Assembly (NCBI GenBank): GCA_002973635.1
Contig: CP027224.1
Span: 2,924,501 to 2,988,500 of the forward strand
DNA: 64,000 nt
Direction: 5' to 3'
Source of the DNA: Lysinibacillus sp. B2A1
GTDB taxonomy: Bacteria > Bacillota > Bacilli > Bacillales_A > Planococcaceae
Shown one piece after another: positions 1 through 64,000 of this stretch. The notes beneath the pieces were generated by a model. The model had not been told where the DNA came from and ran no database searches. It saw only the letters and a program-made list of their open reading frames with translations. The translations under genes were made by a program, and so were the position numbers. How positions within the stretch are numbered: the stretch's first letter is position 1; the number at the start of each line of letters is the position of its first letter.

Positions 1-936
1 GCGAATGATACAACCAATGTTTGTTTTACCTTTTGTACGTGGTCCAAGTGAAGCTGGATCTGGTAATACCGCTTTAAGGAAGTGGATTGGTTGAATCATT
101 TGCCCTTCAAATTCGATTGGTTCAATTGATGTCATACCTACGTTTTCTAATACTTTTAAGTGTGTTAAGTATTTTTCAGAGAACGTCATCCAGAAGCGGA
201 TTTGTTTTAAACCTTTGATATTTTTTGCAAGTGATTCAAGCTCTTCATGGTATAGAAGGTAAATATCTTTTGGTCCGATTTCAGGTAGGTTATACACTTC
301 TTTTTTCTCAAGTGGTGCAGTTTCAATCCACTCGCCTTCTTTCCAGTAACGACCATTCGCTGTAATTTCACGAATGTTAATTTCTGGGTTGAAGTTTGTT
401 GCGAAATGATATCCATGATCTCCCGCATTGGCATCCACGATATCGATATAGTGGATTTCATCAAATTCATGTTTTTGTGCATGAGCTGTGAAAACGCCTG
501 TTACACCTGGGTCAAAACCGCTTCCAAGTAATGCAGTTAAGCCAGCTTTTTCAAACTTCTCTTTATAAGCCCATTGCCATTTATATTCAAATTTTGCCGT
601 TTCAGGTGGCTCGTAGTTTGCAGTATCCACATAGTGCACACCTGTCGCTAAGCAAGCATCCATAATCGTTAAGTCCTGATAAGGTAGTGCAACGTTAATC
701 ACTACATCTGGTCCGAAAGCTTTAATAAGCTCAATAACCTCTTCTGTATTGTCTGCGTCTACCTGTGCAGTATGAATTTTTGTTTTTCCGCCGTCTAGTT
801 TTTCTTTTAGAGCGTCACATTTTGAAACAGTTCTACTTGCGATACAAATTTCCTCAAATACGTCCGAATTTTGAACACACTTGTGTACCACAACACTGGC
901 AACTCCGCCAGCTCCGATAATCAATGCTTTACCCAA
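1..936 (-). CDS. Saccharopine dehydrogenase family protein (carboxynorspermidine synthase-like), cut by the window edge
   Basis: An uninterrupted reverse frame of 312 codons runs off the left edge, so the C-terminus is missing. The N-terminus reads LGKALIIGAGGVASVVVHK, a Rossmann dinucleotide-binding fold with GxGGVA. Further in are DVVINVALPYQD and GSGFDPGVTGVF, segments typical of the LYS1-like saccharopine dehydrogenase/carboxynorspermidine synthase family. That family performs NAD(P)H-dependent reductive condensation in lysine or polyamine metabolism; carboxynorspermidine synthase is the more likely role in bacilli, but a neighbouring decarboxylase would be needed to decide and lies outside the window. 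The start is TTG at 936, preceded by a GGGGG-type ribosome binding site at about 944-948; the nearby ATG is out of frame. About 80-90 residues are probably missing, judged from the family's usual length of about 400. Confidence 0.85.
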   Translation of the reverse strand, partial: MGKALIIGAGGVASVVVHKCVQNSDVFEEICIASRTVSKCDALKEKLDGGKTKIHTAQVDADNTEEVIELIKAFGPDVVINVALPYQDLTIMDACLATGVHYVDTANYEPPETAKFEYKWQWAYKEKFEKAGLTALLGSGFDPGVTGVFTAHAQKHEFDEIHYIDIVDANAGDHGYHFATNFNPEINIREITANGRYWKEGEWIETAPLEKKEVYNLPEIGPKDIYLLYHEELESLAKNIKGLKQIRFWMTFSEKYLTHLKVLENVGMTSIEPIEFEGQMIQPIHFLKAVLPDPASLGPRTKGKTNIGCIIR

Positions 937-1173
937 TTGTCTACCCCCAAGTTCATATAAAGTATTGTCAAACAAGCTGATTATACAGAAAATTGATTTA
1001 CTACTCAATCATTGTTTTTAAATTTTCTACAAAAAAATTTATTTTTCTACAACAATTGGACTTATTTTATCCTGATAAAGCCGAATGGTTCATCAATAAG
1101 TCAATGGGAAATAGAAATCTACCAGTGATCGACGTCTCTCTTTAGTAAGTATAGTTAGGAAAAAGAAGTTCAT

Positions 1174-1210
1174 AAAAAAATCCCTTTGCTACTAGAGCAG
1201 GAAGGGAAAA
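1174..1210 (-). terminator. Intrinsic terminator of the small membrane protein gene
   Basis: On the minus strand the stem TTCCTGCT/AGCAAAGGGA region (1181-1206) is followed by a run of seven T (complement of 1174-1180). It lies just downstream of the 68-codon gene on the same strand. The rest of the 937-1255 gap shows no gene. Confidence 0.7.
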
Positions 1211-1255
1211 ATTCAACTAGATTTAATTTCATTAACCATCAAAATAATCGCCGTG

Positions 1256-1462
1256 TTATTTAGAAAACCGATTTGAAATTTGTTTCTTTTCATCTCCCCA
1301 TACATAGAAGAAAATCATGAGCAATGTACTTAAAAAAGCCATTACAAGGGCATAAGTACTGAGGGCAACATCCACTTGACTTTGCATAGCATAAATGAAA
1401 ATAGCGCCTAGTGTTAAAAAATTTCCAATAATAAGAGACACAACATGAAAACGTCTATTCAT
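1256..1462 (-). CDS. Small two-helix membrane protein of unknown function
   Basis: This 68-residue protein has two predicted membrane helices, at about residues 7-27 (VVSLIIGNFLTLGAIFIYAM) and 36-55 (STYALVMAFLSTLLMIFFYV), and a short charged tail GDEKKQISNRFSK. The ATG at 1462 follows a strong AGGAGGG site with good spacing, and an intrinsic terminator follows the stop, so it is very likely a real single-gene unit. I do not recognise a family and assign no function. It is transcribed away from the chemoreceptor gene on the right. Confidence 0.75.
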   Translation of the reverse strand: MNRRFHVVSLIIGNFLTLGAIFIYAMQSQVDVALSTYALVMAFLSTLLMIFFYVWGDEKKQISNRFSK

Positions 1463-1664
1463 AGCAAGCCCTCCTAAATGAAGATTTTATGCCCAACAGA
1501 TGAAGATATAATACATCAATTATCTCACAATTCAGAACTTTATCCAACATTTTTTCATTCTATTATTTAATAAAAGATGCTTTTGAAATACATCTTTTTA
1601 TAGTATGATAAGAAATAAAGATGAATATTCATAGATTTTTACTAGAAAGGGGAGATGATGAATC

Positions 1665-3380
1665 GTGAAATTACGAAATTCATTAACTTTTCAACTTGGA
1701 ACGATCATTGCTGGTATCTTAGTGGTGATGCTAGGAATTACATCGTTCGCTACATACATAACTGCTTATAATAAATTATATGATGCGGCGGGAATCGAGG
1801 CATATGGATGTGCCAATATAACAACGGGCTTGATTCGCCCAGAAGATATGGAACAAGCACTGAGTGGGGAGCAAGCGGCAAAAGAGCGAATTGGCAAGGA
1901 TTTAAATTGGACAACAGGACACAAAGATATCTTTCAAACTCAATATATTTTAACGCTAGATGGTACGTTGTTAGCCTTAGACGATCATTTGGCAGAGAAG
2001 GGCTTTGCACCTGGAGATACGTTTTACATGGACACAGAGGCAATCCAATTATTACTTGAGAAAAAGCACCCAACTTACTCGGAACCTTATACATATGGTG
2101 GAATGGAGCGATTATCAGGCTATGCACCTATTTTTAAGGATCATGACACAAGCAAGGAAATCATTGCCATCAGTGTCATTGATTTCGATGCTACTATTGT
2201 GAAGGAGCGAACTTGGGATGTTGTGCGGAGTGGTATTTTAATTAGTATTTTTCCAATGTTAATTGCTTCAATTATTACAGGACTTTTAATCCGTCGTAAG
2301 GTTAAGCCTATTACCTTACTAATTCATCAGGCTAAGCAAATAGCAAATGGTAATTTAGCAGTAGAAGAAATGAAGGTAAAAAGGAATGATGAGGTAGGAG
2401 ATTTAGCAAGCACATTAGATCGTATGACTGTAAACTTACAAAATATGATTATGACGATGCGCGCTACTTCTATTACATTAGCCACGAACGCTGATGAAAC
2501 CACTAACACATTAAATGATATGTCAAATACGATTCAAGGCGTTGCGCACAATATCTATGAGGTAACAGCGACTGTAACGGAAGGTCTGCACCATGCGGAA
2601 AATGCAACAGGTGTACTTACATCCCTCGCAGAGGATTTACAAGCTATAAAAGTGAAAGCAGATACAAGTGTTGAAACCTCTCGAGGGACAATGAAAATTG
2701 CCGCAGAAGGAGAGCAGCTTGCTAAAGATATTAATAATGATATGACTTTAATCCGTAATGGCTCTGATATGGTCAGTAACACCGTCAGCAATTTAGTCAC
2801 ATCAGCAACGCGAGTTCAAGCTATTACGACATCCATTGCTGGTATTGCTGAACAAACCAACTTGCTGGCTTTGAATGCCTCCATTGAAGCAGCAAGAGCA
2901 GGCGAACATGGCAAGGGCTTTGCAGTCGTAGCAGAGGAGGTTCGAAAACTTGCAGAGCAATCGAATCAAGAAGTATTAAAGGTTGACCAGCTTATACAAG
3001 AAATTATGGGGCATATTCAGCAGGTTACTTCTTCGACGCAGGATAATACAAAATATATCGAAAAGGGAACAAAAACAGTTCGTTTAACTGCTCAATCATT
3101 AGGAAATATTTCAACAGCTGTTTCACATACTGTAGAAGAAATCATTGAAATATCACATGTTATGACATTGGAAACAGACAAATCAGATCATGTTGTTCAG
3201 ATGATTCAACAATTAACGCAGTCTATTCAAGAGATTGAGGAAACATTGAATACGATTACAGCGGCAGCCCAGCAAACAACAGCAAGTATTGATGAGGTAG
3301 CGCATAGCTCAAATGGAATGAATCAAATGGCACATACACTAGAACAACATGTAAAATCGTTCAAATTAAAAGAATGTTAA
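1665..3380 (+). CDS. Methyl-accepting chemotaxis protein
   Basis: This 571-residue transmembrane chemoreceptor signals to CheA/CheW. Helix 1 is at about residues 11-33. An extracellular sensor domain of about 155 residues follows, probably single-Cache-like because of the [14 protein letters not shown] and GYAPIFKD segments. Helix 2 is at about 189-208, HAMP at 209-263, and the cytoplasmic coiled-coil domain runs to the end. The conserved hairpin tip [19 protein letters not shown] lies near residue 395 and is the CheA/CheW contact site. The start is GTG at 1665 with an AAGGGGAG site upstream; the ATGs at 1655 and 1658 are out of frame. The gene appears monocistronic. The ligand cannot be told from sequence. 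Confidence 0.95.
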
Positions 3381-3484
3381 AAGTTTTTTTAGCCTTTGTA
3401 TTACATGATAAGCACTCCTTTTCTCTCGAAAGATGGTAAACTACCAATAAGACTTTTCTTTTGGTGAAGGTGAGGATTTTTATA

Positions 3485-4222
3485 GTGAAACAGTTTGATG
3501 AGCAAGTCCAACAGATTAATGAACTATTTGTAAATGGGAGCGTGAAGGAAAGCTACCAGTTAGCCAAAAAAGTTGTAGCTGATAGTGCATTTGCAGAGCA
3601 TGCCGCATTTGCGATGATTCAGCAGCATGTTGCGTTATTGGAGGCGAATGGCTATGCGAATATGCCTACTCCTACAGGTGAAAAGGTCAAGCAAAGTATG
3701 GAACGAGCAGATGGCTCCTATCCAGAGCGCGATGTCCTTTCGGCTTATACGGGAAGCCAGGATGATGAGCAGTTTGGTAAAGTGGTGGATGAATTGCTGG
3801 CTGGGTCAATTGAGGCACAGGCAAATGCTTACTATACGATGGCTGAATATTTTGTTTTGGCGAAAGAGCATGATAAGGCAATGATCCAATATGCTGAAGC
3901 AATCAAGCTACAACCGAATAAGGCACTTTACTGGGGAGCTTTCGCTCAATTTCTGAATCACACTGAGGGCAGTCCATATTTAGCACTTCGTCTCATCGAA
4001 GAGTCGATTCAGTTAGATAGCATGAACCCACGCTGGTATTATATTCAAGGTAATATTTTTTTACAGCTTGTTGCAGCTACAAAAAATTTAAGCTATTTAC
4101 CTGCTTTAGAGGACGCATGGGAAAAGGCTAAGAAGCGTTGCTCTGCTAAGCAGGTAATATTAAAGATGGACATAGCAAAATCCAATGACATTCTGGCTCA
4201 GTGGAAAAAGCAAATGCTTTAA
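3485..4222 (+). CDS. TPR-repeat protein
   Basis: A cytoplasmic protein of 245 residues built from tetratricopeptide-like helical pairs, clearest at about residues 115-150 (AYYTMAEYFVLAKEHDKAMI followed by YAEAIKLQPNKALYWGAF) and 160-190 (LALRLIEESIQLDSMNPRWY). Such repeats usually mediate protein-protein contacts; no catalytic domain or partner is visible. The start is placed at GTG 3485, which has an AAGGTGAGG ribosome site nine bases upstream. The longer in-frame TTG at 3461 would lie upstream of that site and is less likely. It follows the chemoreceptor gene by about 100 bp and ends in its own terminator. Confidence 0.75.
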   Translation: MKQFDEQVQQINELFVNGSVKESYQLAKKVVADSAFAEHAAFAMIQQHVALLEANGYANMPTPTGEKVKQSMERADGSYPERDVLSAYTGSQDDEQFGKVVDELLAGSIEAQANAYYTMAEYFVLAKEHDKAMIQYAEAIKLQPNKALYWGAFAQFLNHTEGSPYLALRLIEESIQLDSMNPRWYYIQGNIFLQLVAATKNLSYLPALEDAWEKAKKRCSAKQVILKMDIAKSNDILAQWKKQML

Positions 4223-4228
4223 GGGAAA

Positions 4229-4260
4229 AGGGCATCTCTTACCTGAGGGATGCCTTTTTC
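4229..4260 (+). terminator. Intrinsic terminator after the TPR gene
   Basis: The stem GGCATC (4231-4236) pairs with GATGCC (4249-4254), followed by TTTTT. It starts directly after the TPR gene's stop codon and also separates it from the convergent lipoprotein gene. Confidence 0.8.
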
Positions 4261-4273
4261 ACACTAGAACAGG

Positions 4274-4795
4274 TTATGAACTAGCATCCTTTATATGTAT
4301 AGCGATATTAGGCTTATTTAAATTTTCATTTTCAAAGCTTACAACCCAGTTATTTGTTTGTTTTTCATACTCTATTTTTGTTAGAATTGGGGAATAATAA
4401 TGCTCTCCAGTGATTATGTTAAGCTCGTTTACAGCTTGCTGAATAACTTCTTTTTCCGTTAACACCGTCTCTTGTTTTTCTTGTTCTTCTACAACAAACT
4501 TAGTAGCACCTGCATGTCCTGGATACGATAATAAAGAAGCTCCATACCAAACATACATATAATCTCCAATTTCTACACCTTCACTTTCCTCTGAGGAAAA
4601 CCAGATGGCATCAAAATATTCATCACCATTATCTTGATACTGTGGCTCATGATCCACGACTAAAAATCTTCCTTCCTGTAAAGCTGTTACATAGCCAGAA
4701 ATGGATGCAGATGAATAATCTTTTTTTATAGATTTTTCAGGGTGAGAACAGCTGCTCAAGCCTATTAGGACCATCAACAATAGCATTCTTTTCAA
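4274..4795 (-). CDS. Lipoprotein with DUF3221-like domain
   Basis: A predicted secreted lipoprotein of 173 residues. The N-terminus MKRMLLLMVLIGLSSC is a short signal peptide with a lipobox ending at Cys16, so the mature protein is probably lipid-anchored outside the membrane. The segment GYVTALQEGRFLVVDHEP resembles the start of DUF3221 domains (YobA-like), a small beta-rich family of unknown function. The C-terminal part after about residue 120 (TEKEVIQQAVNELNII) is not recognised. TTG at 4795 is chosen because AGGAGGT lies nine bases upstream; the longer ATG at 4819 would place that ribosome site inside the coding region. Confidence 0.7.
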   Translation of the reverse strand: MKRMLLLMVLIGLSSCSHPEKSIKKDYSSASISGYVTALQEGRFLVVDHEPQYQDNGDEYFDAIWFSSEESEGVEIGDYMYVWYGASLLSYPGHAGATKFVVEEQEKQETVLTEKEVIQQAVNELNIITGEHYYSPILTKIEYEKQTNNWVVSFENENLNKPNIAIHIKDASS

Positions 4796-5024
4796 TTCAA
4801 ATATACCTCCTACATACATATAGTTTTAGTTTATAGTGGAAGAGGAAACCTCTATTGATAGAAGATTACTTTATTGAGAATAATATGAAATATAGCTTTG
4901 ATTTTCAATATTATTCTATAAAGATGAATAATTATTAATAATCCCTTACAATGTCGTATTTTTATGCTATAATCAAACAAACGGACGTATGAAGCTTATT
5001 TTATAGCATGAAAGAAGTGTTTGT

Positions 5025-5657
5025 TTGAGTTTATATGTAGCATATGTATTGGTAGGACTTGCGATTGCCATGCCAGTTGGGGCCATCACCGTCGAAATGA
5101 CGAAGCAGGGTTTAAAGAATGGCTTTATCCATGGCTGGGCAGTTGGACTCGGTGGCATGACGATTGACGTAGTATTAGTATTTGCATTGTATATGGGATT
5201 AGCCTCGATTTTAGCAATGCCGATTATTCAAATTCCAATGTGGATAATAGGGGCAGGCTTTTTATTCTTCTTGGGGCTGGATTCAATAAAAAATGCGGAC
5301 CATGATATTACGCTAGCAGGCGAGAAAGTAACGAAATCGTTTTTTACTTCTTATCGTAATGGACTACTAGTAGCTATTTCGCCTGGAAATCTCGTATTCT
5401 GGGTGAATGTTTTCGGTGTGATTCTAGCCAAATCATATGGTCAAGGCGAGTCAACCAGCTTTTTAGTCATTGCAGCAGGTGTTCTGAGCGGTATATTATT
5501 GCATGATATTGGCTTAATGGCCATTGTTTCAGTGACCCGTAAAGCGATGAGCCGTAAGGTTATTAAGACCCTTACAATGGCGGCAGGTGTCTTACTAATT
5601 GGCTTTGCAGGATATTTTATCTATGAATTTATACAAGCTATTAAGGTCTATATATGA
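5025..5657 (+). CDS. LysE/RhtB-family amino-acid exporter
   Basis: A polytopic membrane protein of 210 residues with about six hydrophobic helices. The N-terminal signature AIAMPVGAITVEMTKQGLKN and the later AISPGNLVFWVNVFGV segment fit the LysE/RhtB family, which exports amino acids or related small molecules by proton exchange. The substrate is unknown. The start is TTG at 5025 with only a weak AAAGAAG site upstream; no better in-frame start was seen. The gene stands alone and ends in a perfect bidirectional terminator. Confidence 0.85.
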   Translation: MSLYVAYVLVGLAIAMPVGAITVEMTKQGLKNGFIHGWAVGLGGMTIDVVLVFALYMGLASILAMPIIQIPMWIIGAGFLFFLGLDSIKNADHDITLAGEKVTKSFFTSYRNGLLVAISPGNLVFWVNVFGVILAKSYGQGESTSFLVIAAGVLSGILLHDIGLMAIVSVTRKAMSRKVIKTLTMAAGVLLIGFAGYFIYEFIQAIKVYI

Positions 5658-5691
5658 AAAAAAGTGCGATTCACAAGGGTCGCACTTTTTT
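5657..5691. terminator. Bidirectional intrinsic terminator
   Basis: AAAGTGCGA (5661-5669) and TCGCACTTTTTT (5680-5691) form a perfect stem flanked by A and T tracts. It serves both the LysE gene on the plus strand and the convergent gene on the minus strand. Confidence 0.85.
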
Positions 5692-5708
5692 GTAGAAGTC
5701 AATCTGGA

Positions 5709-6755
5709 TTATGCGGAAACTTCTGTACGCTCCTTGATACAAGCGATAATTTCCTCAGCTACTTGGTGTGCTAACGTAAGCTCAGAAGTAAAGCCTACAC
5801 AAGAACAATTCATCTCACCTAAAATATAGCAATCTTCTCCAGCTGCATCTGTATCTAACATAAAATCAGCCGTCCATATTAGTGGTAAATCATAGCCACC
5901 AAGCAGATTAGTTACAAGAGGTAACTGTGTTAAGAAGTTTTGTACCAGCTCTTCCCAATCCTCTGGAGAATCATAGCGGTACTTCGCGCCAGAAAATAAT
6001 GTAGCGCTAAAGGCATCCTCAGAATCAGCAGGTTTTTTATGTACGACGTGTACGGGTTTATCACGTAGCATAAATAAGCGAATCTCACCCTCTGTAATAC
6101 GTGGCAGGAAGCGCATATCTATGAGCATGCCATTTGTACCTGTAATGTACTGCTCACAAAACGTCATAAATTCACCAAGCTTCCAATATTCTACATGATT
6201 ATCCTTGGCTTCCGTACATTTAATTTGAGCATCAAGTGGTACTTCTGTGACTCCTTCTGCAAGAGGTTCCACCAATTTTACTCGCCAAATACCTTCTCCT
6301 GTTGAACCACGATTTTGCTTTAAAACGCGTTCTGTGATAGCAAGCGAGCTAGGGAATTGAGCTTTAAATGCTTCAATCGTATAATAGGCAAATGTATCAT
6401 CAGGCACTAAATTGGTAGAGACCAATTTTGATAAGACATCTTTTGAGCCATAACCAATCATGGCATCAGGATGTGGCATACCGATGACACCAGCATGACA
6501 TAAGTCTCGTAACATTGCAAAATATTCTTCCTCATGCTGTAAATTTCCAGGATTGATACGTGAAACATAAGCGATTCCATTTTCTTTCACATAATTAAAA
6601 ATTTCTTCTTTTCTTGTCACATCAAAGAAAATAACCTCCGCATCCTGACCACGTTGTTTTAACGCATCCACCATTGGCATTGTATCTTTCCGATAGCCAT
6701 CTGGTCCCTTATCTGAACCACCGCGAACCTCAAAAAATATAACTTTTTTATCCAT
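5709..6755 (-). CDS. Cj0069 family protein (ATP-grasp-like)
   Basis: A soluble protein of 348 residues. The N-terminal KKVIFFEVRGGSDKGPDGYR and the pattern LKQNRGSTGEGIWRVKL, MRFLPRITEGEIRLFML and LGEMNCSCVGFTSEL fit the Cj0069 family, whose later two-thirds resembles an ATP-grasp fold (glycine-rich ATP loop, then acidic and asparagine metal ligands). An amide-ligase type activity is an inference; substrate and product are unknown. ATG 6755 follows a strong AAGGAGGT site eight bases upstream. It is monocistronic, with no pathway partner nearby. Confidence 0.7.
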   Translation of the reverse strand: MDKKVIFFEVRGGSDKGPDGYRKDTMPMVDALKQRGQDAEVIFFDVTRKEEIFNYVKENGIAYVSRINPGNLQHEEEYFAMLRDLCHAGVIGMPHPDAMIGYGSKDVLSKLVSTNLVPDDTFAYYTIEAFKAQFPSSLAITERVLKQNRGSTGEGIWRVKLVEPLAEGVTEVPLDAQIKCTEAKDNHVEYWKLGEFMTFCEQYITGTNGMLIDMRFLPRITEGEIRLFMLRDKPVHVVHKKPADSEDAFSATLFSGAKYRYDSPEDWEELVQNFLTQLPLVTNLLGGYDLPLIWTADFMLDTDAAGEDCYILGEMNCSCVGFTSELTLAHQVAEEIIACIKERTEVSA

Positions 6756-6924
6756 AAAAATACCTCCTTAGTATGATGATAGTTTCAGTATAATTGACTG
6801 TTAGGGATAAAAGATATATAAAATATGTAAATTTTATGTATTAATTTAAATTTTATCCCGTATAAACAGACAGTAAGAAGAGTAAAGCAATATGCAGCCT
6901 ATGTTCCTCAACATTGAAAATTTA

Positions 6925-7863
6925 TTAATCACCATTAGTTTGTAATGGTTGTTGCTTTTTAGGGAAGACCGTGAGATATAAAATCATACAAAGGATTAGC
7001 ATCGTTCCAAGCAGTTGATAACCTCCAAAGTTTATTTTGAGCCATAATACACTTGTGATAACAGCTGTTAAAGGTTCTAAACTTCCCAATAAGCTTGTTT
7101 CTTTCGGAGTTAAATAATGCAGGCTAGCAATATAAAACCAAAAAGCCAGCATCGTTCCAAAAATAACGATAAACAAAAAATACACAATAGTTGATAATGC
7201 CCAATTAGATATGTTAATTTGCCATGGCTGATGAAATAGGCTCATCACAATACCACCAATAACCATCGACCAGCCTACTACTAACAATGAATGAAACTGC
7301 TGTAAAAGTGGTAAAGCATATAACGTATAAAAAGCTGCAGAGAGACCAGATAAAATACCCCAAAACACTGCCATACTTGGAACAGAGAGGGTGGAAAAGG
7401 AGCCATTTGTAAGTAATAAGAAAGTACCGACCAATGTCAATGTGACAGCAATACCATCCTGTCGTGTTAATTGACTATGCCTCGTTAGTAAATAATAGCC
7501 CATAATAAAAAGAGGGGCTAGGTATTGAAGTAATGTCGCAACAGCTGAATTACCGATTGAAATCGACATCATATACGTATATTGAACCGCAAGCATGCCA
7601 AGTAAACTAAATACTATTTGTCTTACTGCATTTTGCTTTGTACGGAACATAACAAAAATAGAATTTCTCCAATGTGTTAATTTATAGATACCGATTAATA
7701 ATAGGCCTGCTGTAAGAAGACGACTTGAAACGAGCCATCCTACTTCGATATTTTCCTGCTGAAAAAGCTTTTGTGCAACAGTCCCGCCAATGCCCCAAAA
7801 GCTTGCCCCCAGAATGACGAGAATAAAACCAAAAGTACGTTTGTTAAGTTGTGTTTGATTCAC
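6925..7863 (-). CDS. EamA/DMT-superfamily permease
   Basis: A membrane protein of 312 residues with about ten helices arranged as two EamA repeats (residues about 10-145 and 155-295). The N-terminal GASFWGIGGTVAQKLFQ and the second-half SLEPLTAVITSVLWL are typical of this drug/metabolite transporter family, whose members mostly export amino acids or other metabolites. GTG 7863 has an AGGAGATG site seven bases upstream. The gene is divergent from an AraC-type regulator that starts 107 bp away. That arrangement suggests the regulator controls this permease, but no operator could be confirmed. Confidence 0.85.
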   Translation of the reverse strand: MNQTQLNKRTFGFILVILGASFWGIGGTVAQKLFQQENIEVGWLVSSRLLTAGLLLIGIYKLTHWRNSIFVMFRTKQNAVRQIVFSLLGMLAVQYTYMMSISIGNSAVATLLQYLAPLFIMGYYLLTRHSQLTRQDGIAVTLTLVGTFLLLTNGSFSTLSVPSMAVFWGILSGLSAAFYTLYALPLLQQFHSLLVVGWSMVIGGIVMSLFHQPWQINISNWALSTIVYFLFIVIFGTMLAFWFYIASLHYLTPKETSLLGSLEPLTAVITSVLWLKINFGGYQLLGTMLILCMILYLTVFPKKQQPLQTNGD

Positions 7864-7970
7864 TTTGACATCTCCTAAACTATCAATATAAAGTAATTAT
7901 AAGGATTAATTAGTGTAATAAATATCGATTTAATGGTTAAAAGTATCAATATATTGAGGTGAACAAAGAA

Positions 7971-8855
7971 ATGGCCTTAACACATATAAAAATTGCAAAG
8001 GATTTACAAGAACTAACCTCACATGGAACGAAGGCATTTCCAGTTGCTTTGTATGAGACGACTTTGCGACTAGAAAGCTTAGATTTTTTGCCATTGCATT
8101 GGCATAAAGAAATTCAATTCGTTTATGTGAAGAATGGTCGTATAGAATATCGAGTAGGAGCGGATGTTTTTATACTTGAGAAGGGAGATGGACTATTTGT
8201 CAATGCTTTAGGGCTGCACGAGGCAAAGCCATATGAAATAGATTTGGCAAGGATTTACTGTGTGAATGTGGATCCAATGTTGCTAGGAGGGCATGAGGGG
8301 AGTATAGTTGCCGAGAAATATGTAAAACCATATATTACAAGTAATCGCTTACCTTATGTGAGGCTTTCAGGTCCGTTAGCGCAAAAGGTAAAAGGAATCG
8401 CATCCATATTACAAAAGAAAAATGATTTTTATGAGTTAACAGTTTGGCGAGAGCTTGTAGCCATTTGGGAAGCAATGCTAACACAATCCATGCTGACAGT
8501 AGAAATGCTAGAACCTGCGAAAATTGTCCAGCATGAACGAGTGAAGGAAATGTTGGATTATTTACATGTGAATTATGCAGAGAAAATAGTATTGGAACAA
8601 TTAGCTGCACATGTTTATTTAAGCAGGGCAGAATGTAGTCGTTTGTTTAAAAAAATGGTGGGAATGTCACCATTCAGCTACTTATTACAGTATCGTCTTC
8701 GTAAAAGTTTGCAGTTATTACGAGATAGCGAGCAATCTATCACTACCATTGCAGCAACAACAGGTTTTAGTACAGTTAGTTATTATATTGAAAAATTTAA
8801 GGATTATACAGGATTTTCTCCATATGTCTATCGTAAAAAATTTTGTAAAAGTTAA
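7971..8855 (+). CDS. AraC-family transcriptional regulator
   Basis: 294 residues: an N-terminal cupin-like sensory domain (residues about 25-140, with LPLHWHKEIQFVYVKNG and LEKGDGLFVN) and a C-terminal pair of helix-turn-helix motifs (about 200-290). The second HTH carries the family pattern IAATTGFSTVSYYIEKFKDY followed by TGFSPYVYRKKF. ATG 7971 is chosen because GAGGTGA lies eight bases upstream; an in-frame GTG at 7959 overlaps that ribosome site. It is divergent from the EamA permease gene, its most likely target. A perfect 15-bp terminator follows. Confidence 0.9.
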   Translation: MALTHIKIAKDLQELTSHGTKAFPVALYETTLRLESLDFLPLHWHKEIQFVYVKNGRIEYRVGADVFILEKGDGLFVNALGLHEAKPYEIDLARIYCVNVDPMLLGGHEGSIVAEKYVKPYITSNRLPYVRLSGPLAQKVKGIASILQKKNDFYELTVWRELVAIWEAMLTQSMLTVEMLEPAKIVQHERVKEMLDYLHVNYAEKIVLEQLAAHVYLSRAECSRLFKKMVGMSPFSYLLQYRLRKSLQLLRDSEQSITTIAATTGFSTVSYYIEKFKDYTGFSPYVYRKKFCKS

Positions 8856-8920
8856 AGTGTGTACGAATAATAAGGAAGTTAAAAAATATTAAAGTCATTT
8901 AACAAATAAAATAGTTATTT

Positions 8921-8960
8921 AAAAAGAAGATATGAAATTAGAGACTCATATCTTCTTTTT
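8921..8960 (+). terminator. Intrinsic terminator after the AraC gene
   Basis: Arms 8921-8935 and 8946-8960 are perfectly complementary over 15 bp (AAAAAGAAGATATGA with TCATATCTTCTTTTT), ending in five T. It separates the AraC gene from the isochorismatase-like gene and rules out the longer upstream start (8932) for the latter. Confidence 0.9.
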
Positions 8961-9030
8961 AGGTTGCTTGTATAATATATCCTTAATTGATAGAATTATT
9001 AGCATATTGCAAAATGAAAGAGGTAGTATA

Positions 9031-9540
9031 ATGGATACTTGTGCTGATGTTTTAATCGTTATAGATTTACAAAATGGTGTATGTTACAGTGGAGATCATT
9101 TATATGATTTGCAAAATTTACTTGCTAAAGTAAACAATAGGATTGCTCTATATAGAGAATTACATAAACCAATCATTTTTGTTCAACACTGTGATGAAGA
9201 ATTAGTACCTGAAGAAGTACCATGGGCTATTCATGCCAATCTAGATGTTCAACAACAAGATTATTTTGTAAGGAAAATACATGCAAATTCTTTTTACAAA
9301 ACGAACTTAAAAAATCTTTTAGACCAATTAAATGTTCATCGAATTGAATTTTGTGGTGCTCAAACAGAATACTGTATGGATACTACGATTAAATTTGCTC
9401 ATGGATTGGGGTACGAAAATTTCATGGTACATAAAGCAAACTCTACTTTGAATAATCCATTTATGTCTGCAAAAGAGACGATTGATTTTTATGAAAATTT
9501 ATGGAACCATAGATTTTTAAAATTGATAGGCGATGAATGA
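9031..9540 (+). CDS. Isochorismatase-family cysteine hydrolase
   Basis: 169 residues with the alpha/beta isochorismatase-like hydrolase fold. The expected catalytic triad is visible: Asp12 in LIVIDLQNG, Lys82 in FVRKIHANSF and Cys115 in GAQTEYCMDTT. Family members hydrolyse small amides or isochorismate; the compact size and the TEYCMDTT motif fit nicotinamidase/YcaC-like enzymes, but the substrate is unknown. ATG 9031 has an AAAGAGGT site with suitable spacing. The longer frame from 8932 begins inside a terminator stem and is rejected. It is transcribed alone. Confidence 0.85.
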   Translation: MDTCADVLIVIDLQNGVCYSGDHLYDLQNLLAKVNNRIALYRELHKPIIFVQHCDEELVPEEVPWAIHANLDVQQQDYFVRKIHANSFYKTNLKNLLDQLNVHRIEFCGAQTEYCMDTTIKFAHGLGYENFMVHKANSTLNNPFMSAKETIDFYENLWNHRFLKLIGDE

Positions 9541-9644
9541 ACGATTATTTAAAAATCCAAAAACGAAGATTCATCAGCGAAAAACAACTTTATTATTCCT
9601 TTAAATGAAAGAATACAACAATTAACATTTATTTTTAAACAACT

Positions 9645-9683
9645 TTAAAACCACCTATGGATTTACTTGTAGGTGATTTTTAC
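9645..9683 (+). terminator. Probable intrinsic terminator
   Basis: CACCTA (9652-9657) pairs with TAGGTG (9670-9675), followed by ATTTTT and preceded by A-rich sequence. It lies about 110 bp after the isochorismatase-like gene; the bases between show no gene. Confidence 0.6.
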
Positions 9684-9795
9684 ATTTCCAAGATTAAAAT
9701 TCAAAAACTTTATTATCTCTACACATAAAGATTAATTAATATGAAAAATTTTTGACAAAATAGTAGTGTAAAAACATCCATTTTCGCTGAGGCTA

Positions 9796-9866
9796 TTGAC
9801 AATAATAACCATGAATAATAAGGTAATATTAATAGTGAAGATGACTTTACTATTAATATTACTTTA
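9796..9866 (+). promoter_or_regulatory. Promoter and large palindromic operator of the MarR gene
   Basis: A consensus -35 TTGACA sits at 9796-9801. Seventeen bases later, where the -10 should be, begins a long inverted repeat: arms 9819-9840 and 9845-9866 with a 4-base centre ATGA. The core 18-bp arms (GTAATATTAATAGTGAAG and CTTTACTATTAATATTAC) differ at one position. An operator overlapping the promoter of a marR gene is the usual layout for autorepression. Confidence 0.7.
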
Positions 9867-9874
9867 AGGATTGA

Positions 9875-10375
9875 ATGAAAATGATAAAAGATGAAGAGCA
9901 TCTGTATCGACTTGTTCAGGAGATAGATGAAGCGGTTTATTCAATGGATAGTCATTTTATCAAGATACATCAAGAATTATTGACCGATGATCTAACGCCT
10001 AAACAAATGATTTTAATCGACTTTGTTGATAAAAATAGTCCTGTGACAATTGGACAAATTGCTAGTTATATGAATATCACTTCTAGCGCAGTGGGACAAT
10101 TGGTTAGTAAATTGGAAGAGCAGCATTATGTTTCTCGAAGCATTAATCCTGAAAATCGTCGAGAAATAATTGTACAGCTGGGTACAACAGGTATGAAGTA
10201 TGTTGAAAGGGAAGAAGAAATCAAACGGTTTATTATTTCAAAATATTATTCAAAACTTGAACTGCATGAATTAGTGCAGCTAAAGGTGATTATTCAAAAA
10301 TTAAGTCAAATTGTGTTAGAGGAAGGATTAATGGATGAATTTCAGGTAACTAAAAAAAGGAGTGATAAAGTATGA
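9875..10375 (+). CDS. MarR-family transcriptional regulator
   Basis: 166 residues with the MarR winged helix: LTPKQMILIDFVDKNSPVTI, then the recognition helix MNITSSAVGQLVSKLEEQHY, then the wing with VSRSINPENRREIIVQLG (D/N-R-R motif). It probably binds as a dimer to the large palindrome just upstream and represses itself and the next gene. The start is ATG 9875, four bases after AAGGA; ATG 9881 in the same frame is possible. Its stop codon overlaps the start of the following membrane-protein gene (ATGA), so the two are co-translated and that gene is probably its main target. Confidence 0.9.
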   Translation: MKMIKDEEHLYRLVQEIDEAVYSMDSHFIKIHQELLTDDLTPKQMILIDFVDKNSPVTIGQIASYMNITSSAVGQLVSKLEEQHYVSRSINPENRREIIVQLGTTGMKYVEREEEIKRFIISKYYSKLELHELVQLKVIIQKLSQIVLEEGLMDEFQVTKKRSDKV

Positions 10376-11406
10376 TTGCTTTAAAGAAAAAGCAAAATGT
10401 ATGGCTAGCTTTTTTATTAGTTGTTCTTGCCAGTAATTACACACTTTATAACACGGGATTTGGATTATCTATTTTACCAGCAGAGACTAAAGGAGTAGTC
10501 ATCGGCTCATTAATTGATTTTGTTGTTGTTATGCCGATTTTGTTTATGCTGTATAAAGGTAAGTATTCTGTAAAACAAGCAATACTGTTAGCTGCTGCTG
10601 GTTGTATTGCAGCCCGTTTTATCATTCCAATCGATCATCTTCAGCCATTTGTAGCCATTACATGGGTTGGGTTTGCGATTGAAGGTTCAATTATTCTATT
10701 AGAAATTTTGCTTGTTGTGACACTTGTCCGTTATATGCCTAAAATTCTAGCAGATGTAAGATTAAGTAATCTACCAGATTTGTTCTCCTTTTCGAAAGCA
10801 GTTGAGAAACATGCACCAAAGCATCCGATTATCCAAATGCTGTGCACAGACTTTTTGATGTTTTATTATGCTTTTGCAAGCTGGAAGAGAAAAGAGGGCC
10901 CAGGTTTAACCTTGCATAAGAGCTCTAGTTATATCGCCTTTCAAATTATGCTTATTCATGGCATAGTTATTGAGACAATTGGCATCCATTGGTGGCTACA
11001 TGAGAAGTCGATGCTACTCTCTATTCTTTTGCTAATTTTAAATATCTACTCCGTTATATTTTTTATAGCGGATATGCAAGCTGTTCGTTTAAATCCTGTG
11101 TACGTTACATCTGATAAGTTATATCTATCATTAGGTCTAATGAAACGTGCAGAAATTCGCTTTGATAATATAGAGGAGCTTATTGAGGATAAACATGTGT
11201 TAGAAGGAAAATTATCGAAAGATACTATTGATTTTGTGGCCCGTGATTTCGATGTGGCATATCCTCAGTTTATCCTAAAGCTGAAGGAGCCAATAGAGGT
11301 TACATTTTTGCTAGGCATTAAAAAGAAATATCACAAAGTAGCTATTAAAGCAGACCAAAAACAAGAATTTAAAACAATTCTTGTACAAAGAATGGGTGTA
11401 AATTAA
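10372..11406 (+). CDS. Polytopic membrane protein of unknown function, MarR-linked
   Basis: 344 residues. The first 240 contain about seven hydrophobic segments (for example LAFLLVVLASNYTLYNTGFG, LIDFVVVMPILFMLYKG, FIIPIDHLQPFVAITWVGFA and MLLSILLLILNIYSVIFFIA). The last 100 residues form a soluble cytoplasmic part beginning ADMQAVRLNPVYVTSDKLYL, with a pattern reminiscent of bacterial PH-like domains. Proteins of this type are often labelled beta-carotene monooxygenase in databases without support, and I do not adopt that. ATG 10372 overlaps the MarR stop by 4 bp, so it is the second gene of an autoregulated operon, perhaps a stress or efflux-related membrane factor. Confidence 0.75.
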   Translation: MIALKKKQNVWLAFLLVVLASNYTLYNTGFGLSILPAETKGVVIGSLIDFVVVMPILFMLYKGKYSVKQAILLAAAGCIAARFIIPIDHLQPFVAITWVGFAIEGSIILLEILLVVTLVRYMPKILADVRLSNLPDLFSFSKAVEKHAPKHPIIQMLCTDFLMFYYAFASWKRKEGPGLTLHKSSSYIAFQIMLIHGIVIETIGIHWWLHEKSMLLSILLLILNIYSVIFFIADMQAVRLNPVYVTSDKLYLSLGLMKRAEIRFDNIEELIEDKHVLEGKLSKDTIDFVARDFDVAYPQFILKLKEPIEVTFLLGIKKKYHKVAIKADQKQEFKTILVQRMGVN

Positions 11407-11418
11407 TAGTTCTACAAA

Positions 11419-11618
11419 CTTTAACTTCTTTCAGCAGAAGTCTTCCACCTCTATAGATGGTGAGATGAATGCGAATTTAAGCTACTTTTCAGAGGGTGTC
11501 CAAACACCCGCTGAAAGAAGTTAAAGCCTCCGGCGGATGTCACGGATTTTCAAAGGAATGAATTGTGCGGGCACAATTCAAAATCCGGACGCAATTATGC
11601 TAAGGCGAAATTGATTTT
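11419..11618. repeat. Structured non-coding repeat, possibly an IS200/IS605-derived remnant
   Basis: About 200 bp without coding capacity but dense in structure. CTTTAACTTCTTTCAGC (11419-11435) and its exact complement (11510-11526) bracket a 74-bp core. Inside are CACC/GGTG around 11447-11462 and a perfect GGGTGT-CCAA-ACACCC hairpin (11494-11509). Next comes CGGATTTT...AAAATCCG (11543-11550 with 11580-11587) enclosing a 9-bp hairpin GAATTGTGC-GG-GCACAATTC (11560-11579), then CAATT/AATTG around 11592-11613. Sub-terminal hairpins and an absent transposase would suit a palindrome-associated remnant of an IS605-group element, but this is an inference from structure only. Confidence 0.45.
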
Positions 11619-11625
11619 TGTTTCT

Positions 11626-11658
11626 AGGCTGAACGATAATAAATCGTTCAGCCTTTTC
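11626..11658. terminator. Intrinsic terminator
   Basis: AGGCTGAACGAT (11626-11637) pairs perfectly over 12 bp with ATCGTTCAGCCT (11643-11654), followed by TTTT. It most likely ends the MarR/membrane-protein transcript. The remaining bases to 11831 contain no recognisable gene. Confidence 0.8.
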
Positions 11659-11831
11659 TATCTATCTTTATACATAATGAATATTCTTTATGACGTTCAA
11701 TTGATATATATCATATTTTACCTTATATGGATATATTCTCATATAATTTAGAAAATTTACATACTATTTAACCAGATTTTAACCTTCATCTTTTATAGTG
11801 ATTTATGTATAAAAGTAGAGGAGTGTTATTT

Positions 11832-13529
11832 TTGAAGGTAGTTAAAACAAACATTGTTGATTTACAGGAAGGATTGGTTCTTGGGCAAGATTTACATGTC
11901 GAAAACCGTCTGTTGATGAAAAGTGGAAGTGTATTAACATCGAGAATTATAACATTATTGAAAAATCGCCATGTTCACGATGTTTATATTCAGACACCGA
12001 TTGTAGAAACAGACCTTCATGCTGAACAGGATGTATTGTTAAGGGAAGATTACGATAAACAGCGTGATAATACCTTAATAAGTAGTAAGCCAGACAATTC
12101 TCTTTTTCTACAGGCATTAGGAGAATTGAGCACGGAGATTCGGTATGGTCATGTATTAAAAAATATGGACGATATACAGTTTATACGTAATTTATTTCAG
12201 CGCTATATGGAAAATAGCCATAATCGAAAACTGCTTACTGCGCTAAAAAATTATGACACATACACATATATGCATGCTATTGACGTATTTACATTATGTA
12301 CTCTATTTGCTAAAAAAGAAGGCATACAAAATTTAGAACATTGTGCCTTGGGATTTTTATTTCATGATATTGGGAAGCTGAAAATACCGCTAGCTCTTAT
12401 AAAAAAAGAGGGTAGACTTTCACCTAGTGAGTTTGAAGTCATGCAGACACATACACAGTTTGGCTATGAATTATTGTGCGATTTAGGACTTGAATCTATT
12501 GCCTATCTGGCTAAGTCACATCATGAGCGAATAGATGGCTCAGGATATCCAGAGGGGCTAGAGGAATCTGAAATACCTAGGGAAGTATTCATATTACAGC
12601 TAATCGATATATACTCAGCAATTACCTTAAATCGACCATATAAATGCGAGGTTGGGGCCGCAGAAGCAATGGCAATTATCTATAAAGAAAAGCATCTTCT
12701 TGATGAAAAGCTTCTTGCCAGATTTGTTGATTTTATTGGCATATATCCAGAAAATTCAATTGTGCTACTATCAGATGGTTCTCATGCTCTAGTAGACAAT
12801 GTCAATAATATGTATCCACTTCTACCTATTGTGAGAAGGTTAGATACAAATACAGTCTTTAGATTACCATTTGATTTCCAGCTTAAAGTAGTCAAGTTAA
12901 TTTCCTATTATGTTGAAACGCCAGAAAAGCTATTTCAGAAATTCTCTGAGTATCTCATGAATGGTGAAATTAATTTGATGGAAAAGTACTACCATCAGTT
13001 AATGGATCAGTATACGTTATATGAGTGCTTTACTAAAATATATATTCCAATCTACCAAATTTTTGATGTCATTGAACATCAACTAGTGATGGAGGATGTG
13101 CGCTTAAAGGCTATGCGTGAAACTCTAAAGGTACTGTTGCATAATATGCTGCTTCAATTACGAAGTGAAACAAGAAAAAAGGATGCTATACTTTTTATGG
13201 TAGACCAAGATTTACGAACAAATATTTTTATTCAGTTATTAGAAGGTTTATTTTATGCAAAAGAAATTTATCCATTTGTATTAGAGAGCTCAACTAGTAA
13301 GGAGGAGCTATTGAACATCGCAGATTATTGTGAGGCATCGGCAATTTGTGTATTTAGTAATGAATGCCTTGACCTTCATGGAACTACTCGAAAATTAGTG
13401 CAGTATCATATCACTCCAGAGAGGTTAGAGAGCTTTGTCTTCAGCTTTGCTGGAGAGTCACATAAAGAAGTAAATTTAAAAGATAAATTACAAAAATATA
13501 AAGCGGTTACAAAATTAATCGCCACATAA
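11832..13529 (+). CDS. HD-GYP domain protein with long C-terminal extension
   Basis: 565 residues. After an N-terminal segment typical of HD-GYP proteins (VKTNIVDLQEGLVLGQDLHV), the domain spans about residues 130-300 and keeps the hallmark residues: HDIGK at 178-182 and HHERIDGSGYPEG from H230. This family hydrolyses cyclic di-GMP (some members cyclic GMP-AMP) in a di- or tri-iron site. The last 260 residues match nothing I recognise and are mostly helical. TTG 11832 is preferred to ATG 11805 because AGAGGAG lies eight bases before it. The next gene starts 23 bp downstream and is the giant sensor kinase, so the two form an operon. Confidence 0.85.
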   Translation: MKVVKTNIVDLQEGLVLGQDLHVENRLLMKSGSVLTSRIITLLKNRHVHDVYIQTPIVETDLHAEQDVLLREDYDKQRDNTLISSKPDNSLFLQALGELSTEIRYGHVLKNMDDIQFIRNLFQRYMENSHNRKLLTALKNYDTYTYMHAIDVFTLCTLFAKKEGIQNLEHCALGFLFHDIGKLKIPLALIKKEGRLSPSEFEVMQTHTQFGYELLCDLGLESIAYLAKSHHERIDGSGYPEGLEESEIPREVFILQLIDIYSAITLNRPYKCEVGAAEAMAIIYKEKHLLDEKLLARFVDFIGIYPENSIVLLSDGSHALVDNVNNMYPLLPIVRRLDTNTVFRLPFDFQLKVVKLISYYVETPEKLFQKFSEYLMNGEINLMEKYYHQLMDQYTLYECFTKIYIPIYQIFDVIEHQLVMEDVRLKAMRETLKVLLHNMLLQLRSETRKKDAILFMVDQDLRTNIFIQLLEGLFYAKEIYPFVLESSTSKEELLNIADYCEASAICVFSNECLDLHGTTRKLVQYHITPERLESFVFSFAGESHKEVNLKDKLQKYKAVTKLIAT

Positions 13530-13552
13530 ATGAATAAGGGAGGCACATACTG

Positions 13553-16500
13553 GTGAATGATTGCATACTTTTACAAACGAAAGAAGATTGGAATTTGCAA
13601 AGAATGTATATAAATAAATTCAATAATTTAGTACTAGTAAAAAGTATTCATCATAATTCAGCTGAAAAGAGAGCTAGGCTGCAATATGAATTTTCATTGT
13701 TTGCGAACGAACAAAATCATTGGTTGTTAAAGCCAATAGCCATTGATTATATTGACAATCAATACGCAATCATTTATGAAAATTTTAATGGAGTACCCTT
13801 ACATGAGTTTAGAAATAATCATATTTCTTTACACCAATTTTTACAAATTGCGCTTGAACTTGTGAATGCCTGTATTAAAATGCAGCAAAGTGATTTACTC
13901 TATCTTGATTTTAATCCTAGCCAAATTTTAATTAATCCAAATTCATTAAAAGTAAAATTACTGAGTTCTGAATTCAGTTTAAAATATGGTGCAGAATCCC
14001 CCGTCATTATTGAAAATCCTTATGAACGACTTGAACAACTGCCATATTGTTCACCAGAACAAACTGGAAGAGTTAATTTAGAAATTGACCATCGTTCTGA
14101 TCTATATGCGCTTGGAATTATTTTTTACGAAATACTCAGTGGTCAATTACCTTTCCAAAAAAAAGACTCTGTTGATCTTATCTATGAAATTCTGACAAAA
14201 GTGCCGTATTCATTGGTAAATCTTCAGCCTTATTCCCATCCTATTATTTGGAGTATAGTAGAAAAATTATTAGCGAAAAATCCAGAATTACGCTATCAAA
14301 GTGCAGTTGGATTAAGAGAGGATTTATTACAAATTCAACACAAACTGTTAACTGATGAACCACTTCATGACTTCCAGTTGGGTACATATGACATTCATTT
14401 AAATGCGGTGCTTTCTACAAAGTTGTATGGTAGGAAGCAACAAATCACAGAACTTGCTTCTATGTTTCATCAAGTGGCAAATGGCGATAAAAAAATAGTA
14501 ATGATTTCAGGCAAAGCTGGGTCTGGAAAATCTAAACTCGTTTATACATTAAAGGGAGACATTGCTGCTGCTAAAGGGTATTTTGTAGAAATGAAGTATG
14601 AGCAATTACAACTAGAAAATGACTTTACACCTGTTGTACAACCTTTAAGAAATTTATTGAAGCTCGTTTATGTCGAAGGCGAAAAATCTGTTCAGACATT
14701 ACGTAAACTATTTCATGATGTAAAGTTAATGGTAACAGATCGACTCGTTTATTTACTACCAGAGCTTCGATGGTTTTTTAAAGAAGAAGTAGGTTTTCAG
14801 ACAGATGTACGTGAAAATGCCATGCAGCTACATACGTATATATTTAGTTCATTGCAAAAAATTTTATTAGCCTTTGCTATGCAAAAGAAACCGATCGTAT
14901 GGTTAATGGATGATTTACAATGGGCAAATGGTAGTACACTCGAGATGATGACTCAGCTATTTGAACAACATCGAGCGGGTTATTTTATGTGGGTAGCTAC
15001 GTTTCGTTCGAATGAGGAGGGAGATGTAAAAAAGAACTACAAGTATTTAAATAATTTCCAAGTAAATCAGCATATTGAGATAGATTTTCTTGAGGAAGAA
15101 GATGTACAGTTATGGCTGGAGGATTCATTACATGCTAAGCCAAATACTATTAAACTGATTTCTACACAATTATTTCGTTTGACAAAAGGGAATCCGTTAT
15201 TTGTGAAAGAAGCTTTTCGCTCCTTACAGCAAAATAATACTATTTATTTCAATACAGAAACAAAAGAGTGGCAATTTAGTATTCATAAATACAATCAGTC
15301 CTTTTTTAATAATGAATTACTGACTTTTATAGAAAATAGAATGGCTACACTAGATAAAGACGCCCAACGGATTTTGAGAATCATCTCTTGTTTTGGTCAA
15401 AGCTTTGAGTTTAGTTCCTTATTAAAGCTAGTTTCTATCTCAGCCCAAGATTTACTGAAGCTTTTGGGTGTACTTGTAGAGCATGGCTTTATTGTGCCAA
15501 TGGATGCCCATTTTAAATGGGCTAGTAAGTTCGAACATGAAGGTATTTTACATACATTTCATATGAAGTTTCAATTTGTACATGATCGTATTCAGCAAGT
15601 AGCTTATCAGGATTTATCTGAAAAAGAACGGACAAAGCTTCATTATCAAATCGGGAAATTACTAACGAGAAATATCCCGAATATAGTGGATAGCTATCAT
15701 TTAAGTGAAGTAGTGAAACATTTTAACTATGGTCAGCAATTGTTGAATGCTGACGAAAAACAAAATTTAGCAATATGGAATTATAAGCTGGGTATTGAGG
15801 CAAAAAGAATTGGGCTGTTTGACAGTGCCATCTCCTTCTTAACTACGAGTATAGAGCTGCTTCCAGATAATCATTGGAAGTCTTTTCGTGAAATGTCTGT
15901 AAAAATATATGCTAACTTAGGAGAGTGCGCATATTTAGTTGGACGTTATGATATATCAGAAATTCATTTATCGGAAGCATTACAGCATTCAAAAACAGTT
16001 TTAGAAAAGCTATTAATTTATAATTTAAAAACCTTGCTATATATCGAATCAGATAATCCCTTAGTAGGAGTTGAGGCTGGCATAGAAGGTCTGCAAATTA
16101 CCAATATGAATATTGCAGAGCATCCCTCAAAAATTCAACTTTTAAAGGAATACCTATTATTAAGAAAAGCTTTGCACAATAAGACTGATGTAGATCTTTT
16201 AAAGTTTCCACCAATTCAAAATAAAGAAATGGATACGTTAATTCATTTAATTATCAATATGACGGCAAGTACATTTTTGCTCAATCCTAATTTAACAGGT
16301 ATTTTATTAATGAGAGGGCTGCGACTACAGCTTAAATATGGGAACGGAACTAAAAGTGGTGTTGTGTATATTAACTATGCCATGCTTTTAAATGCTGGCT
16401 TTAATAATATTCAAGATTCTACACGCTTTGGAAAAATGGCAATCGCCTTTGCTGAGAATCAGAATAATATTTATATCAAAGGCCGTATATATTTTGTCTA

Positions 16501-18691
16501 TGGCATATTTATTAATCATTGGACAAATCCATATGAATCCAGTCTTCAATATATTCAAAAGGCTCAACACAATAGTCAGGAGATTGGCTTGCATCATTTG
16601 GTCTCTGCTGCTTCTTGTTTTATCGTAGCCATCCAATTCATTAATGGAACGCCTATTCAGGATTTACAGCAGGAAATTCAGCGCCAGCAGCAGGAGTTTT
16701 CCATTCATGCAAGTGCATTATCAATAGACTTTTTAGCTGAAATGGGGTTATGGATGAATGTGCTTCAAAATCCTGACTATCCTATTAACTGGTCATATCC
16801 TTTCGCTATATTAGACCAGCCCGTTATTAAAATGATGCATTATTCTGTTCGTTTGCAAATGTCATTCTTATTGGGTGATGAACAGCAAGGGAAAGAGTTA
16901 CTGGAGATATTGAAGGTGATAGAAAAAGAAATGTATACTTTGCCAATCACGCCTATTTTTTATTTTTATCGTGCTCTATGGCAATTTCATTTTATTCATC
17001 AAAAGCTATATTCCTCAAAAACAGAATTAAGAGCATATAGGGTGGAGATCAGTAAAAGTATTCGCGAATTTAAAAAATGGGCTCAATATGCACCTGAAAA
17101 CTATGAACATCTCTATTGTTTATTAGTAGCCGAGAATTATCGAATGAAAAAACAGAGTGAGAATGCCATTCTTTATTATGATCGGGCAATCCAGCTTGCA
17201 CAAATGAATAATTTTCTTCAAGATGCAGCTATTGCTTATGAACGAGCAGCTAACTACTATCATTCTATCCATAATAAAAAAACGGCCAGACATTATATTT
17301 TATGTGGTATACAGCTAATACAGGAGTGGGGAGCCAATACGATCGCTAGGCATTGGGAAAAGGTGTATCATGCCAATCACGTACCAAAAGGCCAAAGTAG
17401 TGGAACCGTATCATTTGATATGATGACTGTTTTCGAGACGACTCAGTCCTTAGCAACAGAAATCCGGATGGAGGATTTGCTTCGTAAAATATTATTTGCC
17501 TTATTAAAACATGCTGGTGCAGATATCGGGTATTTTATCTATAGACATCATGAGCAATTACAAGTGTTAGCACAAGCTGAGGCCAATGAAACTAAATTTA
17601 CGATGTTTCATGACCAAAAGATTGAAGAATTCAGTGAAACCATGCAATCCATTGTCTATTTTGTTTTACAAAGCGGAGAACAACTGATTATTCAAAATAC
17701 ACAATCACAGAGTGTTTATCTTAGTGCATTTTCAGCGGCTAAGTCTATCTTATGTGTGCCAATTCATCTTAAAGACGAGATTATAGCCATTTTATATTTG
17801 GAGAACACATTAATTACTAATGCCTTTCATCCAACGCATGTAAATTTGTTAAAAATGATCTCTGGCCAAATTGCTGTATCGATTGAAAATGCAAAAATAT
17901 ATGGTGAGTTAGAAAAACGTGTTCTTTCACGGACAAAGGAATTGGATGAAACAAATAGTCATTTGAAAAAGGTCAATGACCGATTAGAGAAAAATGAATT
18001 AGAACGGAAAAAATTATTGCATAGTATTTCACATGAACTACGCTCACCTATCACTTCAACCCTAGGTTATATCGAATTAATATTAGACGGGGTTATTAAA
18101 GAGGAATCAGAACAAGAGAAATATTTAATCCGTAGTAAGGAAAGGCTACTATCGTTAAATCTATTAATTCAAGATTTATTTGATTTAGCTAATCTAGAAG
18201 CGGGAAGAGCAGAATACACCTTTACAGAAGTAAGGGCTATTAATTTATTTCAACAATTTCGATTTCGCTTTGAACGAGAGATAAAGCAATTGGGCTTAGA
18301 CTATTATGCCGATTTTTACGGTCATCAGGAGGCTCAGCTGCTAATCGATCGTGCTCGAATAAATCAGTTGATGGAAAATTTAATGACAAATGCCATGAAA
18401 TATACTTCAAATGGCAGTATTCAATTTTTAATGTATGTGGAGGACACACATCTAATCTGTTCCATTTCAGATAGCGGCATAGGTATCCCACAGAGCGATA
18501 TTCCCTTTATATTCGATAGTTATTATCGAGCATCCAATGTTGATAAAGTAGATTCACACGGAATTGGCCTAGCTATTTGTAAGCAAATTGTGGAACAACA
18601 TAATGGGGAAATATATGTGGAAAGCATAGAGGATGAAGGGTCCATATTTAGCTTTACATTGCCATTAGTAACAGAAAAGATAACTGTTTAA
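13553..18691 (+). CDS. Giant kinase-like/ATPase/GAF/histidine kinase signalling protein
   Basis: 1712 residues in a multi-domain order known from so-called trifunctional kinases. Residues 1-265 are a Ser/Thr-kinase-like domain (Lys30; YLDFNPSQ in the catalytic loop; SPEQTGRVNLEIDHRSDLYA). Residues 290-600 are an AAA-type ATPase with Walker A GKAGSGKSK (about 320) and Walker B LMDDLQWANG (about 451). A long TPR-like helical region spans 700-1290 and a GAF domain about 1298-1450. A short coiled coil leads to a histidine kinase with phospho-acceptor His1494 (SHELRSP), N box NLMTNAMKY (about 1609), DSGIGIP (about 1643) and HGIGLAI (about 1668). No membrane helix was seen, so it is cytoplasmic. 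The kinase-like domain lacks the DFG Asp and may be inactive. The start is GTG 13553 after AAGGGAGG. Confidence 0.9.
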   Translation: MNDCILLQTKEDWNLQRMYINKFNNLVLVKSIHHNSAEKRARLQYEFSLFANEQNHWLLKPIAIDYIDNQYAIIYENFNGVPLHEFRNNHISLHQFLQIALELVNACIKMQQSDLLYLDFNPSQILINPNSLKVKLLSSEFSLKYGAESPVIIENPYERLEQLPYCSPEQTGRVNLEIDHRSDLYALGIIFYEILSGQLPFQKKDSVDLIYEILTKVPYSLVNLQPYSHPIIWSIVEKLLAKNPELRYQSAVGLREDLLQIQHKLLTDEPLHDFQLGTYDIHLNAVLSTKLYGRKQQITELASMFHQVANGDKKIVMISGKAGSGKSKLVYTLKGDIAAAKGYFVEMKYEQLQLENDFTPVVQPLRNLLKLVYVEGEKSVQTLRKLFHDVKLMVTDRLVYLLPELRWFFKEEVGFQTDVRENAMQLHTYIFSSLQKILLAFAMQKKPIVWLMDDLQWANGSTLEMMTQLFEQHRAGYFMWVATFRSNEEGDVKKNYKYLNNFQVNQHIEIDFLEEEDVQLWLEDSLHAKPNTIKLISTQLFRLTKGNPLFVKEAFRSLQQNNTIYFNTETKEWQFSIHKYNQSFFNNELLTFIENRMATLDKDAQRILRIISCFGQSFEFSSLLKLVSISAQDLLKLLGVLVEHGFIVPMDAHFKWASKFEHEGILHTFHMKFQFVHDRIQQVAYQDLSEKERTKLHYQIGKLLTRNIPNIVDSYHLSEVVKHFNYGQQLLNADEKQNLAIWNYKLGIEAKRIGLFDSAISFLTTSIELLPDNHWKSFREMSVKIYANLGECAYLVGRYDISEIHLSEALQHSKTVLEKLLIYNLKTLLYIESDNPLVGVEAGIEGLQITNMNIAEHPSKIQLLKEYLLLRKALHNKTDVDLLKFPPIQNKEMDTLIHLIINMTASTFLLNPNLTGILLMRGLRLQLKYGNGTKSGVVYINYAMLLNAGFNNIQDSTRFGKMAIAFAENQNNIYIKGRIYFVYGIFINHWTNPYESSLQYIQKAQHNSQEIGLHHLVSAASCFIVAIQFINGTPIQDLQQEIQRQQQEFSIHASALSIDFLAEMGLWMNVLQNPDYPINWSYPFAILDQPVIKMMHYSVRLQMSFLLGDEQQGKELLEILKVIEKEMYTLPITPIFYFYRALWQFHFIHQKLYSSKTELRAYRVEISKSIREFKKWAQYAPENYEHLYCLLVAENYRMKKQSENAILYYDRAIQLAQMNNFLQDAAIAYERAANYYHSIHNKKTARHYILCGIQLIQEWGANTIARHWEKVYHANHVPKGQSSGTVSFDMMTVFETTQSLATEIRMEDLLRKILFALLKHAGADIGYFIYRHHEQLQVLAQAEANETKFTMFHDQKIEEFSETMQSIVYFVLQSGEQLIIQNTQSQSVYLSAFSAAKSILCVPIHLKDEIIAILYLENTLITNAFHPTHVNLLKMISGQIAVSIENAKIYGELEKRVLSRTKELDETNSHLKKVNDRLEKNELERKKLLHSISHELRSPITSTLGYIELILDGVIKEESEQEKYLIRSKERLLSLNLLIQDLFDLANLEAGRAEYTFTEVRAINLFQQFRFRFEREIKQLGLDYYADFYGHQEAQLLIDRARINQLMENLMTNAMKYTSNGSIQFLMYVEDTHLICSISDSGIGIPQSDIPFIFDSYYRASNVDKVDSHGIGLAICKQIVEQHNGEIYVESIEDEGSIFSFTLPLVTEKITV

Positions 18692-18734
18692 AAATAAAGT
18701 GTTGAGCATTTTACGCTGCTCAGCACTTTATTTT
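18691..18734. terminator. Bidirectional intrinsic terminator
   Basis: Arms 18691-18708 and 18717-18734 (AAAATAAAGTGTTGAGCA with TGCTCAGCACTTTATTTT, one G-T pair) form an 18-bp stem. It overlaps the last bases of both convergent genes, the giant kinase and the response regulator. Confidence 0.9.
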
Positions 18735-19414
18735 TTATAAACAAATTGGTAACCGAAGCCCCGAACAGTTTGAATCCACTTAGGCTTAGCTGGAACGTCT
18801 TCGATTTTACGTCGGAGTGTACTTATATGGACAGAAACCGTTTTTGAATCAGTCACACCATCCTGTCCCCAAACGTTATCTATCAGTTGGTCTACACTAA
18901 TTACCTTATTAGCATGTTCGATTAGGAAAAATAATAGTAGCTTTTCTTTCGTAAAAAGATTTAAACGTTTACCGTTTTTATAAACATTTTTTTCATCAAA
19001 ATGAATAACTAAGTTATCAATATGTAATATAGGATTTCTTATGGACGTTGTCTTTCTTTTTAAGTTTGCTTGTATACGAGCAAGTAATTCTTTTGGAATA
19101 AACGGCTTTGTTATATAATCATCTGCGCCTACTTCAAAGCCTTCTAGTTTATGGTCAATTAAGTGATTGACAGTCACAAAAATAATAATGGCGTCCGAAA
19201 CTTCACGAATCCTTCTCGCCAATTCAAAGCCATTGCCATCAGGTAAATTGACATCCAATAAAATTAAATCAGGCTTTTGCTTTACTGCTGCTTCCCAACC
19301 TTCGTAAATGGTTGATGCCTTGAAAACTAAATAATTTGCATTTGCAATAGTAAGAGATAGAACCTCCATTATGTCAATATCATCTTCTACGATTAAGATT
19401 TTTTCATTTACCAC
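18728..19414 (-). CDS. OmpR/PhoB-family response regulator
   Basis: 228 residues. The receiver domain (1-118) has acidic residues Glu10-Asp11-Asp12, phospho-acceptor Asp54 (LILLDVNLPDG), a conserved Thr in FVTVNH and the KPF Lys. The C-terminal winged helix (about 130-226) carries VSVHISTLRRKIEDV and WIQTVRGFGYQFV, typical of OmpR/PhoB DNA binding. GTG 19414 follows AAAGGAG. No partner histidine kinase gene is adjacent on its strand. It converges on the giant kinase/HK gene, whose C-terminal histidine kinase is the closest candidate partner; this is an inference from position. Confidence 0.93.
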   Translation of the reverse strand: MVNEKILIVEDDIDIMEVLSLTIANANYLVFKASTIYEGWEAAVKQKPDLILLDVNLPDGNGFELARRIREVSDAIIIFVTVNHLIDHKLEGFEVGADDYITKPFIPKELLARIQANLKRKTTSIRNPILHIDNLVIHFDEKNVYKNGKRLNLFTKEKLLLFFLIEHANKVISVDQLIDNVWGQDGVTDSKTVSVHISTLRRKIEDVPAKPKWIQTVRGFGYQFVYKK

Positions 19415-19492
19415 ACCTATGAATCTCCTTTCTCTATCTTCTAATATATCAATTTTTAGATAGAAAGGGAAAGAAAACTTCTAGGACATTCG

Positions 19493-20017
19493 TTATTTTT
19501 GACTAGGAAAAATCACATATGAAATACTTATGACGGCATCAATAGTTAATACGATGCTCCAAATTTTCATCATTTGAAATAGGGAAGATGTATCAGTTTG
19601 AGGTCCGATATAAAGACTCATTATATATAAAAGTCCAACACCAATGAGAAAAGCTATAACATGTCGAATAAGCATTTTTATCTCATGTTTACCTTTAGCA
19701 GCTCCTACAAGCCGTACTTTCTTGTCTTCGGTTTTGAAAAACCAACGCTGAAATAGCTCATCTGCCCAACTAATCATAGTTTTACCATAGGCAATAGAAA
19801 CACCAATATAAATAGCAGCAATCCCATGTGATATAGAAGCGGGAGTTCCTTTTTTTAAATCTACCGCAGTTAGCAATATCAGTAAGAAATCGATAACTAG
19901 TGTTAAAGATAATAAGAAGAGACTTAGCTTTGGTTTTTTTAAAATATAACGGGCTATCAACCCGAGTAAAATGACAATCCAAAAAGCAATTTCTGCTGCA
20001 ATAATCCATGCAATCAT
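19493..20017 (-). CDS. Integral membrane protein of unknown function
   Basis: 174 residues with about five hydrophobic helices (MIAWIIAAEIAFWIVILLG, LSLFLLSLTLVIDFLLILLT, HGIAAIYIGVSIAYGKTMIS, VIAFLIGVGLLYIMSLYIG and a last one near the C-terminus) and a charged loop containing ADELFQRWFFKTEDKK. It is similar in style to Bacillus YmcC-type membrane proteins, but I would not assign a function. ATG 20017 has a GGAGG site nine bases upstream; the longer frame to 20233 is only a read-through. It lies between the response regulator gene and another unknown gene, all on the minus strand. Confidence 0.75.
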   Translation of the reverse strand: MIAWIIAAEIAFWIVILLGLIARYILKKPKLSLFLLSLTLVIDFLLILLTAVDLKKGTPASISHGIAAIYIGVSIAYGKTMISWADELFQRWFFKTEDKKVRLVGAAKGKHEIKMLIRHVIAFLIGVGLLYIMSLYIGPQTDTSSLFQMMKIWSIVLTIDAVISISYVIFPSQK

Positions 20018-20096
20018 AAAAAACCTCCGACATTTAAAATAAGAAAAACATAGGCTTTTAACAACTAAGAAGAGATTCCGCTCATGATGTATCCAT

Positions 20097-20132
20097 GCAA
20101 TTGCCACCTCTTTAATCAAGGTGGGCAATTGC
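20097..20132. terminator. Hairpin overlapping the stop codon of the 154-aa gene
   Basis: GCAATTGCCACCT (20097-20109) pairs with AGGTGGGCAATTGC (20119-20132) with one bulged G, enclosing the gene's stop codon. No T tract follows on the minus strand, so it may stabilise the mRNA end or terminate poorly. Confidence 0.5.
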
Positions 20133-20576
20133 AAGAAGTATATCTTCACTGACAGCTTCCCAAAATTGCTGCTGTACAGTACTACAATACATATATACCT
20201 CTTTATTTTGAAGATGATTAAAGAGCTCGGCAATCACTTCTTTTTGAAATTGAAGTCGGTGATTTAATACCTCTCGCTCTTCTTCCAGACAAAAAGATTT
20301 ATATATATCTGTTAGACGCTCCAGCTTTGCCAGTTTTTGTTTTGTTACATCATATTGAGATTGGTGAAAGCGTCCCACAGCTGTAGTCATGGATCGCTTT
20401 GCACGATGCTCAGCATTTAACGTTCGATATTCTTCTAAACGCAACGCCACACGATACCAAAATTCGTAACGGCTAGGTAAGTCTCTAAGTTCATAGGTGA
20501 GCAAGGACTTTAAAATAAAAGCTACTTGTTCATATGTATCTATCAATTTTTCTGATTCTTTAAAAAGGCCAAACAT
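20112..20576 (-). CDS. Hypothetical cytoplasmic protein, helical
   Basis: 154 residues, strongly charged and almost entirely helical by eye (for example KLIDTYEQVAFILKSLLTYE, YDVTKQKLAKLERLTDIYK and LEEEREVLNHRLQFQKEVIA), with no membrane helix or signal peptide. I do not recognise the family. ATG 20576 has a GGGGGTGG stretch as ribosome site. A perfect-arm hairpin wraps its stop codon. It is the first of three minus-strand genes leading to the response regulator, but the gaps (about 95 and 80 bp) leave open whether they are one transcript. Confidence 0.65.
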   Translation of the reverse strand: MFGLFKESEKLIDTYEQVAFILKSLLTYELRDLPSRYEFWYRVALRLEEYRTLNAEHRAKRSMTTAVGRFHQSQYDVTKQKLAKLERLTDIYKSFCLEEEREVLNHRLQFQKEVIAELFNHLQNKEVYMYCSTVQQQFWEAVSEDILLAIAHLD

Positions 20577-20797
20577 ACAGCCACCCCCGTTTAGTTTAAT
20601 ACAACAAACAAGCAGTGAAATCCTCTAAATTATTAATAGTATTCGTAAATAAATAAACAGTTCTAATAGACTTCAGCTTCAATCACTGTGTTTTACGGGT
20701 AGCACTTTCTTTGTTATTGCAAAATTTCTTATTTTCTGCAAAATAATAACGTGTTTTGGAAGAAATATTGAAATAGCATTTACAAAATAAAAACATA

Positions 20798-20831
20798 TGT
20801 GTTAACTTAAGATATGTTAATGGTTAACTAA
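20798..20831 (+). promoter_or_regulatory. BirA (biotin repressor) operator
   Basis: Two GTTAAC half-sites at 20801-20806 and 20823-20828 are separated by 16 bases, in flanks TGTGTTAACT and GGTTAACTA. This fits the Bacillota BirA operator (TTGTTAAC-type half-sites about 14-16 bp apart) and lies directly upstream of bioD. A third GTTAAC follows at 20844-20849, touching the bioD start codon. Confidence 0.85.
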
Positions 20832-20850
20832 AAAGAGGGGGAGGTTAACG

Positions 20851-21555
20851 ATGCAACATTTTTGGGTTGTTGGAACAGATACTGATGTTGGTAAAACAGC
20901 GGTCACCACATTGCTGATGCGTCAATTACAGCGGCAGAACCTACGCGTCACACCTTATAAGCCAGTACAAACTGGTGAAGTGCATGAAAATGATTGTTGC
21001 TATTACTATGATACAGCAATATATGAAAAGTATTCTTTACAGGTGCTGAAGCAAGAAAATTTGAATGGATATTCGTTTAAAGAGGCTGCTTCACCACATT
21101 TTGCTGCGCAACTGGAGGCGCAGGAAATAAATGTGAGCTATTTATTGCAGCAAATACAGTTGTTACAGCTATCAAACGACATAGTAATTTGTGAGGGAGC
21201 TGGAGGACTGTTTGTGCCCTTAGATTTAAAAAGTGAATTAACGCTTCTTGATGTCATTGTTCAAAGTAAGCTTCCAGTTGTTCTTGTTACTCGAACAACA
21301 CTTGGAACAATTAACCACACATTACTTACAATTGAGGCCTTGCTTACTCGGAATATTGATATTCTTGGCATTGTATTTAATGGAGATTCAGGGAGTTTGA
21401 TAGAACAAGATAATATGAAAACCATATTACAGTTTCAAGATTTGCCATATGCAAGTATTCCGCAATTCCAAGAGATTTCGCAGCTTGTTGATTATTCCAT
21501 TTCGCATACTTCATTGTTTGAAAGGTTGGTCAATTATGAAACAAGTGCTAACTGA
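20851..21555 (+). CDS. bioD: Dethiobiotin synthetase
   Basis: 234 residues. BioD closes the ureido ring of 7,8-diaminopelargonate with CO2 and ATP to give dethiobiotin, the third of the four late biotin steps. The P-loop GTDTDVGKT is at residues 8-16, and [13 protein letters not shown] and [15 protein letters not shown] are family motifs. ATG 20851 follows an AGAGGGGGAGG ribosome site. It is the first gene of the operon bioD-bioA-bioY-bioB under BirA control. The 3' end overlaps bioA by 20 bases. Confidence 0.95.
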
Positions 21556-22942
21556 TCTGCAGGCAAGAGATTTACGGCATGTTTGGCATCCTTGTTCACA
21601 AATGAAGGATTATGAGCAATTTCCACCTATCGTCATTAAAAAAGGACAAGGTGTATGGCTCTATGATGAAAATAATCATCGCTACTTAGACGCTGTCTCT
21701 TCCTGGTGGGTAAATTTATTTGGACATGCAAATCCTAGAATAAGTCAAGTGTTAAGTGATCAGGCATTTACATTAGAGCATACAATCTTTGCAAATTTCA
21801 CACATGAACCAGCGATTAAAGTAGCTGAAAAATTAGTAGCTTTAACGCCAGAGGGTCTGAATAAAGTATTTTTTGCAGACAATGGTTCGTCCGCAATAGA
21901 AGTCGCATTAAAGATGAGTTTTCAATATCATATGCAAACTGGAAAAACGGCGAAAAAACGCTATTTAGCTTTAACGGATGCCTACCATGGTGAGACACTT
22001 GGTGCATTATCTGTTGGGGGAGTTGGGCTTTATAATGAAGTATACCAACCATTGTTATTAGATACAGTACGTGCACAAGGACCAGATTGCTTTAGATGTC
22101 CTTTTCAAGACAAGCTAGAAAGCTGTCATGCTCAATGTATTCAATTTGTTGAAGAAGAGCTTAACACGCATCATGAAGAAATTACAGCTGTGATTATTGA
22201 GCCGCTTATTCAAGCAGCAGCTGGCATGAAAATGTATCCGCCAATCTATTTAAAGCGATTACGAGAGCTTTGCACAGCATACGATGTTCACTTAATTGCA
22301 GACGAAATTGCCGTTGGATTTGGACGAACAGGAACCATATTTGCCTGTGAGCAAGCGGGGATTGCACCAGATTTTATGTGCTTGTCTAAAGGTTTAACAG
22401 GTGGCTATTTACCGCTATCGGCTGTATTAACCACTGATGACATTTACAATGCCTTTTATGATGATTACGGAACAATGAGAGCTTTTTTACATTCTCATAG
22501 CTATTCTGGAAATCCGCTTGCTTGTCGTGTAGCACTTGAGGTATTGACAATGTTTGAAGAGGAGCAGGTTATCGACATGATTCAAAATAAGGGAGAACGA
22601 ATGCGTGCGTTAGCATTGGAGGCATTTGAGCGATTACCCTATGTTGGAGAGTATCGACAGATAGGATTAGTAGGTGCGATTGAGCTAGTAGCCAATCATC
22701 GAACAAAGGAGCCATTTCCAAGTGAGGCGCGTATTGGCTATCAAATTTATCAACGTGCTTTAGCAAAGGGCTTACTGATTCGCCCGCTTGGCAATACATT
22801 ATATTTTATGCCGCCTTACATTATTTCTGACGATGAAATGCACTTTATGGTTCATACAACAAAAGAAACGATTGTACAATTTTTTGAGGATTGGGAGGGG
22901 TTAAATTGTTTAAACGACAATCAACACAGTCACTTGTCATGA
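21536..22942 (+). CDS. bioA: Adenosylmethionine-8-amino-7-oxononanoate aminotransferase
   Basis: 468 residues, a class III PLP-dependent aminotransferase that converts KAPA to 7,8-diaminopelargonate. The N-terminus [20 protein letters not shown] is typical of BioA. The PLP lysine is Lys285 in [14 protein letters not shown], preceded by [14 protein letters not shown]. The SAM versus lysine donor cannot be told from sequence. ATG 21536 lies inside the end of bioD after GAAAGG; the longer frame from 21449 is an overlap artefact. The C-terminus overlaps the bioY start, so the operon is translationally coupled throughout. Confidence 0.95.
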
Positions 22943-23496
22943 TCGCGATGTTTGCAGCTTTAACGGCAATTGGTGCATTTATTAAAATACCCTTACCTGT
23001 AGTGCCCTTTACACTACAAATTGTCTTTGTTTTTTTAGCTGGAAGCTTACTTGGCAGTCGTAATGGATTTCAAAGTCAGCTCGTTTACATAGGGGTTGGT
23101 TTAGTTGGATTACCTGTTTTTACACAGGGGGGAGGCATTACCTATGTATTGCAGCCGACATTTGGCTACCTTATAGGGTTTGCACTAGCAGCATTCATAA
23201 TAGGTTTCATCATTGAAAGAGTAGATTCGCCAATGAAAATACATTTTATTGGTGCAAATATTGTGGGGCTTATTCTTATTTATGCGGTTGCAGTACCTTA
23301 CTTATATTTATCATTGAATTTTTGGCTTCACATGAAAACGAGCTGGTCTCATATATTTGTAGTCGGCTTTTTAAATAGTATTGTTGCAGATTTTTGCTTA
23401 GCCATTGCTTCTGCACTGCTAGCCGAACGCTTATATAAGGTATTTCAGTCAGTTAGAGCAGCGAAAATTATGCAAATAGAAAGGGAGAATGTTTAG
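22906..23496 (+). CDS. bioY: Biotin transporter BioY
   Basis: 196 residues, the substrate-binding S component of the biotin ECF transporter, with about six membrane helices. The N-terminal [20 protein letters not shown] and the following [20 protein letters not shown] are BioY signatures. It may work alone or with an energy-coupling module encoded elsewhere. The start is TTG 22906 with GGGAGGGG upstream, inside the end of bioA; an in-frame TTG at 22891 precedes that ribosome site. Having a transporter inside the synthesis operon lets BirA co-regulate uptake and synthesis. Confidence 0.93.
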
Positions 23497-24491
23497 TGGA
23501 TTGGTTACAGTTAGCAGAGGGCGTTATTGCAGGAAAGATGATTAGTAATGACGAGGCTCTTGCCATGTTAAATAGTGATGATGATGAGCTTTTAAAGATA
23601 ATAGCTGGTGCATTCGCCATTCGTAAGCATTATTATGGCAAAAAAGTAAAATTAAATATGATTATGAATGCGAAAAGTGGTTATTGTCCAGAGGATTGTG
23701 GCTACTGTTCACAGTCATCCAAATCATCTGCTCCGATTGAAAAATATCCATTCATTACGAAGGAGGAAATTTTAGAGGGTGCCAAACGAGCATTTGACAA
23801 TAAAATTGGTACCTATTGCATCGTGGCAAGTGGACGAGGACCAACACGGAAGGATGTCAATGTTGTAAGTGAAGCAGTCGCTGAAATTAAAGAGAAGTAT
23901 GGCTTAAAAGTATGTGCTTGTCTTGGCTTATTAAAAGAAGAACAGGCACAGCAATTAAAAGAGGCGGGGGTAGATCGCTACAATCATAATTTAAATACTT
24001 CAGAGCGTCATCACTCATTCATTACAACATCGCATACCTATGAAGATCGTGTGAACACGGTAGAGATTGCAAAAAAGCATGGTATTTCACCGTGCTCAGG
24101 AGCAATCATTGGGATGAGGGAGACTAAAGAGGATGTCGTCAACATTGCGCGTGCACTCCATCAATTAGATGCTGATTCGATCCCAGTCAATTTTTTAAAT
24201 GCTATTGACGGCACGAAGCTGGAAGGAACAAAGGAATTAAATCCTCGTTATTGTTTAAAGGTTTTAGCATTGTTCCGCTATATTAATCCAACAAAGGAAA
24301 TTCGTATTTCTGGTGGTCGTGAAGTCAATCTTGGGTCGCTTCAGCCACTTGGGATGTATGCAGCAAACAGCATTTTTGTCGGAGATTATTTAACGACAGC
24401 AGGTCAAGAGGCAAATAGCGATTATCGTATGCTTGAGGATTTAGGCTTTGAAATTGAATTAACAGAAAAGCAGGAAGAAGTATTCTGCTAA
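23496..24491 (+). CDS. bioB: Biotin synthase
   Basis: 331 residues, a radical SAM enzyme inserting sulfur into dethiobiotin in the last step of biotin synthesis. The [4Fe-4S] motif C-x3-C-x2-C is Cys64, Cys68 and Cys71 (CPEDCGYCSQS). Later features YNHNLNTSERHH and RISGGREVNLGSLQPLG are family-typical, the latter holding the Arg ligand of the [2Fe-2S] cluster. GTG 23496 shares its first base with the bioY stop codon. bioF and bioW/bioI-type pimeloyl genes are not here, so early steps must be encoded elsewhere or the precursor is imported. Confidence 0.97.
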   Translation: MDWLQLAEGVIAGKMISNDEALAMLNSDDDELLKIIAGAFAIRKHYYGKKVKLNMIMNAKSGYCPEDCGYCSQSSKSSAPIEKYPFITKEEILEGAKRAFDNKIGTYCIVASGRGPTRKDVNVVSEAVAEIKEKYGLKVCACLGLLKEEQAQQLKEAGVDRYNHNLNTSERHHSFITTSHTYEDRVNTVEIAKKHGISPCSGAIIGMRETKEDVVNIARALHQLDADSIPVNFLNAIDGTKLEGTKELNPRYCLKVLALFRYINPTKEIRISGGREVNLGSLQPLGMYAANSIFVGDYLTTAGQEANSDYRMLEDLGFEIELTEKQEEVFC

Positions 24492-24550
24492 GTACATGCT
24501 TCTGAAATAAAAATCTACTACTACAATTTAATGGGCATGTATGTGATAAA

Positions 24551-24589
24551 CTGTATGGACGTTATGGAAAAGCGTCCATACGGTTTTTC
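24551..24589 (+). terminator. Terminator of the biotin operon
   Basis: CTGTATGGACG (24551-24561) pairs with CGTCCATACGG (24573-24583), one G-T pair, followed by TTTTT. It lies about 60 bp after bioB. Confidence 0.85.
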
Positions 24590-24670
24590 TATTTGAGACA
24601 AATTAGCAGGATGAGACGTAAGCAATTTCTACATATTGAAGTTCCACTTTATGCCTAAAAAACATGGCTT

Positions 24671-24740
24671 TTCACAGAATGTTCAATGAAAGCGTTTTGA
24701 AATTGAACAGTTTGTGAAGGGCTTCACATAAGGCTTTATT
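24671..24740 (+). other. Candidate structured RNA leader with alternative hairpins
   Basis: Arms 24671-24687 and 24702-24718 (TTCACAGAATGTTCAAT with ATTGAACAGTTTGTGAA) pair except for two central mismatches. The 3' arm ends in TGTGAA (24713-24718), which can instead pair with TTCACA (24723-24728) across a GGGC loop, just before a T-rich stretch CTTTATTTTTAT. The two folds exclude each other. It lies about 130 bp upstream of the 40-codon gene. No known riboswitch class is recognised. Confidence 0.4.
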
Positions 24741-24861
24741 TTTATAAAAATCAGCGTAAAATAAGAATCAGGTAAGGCAATGATAAAATATAGTTTACAG
24801 GAAGTATCACATTGTTCGGTGATTGTTATAGTAAAAAACAAGTTTGAAGGGAGATTTTTCT

Positions 24862-24984
24862 ATGTGGGTTATTACAGTATTTGATAAAAAGGATGTTCGG
24901 ATTTTTGAATACACAAACAAAAGTGAGGCTACACAAGCTTTGGCTAAATTCAAAAAAAATGCCGTATTAACATATACAAAATAA
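24862..24984 (+). CDS. Small conserved-looking protein (40 aa)
   Basis: A 40-codon frame, MWVITVFDKKDVRIFEYTNK followed by SEATQALAKFKKNAVLTYTK, opens with ATG at 24862 after a good GAAGGGAGA ribosome site and is closed by its own terminator. The pattern of a short beta strand, FDK turn, FEY strand, then an amphipathic helix and a last strand looks like a compact folded domain; similar short proteins beginning MWV occur in bacilli as hypotheticals. Function unknown. The ribosome site, terminator and structured leader argue for a genuine gene. Confidence 0.7.
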   Translation: MWVITVFDKKDVRIFEYTNKSEATQALAKFKKNAVLTYTK

Positions 24985-24994
24985 ATTTGAGGTA

Positions 24995-25038
24995 GCAACC
25001 CTTTTCGACGCTATAGCGTACAAGAAGGGTTGTTTTTT
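24995..25038. terminator. Intrinsic terminator between convergent genes
   Basis: CAACCCTT (24996-25003) pairs with AAGGGTTG (25025-25032), with an inner CGCTATAGCG hairpin (25009-25018), then TTTTTT. It terminates the 40-aa gene and probably the convergent LysE gene. Confidence 0.8.
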
Positions 25039-25039
25039 G

Positions 25040-25630
25040 CTAAGATTGAACGAGAATTGAAATCGCACTGTACACCAATAAAAGAGCCATGATGATATTA
25101 AAAGGTTGTCGGTATTGGTGAAGAATTTTTTGAAAGGCTGAACCAAACAGAGCCCAGCTGCATGTACTGAGTATGCCGATGATTCCTAAAAATACAGCGA
25201 AAAGAAAATAGCTGAAATAAGATGAATAATAAGGGAGGATATAGGTTGCTACTACAGTAATACCAAACAATATCCCTTTAGGATTTATAAATTGTAATAA
25301 AATACCTACTAAAAATAAATGTCTGTTGTTGTCTCCTTCTTTGTCAAGATCACTGGCTTTGCTTGTTACTATTCTAAAGGCTAAATACAACATGTAGCCA
25401 ACTCCAAATAGGGTCAAGGGTAACTTTATAATGGGCATAATATTTGTCAGGGCAATATTAAATAAGCTACATAAGCCAATCAGCATAAAAAAGCCTGCAC
25501 CGACACCTAGAGAAAAGGGAATCGTTTTTGTAAAACTTTGTTTATTGGCAAATAGCATGGCCATAAAGTTATTAGGACCTGGGGTAAAACTTGTAATGAC
25601 AACGAAAGTTAAAAAAGAAAATAATGGCAC
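25040..25630 (-). CDS. LysE-family translocator
   Basis: 196 residues, about six membrane helices. The N-terminal FVVITSFTPGPNNFMAMLFA carries the TPGPN motif of the LysE/RhtB family, and LQFINPKGILFGITVV is the conserved mid-protein segment. It is probably an exporter of an amino acid or analogue. GTG 25630 is chosen because AAAGGAGG lies seven bases upstream; the longer frame to 25747 runs through the intergenic region. It is divergent from an XRE-cupin regulator 115 bp away, a pairing common for LysE exporters. Confidence 0.88.
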   Translation of the reverse strand: MPLFSFLTFVVITSFTPGPNNFMAMLFANKQSFTKTIPFSLGVGAGFFMLIGLCSLFNIALTNIMPIIKLPLTLFGVGYMLYLAFRIVTSKASDLDKEGDNNRHLFLVGILLQFINPKGILFGITVVATYILPYYSSYFSYFLFAVFLGIIGILSTCSWALFGSAFQKILHQYRQPFNIIMALLLVYSAISILVQS

Positions 25631-25673
25631 TGTAGTTCCTCCTTTTGATTGTATGTTATAATGTTCGAAATAA

Positions 25674-25722
25674 ACAATATAACGTTTATACTTTTTATTA
25701 TACAAAACGTACGTTATATTGT
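25674..25722. promoter_or_regulatory. Candidate operator between the LysE and XRE genes
   Basis: ACAATATAACGT (25674-25685) and ACGTTATATTGT (25711-25722) are perfect 12-bp inverted repeats 25 bp apart, centred in the divergent intergenic region. Two such half-operators are what a dimeric XRE regulator controlling both directions would need. Confidence 0.6.
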
Positions 25723-25745
25723 ACATGTTAAAGGGGTGATTAGTC

Positions 25746-26300
25746 ATGGAGGAAATTCATCTTGTATTTGCAAAAAATTTAAAAGCTATTCGAGAGAAGG
25801 AAAAGCTAAGCTTAGAGAAAGTTTCCCAGCTTTGTGGGGTGAGTAAGACAATGATAGGGCAAATTGAACGAGGGGAATCGAGCCCAACACTTACAACCAT
25901 TTGGAAGATTGCAAATGGTCTAAAGGTTTCGTTTACGACGCTTATTAATCAACCACAACCTGAGACGGAGGTAATTTTACAAGAGGATATTCAAGTTTTA
26001 ACGGAGGATAACGGACGATATAGGGTATATCCTTATTTTCCTTTTCAAGAGGATAGCCGTTTTGAAATTTATACTGTGGAGATTGACCAGGAAGGAAAGG
26101 TAAGTGCAGAGGCACATAGAGACGGGACGGAGGAAATTATCATTGTTTTTGATGGTGAATTAGTGTTGACTATCATTGACAAGCCATATATCTTAAAGGC
26201 TGGTGACTCTATTCGATTTAAAGCAGATCGGCCACACACCTATTATAATGCAGGTCAGTCTTTAACACGGTTAAGTATGACAATCTATTATCCTGAATAA
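25746..26300 (+). CDS. XRE-family regulator with cupin sensor domain
   Basis: 184 residues. The N-terminal helix-turn-helix (about 8-62) contains LSLEKVSQLCGVSKTMIGQI followed by ERGESSPTLTTIWKIANGL. A C-terminal cupin domain (about 105-182) contains HRDGTEEIIIVFDGELVLTI and LKAGDSIRFKADRPHTYYNA. This HTH-cupin layout is typical of regulators sensing small ligands next to exporters or catabolic genes. ATG 25746 has an AAAGGGGTG site. It is divergent from the LysE gene and probably regulates it through the inverted repeat between them. Confidence 0.9.
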   Translation: MEEIHLVFAKNLKAIREKEKLSLEKVSQLCGVSKTMIGQIERGESSPTLTTIWKIANGLKVSFTTLINQPQPETEVILQEDIQVLTEDNGRYRVYPYFPFQEDSRFEIYTVEIDQEGKVSAEAHRDGTEEIIIVFDGELVLTIIDKPYILKAGDSIRFKADRPHTYYNAGQSLTRLSMTIYYPE

Positions 26301-26301
26301 A

Positions 26302-26342
26302 CAAAACCTTATGAGCGAAACTAAATAGCTCATAAGGTTTTG
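26302..26342. terminator. Bidirectional intrinsic terminator
   Basis: CAAAACCTTATGAGC (26302-26316) is perfectly complementary to GCTCATAAGGTTTTG (26328-26342), 15 bp, between the convergent XRE and aminotransferase genes. Confidence 0.9.
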
Positions 26343-26355
26343 CTTTGTCTTTGGA

Positions 26356-27519
26356 TTATAAAATGCTACCTAATCGTTTAATACCTTCACGAATAATTTC
26401 AGGGGTTGCATTTGTATAATTAAGACGCATTGTACTTACTCCCGTTTTTGCTGTATAGAATGGGTCACCAGGGACAAATGCTACTTTTTGTTCCATTGCT
26501 TTGTGGAAGACATCAAGAGCTGATGCACCATTGTTCATCGTAGCCCAAATAAACATACCACCCTCAGGTCTTGTATACTCCACATGTGCTGGAAAGAATT
26601 CCTGCATCGCATCTAGCATTGCTTCAGCTTGATTTTTATATAATGTTATAATTTTCTGAACATGCTCAGTATAATCATTGTTTGCTAGATAGTCATAAAT
26701 TACATATTGAGCAAAAATATTTGTGTGTAAATCAGTCGCTTGCTTTGCTGTTTCAATATGCTGCATTAGTTCTTTATTTTTTGTAATGATAAAGCCTAGA
26801 CGCATTCCTGGCGTAATTGTTTTAGAGAAAGAACCAAGTAAAATGCTGTTCTCTAATTTGCCGGCACCGATGTATGGCAGTGGCTCGCCCTGAAAGCGCA
26901 ATTCTCCATATGGATCATCCTCAATTAACGCCACATCATATTTTGAGATGATGTCGTAAATCTGCTGACGCTTTTCTTTAGAATACGTTAGCCCAGTTGG
27001 ATTTTGGAAGTTTGGAACTGTATAAATAAATTTTACATTTGGTTGTTGTAGGGCTTTCTCTAACTCTTCTAAATTTAAACCATCATTTTCGAGTGTTACA
27101 CCATGGAATGTTGGCTCACTTAATGTAAAGGCTTGAATGGCGCCTAAGTAACCAGGCTCTTCAATAATGATGCCATCTCCTTTGTTAATCAGTACTTTTC
27201 CAATTAATTCTAGAGCTTGCTGTGAACCTGTAGTGATAAAGACATCATCAGCGTTAACGTCTAATCCATGTAGACGTTGGTATTTCGCAGCAATGTACTC
27301 ACGTAATGGTGCATATCCCTGCGTAGAAGAATATTGGAATAGTCGGCTACCATTTTCTGTGATGGCATGATCGACAGATGCTCTTAACGCATCAATAGGG
27401 AAAGAGATTGGGTTAGGAAGCCCCCCTGCAAAGGAAATAACGTCCTCTGCGTCTGTTACTTTCAAGATATTTCGGATGAATGAAGATGGTGTTTTTAAGA
27501 TTTTTTCTGAATATTGCAT
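26356..27519 (-). CDS. PLP-dependent aminotransferase (class I/II, LysN/2-aminoadipate-type)
   Basis: 387 residues, cytoplasmic. The N-terminal VISFAGGLPNPISFPIDALR and the following FQYSSTQGYAPLREYIAAKY are typical of the fold-type I subgroup related to 2-aminoadipate/aromatic aminotransferases. The Schiff-base lysine is Lys233 in LLGSFSKTITPGMRLGF; IYTVPNFQNPTGLTYS contains the conserved Asn-Pro-x-Gly. Donor and acceptor are unknown. ATG 27519 has an AAAGGAACG site. It is divergent from a MocR-type regulator whose own aminotransferase-like domain is related, and the shared 130-bp gap holds three copies of a 10-bp repeat. Confidence 0.9.
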   Translation of the reverse strand: MQYSEKILKTPSSFIRNILKVTDAEDVISFAGGLPNPISFPIDALRASVDHAITENGSRLFQYSSTQGYAPLREYIAAKYQRLHGLDVNADDVFITTGSQQALELIGKVLINKGDGIIIEEPGYLGAIQAFTLSEPTFHGVTLENDGLNLEELEKALQQPNVKFIYTVPNFQNPTGLTYSKEKRQQIYDIISKYDVALIEDDPYGELRFQGEPLPYIGAGKLENSILLGSFSKTITPGMRLGFIITKNKELMQHIETAKQATDLHTNIFAQYVIYDYLANNDYTEHVQKIITLYKNQAEAMLDAMQEFFPAHVEYTRPEGGMFIWATMNNGASALDVFHKAMEQKVAFVPGDPFYTAKTGVSTMRLNYTNATPEIIREGIKRLGSIL

Positions 27520-27572
27520 AATTAATCGTTCCTTTTTTCTGATTTTTTAAAAATTATAGCATTGAAATCATA

Positions 27573-27621
27573 TGCATACAATATTATCATTGTATGCAAG
27601 ACAATTAAAATATTGTATGCA
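27573..27621. promoter_or_regulatory. Triple-repeat operator, probably of the MocR regulator
   Basis: ATTGTATGCA occurs at 27589-27598 and 27612-27621 (23 bp apart, about two helical turns) and in inverted form TGCATACAAT at 27573-27582. MocR/PdxR-type regulators are known to bind direct repeats plus an inverted copy between divergent genes, so this is a strong operator candidate. Confidence 0.75.
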
Positions 27622-27648
27622 AAAGTGACGAGAAAAGGAGCATAGAGA

Positions 27649-29046
27649 ATGCCAGTAAATTCATTTGAAGAGTATCCAATGAGCTGGAGACCAAATATCA
27701 GCAATATTTCTGCACCATTATATATAGCCATAGCTGAACAGCTTGAACAAGATATAAAGGACGGGAAGCTCTTACCAGGGACAAAGCTGCCCCCACAACG
27801 GGAATTAGCTGACTTTTTAGATGTTAATTTAAGTACAATCACAAGAGCATTTAAACTTTGTGGTCAAAAGGGGCTCATCTATGCTTCAATTGGAAGCGGA
27901 ACATTTGTGTCATCCGATGCCGCAACCAATAAAATTTTATTGCCCACTAGTCATTCCCCTCATATGATCGAAATGGGCTCTGTTCTGCCAGATAACTATG
28001 TAAATGAAGACATTACCCGTTATATGAAAAAGATGATGAGTGATTCTAATTTTAATAAATTATTTCAATACGGACGACCTGAAGGGAATGCCTGGCAAAA
28101 TGAGGCAGCATTGAAGCTTTTAGAAAAAGTCAATTTTCAAACGGATCAGCCAATTTTGCTTGGGGCAGGAGGACAAAATGCGATTGTTGGAACATTAGCT
28201 GCATTGTTCCAAGCAGGAGATAGAATTGGCACAGATCCTATCACATATGCTGGAATAAAAACAGCTGCCAATATGTTAGGTATTCAATTAGTAGCAATTC
28301 AGCAAAGGAACGGAGAAATGACAAAAGAGGGGCTAGTATATGCCTGTAAAAATGAGCATATTAAAGGTCTCTATGTGATTCCTGATTTTCACAATCCTAC
28401 TACCCATACAATGTCTTTAGAAACAAGAAAAATGATTGCCGAAGTGGCGAGGGACAGAAGTTTAGTTATTATTGAGGATGCCATCTATAGCTTTTTGAAG
28501 GAGCAGCCTCTTGCACCAATAGCTTCCTATGCACCAGAAAAAGTTATTTATATTGCCAGCTTGTCTAAAACCATTTCACCTGGATTACGATTATCTTATA
28601 TTGTTACACCTCCAGCATTGCGAAAAAGAATAATGGAGACGCTTTATAATATTAATATTTCAATATCGCCAATGATGCTAGAGCTTGCCACAAGATTGAT
28701 TCATGATGGAGTAGCAGAAACGATATTAGAAAAACACAAACTGTATGCAAAGCAACAAAATGCATTGGTTAATCAATACTTAGGTGATTATAATATTTTA
28801 GGTGATGAAGCTTGTATTTTCAGATGGCTTATACTTCCTGATCAATTTACAGGTGTACAGTTTGAATTGCTTGCAGCAAAGGCTGGTGTTCAGGTGTACG
28901 CTGCGGAGCGTTTTGCAGTGGGCAATGCAAAGCCGATTAATGCAGTTCGATTAGCCATTACTGCACCAGAGAATCAACTTGAACAGGCACTGCTTATTTT
29001 GAAGGATTTACTTGAAAGCAATGGAGATTATACATTTGTTGATTAA
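27649..29046 (+). CDS. MocR-family regulator (GntR HTH fused to aminotransferase domain)
   Basis: 465 residues. The N-terminal GntR winged helix (about 22-95) contains LPPQRELADFLDVNLSTITR and GLIYASIGSGTFVSS. The C-terminal fold-type I aminotransferase-like domain (about 110-460) has the PLP-binding Lys307 in YIASLSKTISPGLRLSY and VIPDFHNPTTHTMS. Such proteins sense PLP or amino-group compounds and activate a divergent gene. ATG 27649 follows AAAAGGAG. The likely target is the divergent aminotransferase gene, through the ATTGTATGCA repeats. Confidence 0.93.
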   Translation: MPVNSFEEYPMSWRPNISNISAPLYIAIAEQLEQDIKDGKLLPGTKLPPQRELADFLDVNLSTITRAFKLCGQKGLIYASIGSGTFVSSDAATNKILLPTSHSPHMIEMGSVLPDNYVNEDITRYMKKMMSDSNFNKLFQYGRPEGNAWQNEAALKLLEKVNFQTDQPILLGAGGQNAIVGTLAALFQAGDRIGTDPITYAGIKTAANMLGIQLVAIQQRNGEMTKEGLVYACKNEHIKGLYVIPDFHNPTTHTMSLETRKMIAEVARDRSLVIIEDAIYSFLKEQPLAPIASYAPEKVIYIASLSKTISPGLRLSYIVTPPALRKRIMETLYNINISISPMMLELATRLIHDGVAETILEKHKLYAKQQNALVNQYLGDYNILGDEACIFRWLILPDQFTGVQFELLAAKAGVQVYAAERFAVGNAKPINAVRLAITAPENQLEQALLILKDLLESNGDYTFVD

Positions 29047-29094
29047 AGGAAAGAAGACTTATAATAAGGCTATGTAAGGAAAAGTGGTGATAGG

Positions 29095-30333
29095 ATGACG
29101 CATAAAGGGCGTATTATTTTTCATGTAGATATGAATAGTTTTTATGCTTCAGTTGAGCAGGCACATGATCCAAGCTTGAAGGGCAAGCCAATAGCGATAG
29201 CTGGAAACCCAAAAGAACGTCGGGGCATTTTAGTAACCTGTTCGTATGAGGCAAGGGCTCTAGGGATTTACACAACAATGACTGTTCATGAGGCAATGCG
29301 AAAATGTCCTGATTTATTGTTATTACCACCAGATTTTCAAAAGTATCGTGAAGCATCTAAGCAGATGTTTACCATACTACGTAGCTATACCGATTTAGTG
29401 GAGCCTGTTTCCATTGATGAAGGGTATATGGATGTAACTGAATTAAGTAAAGAGCAACATGCACTTAATATTGCCCAGGAAATACAAGAGCGAATTCAGA
29501 CAGAGCTTGATTTACCTTGCTCTATTGGCATTGCGCCTAATAAATTTTTGGCGAAAACAGCCTCTGATATGAAAAAACCAATGGGTATTACCATATTACG
29601 AATTCGTGATATTGAGCAAATTCTTTGGCCTCGGGAGGTTGTTACTATGCATGGCATTGGTGCTAGTACAGCCAAAAAATTAAATGCACACAGTATTTTT
29701 ACAATTGGTGATTTGGCTAAAGTTGAGGAATATGCGATAAAGCAGATTTTAGGAAAGAATGGCGTACGTCTCCGAGCGAGAGCAAATGGAGAGGATTCAA
29801 GAATGGTAGATCCAGATGCTATTTTTGATACAAAAAGTGTTGGCAACTCCACAACCTTACCAGAGGATGTAGTGGACATTCGGATTCTTCATAAAACAAT
29901 CAATGGACTTTGTCAAAAGGTTGCAGAACGATTAGATGCCAAACGTCTGGCGAGCTCTACAGTGAGCATACAAATTCGTGATGCGGATTGGCATAATCAT
30001 ACACGCTCAAAAACGGTGTCTAATGCCATTTATCGTTTTGAAGATATTTATCAAGTTGCCTGTGAACTTTTTGATAAGCATTGGGATGAGACACCTGTTC
30101 GATTATTAGGAGTAACCGTGTCAAATGTTGTGGATCGTAAAGATTTTTCACAGCAGCTTTCCATTTTCAATTTTGAAGAGCATGTCAAGGATGAGCCTAT
30201 TATTAAAATTGTTGATGAAATCGAAGCACGCTTTGGGAAAGGTATTATTAAGCGAGGGGTAGATACAGTCAAACGCTCAACCTATCAATCGCAAACTAGC
30301 TTTAGTAAAGATTTTTTAGATGATCATGAGTAG
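29095..30333 (+). CDS. dinB: DNA polymerase IV (Y family)
   Basis: 412 residues, an error-prone translesion DNA polymerase. The catalytic acidic residues appear in HVDMNSFYASVEQ (about residues 9-21) and SIDEGYMDVTEL (about 103-114). SIGIAPNKFLAKTASDMKKP and the helix-hairpin-helix HGIGASTAKKL are family motifs, followed by the little-finger domain. QQLSIF near residue 356 is a good sliding-clamp binding motif. ATG 29095 has a GGTGATAGG upstream. No LexA box could be recognised. It follows the MocR gene by 48 bp without an obvious terminator. Confidence 0.95.
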   Translation: MTHKGRIIFHVDMNSFYASVEQAHDPSLKGKPIAIAGNPKERRGILVTCSYEARALGIYTTMTVHEAMRKCPDLLLLPPDFQKYREASKQMFTILRSYTDLVEPVSIDEGYMDVTELSKEQHALNIAQEIQERIQTELDLPCSIGIAPNKFLAKTASDMKKPMGITILRIRDIEQILWPREVVTMHGIGASTAKKLNAHSIFTIGDLAKVEEYAIKQILGKNGVRLRARANGEDSRMVDPDAIFDTKSVGNSTTLPEDVVDIRILHKTINGLCQKVAERLDAKRLASSTVSIQIRDADWHNHTRSKTVSNAIYRFEDIYQVACELFDKHWDETPVRLLGVTVSNVVDRKDFSQQLSIFNFEEHVKDEPIIKIVDEIEARFGKGIIKRGVDTVKRSTYQSQTSFSKDFLDDHE

Positions 30334-30357
30334 CGATTATTATGAGGTGATTAAGTT

Positions 30358-31113
30358 ATGGATTATCAAGAATATGGTAGTGATCATAATAATTTTATGA
30401 TGTTTATTCATGGTGGAGGTGTAGGAGGATGGATGTGGGATAAACAAGTCAAATATTTTTCTAACTTTCACTGTATTGTGCCAGAATTAATAGATGATGA
30501 TATGCATTTTTCAATTGAAGAGTGTGCAACGAAGCTACTAAAAATAATAGAAGAAAAAGCACAGGGTAAACATGTCACAGTAATTGGTTTTTCTTTAGGT
30601 GCACAAATTATCGTAAAAATGCTAAGCTTAAATGCTCAATTGATAGATAATGCGATTATTAACAGTGCTTTAGTAACACCTTCTCCAATTACAAATAAAC
30701 TGATGGGACCATTCATTACATTATCTTTTCCTTTAATAAAAAATAAATCGTTCGCAAAACTTCAAGCTAAAACATTGTATATAGATCAAGATTATTTTCA
30801 CCAGTATTATCAAGATAGTTTAAAAATGAAAGTAGAAACACTTACGAATATTCTGCGAGAAAATATGTCCTTTGCAATCCCTGAAAATTTTTCTCAAGCT
30901 AGCTGTGAGATTTTGGTAACTGTTGGTGAAAAGGAAAAGGGGATCATGAGAAAATCTGCTAGACTGCTAGTCAATCGTAATCCCAATTGTAAAGGTGTGG
31001 TGCTATCTAACGTGGGTCACGGTGTATCTTTTGCAAATCCAACATTCTTTAATCATTTTGTTGAAAATTGGATGAAAGAGGGGCGCTTACCAGAAGGAAA
31101 AATTATTCATTAA
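30358..31113 (+). CDS. Alpha/beta hydrolase
   Basis: 251 residues with the alpha/beta hydrolase fold: oxyanion segment FIHGGGVGGWMWD near the N-terminus, nucleophile elbow Ser79 in VIGFSLGAQ, and a C-terminal catalytic His in LSNVGHGVSFANP. Substrate unknown; the small cap (residues about 115-180) suggests a lipid or ester-like compound, but this is an inference. ATG 30358 follows GAGGTG. It starts 24 bp after dinB and is probably co-transcribed with it. The 46-bp gap to the convergent gene has no clear terminator. Confidence 0.85.
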   Translation: MDYQEYGSDHNNFMMFIHGGGVGGWMWDKQVKYFSNFHCIVPELIDDDMHFSIEECATKLLKIIEEKAQGKHVTVIGFSLGAQIIVKMLSLNAQLIDNAIINSALVTPSPITNKLMGPFITLSFPLIKNKSFAKLQAKTLYIDQDYFHQYYQDSLKMKVETLTNILRENMSFAIPENFSQASCEILVTVGEKEKGIMRKSARLLVNRNPNCKGVVLSNVGHGVSFANPTFFNHFVENWMKEGRLPEGKIIH

Positions 31114-31159
31114 AAAGAACCTACATAACTTAAAGCTAGTAGATTCAGTAAAGTTTTCA

Positions 31160-32014
31160 TTAGTTAAAATAGTGAGGATATAAATCTTTATGTCCTCTTA
31201 TCCAATGCTTCATTTCAATGATCATCTCCTCATAGCTAGGGGCAACAAATGAAAAATCGTTTCGAGTATTGACAAGCGTTTTATCGACGTTCAGAAGATG
31301 ACATGCATGGATGGTTGCCTGATTGTCCTTAAAGTGTTTATTGAATAGCTGCAAAAGATCGTACTTTGAAATACTCTGATTGTTAACGAGGTGATAGATG
31401 CCTGTTATTCCTTCAGATGGTGCACGCTCTATTGCCTTTGCTAGCGTAAGAGTAGTAACTCCCGTCCAAATCGCGCCGGTATAGCCGTTCATCATGTTTT
31501 GCTGTTTCATAAACCAGTTGAAGAGGCCAATACCATCTACCTTCATATCGGGTCCAATAATAGAATTACGCAATGTTAAGTGTTTTGAATTTTCGATTTC
31601 TCCTAATCCCTTTGTACGATCATAAAAGGTTTCCCCATCACGCAGGCAATTTTCCTGATAAGGAGGCACCTTTCCTGAGAATACGCAATCCGTGCTTAGA
31701 TGAATAAGCTTCGTTTGACGATTTTCCAATAAGGAAACAATGGCATGTGGTAAATAGCTATTGACATAGATACTTTCCTTCTGATTCGTCTCACAGGCAT
31801 TATTTAGCATACCAATACAATTGACGACAACATCATAGGTATCATCTAGTAAAAGTGAACGTAAAAAAATAGGATCTGTTATATCCCCGGTTCTATTTCT
31901 TCCATATGAAAAGGCAGTTCTAGAATAGGTTGTCACATCATGCCCTTGCTCACTCAAATAGATGGAAATGATGTGACCTGCCATTCCAGTAGCACCAAGC
32001 ACTAAATATTTCAA
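31160..32014 (-). CDS. RmlD-like NAD(P)-dependent sugar-nucleotide reductase
   Basis: 284 residues, an extended short-chain dehydrogenase. The Rossmann motif GATGMAGHIIS is at the N-terminus, LSTDCVFSG holds the catalytic Ser/Thr, and YDRTKGLGE supplies the Tyr-x3-Lys pair. It resembles dTDP-4-dehydrorhamnose reductase and the FnlB/CapF-type reductases that work after a UDP-GlcNAc 4,6-dehydratase. It lacks the C-terminal cupin of CapF. TTG 32014 shares TTGA with the stop of the upstream dehydratase gene and has GGGAGG six bases before it, so the pair is translationally coupled and acts in one nucleotide-sugar pathway. Confidence 0.8.
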   Translation of the reverse strand: MKYLVLGATGMAGHIISIYLSEQGHDVTTYSRTAFSYGRNRTGDITDPIFLRSLLLDDTYDVVVNCIGMLNNACETNQKESIYVNSYLPHAIVSLLENRQTKLIHLSTDCVFSGKVPPYQENCLRDGETFYDRTKGLGEIENSKHLTLRNSIIGPDMKVDGIGLFNWFMKQQNMMNGYTGAIWTGVTTLTLAKAIERAPSEGITGIYHLVNNQSISKYDLLQLFNKHFKDNQATIHACHLLNVDKTLVNTRNDFSFVAPSYEEMIIEMKHWIRGHKDLYPHYFN

Positions 32015-33039
32015 GGCTTTCCTCCCGTCCAATGTTGTAGTTCTTCTTGCAGAAGAGGGAGCTTTAGTAACTTTTCTTTTATTTCAGCTACTGTCAGTAT
32101 TTTTGTATTATTAGAGTTGTACTCATTCGATAATGTTATTTTCGGCGAGCCTTCTTCTAAATACTTTCCATAATTTAAATCGCGATTATCGGCAGGGATT
32201 CTATAAAAATTGCCCATATCGATGGCTTTTGCGGCCTCTTCCTTTGTTAATAACACCTCATACAGCTTTTCTCCATGTCGTGTTCCAATTGTTTGTATGC
32301 TATTCTGAGCATGGAAAATTTCTAGTAACGCTTGAGCTAAATCCTCGATATAGGTTGCTGGAGATTTTTGTACCATAATATCTCCGTTCTCAGCATGATG
32401 GTAGGCGTATAAAACTAATTCTACCGCTTCATCAAGGGTCATCATAAAGCGCGTCATTTTTGGGTCTGTAATGGTTAAGGGTTTACCAGATTTAATTTGT
32501 TCGATAAATAAAGGAATGACAGAGCCTCTTGAAGCCATGACATTGCCATATCGTGTACCGCAGATCAATGTTTGATCTTGAAGAACCATTCTTGATTTAG
32601 CAATTAAGGTTTTTTCCATCATCGCCTTGGAAATGCCCATCGCATTAACAGGATAGGCAGCTTTATCCGTAGACAAGCAAATAATTTTTTGTACACCAGC
32701 TTGAATAGCAGCGGTTAATACATTATCTGTTCCTAGAATATTTGTTTTCACAGCCTCTAAAGGAAAGAATTCGCAGGAAGGAACTTGCTTAAGAGCAGCA
32801 GCATGAAAAACATAATCGACATTATACATCGCATTATGGATGCTTTGAATATCTCGGACATCCCCAATAAAAAATTTTAGGTTAGGATGCTGATAGAGCT
32901 TACGCATATCATCTTGTTTTTTCTCATCTCTAGAAAAAATACGAATTTCTTGAATGTCGGTATTTAAAAATTTTTTTAATACCGCATTGCCAAAAGAGCC
33001 AGTGCCCCCTGTGATTAGCAGAATTTTATCTTTAAACAT
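32011..33039 (-). CDS. UDP-N-acetylglucosamine 4,6-dehydratase family protein (CapE/FnlA-like)
   Basis: 342 residues from ATG 33039. The Rossmann motif ITGGTGSFG is at residues 9-17; VFHAAALKQVPSCEFFPLEA and STDKAAYPVNAMGISKAMME are close to the CapE/FnlA/FlaA1 inverting dehydratases. The usual Tyr-x3-Lys is Met-x3-Lys (MGISK), as in CapE/FnlA. It makes a 4-keto-6-deoxy sugar for cell-surface polysaccharide. The start is uncertain: GAGGAGGT lies 15 bases before ATG 33039 but directly abuts the in-frame GTG 33054. It is the first gene of a two-gene unit with the reductase. The third enzyme of the L-FucNAc route (CapG/FnlC epimerase) is absent here. Confidence 0.85.
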   Translation of the reverse strand: MFKDKILLITGGTGSFGNAVLKKFLNTDIQEIRIFSRDEKKQDDMRKLYQHPNLKFFIGDVRDIQSIHNAMYNVDYVFHAAALKQVPSCEFFPLEAVKTNILGTDNVLTAAIQAGVQKIICLSTDKAAYPVNAMGISKAMMEKTLIAKSRMVLQDQTLICGTRYGNVMASRGSVIPLFIEQIKSGKPLTITDPKMTRFMMTLDEAVELVLYAYHHAENGDIMVQKSPATYIEDLAQALLEIFHAQNSIQTIGTRHGEKLYEVLLTKEEAAKAIDMGNFYRIPADNRDLNYGKYLEEGSPKITLSNEYNSNNTKILTVAEIKEKLLKLPLLQEELQHWTGGKP

Positions 33040-33082
33040 TGTTTTGACTGTCACACCTCCTCAATCAATTTTGAAAATGCTG

Positions 33083-33681
33083 TTATTTTAAGCCTCTTCG
33101 GTGTAAATCATATTCAGAATTTTCTCTCGGAAAGTTATACCAATAGGCTAATTCATTTGTATATTTACTAGTGGGTTTTTATCCATTAGGGCACAATTAA
33201 AATCCCAATCCCCAGCAATATCTTTTCTTATAGTAAATTTCGCATCTCCTATTAAACTTCTTCGAATAATTTTAAATTGGCCAGGTAATGTATAACAATT
33301 GGAGTCATCTTTTATAAATGCATAACCAGCCTTTGTTAGCATGTTGTAATAATAAATATCATATTGACCATCTACCTGTGCTAACACATTACGTATAGCG
33401 GGCAAATAATGATCATCACTATCGATGATGGCAATATAATCGCCTGTAGCTTCTTCAATACAGCGGTTGTAAGCTACACTAGCTCCTAGATTACGTGGGT
33501 GGGCAATAATTTTTAAGGCAGGACAGCCTTTTTGATAGTCTTTTAATAGTGCTAAAGTATGATCTGTAGAGCCGTCATCACAAACGATAATTTCATAGGC
33601 ATATTCTTTTGGAATACTGTCAAGCATTGTTACAATCCACTCCGCACTATTATAGGCAGGAGATAAGAAGCTAATTTTCAT
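33083..33681 (-). pseudogene. Family 2 glycosyltransferase interrupted by a one-base loss
   Basis: The intact frame from ATG 33681 (GAGGG upstream) gives ISFLSPAYNSAEWIVTMLDS, IIVCDDGSTDHTLALLK and YIAIIDSDDHYLPA, a GT-A fold glycosyltransferase with its DSD metal site, but stops at 33148 after 177 residues. In the -1 frame directly after NPLV the sequence continues KYTNELAYWYNFPRENSEYD then LHRRGLK and stops at 33083. One extra A at the AAA run 33164-33166 would give a single 199-residue protein. The function would be transfer of a sugar in surface glycan assembly, together with the neighbouring glycosyltransferase and dehydratase genes. Either a recent frameshift mutation or a sequencing error. 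Confidence 0.8.
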
Positions 33682-33940
33682 GGAAACCCTCAATTCTTTT
33701 GGATTTGTACTTTGCTGGCTTTTTGCAAGGATGCTATTGTAAAGGATTCTTTATTACAATATGCATTGTAAAGAGTTACTTCATAGGCAATTGCTTACAT
33801 TAATAAGAGAGAGGATACAAAAAGGAGTTGCCTATTTGCTAGAGGCGCTGTTATTCATTTTTCCTGAGCCTACTAATCTGTTCACATTCATAATGACTAG
33901 TTCATAAAGTAGGGAGAGCACGCCATTTAAGGGGGATAGT

Positions 33941-35038
33941 ATGTCGAAAAAAATTGCTTTTATTTGTAGCGTGGAATCCTACAAGCTTTCCGATGCACAT
34001 ATTTTCAAAGATCTTTGTCTTGTTCCAATTTTATTAGGGGAATACTTAGGCTATGATGTTACAATTTTAACGACTGAAATAAATGAAGCCTTGTTGAAAG
34101 AGACCTTTCCAGCTGTAACCTTTCAGCACATTCCTTTTGAAGATGATTATGTGGCAAATATGAATAACTATTTAAAGGAGCATGCCGAGGAAATTGATAT
34201 TGTTTTTGCTATAGGTCCGTATCCTTCTTATTTATCCATCTTAAAAACCTATAAAAATTGTCATCCAAATGGCAAGATTTACATGAAATTAGATGTGAAT
34301 CGTTTTTGGCTAAATCGATTAAAAACCTATCCATATTTTCCAGAATTGCTACAGCTTTGCGATGTTCTTTCCTCGGAATGTGAAGCCATTCAAAAATCTA
34401 TCATTGAGTTTTTGAATTTGAATATTAAGCATGTAACAAATGGTTATTATGAGTTGTTCCAAACAGAGCCTGTTTTGTTTACCGAGAAGAGAAATAGGAT
34501 ACTGATGGTAGGTCGATTAGATGCTCCTGAGAAACAGACTTTATTAGCCGTTAAAGCATTTTTAGCCGCACAACTCTCAGATTGGGAGCTTCGCTTAGTG
34601 GGTCCGATGTCAGAGGATTTTAAGCAGGAAATACGAAATCTTACGGATGGAAGCCCAATAGGAAGTAAAGTAATTATGGTAGGACCTATTTATGATAAAG
34701 AACAATTAGAAGTGGAGTACAGGCGCGCTAAAATATTTTGTTTAACCTCTCTCGTGGAGTGCTATGCACATGTGTTTGCAGAGGCAGCCAAAAACGGCTG
34801 TTACATCGTGACGACCGATGTTGATGGTGCCGCTGATATTACCCATCATCAAAGATTTGGTACGATTCACCCAACACATGATTGGGAAAGTGTAGCACAA
34901 ACATTACAGCAAGTAACAAAACAGGAGCAATTACTAGCAGAGACATGTGAACAACTCCAAGCATTTGCAAGAACAGAATTAAATTGGGAGCATATAGTGA
35001 AAAGAGTTGCTCAATATTTACAGGAAAAACCCCTCTAA
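33941..35038 (+). CDS. Glycosyltransferase family 4-like (GT-B fold)
   Basis: 365 residues. The C-terminal half holds the GT4 pattern: ILMVGRLDAPEKQTLLAVKA, WELRLVGPMSEDFKQEI and SLVECYAHVFAEAAKNGCYI, the last being the E-x7-E nucleotide-sugar site. The N-terminal half is the acceptor domain with AFICSVESYKLSDAHIF. It transfers a sugar from a nucleotide donor, acceptor unknown. ATG 33941 follows AAGGGGGAT. It is divergent from the family 2 glycosyltransferase gene, with 260 bp between them that show no gene. Confidence 0.88.
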   Translation: MSKKIAFICSVESYKLSDAHIFKDLCLVPILLGEYLGYDVTILTTEINEALLKETFPAVTFQHIPFEDDYVANMNNYLKEHAEEIDIVFAIGPYPSYLSILKTYKNCHPNGKIYMKLDVNRFWLNRLKTYPYFPELLQLCDVLSSECEAIQKSIIEFLNLNIKHVTNGYYELFQTEPVLFTEKRNRILMVGRLDAPEKQTLLAVKAFLAAQLSDWELRLVGPMSEDFKQEIRNLTDGSPIGSKVIMVGPIYDKEQLEVEYRRAKIFCLTSLVECYAHVFAEAAKNGCYIVTTDVDGAADITHHQRFGTIHPTHDWESVAQTLQQVTKQEQLLAETCEQLQAFARTELNWEHIVKRVAQYLQEKPL

Positions 35039-35154
35039 CGTGATATTCGCTCGAATTTGTAAAGAATTCTTTTCTTTATCCGGTTATTTCCTTTATAATG
35101 AGAGCTAGATTCATATTTTTTGACAATCATGGGTAGACATAAGGGGAGAGCAGC

Positions 35155-35595
35155 ATGAACATATTTCAAGCAACAATGAATGAATTAGAAGAGGTAGCAG
35201 TACTTTTTGATGAATACCGCCAATTCTATGGTATTGAATCAGATCAAAGCAGTGCTAAGGCATTTTTACAATTACGAATGGCCTTAAAGGAATCTATTAT
35301 TTTTATAGCTGTAGAAAATGACAAGGCAGTTGGATTTACACAATTATATCCTACTTTTTCTTCCATTGCTTTACAGCGTGCATATATTTTAAATGATATA
35401 TATGTGAATGAAGATGCAAGGGGCCAAGGGGTGGGCACGGCATTAATGCATAAGGTATTTCAATATTGTGAGCAGCAATCTGCTCGTTATGTCACACTTC
35501 AAACAGCCACTGATAATATTAATGCAAGAAAGCTATACGAAAATCTTCATATGAAACAAGATCAATATTGTAATTACGTAAAGTATTTTGATTAA
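35155..35595 (+). CDS. GNAT-family N-acetyltransferase
   Basis: 146 residues with the GNAT fold: LNDIYVNEDARGQGVGTALM is the acetyl-CoA loop (R/Q-x2-G-x-G/A), then YVTLQTATDNINARKLYENL is the usual C-terminal pattern. The substrate (amino group of a small molecule or protein) is unknown. ATG 35155 has GGGGAGAGC upstream. It is monocistronic, with its own terminator, and lies next to the tandem repeat. Confidence 0.9.
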   Translation: MNIFQATMNELEEVAVLFDEYRQFYGIESDQSSAKAFLQLRMALKESIIFIAVENDKAVGFTQLYPTFSSIALQRAYILNDIYVNEDARGQGVGTALMHKVFQYCEQQSARYVTLQTATDNINARKLYENLHMKQDQYCNYVKYFD

Positions 35596-35600
35596 GAAAT

Positions 35601-35635
35601 AAGCATCTCGTCATGATAGGACGAAGATGCTTTTC
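35601..35635 (+). terminator. Intrinsic terminator of the GNAT gene
   Basis: AAGCATC (35601-35607) with GATGCTT (35626-35632), inner CGTC/GACG pairing, then TTTT. Confidence 0.8.
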
Positions 35636-35674
35636 TAGTTAAATTGGTGGTTTCTGAATTAAATGCAAGAAAAA

Positions 35675-36375
35675 ACGCTAAGGTATGAAGAAAAAAGCTC
35701 GGCTCCTTCTAATAAACGCTGAGGTGCAAAGATAAAGAACTCAGATTCCCCCAAGAAACGCTCAGGTGAGAAGACAAGGAGCTCAGGTTCCCAAAGAAAC
35801 GCTCAGGTGCGAAGGCAAAGAGCTCGGGTTCCACAAAGAATCGCTCAGGTAAGAAGAAAAAGAGCTCAGGTTTCCCCAAGAATCGCTCAGGTGAGAAGAA
35901 AAAGAGCTCAGGTTTCCCCAAGAAATGCTCAGGTGCAAAGGCAAAGAGCTCAGGTTCCCCAAGAAACGTTCAGGTGCAAAGGCAAAGAGCTCAGGTTCCC
36001 TCAAGAATCGCTCAGGTGAGAAGAAAAAGAGCTCAGGTTCCCAAAGAAATGCTCAGGTGCGAAGGCAAAGAGCTCGGGTTCCCCAAGAATCGCTCAGGTT
36101 CAAAGAAAAAGAGCTCGGGTCCCCTCAAGAATCGCTCAGGTGAGAAGAAAAAGAGCTCAGGTTTCCCCAAGAAATGCTCAGGTGCGAAGGCAAAGAGCTC
36201 GGGTTTCCCCAAGAAATGCTCAGGTGAGAAGAAAAAGAGCTCGGGTCCCCTCAAGAATCGCTCAGGTGGAAGACAAAGAGCTCAGGTTTCCCCAAGAATC
36301 GCTCAGGTGAGAAGACAAAGAGCTCAGATTCCCAAAGAATCGCTCGGGTCCCCTCAAAAAACAGCTCAGATACAG
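35675..36375. repeat. Minisatellite: about 17 units of 41-42 bp, each made of two 21-bp halves
   Basis: Each unit begins CGCTCAGGT followed by a purine-rich stretch like GAGAAGAAAAAGA, then GCTCAGGT followed by TTCCCCAAGAAT. So GCTCAGGT recurs about every 21 bp, with alternating purine-rich and CCCC-containing spacers. The first two and last units are degenerate, as expected for older edges. Some units differ by one base (41 versus 42), which breaks any common reading frame, so the short open frames across it on both strands are not credible genes. It fills the space between the GNAT terminator and the convergent 3' end of cbiO. Confidence 0.92.
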
Positions 36376-36379
36376 ATCC

Positions 36380-37219
36380 TCAAATCTGCTCAATCAGTTT
36401 CTGTAAATCATCCTTTGAACGAGGTAGCTTAATGTTTTCCTTCAATAGTTTTTTACTCTGTAAAGCAAGTGTCATTTCAAAGACCCAGGGACGTTCCAGA
36501 TGGGCTCGTTGAATTAACTCCTCCTGATAAAACATCTCAACAGGGTCCCCGTTATAGATGATTTTGCCACCTTCCATAACGATAATTTGATCTGCCCATT
36601 CATAGGCTAATGGGATGTCATGGGTCGCCATTAAAATGGTACGATCCCCATTTTCTAATTTGGCTAAATACTGTAAAACTTGTGCAGCATAATAATTATC
36701 GAGTCCAGCGGTTGGCTCGTCTAATAATAAAACAGATGGTTCCATCGCTAGTACACCTGCCATGGCTACTCGTTTTTTCTGACCCACACTTAAAAAATGT
36801 ATTGGTTTATCGAGTAGCGCTTCCACCTCTGTCTGTGCTACTGCCCAAGCAATTTTCTCTTCAATTTTTGCAGTTGTCCAACCGAGGTTCAAAGGTCCAA
36901 ATGCAATATCCTGCTTCACTGTACCCGAAAATAGCTGATTGTCTGCATCCTGAAAAACAATGCCAACCTGTTGACGTAATTCTTTTAATGCTTTTCTGCT
37001 ATACTGTAGCTCCTTGCCGCAAAAGGCTACATTTCCAGTAGTTGGCTTAAGAATCCCATTGAGGAGCTGAAATAATGTAGATTTTCCCGCTCCATTATGA
37101 CCTAGTAGGGCGATTTTTTTGCCTTTCGGAATTTGGAGTGAAATATCTATTAGTGCGTGTGTCCCATCTACATAGTCGTAAGAAAGCTGATTTAGTTCAA
37201 AGTATAAGTCTGTCGTCAT
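36380..37219 (-). CDS. cbiO: Cobalt ECF transporter ATPase CbiO
   Basis: 279 residues, the ATP-binding subunit of the CbiMNQO energy-coupling-factor cobalt importer. Walker A GHNGAGKST, Q-loop FQDADNQLFSGTV, signature LSVGQKKRVAMAG and Walker B VLLLDEPTAGLD are all intact, with switch His in MATHD. ATG 37219 overlaps the stop of cbiQ, so it is the last gene of cbiM-N-Q-O. One ATPase gene implies a CbiO homodimer. Its stop codon lies at the very edge of the tandem repeat, and no terminator was seen between the two. Confidence 0.93.
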   Translation of the reverse strand: MTTDLYFELNQLSYDYVDGTHALIDISLQIPKGKKIALLGHNGAGKSTLFQLLNGILKPTTGNVAFCGKELQYSRKALKELRQQVGIVFQDADNQLFSGTVKQDIAFGPLNLGWTTAKIEEKIAWAVAQTEVEALLDKPIHFLSVGQKKRVAMAGVLAMEPSVLLLDEPTAGLDNYYAAQVLQYLAKLENGDRTILMATHDIPLAYEWADQIIVMEGGKIIYNGDPVEMFYQEELIQRAHLERPWVFEMTLALQSKKLLKENIKLPRSKDDLQKLIEQI

Positions 37220-37988
37220 TAGAAAAAACCTCCATACATGATGAGGAATAGTAAGATAGCGGCAATACCGAGCCAGTTTTTCATGCTATAGGTTGCTTTC
37301 TCCTGCCAATATACCGCTTCGCCACCACGTGCTTGCATGGCATTATTAAGCTCGCGGCTTCGTTGGAACATTTCAGCAAATAAAGCGGCGATAAGCATAG
37401 ATACAGAGCGTAGCCACTGGGCAGGTGAGCGATAACCAAGTCGAGCCTGCTGAGCAAGGTGAATTTTTTGCATACTGTCTAAAAAATAAAAATAAATCGA
37501 TATGTTAATTCCACTAGCTCAACAAACAACGCAGGAATTCTACATTGTCGTAACACATGACAAATAGATTGTACGGATGTTGTTAGGATTAAAAAATATA
37601 AACAACTGACACTTCCAAGAACGATGAAAAAAAGTTGCTGTGCTGTAAATAAGCTTGCATTGCCCACAAAAATTGTCCAATGTTTAAAAGAAAATGACCA
37701 GATATGTGCAGGTAGTTTGCTAGTCGCTGGTGCTATCGAAATTAAAATAGATAGTAAGCTAGATAGTAAAAAAAATCCGGGTAACAATAATAGTTTAAAA
37801 TAATATTTAACAGGGATTTTAGCGCCTATAATGATAAAAGCACTCATTACAATAAATGTAATGAGTGAAATTCGTTCATCTCTCATGATAAGCGACAATA
37901 ATAATAGTCCAAAGGAAAACATCATTTTTTCTAGCGGATGAACAGACGCTAGCTTATTCATATATGCATACTTATCAATGAGTAACAT
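37219..37988 (-). pseudogene. cbiQ: Cobalt ECF transporter transmembrane protein CbiQ, interrupted by a one-base loss
   Basis: The frame from ATG 37988 encodes 169 residues (LLIDKYAYMNKLASVHPLEK, several helices, ending VELTYRFIFIF) and stops in the T6 run at 37481-37486. One more T there would continue LDSMQKIHLAQQARLGYRSP and the coupling segment QRSRELNNAMQARGGEAVY to a stop at 37219, giving a 256-residue CbiQ of normal length. CbiQ is the scaffold coupling CbiO ATP hydrolysis to the CbiM substrate subunit, so a real loss would disable cobalt import. It lies between intact cbiN and cbiO. A homopolymer sequencing error is a serious alternative. Confidence 0.85.
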
Positions 37989-37990
37989 AC

Positions 37991-38263
37991 TTAACCTTCT
38001 TTATGTTTACCGCGCATATAGCCGATGAAATAGCCGATGAAACCGGCACCAATAGCAGCTTGTAGTGCGAATAATAAGCTTTCAATTTCTCCACTTGGTG
38101 GTTCCCATAAGCTTTCAAACCATGGTTCGTAGTCAGCATTTATTTCACCGATTGCTGCCTCCGCTTCACCATCTGCTCCTCCGAATTCAGCACCTTTTTG
38201 TATGAAAAGTGGGATAATGGCTAATAACACAACGATTGCAAGCAGTAATAAGTTTTTTTTCAT
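37991..38263 (-). CDS. cbiN: Cobalt transport protein CbiN
   Basis: 90 residues, a small auxiliary subunit of the cobalt ECF transporter with two membrane helices (KKNLLLLAIVVLLAIIPLFI and IESLLFALQAAIGAGFIGYF) joined by an extracytoplasmic loop containing EFGGADGEAEAAI and YEPWFESLWEPPSGE, the CbiN signature. CbiN stimulates metal capture by CbiM. ATG 38263 has AAAGGAGG nine bases upstream and follows the cbiM stop by one base; the longer frame to 38293 lies within cbiM. Confidence 0.93.
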   Translation of the reverse strand: MKKNLLLLAIVVLLAIIPLFIQKGAEFGGADGEAEAAIGEINADYEPWFESLWEPPSGEIESLLFALQAAIGAGFIGYFIGYMRGKHKEG

Positions 38264-38264
38264 C

Positions 38265-39011
38265 CTAATGTGCCTCCTTTGTTGAGAAAACACGTAATGC
38301 TTTTAATTCGCTTACATTGTATTTTTTTAAGAAATTCATCACGACTACTGTTAAAATTCCTTCACTAACAGCAAGAGGAATTTGTGTTAAAGCAAAAATA
38401 CCCGCAAATTTTGAGAATGAAGCCATAAAGCCACCAACCTCAGAAGGGAAAGCAAGAGCTAGCTGTACAGAAGTGACAATATATGTACCTAAATCACCAA
38501 GCATAGCAGCTAAAAATACAGCTAAAGAAAATGATAGACCCATTTTTTGAGAGCCTTTAAATACATAATAAGCAATAATTGGACCAACGACTGCCATAGA
38601 AAAGGCGTTAGCTCCTAAAGTTGTAAGCCCTCCATGTGCTAAAAGTAAAGCTTGGAATAATAATACAATCGTTCCGATTACACTCATTGCTAATGGTCCA
38701 AAAAGAACTGTGCCGAGCCCAACACCTGTTGGATGCGAGCAGCTTCCTGTTACAGACGGAATCTTTAATGCTGATAACACAAAGGCAAAGGCACCTGATA
38801 GTCCTAAAATCATTTTTGTTTCAGGGTTTGCATCAATCGTTTTGCGAATTGAACGTAATCCTAAAATAATAAATGGAATGGATACAACCCACCAAAAAAT
38901 GGCCCACTCGATTGGCAAAAAGCCCTCCATTATATGCATGGCAAATGCACGATTTGGCACAAATAAAAATGCCAATAAGAAATAACTAAGCTTCCAGCCT
39001 GAGAATTTCAA
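38265..39011 (-). CDS. cbiM: Cobalt ECF transporter substrate-binding subunit CbiM
   Basis: 248 residues, the S component that binds Co2+ outside the membrane. A signal peptide ending RAFA is followed by MHIMEGFLP (from residue 25), where the new N-terminal Met-His after cleavage forms part of the metal site, as known for CbiM/NikM. About seven helices follow; [17 protein letters not shown] contains the conserved His. TTG 39011 follows GAGGAGGAG. It is the first gene of the cobalt importer and is preceded by a cobalamin riboswitch and a terminator, so it is shut off by B12. Confidence 0.95.
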
Positions 39012-39050
39012 AACTTCTCCTCCTCACTTATAGTTTTTGAATTAGCGTGC

Positions 39051-39087
39051 GAAAATAAAAAAACACTTCTCCATATTGGAAAAGTGC
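39051..39087 (-). terminator. Terminator of the cbiM riboswitch (expression platform)
   Basis: CACTTCTCCA and TGGAAAAGTG (39064-39086) form a 10-bp stem with one mismatch. On the minus strand it is followed by TTTTTTTATTTT, between the riboswitch and the cbiM ribosome site. Confidence 0.75.
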
Positions 39088-39159
39088 ATAGCTAAGACAA
39101 ATAGAATTCGATTCTACTAAGCCGCACACCTATCCTCGTAGGTTGAAACGTTCACATAC

Positions 39160-39318
39160 TTTTCGGCAGGTCTCCTGGCTTTAGTTCCTCGTTTTATAGG
39201 CCTTCCCATCCGTTGGACAGTGACATTCTCTATAAAACTCCCTAGTACAGTGGCGGGACCGCGCCGGACTTGAACCGGCTTCCCTTTTAAGCGAAATGAT
39301 AAGCACTTCGCACCGAAA
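39160..39318 (-). promoter_or_regulatory. Cobalamin riboswitch upstream of cbiMNQO
   Basis: On the minus strand the order is AAGGGAAGCCGG, TCCGGCGCGGTCCCGCCACT(GT), then GCCAGGAGACCTGCC, which are the conserved blocks of the B12 (cobalamin) aptamer including the B12 box. With the following terminator it should stop cobalt-importer transcription when adenosylcobalamin is plentiful. Confidence 0.95.
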
Positions 39319-39510
39319 AAAGATGAAGTTGTGAGATTTCACGACACAGTGTAACATGATTTTCCATCTTGAGGCTATCTTTTTTAGAAAAAATTTTTAA
39401 AATTGAGGTGCAATCTAGAAAATTCTGATAAAATAAAAGAGAAACTTTTCTTTTTTCTACGAATTTTTTGATGAAATTTAATGAAAATGTCATAATTTTA
39501 GAGAGAAATA

Positions 39511-39538
39511 TTGAAATTTTAAAATTATAAGATATGAT
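39511..39538 (+). promoter_or_regulatory. Probable sigma-A promoter of the cobalamin operon
   Basis: TTGAAA (39511-39516) and TATGAT (39533-39538) are separated by 16 bp and lie about 50 bp upstream of the plus-strand cobalamin aptamer. Confidence 0.6.
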
Positions 39539-39589
39539 AGAGACAGTTTTCAATTCGTGTTAAACATACAAATTTGATATAAAAACATA

Positions 39590-39750
39590 CATAAGTGCTT
39601 GAATATTTTCAAGATAATAGGGAAATTGGTGAAAATCCGATACAGCCCCGCTACTGTAATAGCTGATGAAATCGCAAATGCCACCTAGTGCAAACTTGGG
39701 AAGGCGCGAAAGTAAATGGAAGCTTAAGTCAGGAAACCTGCTTATGTAAT
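39590..39750 (+). promoter_or_regulatory. Cobalamin riboswitch upstream of the cbiW-cobQ operon
   Basis: Conserved blocks in order: AATAGGGAAATTGGTGAAAA, CCGATACAGCCCCGCTACTG(T), GCCACC, GGGAAGGC and AGTCAGGAAACCTGC (B12 box). It is followed by a strong terminator at 39831-39870 and then cbiW. This makes the whole biosynthetic operon subject to feedback by its own end product. Confidence 0.95.
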
Positions 39751-39830
39751 CATGCATGCAAACTTTTCGGAGGGAGAAGTTGAAGCAAAGGCGAGTACCT
39801 GTAGTTTATTCGACTTTATTTGGCTTCTAC

Positions 39831-39870
39831 AAAACCTTTACTCTTCGAATTAGAGTAAAGGTTTTTCTTT
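39831..39870 (+). terminator. Riboswitch-controlled terminator before cbiW
   Basis: AAAACCTTTACTCT (39831-39844) pairs perfectly over 14 bp with AGAGTAAAGGTTTT (39852-39865), then TTCTTT. Its position 30 bp before the first gene fits a transcription-attenuation platform. Confidence 0.9.
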
Positions 39871-39901
39871 GTTCCTAAAAGTATTGAGGGGGAGAACAAC
39901 G

Positions 39902-40273
39902 ATGACTACTTGGAATTTAGAAGGGATGCAAACACATCTTTTTATTTGCAATGGCAGTAGCTGTATGAAAAAAGAAGCGGAGGAAATTACGCAAGCTATT
40001 CGTGATGAAATACAGTTACAGGCACTTGATAAAACAATACATACAACACGGACACGCTGCAATGGCAGATGTAAGGATGCGTGTGTTGTCATTGCGTATC
40101 CACAAGGAAATTGGTACCGTGTGCCAACAACAGAGCATGCAAGGGCACTTGTACAGGATTTACATCATGAGTCACTGCATGATGAACATGTCTTTACGCT
40201 TCGTGAGGGCACGTTACAGCGGACAGCACAAACAACAGCCATTAAAGGCATCGAAAAGGTGAAAGAGGGGTAA
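39902..40273 (+). CDS. cbiW: CbiW-like 2Fe-2S ferredoxin-type protein
   Basis: 123 residues resembling thioredoxin-fold [2Fe-2S] ferredoxins: Cys pairs in THLFICNGSSCMKKEAEE and TRTRCNGRCKDACVVIAYPQ match the C-x(n)-C and C-x3-C ligand spacing of that fold. It occupies the first position, as CbiW does in the Bacillus megaterium cobalamin operon, directly before cbiH60, and may supply electrons for ring contraction or cobalt reduction (inference). ATG 39902 has a GAGGGGGAG site; the longer frame to 39869 overlaps the terminator. Confidence 0.8.
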   Translation: MTTWNLEGMQTHLFICNGSSCMKKEAEEITQAIRDEIQLQALDKTIHTTRTRCNGRCKDACVVIAYPQGNWYRVPTTEHARALVQDLHHESLHDEHVFTLREGTLQRTAQTTAIKGIEKVKEG

Positions 40274-40277
40274 CAAA

Positions 40278-41948
40278 ATGGCGCAAAAAGGGAAGATTTT
40301 CGTGGTTGGCTTTGGGCCTGGTGATTTTAATCATATTACACATCGGGCAGTGGAGGCATTACAACAGAGTGATATGATTATAGGCTATAAAACATATGTA
40401 GAGCTTATTCAAGACTTAGTTAATGCAAAATCCATTGTTAGCACAGGTATGACGGAGGAAGTATCTCGTGCACAGGAAGCGGTACGCCAAGCGGAGGCAG
40501 GGAATATCGTATCTGTTATTTCCAGCGGTGATTCTGGTGTTTATGGCATGGCAGGATTAGTGTATGAGGTATTGATCGAGCTTGGTTGGACGGAAGCAAC
40601 TGGTGTAGAGGTAGAAATTGTTCCAGGTATTTCAGCTATCAACTCATGTGCAAGTTTACTAGGTGCTCCAATTATGCATGATGCTTGTACAATCAGTTTA
40701 AGTGACCACCTAACACCTTGGAATTTAATTGCGAAGCGTGTAGAGGCAGCAGCGATGGCGGATTTTGTGATTGCGTTGTATAACCCAAAAAGTGGTCGAC
40801 GTACTAGACAAATTGTGGAGGCCCAGCGCATTTTATTAGAATATCGTTCACCTGATACTCCAGTGGGGCTTGTCAAAAGCGCGTATCGTGACCGTCAGGA
40901 AGTTACAATGACAACTTTAGCAGAAATGCTAGAGCATGATATTGGGATGCTGACAACGGTTATTATCGGAAATTCATCAACGTTTTTCTATGATAATAAA
41001 ATGATTACACCACGGGGCTATCAGCGTAAATATACACTCGGTGAGGAAAAGCAGCCATTACGTCCACACCAACGTTTAAGGGAAGAAAATGAACCATGGG
41101 CAATGAATCAAGAAACAGGGGAGGCACGCAATGACTTTGCAGCAGATCCTAATGCTAATCGTATTGAGCCCAGTGTAGCCATTACACCTAATCCAAAGCA
41201 AAAAAAAACTTCACTTGAGATGGCGACAGCAGCGTTAGCGATGGTCAAAGGAACAAGTGAGGTAAAGATAACACCAAAGCTTGTGCAACAAAAAATCGAA
41301 TCTATCTTTGAATTAGCTGTAAGCCCAGGAGTAGCCAATAAATTTTTCACTCCGCAACAGATGATGACGCTGGCAGAAGTTGTTGGAGAGGATGGAACGA
41401 TGGAATACACACCTGACCATCAAATCCATTTAAAAATCCCAACGACAGAGCCAGAAAAAATTACAGCCAAGCTTCGTGAGGTTGGATTTTTACTGACGCC
41501 GATTGGAGATGTATTATCATTAAAGGCTTGTGACTTCTGTTACGGAGAAAAGGTTGATTCGATTCCATATGCAGAGGAGATTCAGGAGAAACTTGGTGGT
41601 ATGTCTTTACCGAAAACTTTGAATATTGGCTTTAATGGCTGCGGTATGGCGTGCTATCGAGCAGTATTTGATGATATTGGTATTGTTTATCGTAAAAGCA
41701 GGTTCGATGTTTTTATTGGGGCAAAGCCAGTAGGACGTACAGCACATGCTGCACAGCCAGTTGTAGAGGGACTAGAGCCTGAACAACTTATTCCACTCAT
41801 TACGGATATCATTGAGGAGTATAAAACAAATGCCCACCCAAATGAACGTCTGTTTAAGTATTTTAAACGTGTTAAAAAGATTCTGCACTTTACGTATCAG
41901 GATATGTCTTCAAAAATAAAAGTAGAGCCCGCTCCATGCGGTGACTAG
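40278..41948 (+). CDS. cbiH60: CbiH60: cobalt-factor III C17-methyltransferase with Fe-S C-terminal domain
   Basis: 556 residues. Residues 1-250 are a tetrapyrrole (corrin) methylase: FVVGFGPGDFNHITHRAVEA, ISSGDSGVYGMAG and VPGISAINSCASLLGAP. It methylates C17 and contracts the ring in the anaerobic pathway. The second half (about 330-540) resembles a nitrite/sulfite-reductase ferredoxin-like half-domain with Cys418, Cys421, Cys455 and Cys459 (CDFC and CGMAC), the [4Fe-4S] site known in CbiH60 of Bacillus megaterium. A low-complexity linker joins the two. ATG 40278 follows GAGGGG. The cobaltochelatase gene cbiX comes next. Confidence 0.93.
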   Translation: MAQKGKIFVVGFGPGDFNHITHRAVEALQQSDMIIGYKTYVELIQDLVNAKSIVSTGMTEEVSRAQEAVRQAEAGNIVSVISSGDSGVYGMAGLVYEVLIELGWTEATGVEVEIVPGISAINSCASLLGAPIMHDACTISLSDHLTPWNLIAKRVEAAAMADFVIALYNPKSGRRTRQIVEAQRILLEYRSPDTPVGLVKSAYRDRQEVTMTTLAEMLEHDIGMLTTVIIGNSSTFFYDNKMITPRGYQRKYTLGEEKQPLRPHQRLREENEPWAMNQETGEARNDFAADPNANRIEPSVAITPNPKQKKTSLEMATAALAMVKGTSEVKITPKLVQQKIESIFELAVSPGVANKFFTPQQMMTLAEVVGEDGTMEYTPDHQIHLKIPTTEPEKITAKLREVGFLLTPIGDVLSLKACDFCYGEKVDSIPYAEEIQEKLGGMSLPKTLNIGFNGCGMACYRAVFDDIGIVYRKSRFDVFIGAKPVGRTAHAAQPVVEGLEPEQLIPLITDIIEEYKTNAHPNERLFKYFKRVKKILHFTYQDMSSKIKVEPAPCGD

Positions 41949-41962
41949 TGAGGAGTTATGAG

Positions 41963-42871
41963 ATGAAAGCAATTTTATTTGTCGGCCATGGAAGCCGTTT
42001 AGCAGCAGGAAATGATGAGGTACGTACATTTATTGAGCAAATGACACCTCGTATTGATGATAGCTTCTTAGTAGAAACGTGTTTCTTGGAGTTTGCTTCT
42101 CCAAACATTGAAGAGGGGATAACAAATTGTGTGAAGAAGGGTGCAACAGAGGTGCATGTGATTCCAATTATTCTTCTTCATGCTGGGCATTCAAAGCTAC
42201 ATATCCCAGCAGAAATCGAACATGCACGTGAGCATTATCCACATATTACATTCACATATGGTCAAACGATAGGTGTCCATGAAGAGATATTTGCTATTTT
42301 AGAGGATCGTTTAGCTGAAATCGGCTTCAATGCTGAAGAGGAACAACAGGATACAGCTATTTTGTTAATTGCACGAGGTGGCAGTGATCCATCTGCAAAT
42401 GGTGATTTTTATAAAATTACACGTCTGTTATGGGAAAAGTTGCCTGTCAAATATGTTGAAAGTGCCTTTATGGGGGTAACGGACCCTCGTGTCGAAGAGG
42501 GAATTGAGCGCTGTGTTAAGCTAGGTGCTAAAAAAATCATTATGCTTCCGTACTTTTTATTCACGGGCATCCTGATGGAACGTATGAATGGTATGTGTCA
42601 ACAATTTAACGACAAATATCCAGATTGTGATATTCAAATTGCTGACTATTTTGGCTATCATGAACGTTTGCAAAATGTGCTACTAGAGCGTATTGAGCAA
42701 GCTGTAAATGGGACATCAACAGGTATGCAGGATTTAGAAAATTATCGAGCATATGCAGCGGTGCATGGTCATGCGCATCATCATCACCATCATGACCACG
42801 ATCATGATCACGACCATCATGATCATCATCACGAACATGAACATCACCATGAAGAGGAGTCTGTAAAATGA
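41963..42871 (+). CDS. cbiX: Sirohydrochlorin cobaltochelatase, long form with His-rich tail
   Basis: 302 residues. CbiX inserts Co2+ into sirohydrochlorin (factor II). Two chelatase half-domains are visible: the first with FVGHGSRLAAGNDEV (His9) and ILLHAGHSKLHIP, the second with LLIARGGSDPSANGDFYK. The C-terminal 35 residues are extremely His-rich (HAHHHHHHDHDHDHDHHDHH and on), probably a cobalt store or delivery tail. The MxCxxC Fe-S motif reported in some long CbiX proteins is not present. ATG 41963 has AGGAG seven bases upstream; the GTG at 41948 overlaps the cbiH60 stop. The end overlaps cbiJ by 4 bp. Confidence 0.95.
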   Translation: MKAILFVGHGSRLAAGNDEVRTFIEQMTPRIDDSFLVETCFLEFASPNIEEGITNCVKKGATEVHVIPIILLHAGHSKLHIPAEIEHAREHYPHITFTYGQTIGVHEEIFAILEDRLAEIGFNAEEEQQDTAILLIARGGSDPSANGDFYKITRLLWEKLPVKYVESAFMGVTDPRVEEGIERCVKLGAKKIIMLPYFLFTGILMERMNGMCQQFNDKYPDCDIQIADYFGYHERLQNVLLERIEQAVNGTSTGMQDLENYRAYAAVHGHAHHHHHHDHDHDHDHHDHHHEHEHHHEEESVK

Positions 42872-43629
42872 TTTTCATGTTAGCAGGGACGAGTGATGCT
42901 AGAGACTTAGCTCTTGAAATACAGTCAGCAGGATATGATGTAACGGCAACAGTCGTTACTGAATCAGCAGCCTCTAGCCTTGATGAGGTGGGTCTGCCTC
43001 ATTTAGTTGGACGATTAACAGCTGAAGAAATGGCGACTATTATGGCAGAACAAGGCTATCGTTTAGTTGTAGACGCCTCTCACCCATTTGCTGAGGAAGC
43101 TTCCAAAAATGCCATGGCAGCAGCGGAGCAAGCAAATATACCGTATATTCGCTATGAACGAGCACATGAGCACTATTCTCATCCTCTTATAACAGTAGTA
43201 AAAGATTATGAGGAGGCTGCACACTTAGCGGCAGAAAAACGTGGTGTCATTATGCTAACGACAGGCAGTAAAACGCTTGCGACATTTACTAAGGTTTTAC
43301 ATGGCCTGGAGAATACAAGAGTGATTGCACGTATGCTACCTAGACTTGATAACATGGAAAAATGTGAGGCACTTGGTGTTGCTCAAAGGGATATAGTCGC
43401 TATACAGGGACCCTTTTCAAAGGAATTAAACGAAGCGCTTTTTCGTCAATATGATGTGACATTGATGATTACGAAGGAGAGCGGCAAGGTTGGCTCAGTG
43501 GATGAAAAGTTAGAGGCAGCACTTGCATGTGGCATTGAAACACTATTAATTGCAAGACCAAATATAAAGTATGGCCAGCAATATTCTACATTTACGGAAG
43601 TACTACAGGCTGTACAACACACACTTTAG
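42868..43629 (+). CDS. cbiJ: Cobalt-precorrin-6A reductase
   Basis: 253 residues, NAD(P)H-dependent reductase of the corrin macrocycle (CobK/CbiJ family). The N-terminus MIFMLAGTSDARDLALEIQS is the family signature, with VVDASHPFAEEASKNAM and IQGPFSKELNEALF later. ATG 42868 overlaps the cbiX stop (ATGA). In the pathway it acts after CbiD and before CbiET; gene order here is not reaction order. Confidence 0.94.
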   Translation: MIFMLAGTSDARDLALEIQSAGYDVTATVVTESAASSLDEVGLPHLVGRLTAEEMATIMAEQGYRLVVDASHPFAEEASKNAMAAAEQANIPYIRYERAHEHYSHPLITVVKDYEEAAHLAAEKRGVIMLTTGSKTLATFTKVLHGLENTRVIARMLPRLDNMEKCEALGVAQRDIVAIQGPFSKELNEALFRQYDVTLMITKESGKVGSVDEKLEAALACGIETLLIARPNIKYGQQYSTFTEVLQAVQHTL

Positions 43630-43641
43630 GAGGCAATTCAG

Positions 43642-44301
43642 ATGGATTTTAAAACAGATTTCAAACCTTTAACGGTAGACCCAGACAAAATTTACGATTA
43701 CAGTTTTTCTATTATTGCAGAAGAAATGGGCGAACATGATTTCTCAGAGGATGAGTGGAAGATTGTTCGTCGTATTATTCATGCATCTGCTGATTTTGAG
43801 CTAGGTCGTAGCGTTATTATTACTCCAGGAGCGATTGAGGCAGGTATCAAGTCAATTCTTGCAGGTCACCATGTGATTGCTGATGTGCAAATGATTGAAA
43901 GTGGCTCAGGAAAAAAACGTTTCCAAAAGCATGGTGGGGATTTACACTGTTATATCGCAGATGAAGATGTATCAGTAGAAGCGAAAAAACAAAATACAAC
44001 ACGTGCTATTATCTCCATGCAAAAAGCTGCTAAATTACATGAAGGCGGTATTTATGCCATTGGTAATGCACCAACGGCATTGCTAGAGTTAATCCGTTTA
44101 ATTAAAGAAGGCTTAGCAAAACCAGATTTAATTATTGGTATGCCAGTTGGCTTTGTATCTGCTGCTGAGTCAAAAGAGGAATTATTAAAACTAGAGGGTA
44201 TTCCGTATATTACGAATGTTGGCCGTAAAGGCGGTAGTACAGTGACGGTTGCCGCATTGAATGCCATCTCACTTTTAGCGGATGAACAGGCGAAAAAATA
44301 A
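43642..44301 (+). CDS. cbiC: Cobalt-precorrin-8 methylmutase
   Basis: 219 residues. CbiC moves the C11 methyl to C12, giving cobyrinate. RRIIHASADFELGRSVIITP contains the catalytic His of the CobH/CbiC family, and YAIGNAPTALLELIRL and GMPVGFVSAAESKEEL are conserved. ATG 43642 has AGGAGG upstream. The stop overlaps the cbiD start by one base (TAATG). Confidence 0.96.
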   Translation: MDFKTDFKPLTVDPDKIYDYSFSIIAEEMGEHDFSEDEWKIVRRIIHASADFELGRSVIITPGAIEAGIKSILAGHHVIADVQMIESGSGKKRFQKHGGDLHCYIADEDVSVEAKKQNTTRAIISMQKAAKLHEGGIYAIGNAPTALLELIRLIKEGLAKPDLIIGMPVGFVSAAESKEELLKLEGIPYITNVGRKGGSTVTVAALNAISLLADEQAKK

Positions 44302-45434
44302 TGGAGCGGAAGCCAAAAAAGGATCCCAAGGACATGCGTCACGGTTATACAACGGGAGCCTGTGCAACTGCCGTGGCAAAGGCAGCATTGCTCGCCCTAA
44401 TTACAAATGAAGAGCAGGAAACTAGTACAATTCATTTGCCAATTGGGCGAGATGCAACTTTTACGATTGAAAATTGTACGTTTGAAAACAATACGGTAAG
44501 CTGTGAAACCATTAAGGATGCTGGGGATGATCCAGATGCTACACATAAAGCACTTATTATTGGCACAGTGAGCTGGGCGGATACTCTTGGCATTCATCTT
44601 GATGGAGGAATTGGTGTCGGGCGCGTAACGAAGCCCGGCTTACCAGTACCAGTTGGAGAAGCGGCTATTAATCCCGTACCTCGTAAAATGATTCATAGTA
44701 CTGTACAGGGTGTTCTTGACGATTTTCAAATTAATCGAGGCGTCAACGTTATTATTTCTGTCCCAGATGGTGAAGAAATTGCGAAAAAGACCTTGAACGG
44801 TCGTCTGGGGATTATAGGTGGCATTTCCATTTTAGGCACAAGGGGAACCGTCGTGCCTTTTTCGAGTTCCGCTTATATGGCAAGTATTGTGCAAGCAATA
44901 AGTGTTGCTAAGGCGGCTGGCTGTGAGCATTTAGTCATTACAACAGGTGGACGCAGTGAAAAGTACGGAATGGCGCAGTACCCTGATTTACCAGAAGAAG
45001 CATTTATTGAAATGGGCGATTTTGTTGGTTTTACCTTAAAACACTGTAAACGCCTTGGCATTAAGCAAGTTTCTCTTGTTGGCATGATGGGGAAATTTTC
45101 GAAGGTCGCGCAAGGTGTGATGATGGTCCATTCCAAAAGTGCTTCGATAGATTTTAATTTTTTAGCACAATTGGCTAAGGATATTGGGGCAGACGAGGAA
45201 ACAATAGCTGCAGTACAGGAGGCCAATACCGCTTCACAGGTAGGCGAAATTATGGCAGAAAAGGGCTATGATGCATTTTTCCATCATTTGTGTGAGGCTT
45301 GCTGCTACTCCTCCCTACACCATATTAGAGGCGGTTTAACGCTTTCCACATCGATTTATTCGATGCAGGGACAATTATTAGGAAGGGCTGATGACATTGC
45401 ATCGATCGATGAAATTGATTGGGATCGGGGATAA
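44301..45434 (+). CDS. cbiD: Cobalt-precorrin-5B C1-methyltransferase
   Basis: 377 residues, the SAM-dependent C1 methylase specific to the anaerobic route. The N-terminal [20 protein letters not shown] is diagnostic; [20 protein letters not shown] and [17 protein letters not shown] follow. Its presence confirms the early cobalt-insertion pathway. The end overlaps cbiET by 44 bp, unusually long within this operon. Confidence 0.96.
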
Positions 45435-46611
45435 CGGACAGGAAAGCTTATTGCCGCAATATTTACAGTGGATTGAAAACTGTGAGGTACTTGTTGGTGG
45501 AGAGCGTGTTCTGGAATTTTTCCCGACATTTAAAGGCGAAAAAATAATGATTAAAGGCGGCCTTTCTGCACTTGTTACTAGATTATCTGAGGAAACAAGA
45601 AATACGATAATCCTAGCATCTGGTGATCCATTATTTTATGGAATTGGCAGTTACTTAGCGAAAAAGCTAGATATAGAGGTTTACCCATATATAAGCTCAG
45701 TGCAGCTTGCCTTTGCAAAGATGGGAGAAAGCTGGCAGGACGCCTATGTCACAAGTATTCATGGGCGCTCCATGAAGGGCTTAGTACAGCGTATTGATGG
45801 CAAAAAGAAAGTTGCACTTCTAACAGATGCGGAAAACAATCCGAATGCACTAGCACGTTATTTAAAGCATTTTGACATGACAGAATACCGAGCATTTGTT
45901 GCGGAAAATTTACAAGGCATAAATGAAAGATTCGGCTGGTATTCGCTTGATGAATTAGAAGAAGCGGATTTTTCTCCTTTAAATGTCGTTATTCTTCAGC
46001 AATTTTCAGAGCCAAAGCGTTATGCTCTTGGCATTGAAGATGAAGAATTCTCACAGCGAAAGCCAGATAAAGGGCTAATTACGAAAAAAGAAATTCGAGT
46101 ATTAAGTTTGCAGGCAATGCAGCTTCAAAAGGATAGTATCATCTGGGATGTTGGAACTTGCACAGGTTCAATGGCAATTGAGGCTGGCAAGCTTGCGCCA
46201 GAAGGCCAAGTGTTTGCGGTGGAGAAAAATGCTCCAGATTTAGAAAATTGCCTGCAAAACCAGCAAAAGTTCCGTGTCGATATTACAGCTATTCACAGTA
46301 AGGCGCCAGCAGGGCTTGAAAACTTCCCTGACCCAGATGCTATTTTTATCGGCGGTACAGGAGGCGAAATGGTTGAGTTACTGCAATTGTGTTGTAGACG
46401 CATTAAGCCAAATGGACGTATAGTCCTGAATGCTGCAACCATCGAAAATTTATATAAGGCAGTGGAAGCATTTAAGGCATGTGGCTTTGCTGTAGACATT
46501 TTACAGGCACAGCTTGCACGCAGTAAACCAATCCTAGATATGACACGCTTTGTCCCATTAAATCCTATTTACATTATTTCAGCATATCGAAAGGAAGAAA
46601 ATCATGAGTAA
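45391..46611 (+). CDS. cbiET: Fused cobalt-precorrin-7 C5-methyltransferase/C15-methyltransferase (decarboxylating)
   Basis: 406 residues, a fusion of CbiE (about 1-200; [34 protein letters not shown]) and CbiT (about 215-400; [20 protein letters not shown], a Rossmann methylase motif I). It methylates C5 and C15 and removes the C12 acetate carboxyl. The start is ATG 45391 with GGAAGGG only three bases upstream; ATG 45409 ([10 protein letters not shown]), which matches the family N-terminus better, is possible. The fused form matches the Bacillus megaterium operon. Confidence 0.94.
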
Positions 46612-47311
46612 TCTTGGTATTTTATATGGCTTGGGAGTAGGTCCTGGCGACCCAGAATTAATTACGGTGAAGGCATTTCGTGTTATTCAGGAATCGCCGG
46701 TTATTGCCTATCCAAAAAAGTTAAGAGGCAGTAAAAGTTATGCACATCGAATCGTGGATGTTTATATTAATCCAGAAGAAAAGGATATGCTTGGCCTAGT
46801 ATTTCCAATGACGAAGGATGAGGCTGTATTAGAGCGTGAATGGACAAAATCTGTTGAGCTTGTTTATGAAAAATTGAAAGAAGGCAAAGATGTCGCATTT
46901 GTTACAGAGGGAGATCCTCTATTATATAGTACATTTATTCATATGATGAAGCTGATGCAGGACAAGCACCCAGAGGTTGAAATTCGTACAGTTCCAGGTA
47001 TTTCTTCATTCAATGGTTCTGCATCACGCTTAGGTATTGCTCTAGCGGATGGAGATGACAAAGTTGCCATTATACCTGCCCATGATGACTATAATGCAAT
47101 GCGTGAAGCCATTGAAAGTCATGATGCAGTTGTGTTTATAAAAGTAGCGAAGGTGATTGATCTAATGCTCCAGGTGCTACGAGATTTAGATTTACTTGAT
47201 AAGGCGTCAGTTGTAACAAAGGTAACGTCTGACGAGGAAGTTATTTGGGATGTGCGTGAGCTAGACGGTGTCGAGTTAGAATATTTAACATTAATGGTGG
47301 TGCGTAAATAA
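46604..47311 (+). CDS. cbiL: Cobalt-factor II (precorrin-2) C20-methyltransferase
   Basis: 235 residues, corrin methylase family: [36 protein letters not shown] and [16 protein letters not shown]. CbiL adds the C20 methyl to cobalt-factor II, the first methylation after cobalt insertion. ATG 46604 overlaps the end of cbiET by 8 bp, and the stop overlaps cbiF by one base. Confidence 0.95.
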
Positions 47312-48096
47312 TGAAGAAAATCTATATTGTTGGCGCTGGTCCTGGTGACCCAGATTTAATTACAGTAAAAGGCTTACATATGCTACAAACAGCAGATGTG
47401 GTGATGTATACAGATTCATTAGTTAATGAGGAGTTAATTGCAAAAGCAAAGCCAGATGCTGAGGTAATCCGTACGGCTGGCATGCACTTAGAGGAAATGG
47501 TAGCGGTTATGGTGGATCGCGTTAATGCGGGAAAGGTAGTAGCTCGTATGCATACAGGAGATCCTGCAATGTACGGCGCTATAATGGAGCAGGTAGCTCT
47601 ATTAAAGAAAGAAGGCATTGGCTATGAGGTGATTCCTGGTGTGAGCTCAGTCTTCGCTTCTGCGGCAGCTATTGGTGCAGAATTAACAATTCCAGATTTA
47701 ACACAAACACTTATTTTAACACGTGCTGAAGGGCGTACACCTGTACCTGAATTTGAAAAGCTACGTGATTTAGCAAGTCACCATTGTACAATTGCGCTAT
47801 TCCTCAGTGCAACATTAACGAAAAAGATTGTCAAAGAGTTACAGAGTGCTGGCTGGGCAGATGATACACCAGTAGCTGTTATTCAACGTGCATCTTGGCC
47901 AGACCAAAAAATCGTACGTACAACATTAGTTGAATTAGATGAAGCGATGCGTGTTAACGGTATTCGTAAGCATGCGATGATTTTAGCTGGCTGGGCATTA
48001 GATCCTACTATTCATGATAAGGATCAATACCGCTCGAAATTATATGATGCAACCTTTACTCATGGCTTTAGAAAAGGTGTGAAGACAAGTGATTGA
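47311..48096 (+). CDS. cbiF: Cobalt-precorrin-4 C11-methyltransferase
   Basis: 261 residues, corrin methylase: IVGAGPGDPDLITVKGLHML, RMHTGDPAMYGAIMEQ and VIPGVSSVFASAAAIGAELT, typical of CobM/CbiF. It methylates C11 after CbiH60 has contracted the ring. ATG 47311 shares a base with the cbiL stop; the end overlaps cbiG by 8 bp. Confidence 0.95.
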   Translation: MKKIYIVGAGPGDPDLITVKGLHMLQTADVVMYTDSLVNEELIAKAKPDAEVIRTAGMHLEEMVAVMVDRVNAGKVVARMHTGDPAMYGAIMEQVALLKKEGIGYEVIPGVSSVFASAAAIGAELTIPDLTQTLILTRAEGRTPVPEFEKLRDLASHHCTIALFLSATLTKKIVKELQSAGWADDTPVAVIQRASWPDQKIVRTTLVELDEAMRVNGIRKHAMILAGWALDPTIHDKDQYRSKLYDATFTHGFRKGVKTSD

Positions 48097-49210
48097 ATTA
48101 CAAGAGGGCATTTTACCTGAGGTTGATCAACGCAATCCTTATGCCGTTGTAGCCATCACAAAACATGGTGTACAAATTGGACGTCGTTTACAGCATACCT
48201 TCGCGGCAAGTGATTTATATTATATGAGTAAATTTGAGCAAGGTGATGAAGCAGACAAGCATATTCAAATGTTTACAGGTACTGTGCGATTGCTATTGCC
48301 AGCTCTTTTTAAGCAATATAAAGGATTAATTTTAATCATTTCACTTGGTGCAGTTGTACGTATGATTGCCCCAATATTAATAGATAAAAAAACTGATCCG
48401 GGTGTTGTTGTCATTGATGATCGTGGTGAGAATGTCATTAGTGTGTTATCTGGACATTTAGGCGGTGCCAATGAGCTAACACATGAAGTAGCTGCAGCAC
48501 TAGGCGCCAATCCAATAATTACAACAGCTTCCGATGTACAAAAAACAATTCCTGTTGATTTATTTGGTGCCCGCTTTGGTTGGGTATGGGATAGTGCAGA
48601 TAAATTGACACCTGTTAGTGCTTCTGTTGTGAATGAGGAGCATGTCGCTATCGTTCAGGAAACGGGTGAACGTGATTGGTGGATGCGTGATACACCAATG
48701 CCAGAGCAAATTAAAATTTATCCGTCCACTCAGGCAGCAATAAAGGCTAAGCCACATGCGACTTTGTTAGTTACAGATCGTATGATAGAGCCTGAAGAAG
48801 AAGTACTGCTTGAAAATGGTGTGATTTATCGACCACAATCGGTAGTGCTAGGGATGGGCTGTAATCGTGGGACATCTCTGGAAGAAATTGAGCAAGTCAT
48901 TGATGAAACGCTGGCGGAGCTAAAGCTTTCAAAAAAAAGTGTGAAAGCATTATGCACAATCGATTTAAAGAAAGATGAGCAATGCTTCTTGGACATTACA
49001 AAGAAATATGATTGGGAATTTGTAACTTATTCACCAGCTGAATTAAACGAAATAGATTTCCCATCACCTTCAGAAACAGTTTTTAAATATACAGGAGCTT
49101 ATGGTGTCAGTGAACCAGCTGCTTTGCGTTATGCTAAGGTAGATTCGCTTATTTTAGAAAAGAAAAAATCAGGCAATGCTACGATTTCTGTTGCTAGATT
49201 ACTATTTTAA
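48089..49210 (+). CDS. cbiG: Cobalt-precorrin-5A hydrolase
   Basis: 373 residues. CbiG opens the delta-lactone and releases the C20 carbon as acetaldehyde, again specific to the anaerobic path. Conserved segments: IISLGAVVRMIAPIL, VVVIDDRGENVISVLSGHLG and GANELTHEVAAALGANPIIT in the first half; VVLGMGCNRGTSLEEIEQVI and a C-terminal GVSEPAALRYA in the CobE-like part. GTG 48089 follows AAAGGTG and overlaps cbiF by 8 bp. Confidence 0.95.
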   Translation: MIELQEGILPEVDQRNPYAVVAITKHGVQIGRRLQHTFAASDLYYMSKFEQGDEADKHIQMFTGTVRLLLPALFKQYKGLILIISLGAVVRMIAPILIDKKTDPGVVVIDDRGENVISVLSGHLGGANELTHEVAAALGANPIITTASDVQKTIPVDLFGARFGWVWDSADKLTPVSASVVNEEHVAIVQETGERDWWMRDTPMPEQIKIYPSTQAAIKAKPHATLLVTDRMIEPEEEVLLENGVIYRPQSVVLGMGCNRGTSLEEIEQVIDETLAELKLSKKSVKALCTIDLKKDEQCFLDITKKYDWEFVTYSPAELNEIDFPSPSETVFKYTGAYGVSEPAALRYAKVDSLILEKKKSGNATISVARLLF

Positions 49211-49221
49211 GGAGGAAACCC

Positions 49222-50589
49222 ATGCAAACAAATCGTTTTGTACTGGCTGGTACGGGAAGTGGCGTAGGTAAAACAACTTTCACTATTGGATTGATGAAGG
49301 CTATACAAAATAAGGGAAAAGTGGTGCAGGGCTTTAAATGTGGTCCTGATTATATAGATCCAACCTATCATACGACCGTAACGGGAAGAGTATCACGAAA
49401 TATTGATAGCTGGATGTTTTCACAGGAGGCTGTACGAGATATTGTTGCGCGCGCAAGCATGGATGCAGATGTTGCCATTATTGAAGGCGTAATGGGCTTC
49501 TATGATGGTAAAAGTCCTTTATCTGATGAAGGCTCTGCTGCAGACATTAGTGTTATCACAGAAAGTCCTGTCATTTTAATTGTTAATTGTGCAAGTATGG
49601 CTCGAAGTGTTGCAGCAGTTGTAAAGGGCTTCCAATTGCTGTCTGATAAGCCGAATATAGTTGGTGTGATTGCGAATCAGGTTGGCAGTGTTGGTCATTA
49701 TGAAATTGCGAAAGCTGCGATTGAGCAGGAATGTGGTATCCCTGTTATTGGATACTTAAAGCGTGAGAAGGGGATTGATATCCCTAGTCGCCATTTAGGA
49801 CTAGTGCCTGCCATTGAACGAGGAGAACTAGATTCATTTTTTGATAAGCTTGGTTCATTAATGGCAGAGACAATAGATTTAGACCAATTATTGAACTTAA
49901 CTAAGGCTCCTATTTTACAAGAAACAGGACAGCTATTTGCAGAAGAACCATCTCAAAATATTTGTATTGCTGTTGCAAAGGATGCGGCATTTAATTTTTA
50001 TTATGAAGAAAACTTAGCGCTACTACGTGCCAAAGGAGCAACACTGCAATATTTCTCACCGCTTGCCAATGAAGCGGTGCCTGTGGAGGCTGATGGACTG
50101 TATATTGGCGGAGGCTTCCCAGAGGAATTTGCGGAAGCACTAGCTAACAATGTAGAAGCTAAAAATTCTATTCGTGAAGCAATCTCCAAAGGTTTACCGA
50201 CATTAGCAGAGTGCGGGGGCTTTATGTATTTGACAGAGGCCATAACAAATAATGATGGTATTCGTTTTGATATGGTAGGTGTTATTCCTGGAGAAGTGGC
50301 CATGCAAACAAAGCTAGCCGCTCTTGGCTACCGCGAAATTTTTGGCACTCAACATAATTTCTTAATCGGTACTGATGAAGTAGCTAAGGGACATGAATTC
50401 CACTATTCAACATATAGCGGCACACATAATACGCCTGCCTATCAAACGAAAGGTCGTTTTGGGAAAAAGCAAGAGGGCTATCAAGAAGGTAATCTAGTAG
50501 CTGGCTATACACATTTTCATTTCGTATCAAATCCAAAGCTTGTTGACAACTGGCTAGCAGCTTGTAAGAAGGTGAAAAATCATGACTAA
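49222..50589 (+). CDS. cbiA: Cobyrinate a,c-diamide synthase
   Basis: 455 residues, an ATP- and glutamine-dependent amidotransferase for the a and c side chains. P-loop GTGSGVGKTT at residues 10-19, then GFKCGPDYIDPTYH. The C-terminal class I glutaminase-like domain has Cys331 (LAECGGFMYLTEA) and a final His in GYTHFHF. ATG 49222 has AAGGAGG. The end overlaps sirC by 8 bp. Confidence 0.95.
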   Translation: MQTNRFVLAGTGSGVGKTTFTIGLMKAIQNKGKVVQGFKCGPDYIDPTYHTTVTGRVSRNIDSWMFSQEAVRDIVARASMDADVAIIEGVMGFYDGKSPLSDEGSAADISVITESPVILIVNCASMARSVAAVVKGFQLLSDKPNIVGVIANQVGSVGHYEIAKAAIEQECGIPVIGYLKREKGIDIPSRHLGLVPAIERGELDSFFDKLGSLMAETIDLDQLLNLTKAPILQETGQLFAEEPSQNICIAVAKDAAFNFYYEENLALLRAKGATLQYFSPLANEAVPVEADGLYIGGGFPEEFAEALANNVEAKNSIREAISKGLPTLAECGGFMYLTEAITNNDGIRFDMVGVIPGEVAMQTKLAALGYREIFGTQHNFLIGTDEVAKGHEFHYSTYSGTHNTPAYQTKGRFGKKQEGYQEGNLVAGYTHFHFVSNPKLVDNWLAACKKVKNHD

Positions 50590-51220
50590 TTATTTTCCAA
50601 TTCATATTAATATAGAATACAAAACTGTAGTGATTGTTGGAGGTGGGCATGTAGCAACACAGAAAGTAACATCATTGCTTCCAGCTAAAGCAAATATTGT
50701 TGTAGTTAGTCCAACCCTAGCCGACTCATTACTGCCACTTGCGCAAGCAGGGCAAATTACATGGCGTGAAAAAGAATTTGAACCACGTGATTTAGATGAT
50801 GCATCACTAATCATTGCCGCGACAAATGATACATTGGTAAATGAGGCTGTACAAGAAGCTGCTCAGCATTGGCAGCTTATCAATCGTGCAGATGCACAAA
50901 CTGAGAGTGATTTTATTACACCAGCAACCGTACGTCGTGGTCCTTTAGTGCTCACAGTATCAACGTCAGGTGCTAGTCCGGCATTAGCAAGAAAAATCAA
51001 AGCTGATCTCGAAGAGCAATTTGATGAGGTATATGATGACTATGTATGCTTTTTACAACAGGCACGCTTAATGATTGCTGCAAAGTTTGAAAAAGGTCAG
51101 CAAAGACGTGCCTCGTTACAAGCTTTACTAGACCCAAACTTACTAGAATGGACACGTCGTGGTGAGATAGATAGACGTGAAGCCTACTTACAACAATTAT
51201 TGATGGGAGAAGTGCAATGA
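50582..51220 (+). CDS. sirC: Precorrin-2 dehydrogenase (siroheme/B12 branch)
   Basis: 212 residues, NAD-dependent oxidation of precorrin-2 to sirohydrochlorin, the substrate of CbiX. The Rossmann motif VVIVGGGHVATQKVTSLLPA and RGPLVLTVSTSGASPALARK match SirC/YlnF and the CysG N-terminal half. It lacks a chelatase domain, in keeping with a dedicated CbiX. ATG 50582 overlaps cbiA, and the stop overlaps cobA (ATGA). Confidence 0.92.
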   Translation: MTNYFPIHINIEYKTVVIVGGGHVATQKVTSLLPAKANIVVVSPTLADSLLPLAQAGQITWREKEFEPRDLDDASLIIAATNDTLVNEAVQEAAQHWQLINRADAQTESDFITPATVRRGPLVLTVSTSGASPALARKIKADLEEQFDEVYDDYVCFLQQARLMIAAKFEKGQQRRASLQALLDPNLLEWTRRGEIDRREAYLQQLLMGEVQ

Positions 51221-51984
51221 AGGATGGAATGGTGTATTTAGTGGGAGCTGGGCCAGGAGACCCCAAGCTTATTACAGTGTATGGGCTTGAATGTATTCAG
51301 AAGGCAGATGTTATTGCCTATGATCGTCTTGTGAATCCCAAATTGCTAGAATTTGCGAAAAAGGATGCGGAGCTTGTGTACTGTGGTAAATTACCTGGCA
51401 AGCATCACCTTATTCAAGACGAGATTCATGCACTACTTGTTGAAAAAGCGCAAGAAGGCAAGATTGTCACACGATTAAAGGGAGGAGACCCATTTGTTTT
51501 TGGTCGTGGTGCTGAGGAAGCCGAGGTATTAAAAAATCATGGGATTGCCTATGAAATCGTACCTGGCATAACAGCAGGAATTGCTGCTCCGGCATATGCA
51601 GGTATTCCTGTCACACATCGAGACTATGCGACAAGCTTTGCGCTCGTAACGGGTCATGGTCGAGAAGAAAAGGGACAAGATTTTTTAAACTGGACTGCAC
51701 TTGCAACAGGTATTGATACAGTTGCCTTTTATATGAGTGTTGGCAATATTGCCTATATCTCTAGAAAATTAATTGAACATGGTCGTAAGCCATCTACGCC
51801 AGTTGCTGTCATTGAATGGGGCACAACAGATCAACAACGTACCATTACTGGCCAGCTTGATGAAATTGCTAGCATTATTGAACGAGAGGGCTATCATAAC
51901 CCTTCTATGATTATTGTTGGTGATGTCGTCAATGTTCGAGAAAAAATTCAATGGTTTGAAGAGCAGGGACTTGCTTTTTCATAG
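51217..51984 (+). CDS. cobA: Uroporphyrinogen-III C-methyltransferase
   Basis: 255 residues, SUMT, which methylates uroporphyrinogen III at C2 and C7 to make precorrin-2. YLVGAGPGDPKLITVYGLEC, RLKGGDPFVFGRGAEEAEVL and VPGITAGIAAPAYAGIPVTH are diagnostic. It stands alone, not fused to a uroporphyrinogen synthase or CysG domain. The Bacillus megaterium operon names this position cysG(A). ATG 51217 overlaps the sirC stop by 4 bp. Confidence 0.95.
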   Translation: MKDGMVYLVGAGPGDPKLITVYGLECIQKADVIAYDRLVNPKLLEFAKKDAELVYCGKLPGKHHLIQDEIHALLVEKAQEGKIVTRLKGGDPFVFGRGAEEAEVLKNHGIAYEIVPGITAGIAAPAYAGIPVTHRDYATSFALVTGHGREEKGQDFLNWTALATGIDTVAFYMSVGNIAYISRKLIEHGRKPSTPVAVIEWGTTDQQRTITGQLDEIASIIEREGYHNPSMIIVGDVVNVREKIQWFEEQGLAFS

Positions 51985-52007
51985 AAGATTTAAATGGAGG
52001 GAACAGC

Positions 52008-52568
52008 ATGACTGTAATAGAGGCATTAAAAAATCGTCGAGCGATTCGTAATTATACAACACAGCCTGTTGAGAAAGAGAAAATTGAACAAATTTTACAA
52101 GCAGCCACTTATGCGCCCAATGACCGTATGCGTGAGCCCTGGCATTTTTATATCATTCAAGATGATGCCATGAAACGTTATGAGGAAATGGCCAATGTTT
52201 ATTTACAGGAACGTTTTCCAACTAAGCCTACTTTGGTAGAAAGCTCATTAAAAGTTGTGCAAACGACGCCTGTAGCCATTGTGGTAACGGCAGATATAGT
52301 GGAAGATGATGTTGATGCAACAGAAGATAATGTCTTTGCTGTTTGTAGTGCAATTATGTCCATGTGGCTGGCAGCAGAGGAGCTAGGGCTTGGCTTTGTC
52401 TGGCGTACACGTGGTGTGGGGCTTGTTCATGATGAAAGAATGCATAACTTTATTGGAGCAAGTCAAACGCAAAAAGTAGTAGGTACTATTTTCATAGGCT
52501 ATCCAGAAGAGCAGGAGCTTAAAGACAAGAAGCGTACCCCATTTGAGGAAAAAACAACATGGCTTTAA
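52008..52568 (+). CDS. Nitroreductase-family flavoprotein (CbiY position)
   Basis: 186 residues, FMN-dependent nitroreductase fold: ALKNRRAIRNYTTQPVEKEK, YAPNDRMREPWHFYII and IMSMWLAAEELGLGFVWRTR. In the Bacillus megaterium operon a protein at this position is called CbiY. Relatedness to BluB, which makes dimethylbenzimidazole from FMN, is possible, but the protein is shorter than BluB and I do not see its distinctive segments. A role as cobalt(II)-corrin reductase before adenosylation by CobO, the next gene, is an alternative inference. ATG 52008 has GGAGGG. Confidence 0.8.
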   Translation: MTVIEALKNRRAIRNYTTQPVEKEKIEQILQAATYAPNDRMREPWHFYIIQDDAMKRYEEMANVYLQERFPTKPTLVESSLKVVQTTPVAIVVTADIVEDDVDATEDNVFAVCSAIMSMWLAAEELGLGFVWRTRGVGLVHDERMHNFIGASQTQKVVGTIFIGYPEEQELKDKKRTPFEEKTTWL

Positions 52569-52582
52569 GGGAGGCTTAAAAA

Positions 52583-53119
52583 ATGGCTAGAAAAGGCTTG
52601 TTTTTAGTTTATACAGGTGAAGGGAAGGGCAAAACAACAGCCTCTCTTGGTGTTACATTACGCGCAGTTGGAAGAGGGCTGAATGTACGTTATATGCAAT
52701 TTATTAAATCACCAGAGCGTACATATGGAGAGCAAATTGCACTAAGTAAGCTTGGCGTGGAAATGGAGCAGATGGGTATTGGCTTTACTTGGACCAAAAC
52801 GCCAGAAGAGCATCGTGCTGCTTTAGCAAAGGCTTGGAAAAAAACAAAAGCAGCTCTGCAAGACGACACGATTGATTTACTCGTTTTAGATGAACTGAAC
52901 AATGCGCTGGCAATCACAAAGTTTCCAATTGATGATGTGCTACCCTTAGCAGAAGTTATTGAAGCCATACAACAGCGTCCTTCTACCATGCATTTAGTCG
53001 TAACAGGTCGTAGTGCAAATCCAGCCCTTATTGCCATGGCAGATTTAGTATCAACTATTGAGGCGACAAAACACTATTATGATGAGGGAATTCCAGCTGT
53101 CAAAGGTCTTGAATTTTAA
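52583..53119 (+). CDS. cobO: Cob(I)yrinate a,c-diamide adenosyltransferase
   Basis: 178 residues of the CobO/BtuR/CobA-Salmonella family. The P-loop TGEGKGKTTASLG (Gly12-Thr19) is characteristic, with LLVLDELNNALAI and VTGRSANPALIAMADLVST. It transfers the 5'-deoxyadenosyl group from ATP to Co(I). ATG 52583 has GGGAGG upstream. A 63-bp gap separates it from cobQ, the largest between genes in this operon, with no promoter or terminator noticed. Confidence 0.94.
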   Translation: MARKGLFLVYTGEGKGKTTASLGVTLRAVGRGLNVRYMQFIKSPERTYGEQIALSKLGVEMEQMGIGFTWTKTPEEHRAALAKAWKKTKAALQDDTIDLLVLDELNNALAITKFPIDDVLPLAEVIEAIQQRPSTMHLVVTGRSANPALIAMADLVSTIEATKHYYDEGIPAVKGLEF

Positions 53120-53182
53120 CCAAAGAGGACAACAAAAATCTGTTAAAGACCTGCTTCAATTATTAAGATGGAGGAAAAGACT

Positions 53183-54682
53183 ATGCCAGCAAAATCAATC
53201 ATGATTCAAGGAACGGCTTCTGATGTAGGAAAAAGTATGATTTGTACGGCGCTATGCCGTATTTTCTCAGATGATGGTCTTAAGGTAGTACCCTTTAAAT
53301 CACAAAATATGGCACTCAATTCATTTGTGACACAAGAGGGCGGTGAAATTGGCCGTGCACAGGGAGTACAAGCGGAGGCAGCACGTGTTATTGCTACGAC
53401 AGATATGAATCCGATACTGCTAAAGCCCAAGCAGGATATGGTATCTGAAGTCATTGTGCATGGTAAGCATTTTTTAAATATGGATGCCAAAAGCTACCGC
53501 AATCAATTTGTTCAGGAAGCAATGCCCATTGTAGAAAAATCTGTTCGAACTTTGCAAAATACATATGATGTCATTGTACTTGAAGGAGCCGGCAGTCCTG
53601 CAGAAATCAATTTAAAAGATCGTGATATTGCAAATATGCGAATGGCCCATTTAGCCGATGCAGCAGTTGTACTAGTTGCAGATATTGATCGAGGTGGAGT
53701 CTTTGCATCGATAGTAGGGACACTGGCACTGCTTGATGAGTCAGAGCGGGCACGCGTGAAGGGACTCATCATTAATAAATTTAGAGGCTTGCGAGAATTA
53801 CTCGATGATGGTATTGAATGGGTAGAACGTGAAACGGGCATCCCTGTATTGGGTGTTGTGCCGTATGTCGATGTCAATATTGAAGCGGAGGATTCCCTTG
53901 CATTATCTGCTCTGCGCTTTAAAAAGCCTAAACCTGGAGAGTTCGCCATTGATGTAGCAATGATTCGTTTGCCACGTATTTCAAATTTTACAGATGTAGA
54001 TCCATTTTTTGATGAGCCAGAGGTAGGTGTTCGTTTAATTGGTAACGTTCAAGAGCTAGGTACGCCTGATTTACTGATACTACCTGGGACAAAAAATACG
54101 ATGGATGATTTAGTTTGGTTAAAGGAACAGGGCTTCGACCAAGCAATCGCTAACTTACGCCAGCAAGGAACAAAAATTATTGGCATATGTGGTGGCTTTC
54201 AAATGCTTGGCGAAACATTATTAGATCCAGAGGCTGTAGAAGGAAACGGAGATTCAGCGCAGGGGCTAGCATTATTGCCAATGGAAACAGTTTTTGTTGG
54301 AGATAAAAAAACAGTGCAAATGACTGGAAAAAGAGGTCAGGATACACTTTCTGGCTATGAGATTCATCTTGGACGAACAAGGATTTTGCGTGACGAAGTG
54401 TCACCATTCTTACAATTAGCCGATGGTCGTGTAGATGGTGCAGTAAGTGCTGATGAGCAAGTAATAGGTACGTATTTTCACGGCCTATTCCATAACCGTC
54501 ACTTTACACGACAGCTTATCAATGATTTGCGTATAAAAAAAGGGCTACCTGCTTTAGCAAGTGATGTTAAAAGTGATGCAGAGCGTCGGGAAGATGCCTA
54601 TAATATGCTCGCTAAGCATGTTCGTGCGAATCTTGATATTAAAAAGATCTACGAAATCATGAATATAGAGGTATCTGTATGA
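53183..54682 (+). CDS. cobQ: Cobyric acid synthase
   Basis: 499 residues (CobQ/CbiP), ATP- and glutamine-dependent amidation of side chains b, d, e and g. P-loop-like GTASDVGKS at residues 10-18, PFKSQNMALNSFVT, and a glutaminase domain with Cys336 in IIGICGGFQMLGE and His in GTYFHGLFHN. ATG 53183 has GGAGG eight bases upstream; the frame from 53168 includes that site and is less likely. It ends in ATGA shared with the methyltransferase gene. Confidence 0.96.
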   Translation: MPAKSIMIQGTASDVGKSMICTALCRIFSDDGLKVVPFKSQNMALNSFVTQEGGEIGRAQGVQAEAARVIATTDMNPILLKPKQDMVSEVIVHGKHFLNMDAKSYRNQFVQEAMPIVEKSVRTLQNTYDVIVLEGAGSPAEINLKDRDIANMRMAHLADAAVVLVADIDRGGVFASIVGTLALLDESERARVKGLIINKFRGLRELLDDGIEWVERETGIPVLGVVPYVDVNIEAEDSLALSALRFKKPKPGEFAIDVAMIRLPRISNFTDVDPFFDEPEVGVRLIGNVQELGTPDLLILPGTKNTMDDLVWLKEQGFDQAIANLRQQGTKIIGICGGFQMLGETLLDPEAVEGNGDSAQGLALLPMETVFVGDKKTVQMTGKRGQDTLSGYEIHLGRTRILRDEVSPFLQLADGRVDGAVSADEQVIGTYFHGLFHNRHFTRQLINDLRIKKGLPALASDVKSDAERREDAYNMLAKHVRANLDIKKIYEIMNIEVSV

Positions 54683-55515
54683 CAAGAAAAGGACCGTTAG
54701 CCATTGATTATGAGGCATTATGGCAGGAAGGTATGAAGGATTGGCATGGACAAATGCCTGAAAGAATGGTCGATGATCAGCTGGAAGAGCAATTCTGGGC
54801 ACAATCCATTGCACGTAAAAAAACGGGAAAGACAGATCCCTATGCTGCAAAGATTTTTCAAGAAATAAAAAAGAGTATTCAACCAGAGGACTCTGTATTG
54901 GAAATTGGTCCCGGCTGGGGAAATTATACATTTCCATTTGCGGACTATGTGCAAAGGGTGACGTGTGTTGATAGCTCAGCCAGTATTCTTCGCTATCTTC
55001 AGATTTGTATGCAGGACAAGCAGCATGTTTCTTATATCCATGCAAAATGGGAAAGTCTTGCGGACGATGAGGTAGAGGCTCACGATATTGTGATTGGCGT
55101 CAATTGTTTTTATCGAATGTATGAAATCAAATCGGCACTTCATCATATGAATCGTCTCGCTAAAAAGCGAGCGATAATCGGAATGACAACAGGACCAATT
55201 CAACCCCATTATGAAGTTTTGCATGAAAAATTTGGCTACGAAATTAAGTTCCCACGAAGAGATTATATAGAATTTTTAAATTTGCTTTATGAAATGGACA
55301 TATATGCTGCGTGTAACATCATCCCATTAGAGCGAGTATATGAATATGAAAGCTATGAGCAGCTTGTTACAGCTCAAAGTAAAAAAATATTAAATACTAC
55401 GTTTAATAGAGCACATGTTGAGGAGTCACTCAAGCCCTTTATTGAAGAAAAGAATGGACGTTATTATTATCGCCATGATTTTCATGCGGCACTTGTCTCA
55501 TGGGAGCCAAAATAA
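54679..55515 (+). CDS. SAM-dependent methyltransferase, last gene of the cobalamin operon
   Basis: 278 residues with a class I Rossmann methyltransferase core: motif I VLEIGPGWGNYTFPFA (about residues 74-89), acidic CVDSS after beta 2, and HDIVIGVNCFYRMYEIK for motif IV. The N-terminal 60 residues (IDYEALWQEGMKDWHGQMPE) and C-terminal part do not match the corrin methylases, so it is not one of the eight ring methylations. It is translationally coupled to cobQ (ATGA) and followed by a strong terminator, so it belongs to the operon. The substrate is unknown. Confidence 0.85.
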   Translation: MTRKGPLAIDYEALWQEGMKDWHGQMPERMVDDQLEEQFWAQSIARKKTGKTDPYAAKIFQEIKKSIQPEDSVLEIGPGWGNYTFPFADYVQRVTCVDSSASILRYLQICMQDKQHVSYIHAKWESLADDEVEAHDIVIGVNCFYRMYEIKSALHHMNRLAKKRAIIGMTTGPIQPHYEVLHEKFGYEIKFPRRDYIEFLNLLYEMDIYAACNIIPLERVYEYESYEQLVTAQSKKILNTTFNRAHVEESLKPFIEEKNGRYYYRHDFHAALVSWEPK

Positions 55516-55520
55516 TGATC

Positions 55521-55557
55521 AAACCTTTGGAGAAAGCTTGTCACCAAAGGTTTTTCT
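55521..55557 (+). terminator. Terminator of the cobalamin operon
   Basis: AAACCTTTGG (55521-55530) pairs perfectly with CCAAAGGTTT (55544-55553), then TTCTT, six bases after the methyltransferase stop. Confidence 0.88.
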
Positions 55558-55612
55558 TATTGTTAACAATAAGGTACAATAAAGTGATAGACATAGAAGT
55601 GAGGTGGCATAT

Positions 55613-56545
55613 GTGCAACTACATTTTTTAGGAACAGGCGCAGGAATGCCTTCAAAGGAACGAAACACAAGTGCCCTGATGGTTAAACTTTTGGATGAGA
55701 TAGGAGAAATGTGGCTGTTTGATTGCGGAGAGGCGACCCAGCATCAAATTTTGCATACTCCTCTAAAACCTCGTAAAGTTACGAAAATTTTTATTACACA
55801 TTTACATGGTGATCATATTTTAGGTTTACCAGGCTTTCTAAGCTCTCGTTCATTTCAGGGCGGAGATGAGCCATTAACAATATTTGGTCCAAAGGGTTTA
55901 CAGCAATGGATTGAGCAAACCTTTGCCTTATCAAAGACTCATTTAACGTATGACATACAGTTTATTGAAGTACATGAAGGTGTAATTTATGAGGATGCAC
56001 ATTTTAAGGTGAGTGCAGGGGAACTTCAACATGTTGTTCCATGCTTCGGCTATCGGGTTGAACAAAAAGATTTGCCTGGTGAGCTGTTAATGGAAAAAGT
56101 GCAGGCTTTTGGAGTTCCCAAAGGTCCATTACTAGGACAATTAAAAAATGGGAAAGATGTGGAGCTCGATAATGGCACAATTATTCATGCGAAAGATGTT
56201 GTCTCTCCACCCAAAAAAGGCTTTACGCTGACTATTTTAGGCGATACTAAATATTGTCAGGAGTCAGTTTTATTAGCAAATAATGCTGATATTATTATTC
56301 ATGAAGCTACGTTTGATGGCACTACATCGGATTTAGCGGCCAGCTATGGACATTCCACGAACGTTGAGGCAGCAAAGGTAGCACAGCAGGCAGATGCAAA
56401 ATTTTTATTATTGAACCATTTGAGTGCACGTTTTATGCCGTATGATTTACCAATTTTTTTAGCAGAAGCACAGGCAATTTTCCCTCAAACTGCTCTTACA
56501 TCTGACCAAGAAGTGTTTACATGGCATAATAATAAATTATTTTGA
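55613..56545 (+). CDS. rnz: Ribonuclease Z
   Basis: 310 residues, a metallo-beta-lactamase-fold endonuclease that removes tRNA 3' trailers. The zinc motif HLHGDH occupies His63, His65, Asp67 and His68, the canonical positions; the N-terminus MQLHFLGTGAGMPSKERNTS and the exosite region GELLMEKVQAFGVPKGPLLG are family-typical. GTG 55613 is chosen because GAGGTGG lies five bases before it and the product then starts MQLHFLG, like other RNase Z proteins; the GTG at 55604 is three codons longer. Confidence 0.96.
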   Translation: MQLHFLGTGAGMPSKERNTSALMVKLLDEIGEMWLFDCGEATQHQILHTPLKPRKVTKIFITHLHGDHILGLPGFLSSRSFQGGDEPLTIFGPKGLQQWIEQTFALSKTHLTYDIQFIEVHEGVIYEDAHFKVSAGELQHVVPCFGYRVEQKDLPGELLMEKVQAFGVPKGPLLGQLKNGKDVELDNGTIIHAKDVVSPPKKGFTLTILGDTKYCQESVLLANNADIIIHEATFDGTTSDLAASYGHSTNVEAAKVAQQADAKFLLLNHLSARFMPYDLPIFLAEAQAIFPQTALTSDQEVFTWHNNKLF

Positions 56546-56563
56546 TATAACAAAATTATTGGG

Positions 56564-56604
56564 AAGCACCTTTTGAATGAAGTTTCATTTAGAGGTGCTT
56601 TTTA
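56564..56604 (+). terminator. Intrinsic terminator of rnz
   Basis: AAGCACC (56564-56570) with GGTGCTT (56594-56600), extended by TGAATGAA/TTCATTTA pairing, then TTTT. The rest of the 364-bp gap to 56909 is AT-rich, with nothing recognised. Confidence 0.85.
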
Positions 56605-56909
56605 ATATTTATAATTATAAATATAGGTAAAAGCTCATGCTTAATCTTTTTGTTAAGTTACTTCCAATAGCTCAAAAATAACAATCTAATAGAATTTATC
56701 ACTTTTATGAAATATTTAGCTCTGTTAAAAAAATAGACCAAACTATTTAGATTTTTTCATGGCTTAAAAATCGGACTATTTATTACAAAATTGTGACATT
56801 TTATTTTCCCTATAAAATTATTATTCTAGATTTAATAAAAAATTAATGAAACCGTTTGAATTGATATTGTATGATGAAATGGAAATAATCGTATGTTTTT
56901 GGGGGATTT

Positions 56910-58910
56910 ATGGATATGCGGAAATCTATGAAATGGAAAATGCTACTAGAAATTATGGGTATTGTTGTCGTAATAATTGGTGCTTTTTCTATTTATATTT
57001 ATCAGGCAACATACAAAAGTGTAAAAAGCAATGGGGAGGCGCTTGCAAGTTCTATCGTTATGGGAATTGAGGGTGCTATTCAATCAAGAGAAAAAGCTGA
57101 AGAAATCATGGAAAAGGAAATGATTGCTGAGTCAGTCATGGCCTCCTATATTATTGATCAAGGGGCTACATATGAAGATTTAAAGGCTATTGCTGAGCGG
57201 GGAGGCATAGATGAAATATGGAGTACGGATGATAAAGGAAATACAACTGTTACCTCTGTGGCACCAACAGTTGACTTTAACTTCGGCTCTGATCCAAACG
57301 GACAAGCAGCAGAATATATGCAGCTTTTAGATGGTCGTGCAAAAGAAATTGTACAAAAGGCGCAAGTTCGTGATGTGGATGATGAATTCTTTAAATTCGT
57401 AGGTGTAAGCAGTTGGAATCCAGCAACCCCACAAATTATACAAGTTGCACGGCATGGGCAGCAATTATTAGATTTAGAGGCAAGTATTGGAAGTGAGTAT
57501 TATATAAACGAATTAAATAAATATTTATCCTCTACCGTTCTATTTGCAGCTATTGTGGATGACAAAGGTGAGACAATAACAGCAACGGCGGATAAAAATC
57601 TTGAATCCATTGGCTTCTCACCCGCACAATTTTCATCAACAGATGCTACGGAGTTTTCAGGCAAATATGATGGTACTCGTGTGACACAATATGTGAAGCC
57701 TCTTTCAAATGGCACCTACTTAGCTGTTGTTGTTTCTAATGTTGTACTATCACATATTTTAATGGGGACAATTGTTGCTTCACTTATCGTTGTATGTGTT
57801 ATTTTCTTAACAACAGGTATATCCATTTCAAGGCAGGTTACCCGAATTTTAAGTGTTCGTAACTCATTAGAAGAAATTAGCAAAGGTGAAGCCGATTTAA
57901 CCAAACGTATCAACGTCAAAGCTAAAGATGAAATAGGTCAGTTAGTAGCATCTTGTAACGGTATGATGGAAAATTTCCAACTGATTATGAGAGACTTAAA
58001 GCAGGAGGCAAGCCAAATTAAAGAGGCTACATACATAATTCAAGAGAATGCCTATCAGACACTTAATTCATCAGAAACGATACAGGAAGAATCTAGTCAG
58101 GTTGCTCAAGCCTCGTTTCATCAGCAAAAAAATACCGAAGATAGTGCCCATTCTATGGAGGAATTGGCACGGAGTATACAGCATATTTCAGAATCAATCA
58201 CTGAAATATCTACTATTTCTCGTAATACGGAAGAAAATGCGAGTAATGGCTTGCAAATAATGAATAATCTCCAAAATCAATTAGTTCAAATCCATGATAA
58301 AACAAATCTATCTGTTGAGAGTACGCATGAATTAGAAAAATTATCAGGCATGATTGGTGAATTTACAAATGTTATTACTGGCATTTCAGACCAAACAAAC
58401 TTATTAGCTCTAAATGCGTCTATTGAGGCAGCACGTGCTGGAGATGCAGGTAAAGGATTTGCGGTAGTGGCAGAAGAGGTACGAAAATTGGCTGAGGATT
58501 CAAAAGTAGCAGCTGATCGAATATCTGAGGTCGTGATAAATGTTCAAAGGGAGACAGCTAATATTGTAACTATCATCCATTCAACTGCAGAGGTTTTACA
58601 GGCTGGACGGGACATTGTCCATGAAGTGCAGCATTCTTTTGAGGGTATTACGAATGATGTACAAGTTTTAGCGGAACAGGTAGATTTAGTTTCTAGTTCT
58701 ACTGAGGAAATTGCAGCAAGTACAGAGGAAGTAACGGCTACGATGGAAGACGTTTCATTACTGGCAAAACAGACTTCTGAAAGCGTTGATGCAGTTGCTC
58801 AAAAGGCTAAAGTTCAAACTACAAGCATGAATGAAATGACAACGATTATCGATAGGCTAAATACAACAGCAGAGAATCTACAACATTCAGCAGGAAGATA
58901 TAAGGTTTAA
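56910..58910 (+). CDS. Methyl-accepting chemotaxis protein
   Basis: 666 residues. Helix 1 lies at about 11-31 ([20 protein letters not shown]). A large extracellular sensor of about 250 residues follows, probably Cache-type, with [20 protein letters not shown] and [20 protein letters not shown] suggesting two PAS-like lobes. Helix 2 is at about 283-305, HAMP at about 306-360, and the signalling domain carries [20 protein letters not shown] near residue 495. ATG 56910 follows GGGGG at 56901-56905; ATG 56916 is an alternative. The sensor differs from that of the first chemoreceptor (1665-3380), so the two probably detect different ligands. Confidence 0.95.
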
Positions 58911-58999
58911 AATAACTGACAAACATTTGGTATAAACAAGAAATATAGTGAAGTTAATAGATGATTTTCGTATAATGAAGTGAAAGGGGAGTGGTTTAT

Positions 59000-59230
59000 A
59001 TGAATCAGCAAAAAATGCCACCAGCACTTTTACGATTAATCGTTATTTTTCCAAATGTGCTGAGCTATTTATTACTAATTGGCCTTATCATTTTTGTTTT
59101 TACAAATTATGAAACATTAAAAGCTACGGATAATTTAACAGTTTGGCTTATTTTTATTGTAGTGCTTGCACCTGCTGCAGCCTACACTACCTTTAGTATT
59201 GTGAAGAAAATTCGTGCAGGACATATGTAA
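59000..59230 (+). CDS. Small two-helix membrane protein
   Basis: 76 residues with two membrane helices (LLRLIVIFPNVLSYLLLIGL running into IIFVF, and LTVWLIFIVVLAPAAAYTTF) and basic ends. ATG 59000 has AAGGGGAG eight bases upstream; a GTG at 58991 overlaps that region. It follows the chemoreceptor gene by 90 bp. Family unknown to me; the ribosome site and helix pattern support a real gene. Confidence 0.75.
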   Translation: MNQQKMPPALLRLIVIFPNVLSYLLLIGLIIFVFTNYETLKATDNLTVWLIFIVVLAPAAAYTTFSIVKKIRAGHM

Positions 59231-59328
59231 ATGCAATCACGTGTCATTGTTTAATTGGCGAACGACACGTGATTTTTCTTTTGCTATACTAGTAAATGAA
59301 AAACTTAGGTATTAATGGAGGAGGTCAA

Positions 59329-60723
59329 ATGAAAAAATACAGTCTAGCGCTGCTCATTCTTGTTGTCTTCTTTATTACTCCAAGCAAATCCAATGCGCAA
59401 GTTAACTGGGATGGAGCAGAAATCGTAAAGGGACAAACAGGAAAAATGACATTTTCAAAGGATGTTAAAGTCTATAAGAAAAATTCTAACGGTACTTACA
59501 GCTCTATGACTGTTAAACGAAATAATTTTTTCCGTGTCTATAATATTGAAAAATATGACCAAAAAACGTTCTATTGGATGAGCTCAGGCTACCGCGTTCA
59601 AGCAACAGATTTAGTCATTTTTAAGGAAGTGCCTACAGAAATCCGCTCTTCTTTTTATAACAATCCCGCTTATATTGTTAGCAATCATCAAGGAACAAAA
59701 GCCTATTTTGAAGAAAAATACCCAATGATAGATTTAGCATATGGACAGCATTTACTGAATGAGCATGTACCAAGAAATTATTCTGCAGAGGTCTATTTTG
59801 ACAAGGGGAAATTAAATTACTTTTATAGTTTAGAAGAAGGAAATGGAGTAAATGGTGCTGTTGATGGTACCGATATTAGAATTGTAGAAACAACGACAAG
59901 AGATAAAGGCTATTATGCAGTAACAACAGATACACAATTGCTAATTGGTCCAATGAATGGTGCTAGAGCAATCGAATGGAATCCACCGTCTACATTAAAT
60001 GATTTATATTCCCTGAAAAAAATGTTTACTTATCCAACGGGATCTGCTTTCCAATCTTTAGGGATAGAGGTTAACGGTTATCTTCAGGTACAATCCATGA
60101 CAGGGGAAAGAGGCTATATGCCAGCAAAACTATTAAAGCCTGTGAATAATCAAGGCAAACGTTATATCCGCTATGGTGTTATTGCTAAAGGTATAGATCA
60201 TTCTCAACAGGTAGAGCTGAAACGATTTGATGAAGTATCGTTCTATACAGAAAATGAATATAGCGCATTAATCGCAGTTAACGGAAAAATGTATACCGTT
60301 CCTAAAAATGTGCTAGCCATAAAAATGCCGAATGAATCTCCAGTGATTACGTCCTTTTTACCAAATGAGAGGCTACAAAAGCTAGAATATCAGAATATTG
60401 CAGGAAATAGAGTCTATAAAAGAAATGCCAATAATCACTTTGAATCAGGGGATTACTACATTACGTATCATGAAACAGATCAAGCCTTTAATTTTGAAAT
60501 GGATGGGGTCAAATACTCTTTTACAAAGCCTTTAAAGGAAGGGGCAATCATTACTCGCTTAAGCGGAACGGCTCAAGATCAAGGATATGTACGTGCCATT
60601 CATTACTCGCTCACTACACAAGCAGGGACCTTTGAAAATATAGTTGAAACATCCTTTGGTCAGTTTTTTGCACCAGGCTATGGATTACTAGCAAACATTA
60701 ATGATCGACTAATATCTTTTTAA
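59329..60723 (+). CDS. Secreted protein of unknown function
   Basis: 464 residues with a clear Sec signal peptide (KKYSLALLILVVFFITPSKS, probably cleaved after SNA). The mature part is beta-rich, with segments that look like SH3-type surface repeats (VKVYKKNSNGTYSSMTVKRN, YWMSSGYRVQATDLVIFKEV and GYLQVQSMTGERGYMPAKLL), suggesting a cell-wall-associated role. No catalytic domain or anchoring motif (LPXTG, SLH) was seen. ATG 59329 has GGAGGAGGT just upstream; the frame from 59296 would include it. Confidence 0.75.
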   Translation: MKKYSLALLILVVFFITPSKSNAQVNWDGAEIVKGQTGKMTFSKDVKVYKKNSNGTYSSMTVKRNNFFRVYNIEKYDQKTFYWMSSGYRVQATDLVIFKEVPTEIRSSFYNNPAYIVSNHQGTKAYFEEKYPMIDLAYGQHLLNEHVPRNYSAEVYFDKGKLNYFYSLEEGNGVNGAVDGTDIRIVETTTRDKGYYAVTTDTQLLIGPMNGARAIEWNPPSTLNDLYSLKKMFTYPTGSAFQSLGIEVNGYLQVQSMTGERGYMPAKLLKPVNNQGKRYIRYGVIAKGIDHSQQVELKRFDEVSFYTENEYSALIAVNGKMYTVPKNVLAIKMPNESPVITSFLPNERLQKLEYQNIAGNRVYKRNANNHFESGDYYITYHETDQAFNFEMDGVKYSFTKPLKEGAIITRLSGTAQDQGYVRAIHYSLTTQAGTFENIVETSFGQFFAPGYGLLANINDRLISF

Positions 60724-60732
60724 AAGCTGAAG

Positions 60733-60770
60733 GGTAGTTTCTTGGTTACATAACAAGAAACTGCCTTTTC
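60733..60770 (+). terminator. Intrinsic terminator
   Basis: GGTAGTTTCTTG (60733-60744) with CAAGAAACTGCC (60754-60765), one mismatch, then TTTT, ten bases after the secreted-protein stop. Confidence 0.85.
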
Positions 60771-60842
60771 TTTGTTATGAGCGAATAAAAATAATCTATC
60801 TAGAGAAACTAAAAAAGATATTTGAAAGTGAGGTATGCTATT

Positions 60843-61461
60843 ATGGATCCAATAAATTGTGATTTTTCACCAATGAAACAAACATTAAAAGATGAGCTTT
60901 TGCAGGTCATCGTTACATTACAGCAAAGTGTAGAAGCCATGGATATAGATACAAATTGTCTGCTTGGGAATTTTGAAAAGATTAAAGAGAAATTTATTAC
61001 GATTGAAATGAAAGCAGCAACGTTTTATTTAAATTGCTATCTTTCTCCGTTTACTGAAAAATATCCGGAGCTTTCACATTGTGTTCAGAATATGTCTATG
61101 CGAAGACATGGAGGATTAATTGTTATTGAACGAGAAGACTCCTTAAAATCACTTATACAGCCCGGGTTCATATAGGGGCCGAGTTAACCCATTCTTTATT
61201 AGAAACTATTTTCTTTCCAGGAAACCCTCTACATGATGGCGCTGTTTTAGTAAACCAAAATCTAATTGAATCGGCGGCAAATGTCTTACCACTATCAGAA
61301 CGTTATATGGGGAGAAGAAATTAGGAACAAGGCATCGAGCAGCATTAGGATTAAGTGAAGTAAGTGATGCATTAATTATGGTGGTATCTGAAGAAACGGG
61401 AAGGATTTCATTTGCTTTTAAAGGTAATTTATATCCGATTACCACACATGGCATTATATAG
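60843..61461 (+). pseudogene. cdaS: Diadenylate cyclase CdaS, with two frameshifts
   Basis: Three successive frames together read as one CdaS-type c-di-AMP synthase. The first gives an N-terminal helical region and MSMRRHGGLIVIEREDSLKS to QPG at about 61166. The second gives HIGAELTHSLLETIFFPGNP and the catalytic LHDGAVLV, to MGRR at about 61317. The third gives LGTRHRAALGLSEVSDALIM (the RHR motif) to a stop at 61461. One extra base at CCCGGG (61161-61166) and one at the AAA run 61318-61320 restore a 206-residue protein, matching the length of Bacillus CdaS, the sporulation-linked enzyme. ATG 60843 follows GTGAGGT. As read, no functional DAC domain is made. Confidence 0.85.
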
Positions 61462-61482
61462 TGTGAGCTTCACACTGAATTT

Positions 61483-61500
61483 TATCTTGAATTCGAGATA
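61483..61500. promoter_or_regulatory. MhqR-like operator
   Basis: TATCTTGAATTCGAGATA is an 18-bp palindrome with one mismatched pair. It closely matches the MhqR box known from Bacillus subtilis (core ATCTcgaAtTCgAGAT) and lies 60 bp upstream of a MarR/MhqR-like gene. Confidence 0.75.
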
Positions 61501-61506
61501 TTTTTC

Positions 61507-61538
61507 TTGCTTGTTTATCACTTGCGTGGTAAAGTGAT
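61507..61538 (+). promoter_or_regulatory. Promoter with overlapping ATCACTT inverted repeat
   Basis: TTGCTT (61507-61512) and TAAAGT (61530-61535) are 17 bp apart. ATCACTT (61517-61523) and AAGTGAT (61532-61538) form an inverted repeat across the spacer and -10. A related repeat sits upstream of the next gene (62017-62037), so this is probably a second operator type. Confidence 0.6.
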
Positions 61539-61559
61539 GATTGAAAGGAGGATGAAGCG

Positions 61560-62003
61560 ATGCGAAAACATACACTTGGGTCACTGACTTGGATTAGAAT
61601 GATGCGCTTTACAACACAAAGTAATCAGCTATCTAATGAATTTTTAAAGAGATTTGATTTAACAACTGCTCAGTTCGATGTTCTTATTCAAATCAAGACT
61701 TATGCACCGATTACACAATCACAATTGGCAGAGAAAGTAACCGTCACGCAAGGCGGGATGTCTCGAATGCTTGCGAGACTTGAAAAAGAAGGACTTATTG
61801 AACGCAAGCAAAGTTGGAAAACGAAAACAATTTCATTAACTGCAAAAGGCGAGCAATTGATTGATGCTGCGACACCAAGTCAGCTACACTTTCAATCCTC
61901 ATTTTTTGAAGAGGTATTAACAGAAGAAGAAATGAAATCTTTATATACACTTATGTCTAAGCTTGAAAAGTATAGTCGTGAAAAAAAATTACCGCCGCTG
62001 TGA
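61560..62003 (+). CDS. MarR-family regulator (MhqR-like)
   Basis: 147 residues, a MarR winged helix with [20 protein letters not shown] (recognition helix) and [20 protein letters not shown] (wing). Length, the downstream ring-cleaving dioxygenase gene and the upstream MhqR-type palindrome all point to an MhqR orthologue, the repressor of quinone/diamide-response genes in Bacillus. Unlike many MarR wings, the D-x-R-x2-R segment is not conserved ([10 protein letters not shown]). ATG 61560 follows AAAGGAGG. The next gene starts 54 bp downstream with its own inverted repeat. Confidence 0.85.
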
Positions 62004-62016
62004 TTTTTTTTAGATT

Positions 62017-62037
62017 ATCACTTGCTTAGTCAAGTGA
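62017..62037 (+). promoter_or_regulatory. ATCACTTG inverted repeat between the MarR and dioxygenase genes
   Basis: TCACTTG (62018-62024) and CAAGTGA (62031-62037) are perfect arms around CTTAGT. The left half TTATCACTTGC is identical to that at the marR promoter, suggesting the same regulator binds both. Confidence 0.6.
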
Positions 62038-62057
62038 AAACGAGGAGGAAATGAATC

Positions 62058-62999
62058 ATGAACAAATTAAGTGGACACCACCATATATCCATGCTAACGA
62101 AAAATGGCAAAAGCAATAATAATTTCTATACAAAAATTCTAGGTTTACGTCGAGTGAAAAAGACAGTGAATCAGGATTCGCCATCGATGTATCACTTATT
62201 TTATGGAGATTTAACAGGAGCAGCAGGTACTGAATTAACATTTTTTGAGATGCCTGTCGCAGGACGTACAGTTCGAGGCACAAATGCCATTACTCGCATT
62301 GGCCTACTTGTGCCAAGCTATGCTAGTTTGCAATATTGGCAAGAACGTTTTCAACAGTTAGAGGTCAAACACAGTGATATTGCAACCTATGCAGGAAAAG
62401 ATGCATTGTTTTTTGAAGATCATGAAGGCTTACGGATGGTGCTTTTAAACCATCATGGTCACGAAACACCAGCCCATTGGCAGACTTGGGATGGCACTGA
62501 AATTCCTGAAGAGCATCGTATTCTAGGAATGGGTACGGTTGAAATAACAGTTCGTTACTTACAAAGAACGGTGAATTTATTAAAGAATTTATTTGGTTAT
62601 ACAGTTATTACAGATGATGAAAAAGAGGTAGTGCTGCAATCCATTGCAGGTGAAGTACTAGGTGAATTTATTGTCAAGGAATTAGAAGGACCAAGTGAAA
62701 AACCAGGACGAGGTAGCATTCATCACCTTGCATTACGTGTGGAGACAGTCGAAGAATTACAGGAATGGGATGTCAAAATTAAGGAGCAAGGCTTTGATAG
62801 TACGGGTGTTGTGGATCGTTATTATTTCCAAAGTCTTTACTTTAGAGATCGCAATGGTATTTTATTTGAAATGGCTACAGACGGTCCAGGATTTACAGTT
62901 GATTCAGCAGTAGAGGATCTTGGCAAGGAGCTTGATCTTCCACCATTTTTAGAAGAAAAACGCGCAGAAATAGAAGCTATTCTAGAACCATTAGAGTAA
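62058..62999 (+). CDS. Ring-cleaving dioxygenase (MhqO/MhqA-like, VOC fold)
   Basis: 313 residues made of two glyoxalase/VOC modules. Metal ligands are likely in SGHHHISMLT (N-terminal His), GRGSIHHLALRVE (second module His) and ILFEMATDGPGF (Glu). It matches the extradiol dioxygenase group that includes Bacillus MhqA/MhqO, which degrade hydroquinone-type compounds. ATG 62058 has GAGGAGG upstream. With the MarR gene it forms an MhqR-type quinone-detoxification module; the MhqN/MhqD/MhqE partners are not present here. Confidence 0.9.
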   Translation: MNKLSGHHHISMLTKNGKSNNNFYTKILGLRRVKKTVNQDSPSMYHLFYGDLTGAAGTELTFFEMPVAGRTVRGTNAITRIGLLVPSYASLQYWQERFQQLEVKHSDIATYAGKDALFFEDHEGLRMVLLNHHGHETPAHWQTWDGTEIPEEHRILGMGTVEITVRYLQRTVNLLKNLFGYTVITDDEKEVVLQSIAGEVLGEFIVKELEGPSEKPGRGSIHHLALRVETVEELQEWDVKIKEQGFDSTGVVDRYYFQSLYFRDRNGILFEMATDGPGFTVDSAVEDLGKELDLPPFLEEKRAEIEAILEPLE

Positions 63000-63034
63000 T
63001 AATGTGTTTGATAATGCCTATATATAGCGGTTTG

Positions 63035-63069
63035 AGTGGGGGTTAGTTATGAACTAGCCCCACTTTTTT
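63035..63069 (+). terminator. Intrinsic terminator of the dioxygenase gene
   Basis: AGTGGGGGTTAGT (63035-63047) pairs with ACTAGCCCCACT (63053-63064) with one mismatch or bulge, then TTTTTT. Confidence 0.85.
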
Positions 63070-63295
63070 GTTATAACCTTTCTATTTAGTTTAACTATTG
63101 AATGTTCCAAACAATTAAGTGTATGATGGGGTGGTGTATATTCTAGAAATTTTGACCTGTGACTGATTTGATCTTAATACAATTGGAGGATAATAGGTTA
63201 TTTTCATTATTTTAAGACCAACTTTTTACAAAGTATTAGATGACTGATTTTTAAAAATTTGAGTTTTCGAAATTAAAATTTAAATTTGATAGATA

Positions 63296-63340
63296 AGAAT
63301 CCGCTTTGAACAAATTTTTTTCAAAATGGATTCTTTTTCT
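63296..63340 (+). terminator. Orphan terminator-like hairpin in a gene-free stretch
   Basis: AGAATCCGCTTTGAA (63296-63310) and TTCAAAATGGATTCT (63320-63334) pair except for three central bases, followed by TTTTTC. No gene lies directly upstream on the plus strand. The whole stretch 63070-63540 contains no supportable gene. Confidence 0.5.
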
Positions 63341-63544
63341 TTATTGTATGAAACTAGTTTAAGAAGGTGCTTTTTATCAAACTTTATTTTAAAGCTACTG
63401 TGTACTGAAAGCAGATTTAATAGCTGTAGTTTTGATCAAATTACAATGGATAGTTTACCAGAAGAATAAAACTTTAAATTCGAAGCCTAATAAGAAAATG
63501 GTCATTATTAAGCAATTAAGGTTTACATAATAACTGAAAAAAAA

Positions 63545-63580
63545 GCATTAACCGAAAGGATAAATCCTTATCGTTAATGC
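63545..63580 (-). terminator. Intrinsic terminator of the right-edge gene
   Basis: GCATTAAC (63545-63552) and GTTAATGC (63573-63580) pair, with further AAGGAT/ATCCTT pairing inside. On the minus strand a run of T (complement of 63537-63544) follows. Confidence 0.8.
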
Positions 63581-63598
63581 CTTTTATTTTCACTTAGC

Positions 63599-63940
63599 TT
63601 AAATGGATCTTTTATAAGCATGCATTGTCGAAGTATATTGGAATACTTTAGGGTTGATTAGTCCCTCACGTAAATCCATCATCCCTAATTGTCCCATTCT
63701 ATTCAGTAAAGGAATCAACCAACTACCACTTGGTGCACTTTGTAACACTTTAATTTGATTGGTTGATAATTCTGAAACTTTATTAACGTCAATTGGTTCT
63801 TTGGCATTTTCTATCGTTTCTTGAAAAGCTTTCGTATCAACTTTATACATATTTTTGCCAACTTGTTCAGTAAAACCTTTGTATCCGTAAGCTCCTCGAA
63901 GTATAAATAGCCTTATACTCATATCTTCCATAGAAACCAT
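63599..63940 (-). CDS. Hypothetical protein
   Basis: 113 residues: SIRLFILRGAYGYKGFTEQV near the start, DVNKVSELSTNQIKVLQSAP in the middle and GMMDLREGLINPKVFQYTST near the end. No membrane helix, signal peptide or known motif. ATG 63940 follows AGAGAGGTG by nine bases; the GTG at 63952 lies in that ribosome site. A terminator follows, so it seems to be a single-gene unit. I do not recognise a family. Confidence 0.65.
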   Translation of the reverse strand: MVSMEDMSIRLFILRGAYGYKGFTEQVGKNMYKVDTKAFQETIENAKEPIDVNKVSELSTNQIKVLQSAPSGSWLIPLLNRMGQLGMMDLREGLINPKVFQYTSTMHAYKRSI

Positions 63941-64000
63941 TTTTAAATACACCTCTCTTCAATGGATTCTTATATTATAAATGTGGAATATTTAAAGTTC

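Follow-up and report, generated by a model that had tools for sequence, protein, structure and literature searches.

HstK of Anabaena and the cbSTKIII proteins of cyanobacteria, as characterized in excerpts of the published descriptions, carry a Ser/Thr-kinase domain, a GAF domain and a C-terminal histidine kinase within one cytoplasmic protein (PMC2176072, PMC1262709). A related kind of protein, the CP1 kinases and pseudokinases, combines a cytoplasmic Ser/Thr kinase or pseudokinase with a predicted ATPase and GAF/PAS domains. According to excerpts of a 2025 review, about 40% of these are pseudokinases, they occur mainly in cyanobacteria and proteobacteria, and their role is almost unreported (PMC12599244). 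In fungi, the histidine kinases Chk1, Mak2 and Mak3 show the domain order S_Tkc, AAA-16, GAF and histidine kinase in the excerpted source (PMC9069115). On the evidence of these excerpts, the kinase–ATPase–GAF–histidine kinase architecture is already known from cyanobacteria and fungi, and giant proteins of this class span that range, with the role of the pseudokinase kind almost unknown (PMC12599244).

Here, we describe a locus of Lysinibacillus sp. B2A1, whose genome is a single contig of 5,508,835 bases, that encodes a 1712-residue protein of this type. Like HstK and cbSTKIII as described in the excerpts, it has an N-terminal kinase fold, a GAF domain and a C-terminal HisKA/HATPase module, but the kinase motifs that the cyanobacterial proteins mostly keep have been lost. 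In contrast to these proteins, it also has a fixed regulator partner, a predicted DNA site and an HD-GYP operon partner. With degraded motifs, an AAA_16 ATPase, a GAF domain and no membrane span, the predicted pseudokinase fits the description of the CP1 pseudokinases in the review excerpts. Its domain order equals that given in the excerpt for fungal Chk1, Mak2 and Mak3, which carry a receiver domain; in the present system, this part is supplied by a separate OmpR-type regulator. This regulator resembles those of the PhoB/OmpR type in its REC domain, its winged helix and a predicted 11-bp direct-repeat site, and the HD-GYP protein shares its motifs with the enzymes 4mcw, 4r8z and 5z7c but has an extra C-terminal domain of ~210 residues. 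New here are the DNA box and the predicted regulon, which were absent from an initial annotation of the locus. Searches of the open-licence literature for the box, for HD-GYP with B12-binding domains, for Lysinibacillus HD-GYP proteins and for Lysinibacillus SLH proteins with two-component systems returned nothing on this system among the papers listed, and no paper was found on PhoP and the S-layer. The case supplies a candidate partner regulator, DNA site, promoter geometry and gene list in cultivable soil bacteria, which would make the control question for such proteins directly accessible to reporter and deletion experiments, and it may connect a regulon of S-layer proteins and adhesins with an enzyme predicted to degrade cyclic dinucleotides.

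Organization of the locus and of the giant kinase

The features of the locus are given below in coordinates of the window, that is, the whole 64-kb stretch of DNA that was analysed.

11756..11784, + strand: predicted regulator-binding element, consisting of the direct repeats TTTAACC-N4-TTTAACC at 11767-11784 (exact match) and, starting at 11756, a third and less well matching one, TTTACAT; the repeats are spaced 11 bp apart
11794..11799, + strand: predicted −10 element TATAGT, 9 bp past the box
11818-11823, + strand: Shine-Dalgarno sequence GAGGAG of the HD-GYP gene
11832..13529, + strand: gene of the predicted HD-GYP phosphodiesterase, which has 565 aa when started at TTG 11832 (ORF list and Pfam), with an alternative ATG at 11805
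12897..13526, + strand: C-terminal domain of the HD-GYP protein, residues 356-565, resembling a degenerate cobalamin-binding (cap and Rossmann) module (hhalign)
13553..18691, + strand: 1712-aa pseudokinase–AAA_16–TPR–GAF–histidine kinase (ORF list, Pfam and family search)
13553..14362, + strand: predicted pseudokinase domain, approximately residues 1-270, which lacks the glycine loop, the Lys and Asn of the catalytic loop and the Asp of DFG
14420..14995, + strand: AAA_16 (STAND-type) ATPase, residues 290-481 (Pfam); Walker A and B intact
17468..17884, + strand: GAF domain, residues 1306-1444 (Pfam)
18005..18667, + strand: HisKA (1485-1551) and HATPase_c (1599-1705) domains (Pfam); phosphoacceptor His in SISHELRSP from residue 1491
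18690..18735, no strand assigned: T/A-flanked hairpin between the two convergent genes, fold z-score −7.9
18728..19414, − strand: OmpR/PhoB-type response regulator with a REC domain (residues 6-115), a winged helix (148-224) and Asp54

ORF coordinates and Pfam agree on the anatomy proposed in the initial annotation, namely an HD-GYP gene, the 1712-residue gene 23 nt downstream and an opposing regulator gene. The motifs named there (HDIGK, HHERIDGSGYP and Asp54 of the regulator) are all present in the translations, and the cytoplasmic placement of the kinase agrees with a top 19-residue mean hydropathy of 1.64, that of a protein with no obvious membrane span. For the HD-GYP gene, the TTG at 11832 is the likelier start compared with the ATG at 11805, because of the positions of the predicted −10 element (11794-11799) and the GAGGAG sequence (11818-11823). 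The hairpin between the kinase and regulator genes (MFE −23.8 kcal/mol) is probably a bidirectional terminator.

Pfam assigned Pkinase, AAA_16, TPR_1/TPR_2, GAF, HisKA and HATPase_c domains to the 1712-residue protein, and no Response_reg domain was found in it. Relatives were compared in a MAFFT alignment of the best 120 of 562, divided into the 47 nearest and 73 more distant proteins. Named members of the nearest set come from Lysinibacillus, Metasolibacillus, Viridibacillus, Solibacillus and Peribacillus. The distant set includes cyanobacteria and myxobacteria, and some of its members have a GGDEF/EAL, adenylate cyclase or phosphatase domain in place of the histidine kinase. Full-length similarity to the cyanobacterial proteins amounts to 25–28% identity. 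The nearest relatives keep the ATPase and histidine kinase motifs, with the Walker A glycines and Lys present in 47 of 47, Walker B retained and the phosphoacceptor His found in 46 of 47.

The N-terminal domain differs in this respect. In the protein studied here, the glycine loop is absent, the DFG motif reads SEF (Asp to Ser), and the catalytic loop, YLDFNPSQ, keeps its Asp but has Lys replaced by Asn and Asn by Gln. The same trend runs through the lineage: 42 of the 47 nearest relatives have S, A or G in the DFG column, where 70 of the 73 distant ones have D, and the His of HRD, present in 73 of 73 distant relatives, is not among the common letters of the nearest 47. Because the glycine loop, the catalytic Lys and Asn, and the DFG Asp have been lost, the Ser/Thr-kinase-like domain of this lineage is a predicted pseudokinase, and the protein is expected to work like the HstK/cbSTKIII type but not as a dual kinase. 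The opposite reading, in which the domain has kept its Ser/Thr kinase activity with unusual motifs and the protein is a true dual kinase, can draw on the Pfam Pkinase match, which lies above the cut-off, on the retained beta-3 Lys and Asp of the HRD position, and on the fact that some atypical kinases are active. It was nevertheless rejected on the motif loss just described, both in this protein and in the DFG column of its nearest relatives, and we regard it as highly improbable. The claim of the initial annotation that this domain signals via phosphorylation is not supported, as its catalytic residues have been lost in this lineage.

Co-inheritance of the kinase and the regulator, and the linked HD-GYP gene

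The regulator consists of Response_reg and Trans_reg_C domains (Pfam) and has the phospho-acceptor position Asp54. This combination of a REC domain with a phospho-Asp and a Trans_reg_C domain places it by sequence in the OmpR/PhoB response regulator class, and several NCBIfam regulator families matched it, none of them over the cut-off among the 25 matches listed. In a family survey of 151 genomes (thresholds E <= 1e-60 for the kinase and E <= 1e-68 for the regulator), the kinase was found in 23 genomes and the regulator in 22, and these 22 are exactly the genomes with a full-length kinase. The remaining kinase genome, G059, retains only fragments of the two, 614 aa of the kinase and 103 aa of the regulator, separated by an ORF that, judged from its sequence, reads as a transposase.

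The regulator gene adjoins the kinase gene in 16 of the 22 genomes, with a convergent arrangement in 14 and a position directly upstream in the same direction in two (G080 and G070). In six genomes of genus g14, the regulator is located at a separate locus near leuS, ~158 kb from the kinase in G073, and both genes are retained in all six despite this separation. In five of these six, it is convergent with a paralogue of the HD-GYP gene; the kinase-less g14 genomes G048, G101 and G126 have the paralogue at the same site and lack the regulator. A leuS tree of 30 selected genomes implies six or more changes in kinase state, and the regulator changes along with the kinase in every independent pair (6 of 6, p 0.031). 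These distributions support the view that the two proteins behave like cognate partners. As a side observation, the regulator in G005 and G089 adjoins genes that look, by eye, galE-like and polysaccharide-modification-like.

The HD-GYP protein matches HD_5/HD in Pfam. Residues H148, HD178-179, K182, H231 and D259 are invariant across 25 aligned rows, H207 and H230 are conserved at 90% or more, and the metal-ligand and GYP motifs align with those of PmGH (4mcw), PA4781 (4r8z) and V-cGAP3 (5z7c). With the HD pair, HDIGK, HHE..GYP and the downstream Asp ligands all present, the protein is a predicted HD-GYP phosphodiesterase. Cyclic di-GMP signalling is probably present in this organism, given the 22 GGDEF matches in its genome.

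Six of the 22 kinase genomes carry the gene next to the kinase, upstream in five (G000, G033, G073, G083 and G150) and downstream in G080. Decayed pieces are found upstream of the kinase in another five (G049, G127, G121, G032 and G120), and neither gene nor remnant was found beside it in the other 11. The HD-GYP gene has thus decayed in several lineages while the two-component core and the box described below persist. The six linked genes fall into one supported clade (100/99) of 13 rows from three genera, which also holds one unlinked g10 gene and six database rows labelled as linked by orthology only, not from their neighbourhood. A late gain of the HD-GYP gene beside the kinase was ruled out by the five decayed upstream copies and the single supported clade. 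Conservation of the neighbourhood in relatives, which the initial annotation had named as a check, was found for both the regulator and the HD-GYP gene. Of the signalling link that it proposed among the three genes, the pairing of kinase and regulator is supported by their shared distribution, and the placement of the HD-GYP gene in the same circuit in several genera by its linked and remnant copies; phosphorylation by the Ser/Thr-kinase domain is not supported.

The C-terminal ~210 residues of the HD-GYP protein have no clear Pfam match. Their profile matched a Bacillota cobalamin-binding (MerR/PpaA-like) set in hhalign (94.9%, score 56, 141 gapless columns), compared with maximum scores of 26.6 for 120 shuffled profiles and 18.7 for eleven unrelated profiles. 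It did not match a MetH profile (0.4%), and a profile search against PDB sequences was empty up to E 10. Pfam B12-binding_2 gave weak hits to 2 of 14 members (best E 0.008), a score equalled by the unrelated Spo16_C. The cobalamin ligands, that is, the His of DxHxxG and the W..EH of the cap, were not found: the cobalt-ligating His is present in 20 of 20 B12 rows, and the commonest letters at this position in 33 HD-GYP rows are E, T, N and A. Together, these comparisons give moderate support to a resemblance to a degenerate cobalamin-binding domain, which we consider reasonably likely. Database searches with the domain returned only 14 and 81 close relatives, and a class-wide sample contained it in 3 of 299 genomes, all from its own genus, although full-length relatives were found within the family sample in g14, g10, g5 and g3.

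A direct-repeat box and its predicted target genes

Comparison of the upstream regions of the loci first revealed the box TTTAACC-N4-TTTAACC, an 11-bp direct repeat that precedes the HD-GYP–kinase operon. The genome contains nine exact copies, versus one for the reversed pattern, and the majority of the nine have a −10 element at a constant spacing. The copy at 11767-11784 is the only exact one in the window, where loose matches do not exceed chance. Among 41 chosen genomes, 91 exact boxes were found in the 22 with the regulator and five in the 19 without it, and the reversed pattern gave four and two, respectively. When a box count of 2 or 3 was treated as a trait on the tree, independent pairs agreed in 3 to 5 of 6; the sign test never reached p 0.05, and one pair was opposite in some pairings.

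To describe the sequence context, 57 exact and three one-mismatch sites from 13 genomes were fetched. In the 57 exact sites, the box is directly followed by two T residues (98 and 96%), and positions +10, +11 and +15 past the box hold T, A and T (96, 98 and 94%), which corresponds to TANNNT, a feature absent from the search pattern. The box is followed by a −10 element at a fixed distance, and itself spans about −39 to −22, a placement that would fit an activator substituting for the −35 contact. With at most one mismatch, the extended pattern occurs in all 22 regulator genomes (122 sites) and in 20 of 129 genomes without the regulator (44 sites), and its reversed control gave none in the genomes listed. 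Genus g8 accounts for 36 of the 44 sites, spread over 13 of its 16 genomes, and the other eight fall in 7 of the remaining 113 genomes. Kinase and regulator were not found in g8 at the thresholds used; another protein can therefore use a similar site, and g8 counts against this regulator being the only possible user. At six g8 loci from three genomes, the sites precede what appear by eye to be exopolysaccharide-like and surface genes, and none of the ORFs there are relatives of the three window proteins. The regulator-less genomes G074 and G109 keep a one-mismatch site before a gene whose product is similar at its N-terminus to the SLH-GDSL target of the Lysinibacillus sp. B2A1 genome.

The kinase operon itself is preceded by a box with at most one mismatch in 18 of the 22 kinase genomes (14 exact, four with one mismatch), and none was found at this cut-off before the kinase in G005, G070, G080 and G089. 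Linked HD-GYP genes are preceded by a box in 6 of 6 cases, including G080, where the HD-GYP gene and a further, degenerate HD-GYP-like gene are each preceded by a one-mismatch box. A scan of 17 regulator and HD-GYP paralogue loci with up to two mismatches, the g14 regulator promoter included, found no box near the regulator, and near the paralogues only two overlapping two-mismatch hits, at that of G049.

For 58 of the 60 box sites, the first gene downstream could be called, and some boxes have no plausible gene nearby. By a simple hydropathy rule, signal-peptide-like N-termini are present in 38 of the 58 downstream genes compared with 127 of 718 background ORFs (Fisher p 3e-14, a value made too small by orthologues in both sets). 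Pfam analysis of 30 chosen target proteins showed SLH domains in 15. The others include phage-collar, collagen, cadherin-like, Ig-like and Listeria-Bacteroides repeat domains as well as nucleotide-sugar dehydrogenase, polysaccharide deacetylase, epimerase, chemotaxis-receptor and FecR domains, and six of the 30 matched no Pfam family. The predicted regulon thus appears to consist mostly of exported proteins, many of them S-layer-anchored. In G080, one site precedes an ORF that looks flagellin-like by eye.

A proposed circuit for surface proteins

We consider it likely that the three genes form one signalling circuit, in which the sensor kinase acts through the regulator on a surface-protein regulon and on its own operon with the phosphodiesterase. 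In this model, the pseudokinase, the STAND-type ATPase with its TPR-like helices and the GAF domain would perceive or pass on an internal signal and govern the C-terminal histidine kinase, which would phosphorylate its co-inherited OmpR-type partner on Asp54. The regulator would then bind the TTTAACC-N4-TTTAACC repeats over the −35 position of promoters that lack a good −35 box, and activate transcription from the −10 element 9 bp downstream. Besides its own HD-GYP–kinase operon, it would control genes that encode exported proteins of the surface and matrix, chiefly those with S-layer-homology domains. Induction would also raise the level of the HD-GYP phosphodiesterase and may thus lower cyclic di-GMP as the surface changes, acting as feedback or as a switch.

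A broader reading, which we put forward tentatively, is that the pseudokinase–STAND–GAF histidine kinase is a master surface sensor of Lysinibacillus and its relatives. Its ATP-driven, allosteric and non-phosphorylating N-terminus would gate a two-component switch, through which a set of S-layer-anchored adhesins and matrix genes is brought into play, and the same promoter type would produce an HD-GYP enzyme whose repurposed cobalamin-type domain tunes cyclic di-GMP. If true, this would give the giant kinase class a complete path from input to regulon.

Two other explanations bear on separate links of the proposed circuit. The box could be bound by a different OmpR/PhoB-family regulator, for example a PhoP-like one, with the kinase–regulator pair controlling something else. 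Direct-repeat sites are shared among OmpR-family regulators, 11-bp repeats being typical of the PhoB/OmpR class, and g8 has similar sites without this regulator. Site numbers nevertheless track this regulator across the 41 genomes (91 versus 5), the kinase operon carries a site in 18 of 22 genomes, and two near sisters differ accordingly, as G120 has the regulator and four extended sites, whereas G126 has no regulator and at most one site. This explanation is improbable in our judgement. Somewhat less so, but still unlikely, is that the HD-GYP gene is a mere passenger that shares an operon with the kinase and does not act in the same circuit. Its decay in five genomes and traceless absence in 11, in all of which kinase and regulator were retained, would suit a passenger, as would the paralogue present in many genomes without the kinase. 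Against this, the six linked genes form one supported clade across three genera, the regulator of g14 adjoins the HD-GYP paralogue, and the box lies upstream of the HD-GYP gene in all six linked cases, even in G080, where the gene is downstream of the kinase and has a site of its own.

Copies, decay and neighbours of the giant kinase

Two family genomes carry a second copy of the giant kinase, which is more distant (30–35% identity; locus L084 in G073 and L086 in G083) and has no adjoining regulator or HD-GYP gene in either genome. In G059 (locus L087), fragments of the kinase and of the regulator flank a transposase-like ORF, and the entire circuit is in the course of decay. Within the window, two genes encoding proteins of 246 and 154 residues lie close to the regulator (19493–20576), and searches of Pfam and NCBIfam at E 0.01 gave no family for either. 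The circuit is also adjoined by a biotin gene cluster (20851–24491), with bioD-, bioA-, bioY- and bioB-like genes as read by eye, which is still adjacent to the kinase in several genomes of genus g1 (inferred to be Lysinibacillus).

HD-GYP genes and their neighbours

In G080, a member of genus g10, an HD-GYP gene lies 3′ of the kinase. Next after it comes another HD-GYP-like gene, a degenerate one, which shares its C-terminal domain (L082:6943–10079). Each of the two HD-GYP genes has a one-mismatch copy of the box, the direct repeat TTTAACC-N4-TTTAACC predicted to bind the regulator. HD-GYP paralogues of this family in three genomes (loci L088, L093 and L158) adjoin a gene judged by eye to encode a large, ATP-binding and helix-rich LuxR-type regulator of 833–852 residues.

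Boxes in genera g8 and g10

The kinase and regulator were not found in genus g8 among the family genomes at the thresholds used. Putative direct-repeat promoters resembling the window box are present there, upstream of exopolysaccharide-like gene clusters, frequently with TAGTAT or TAGGAT as the −10 element (L310–L315; G130, G007 and G142). One box of G080 lies ahead of an ORF resembling flagellin (L319:7339–7563), and the regulon may therefore extend to motility in genus g10.
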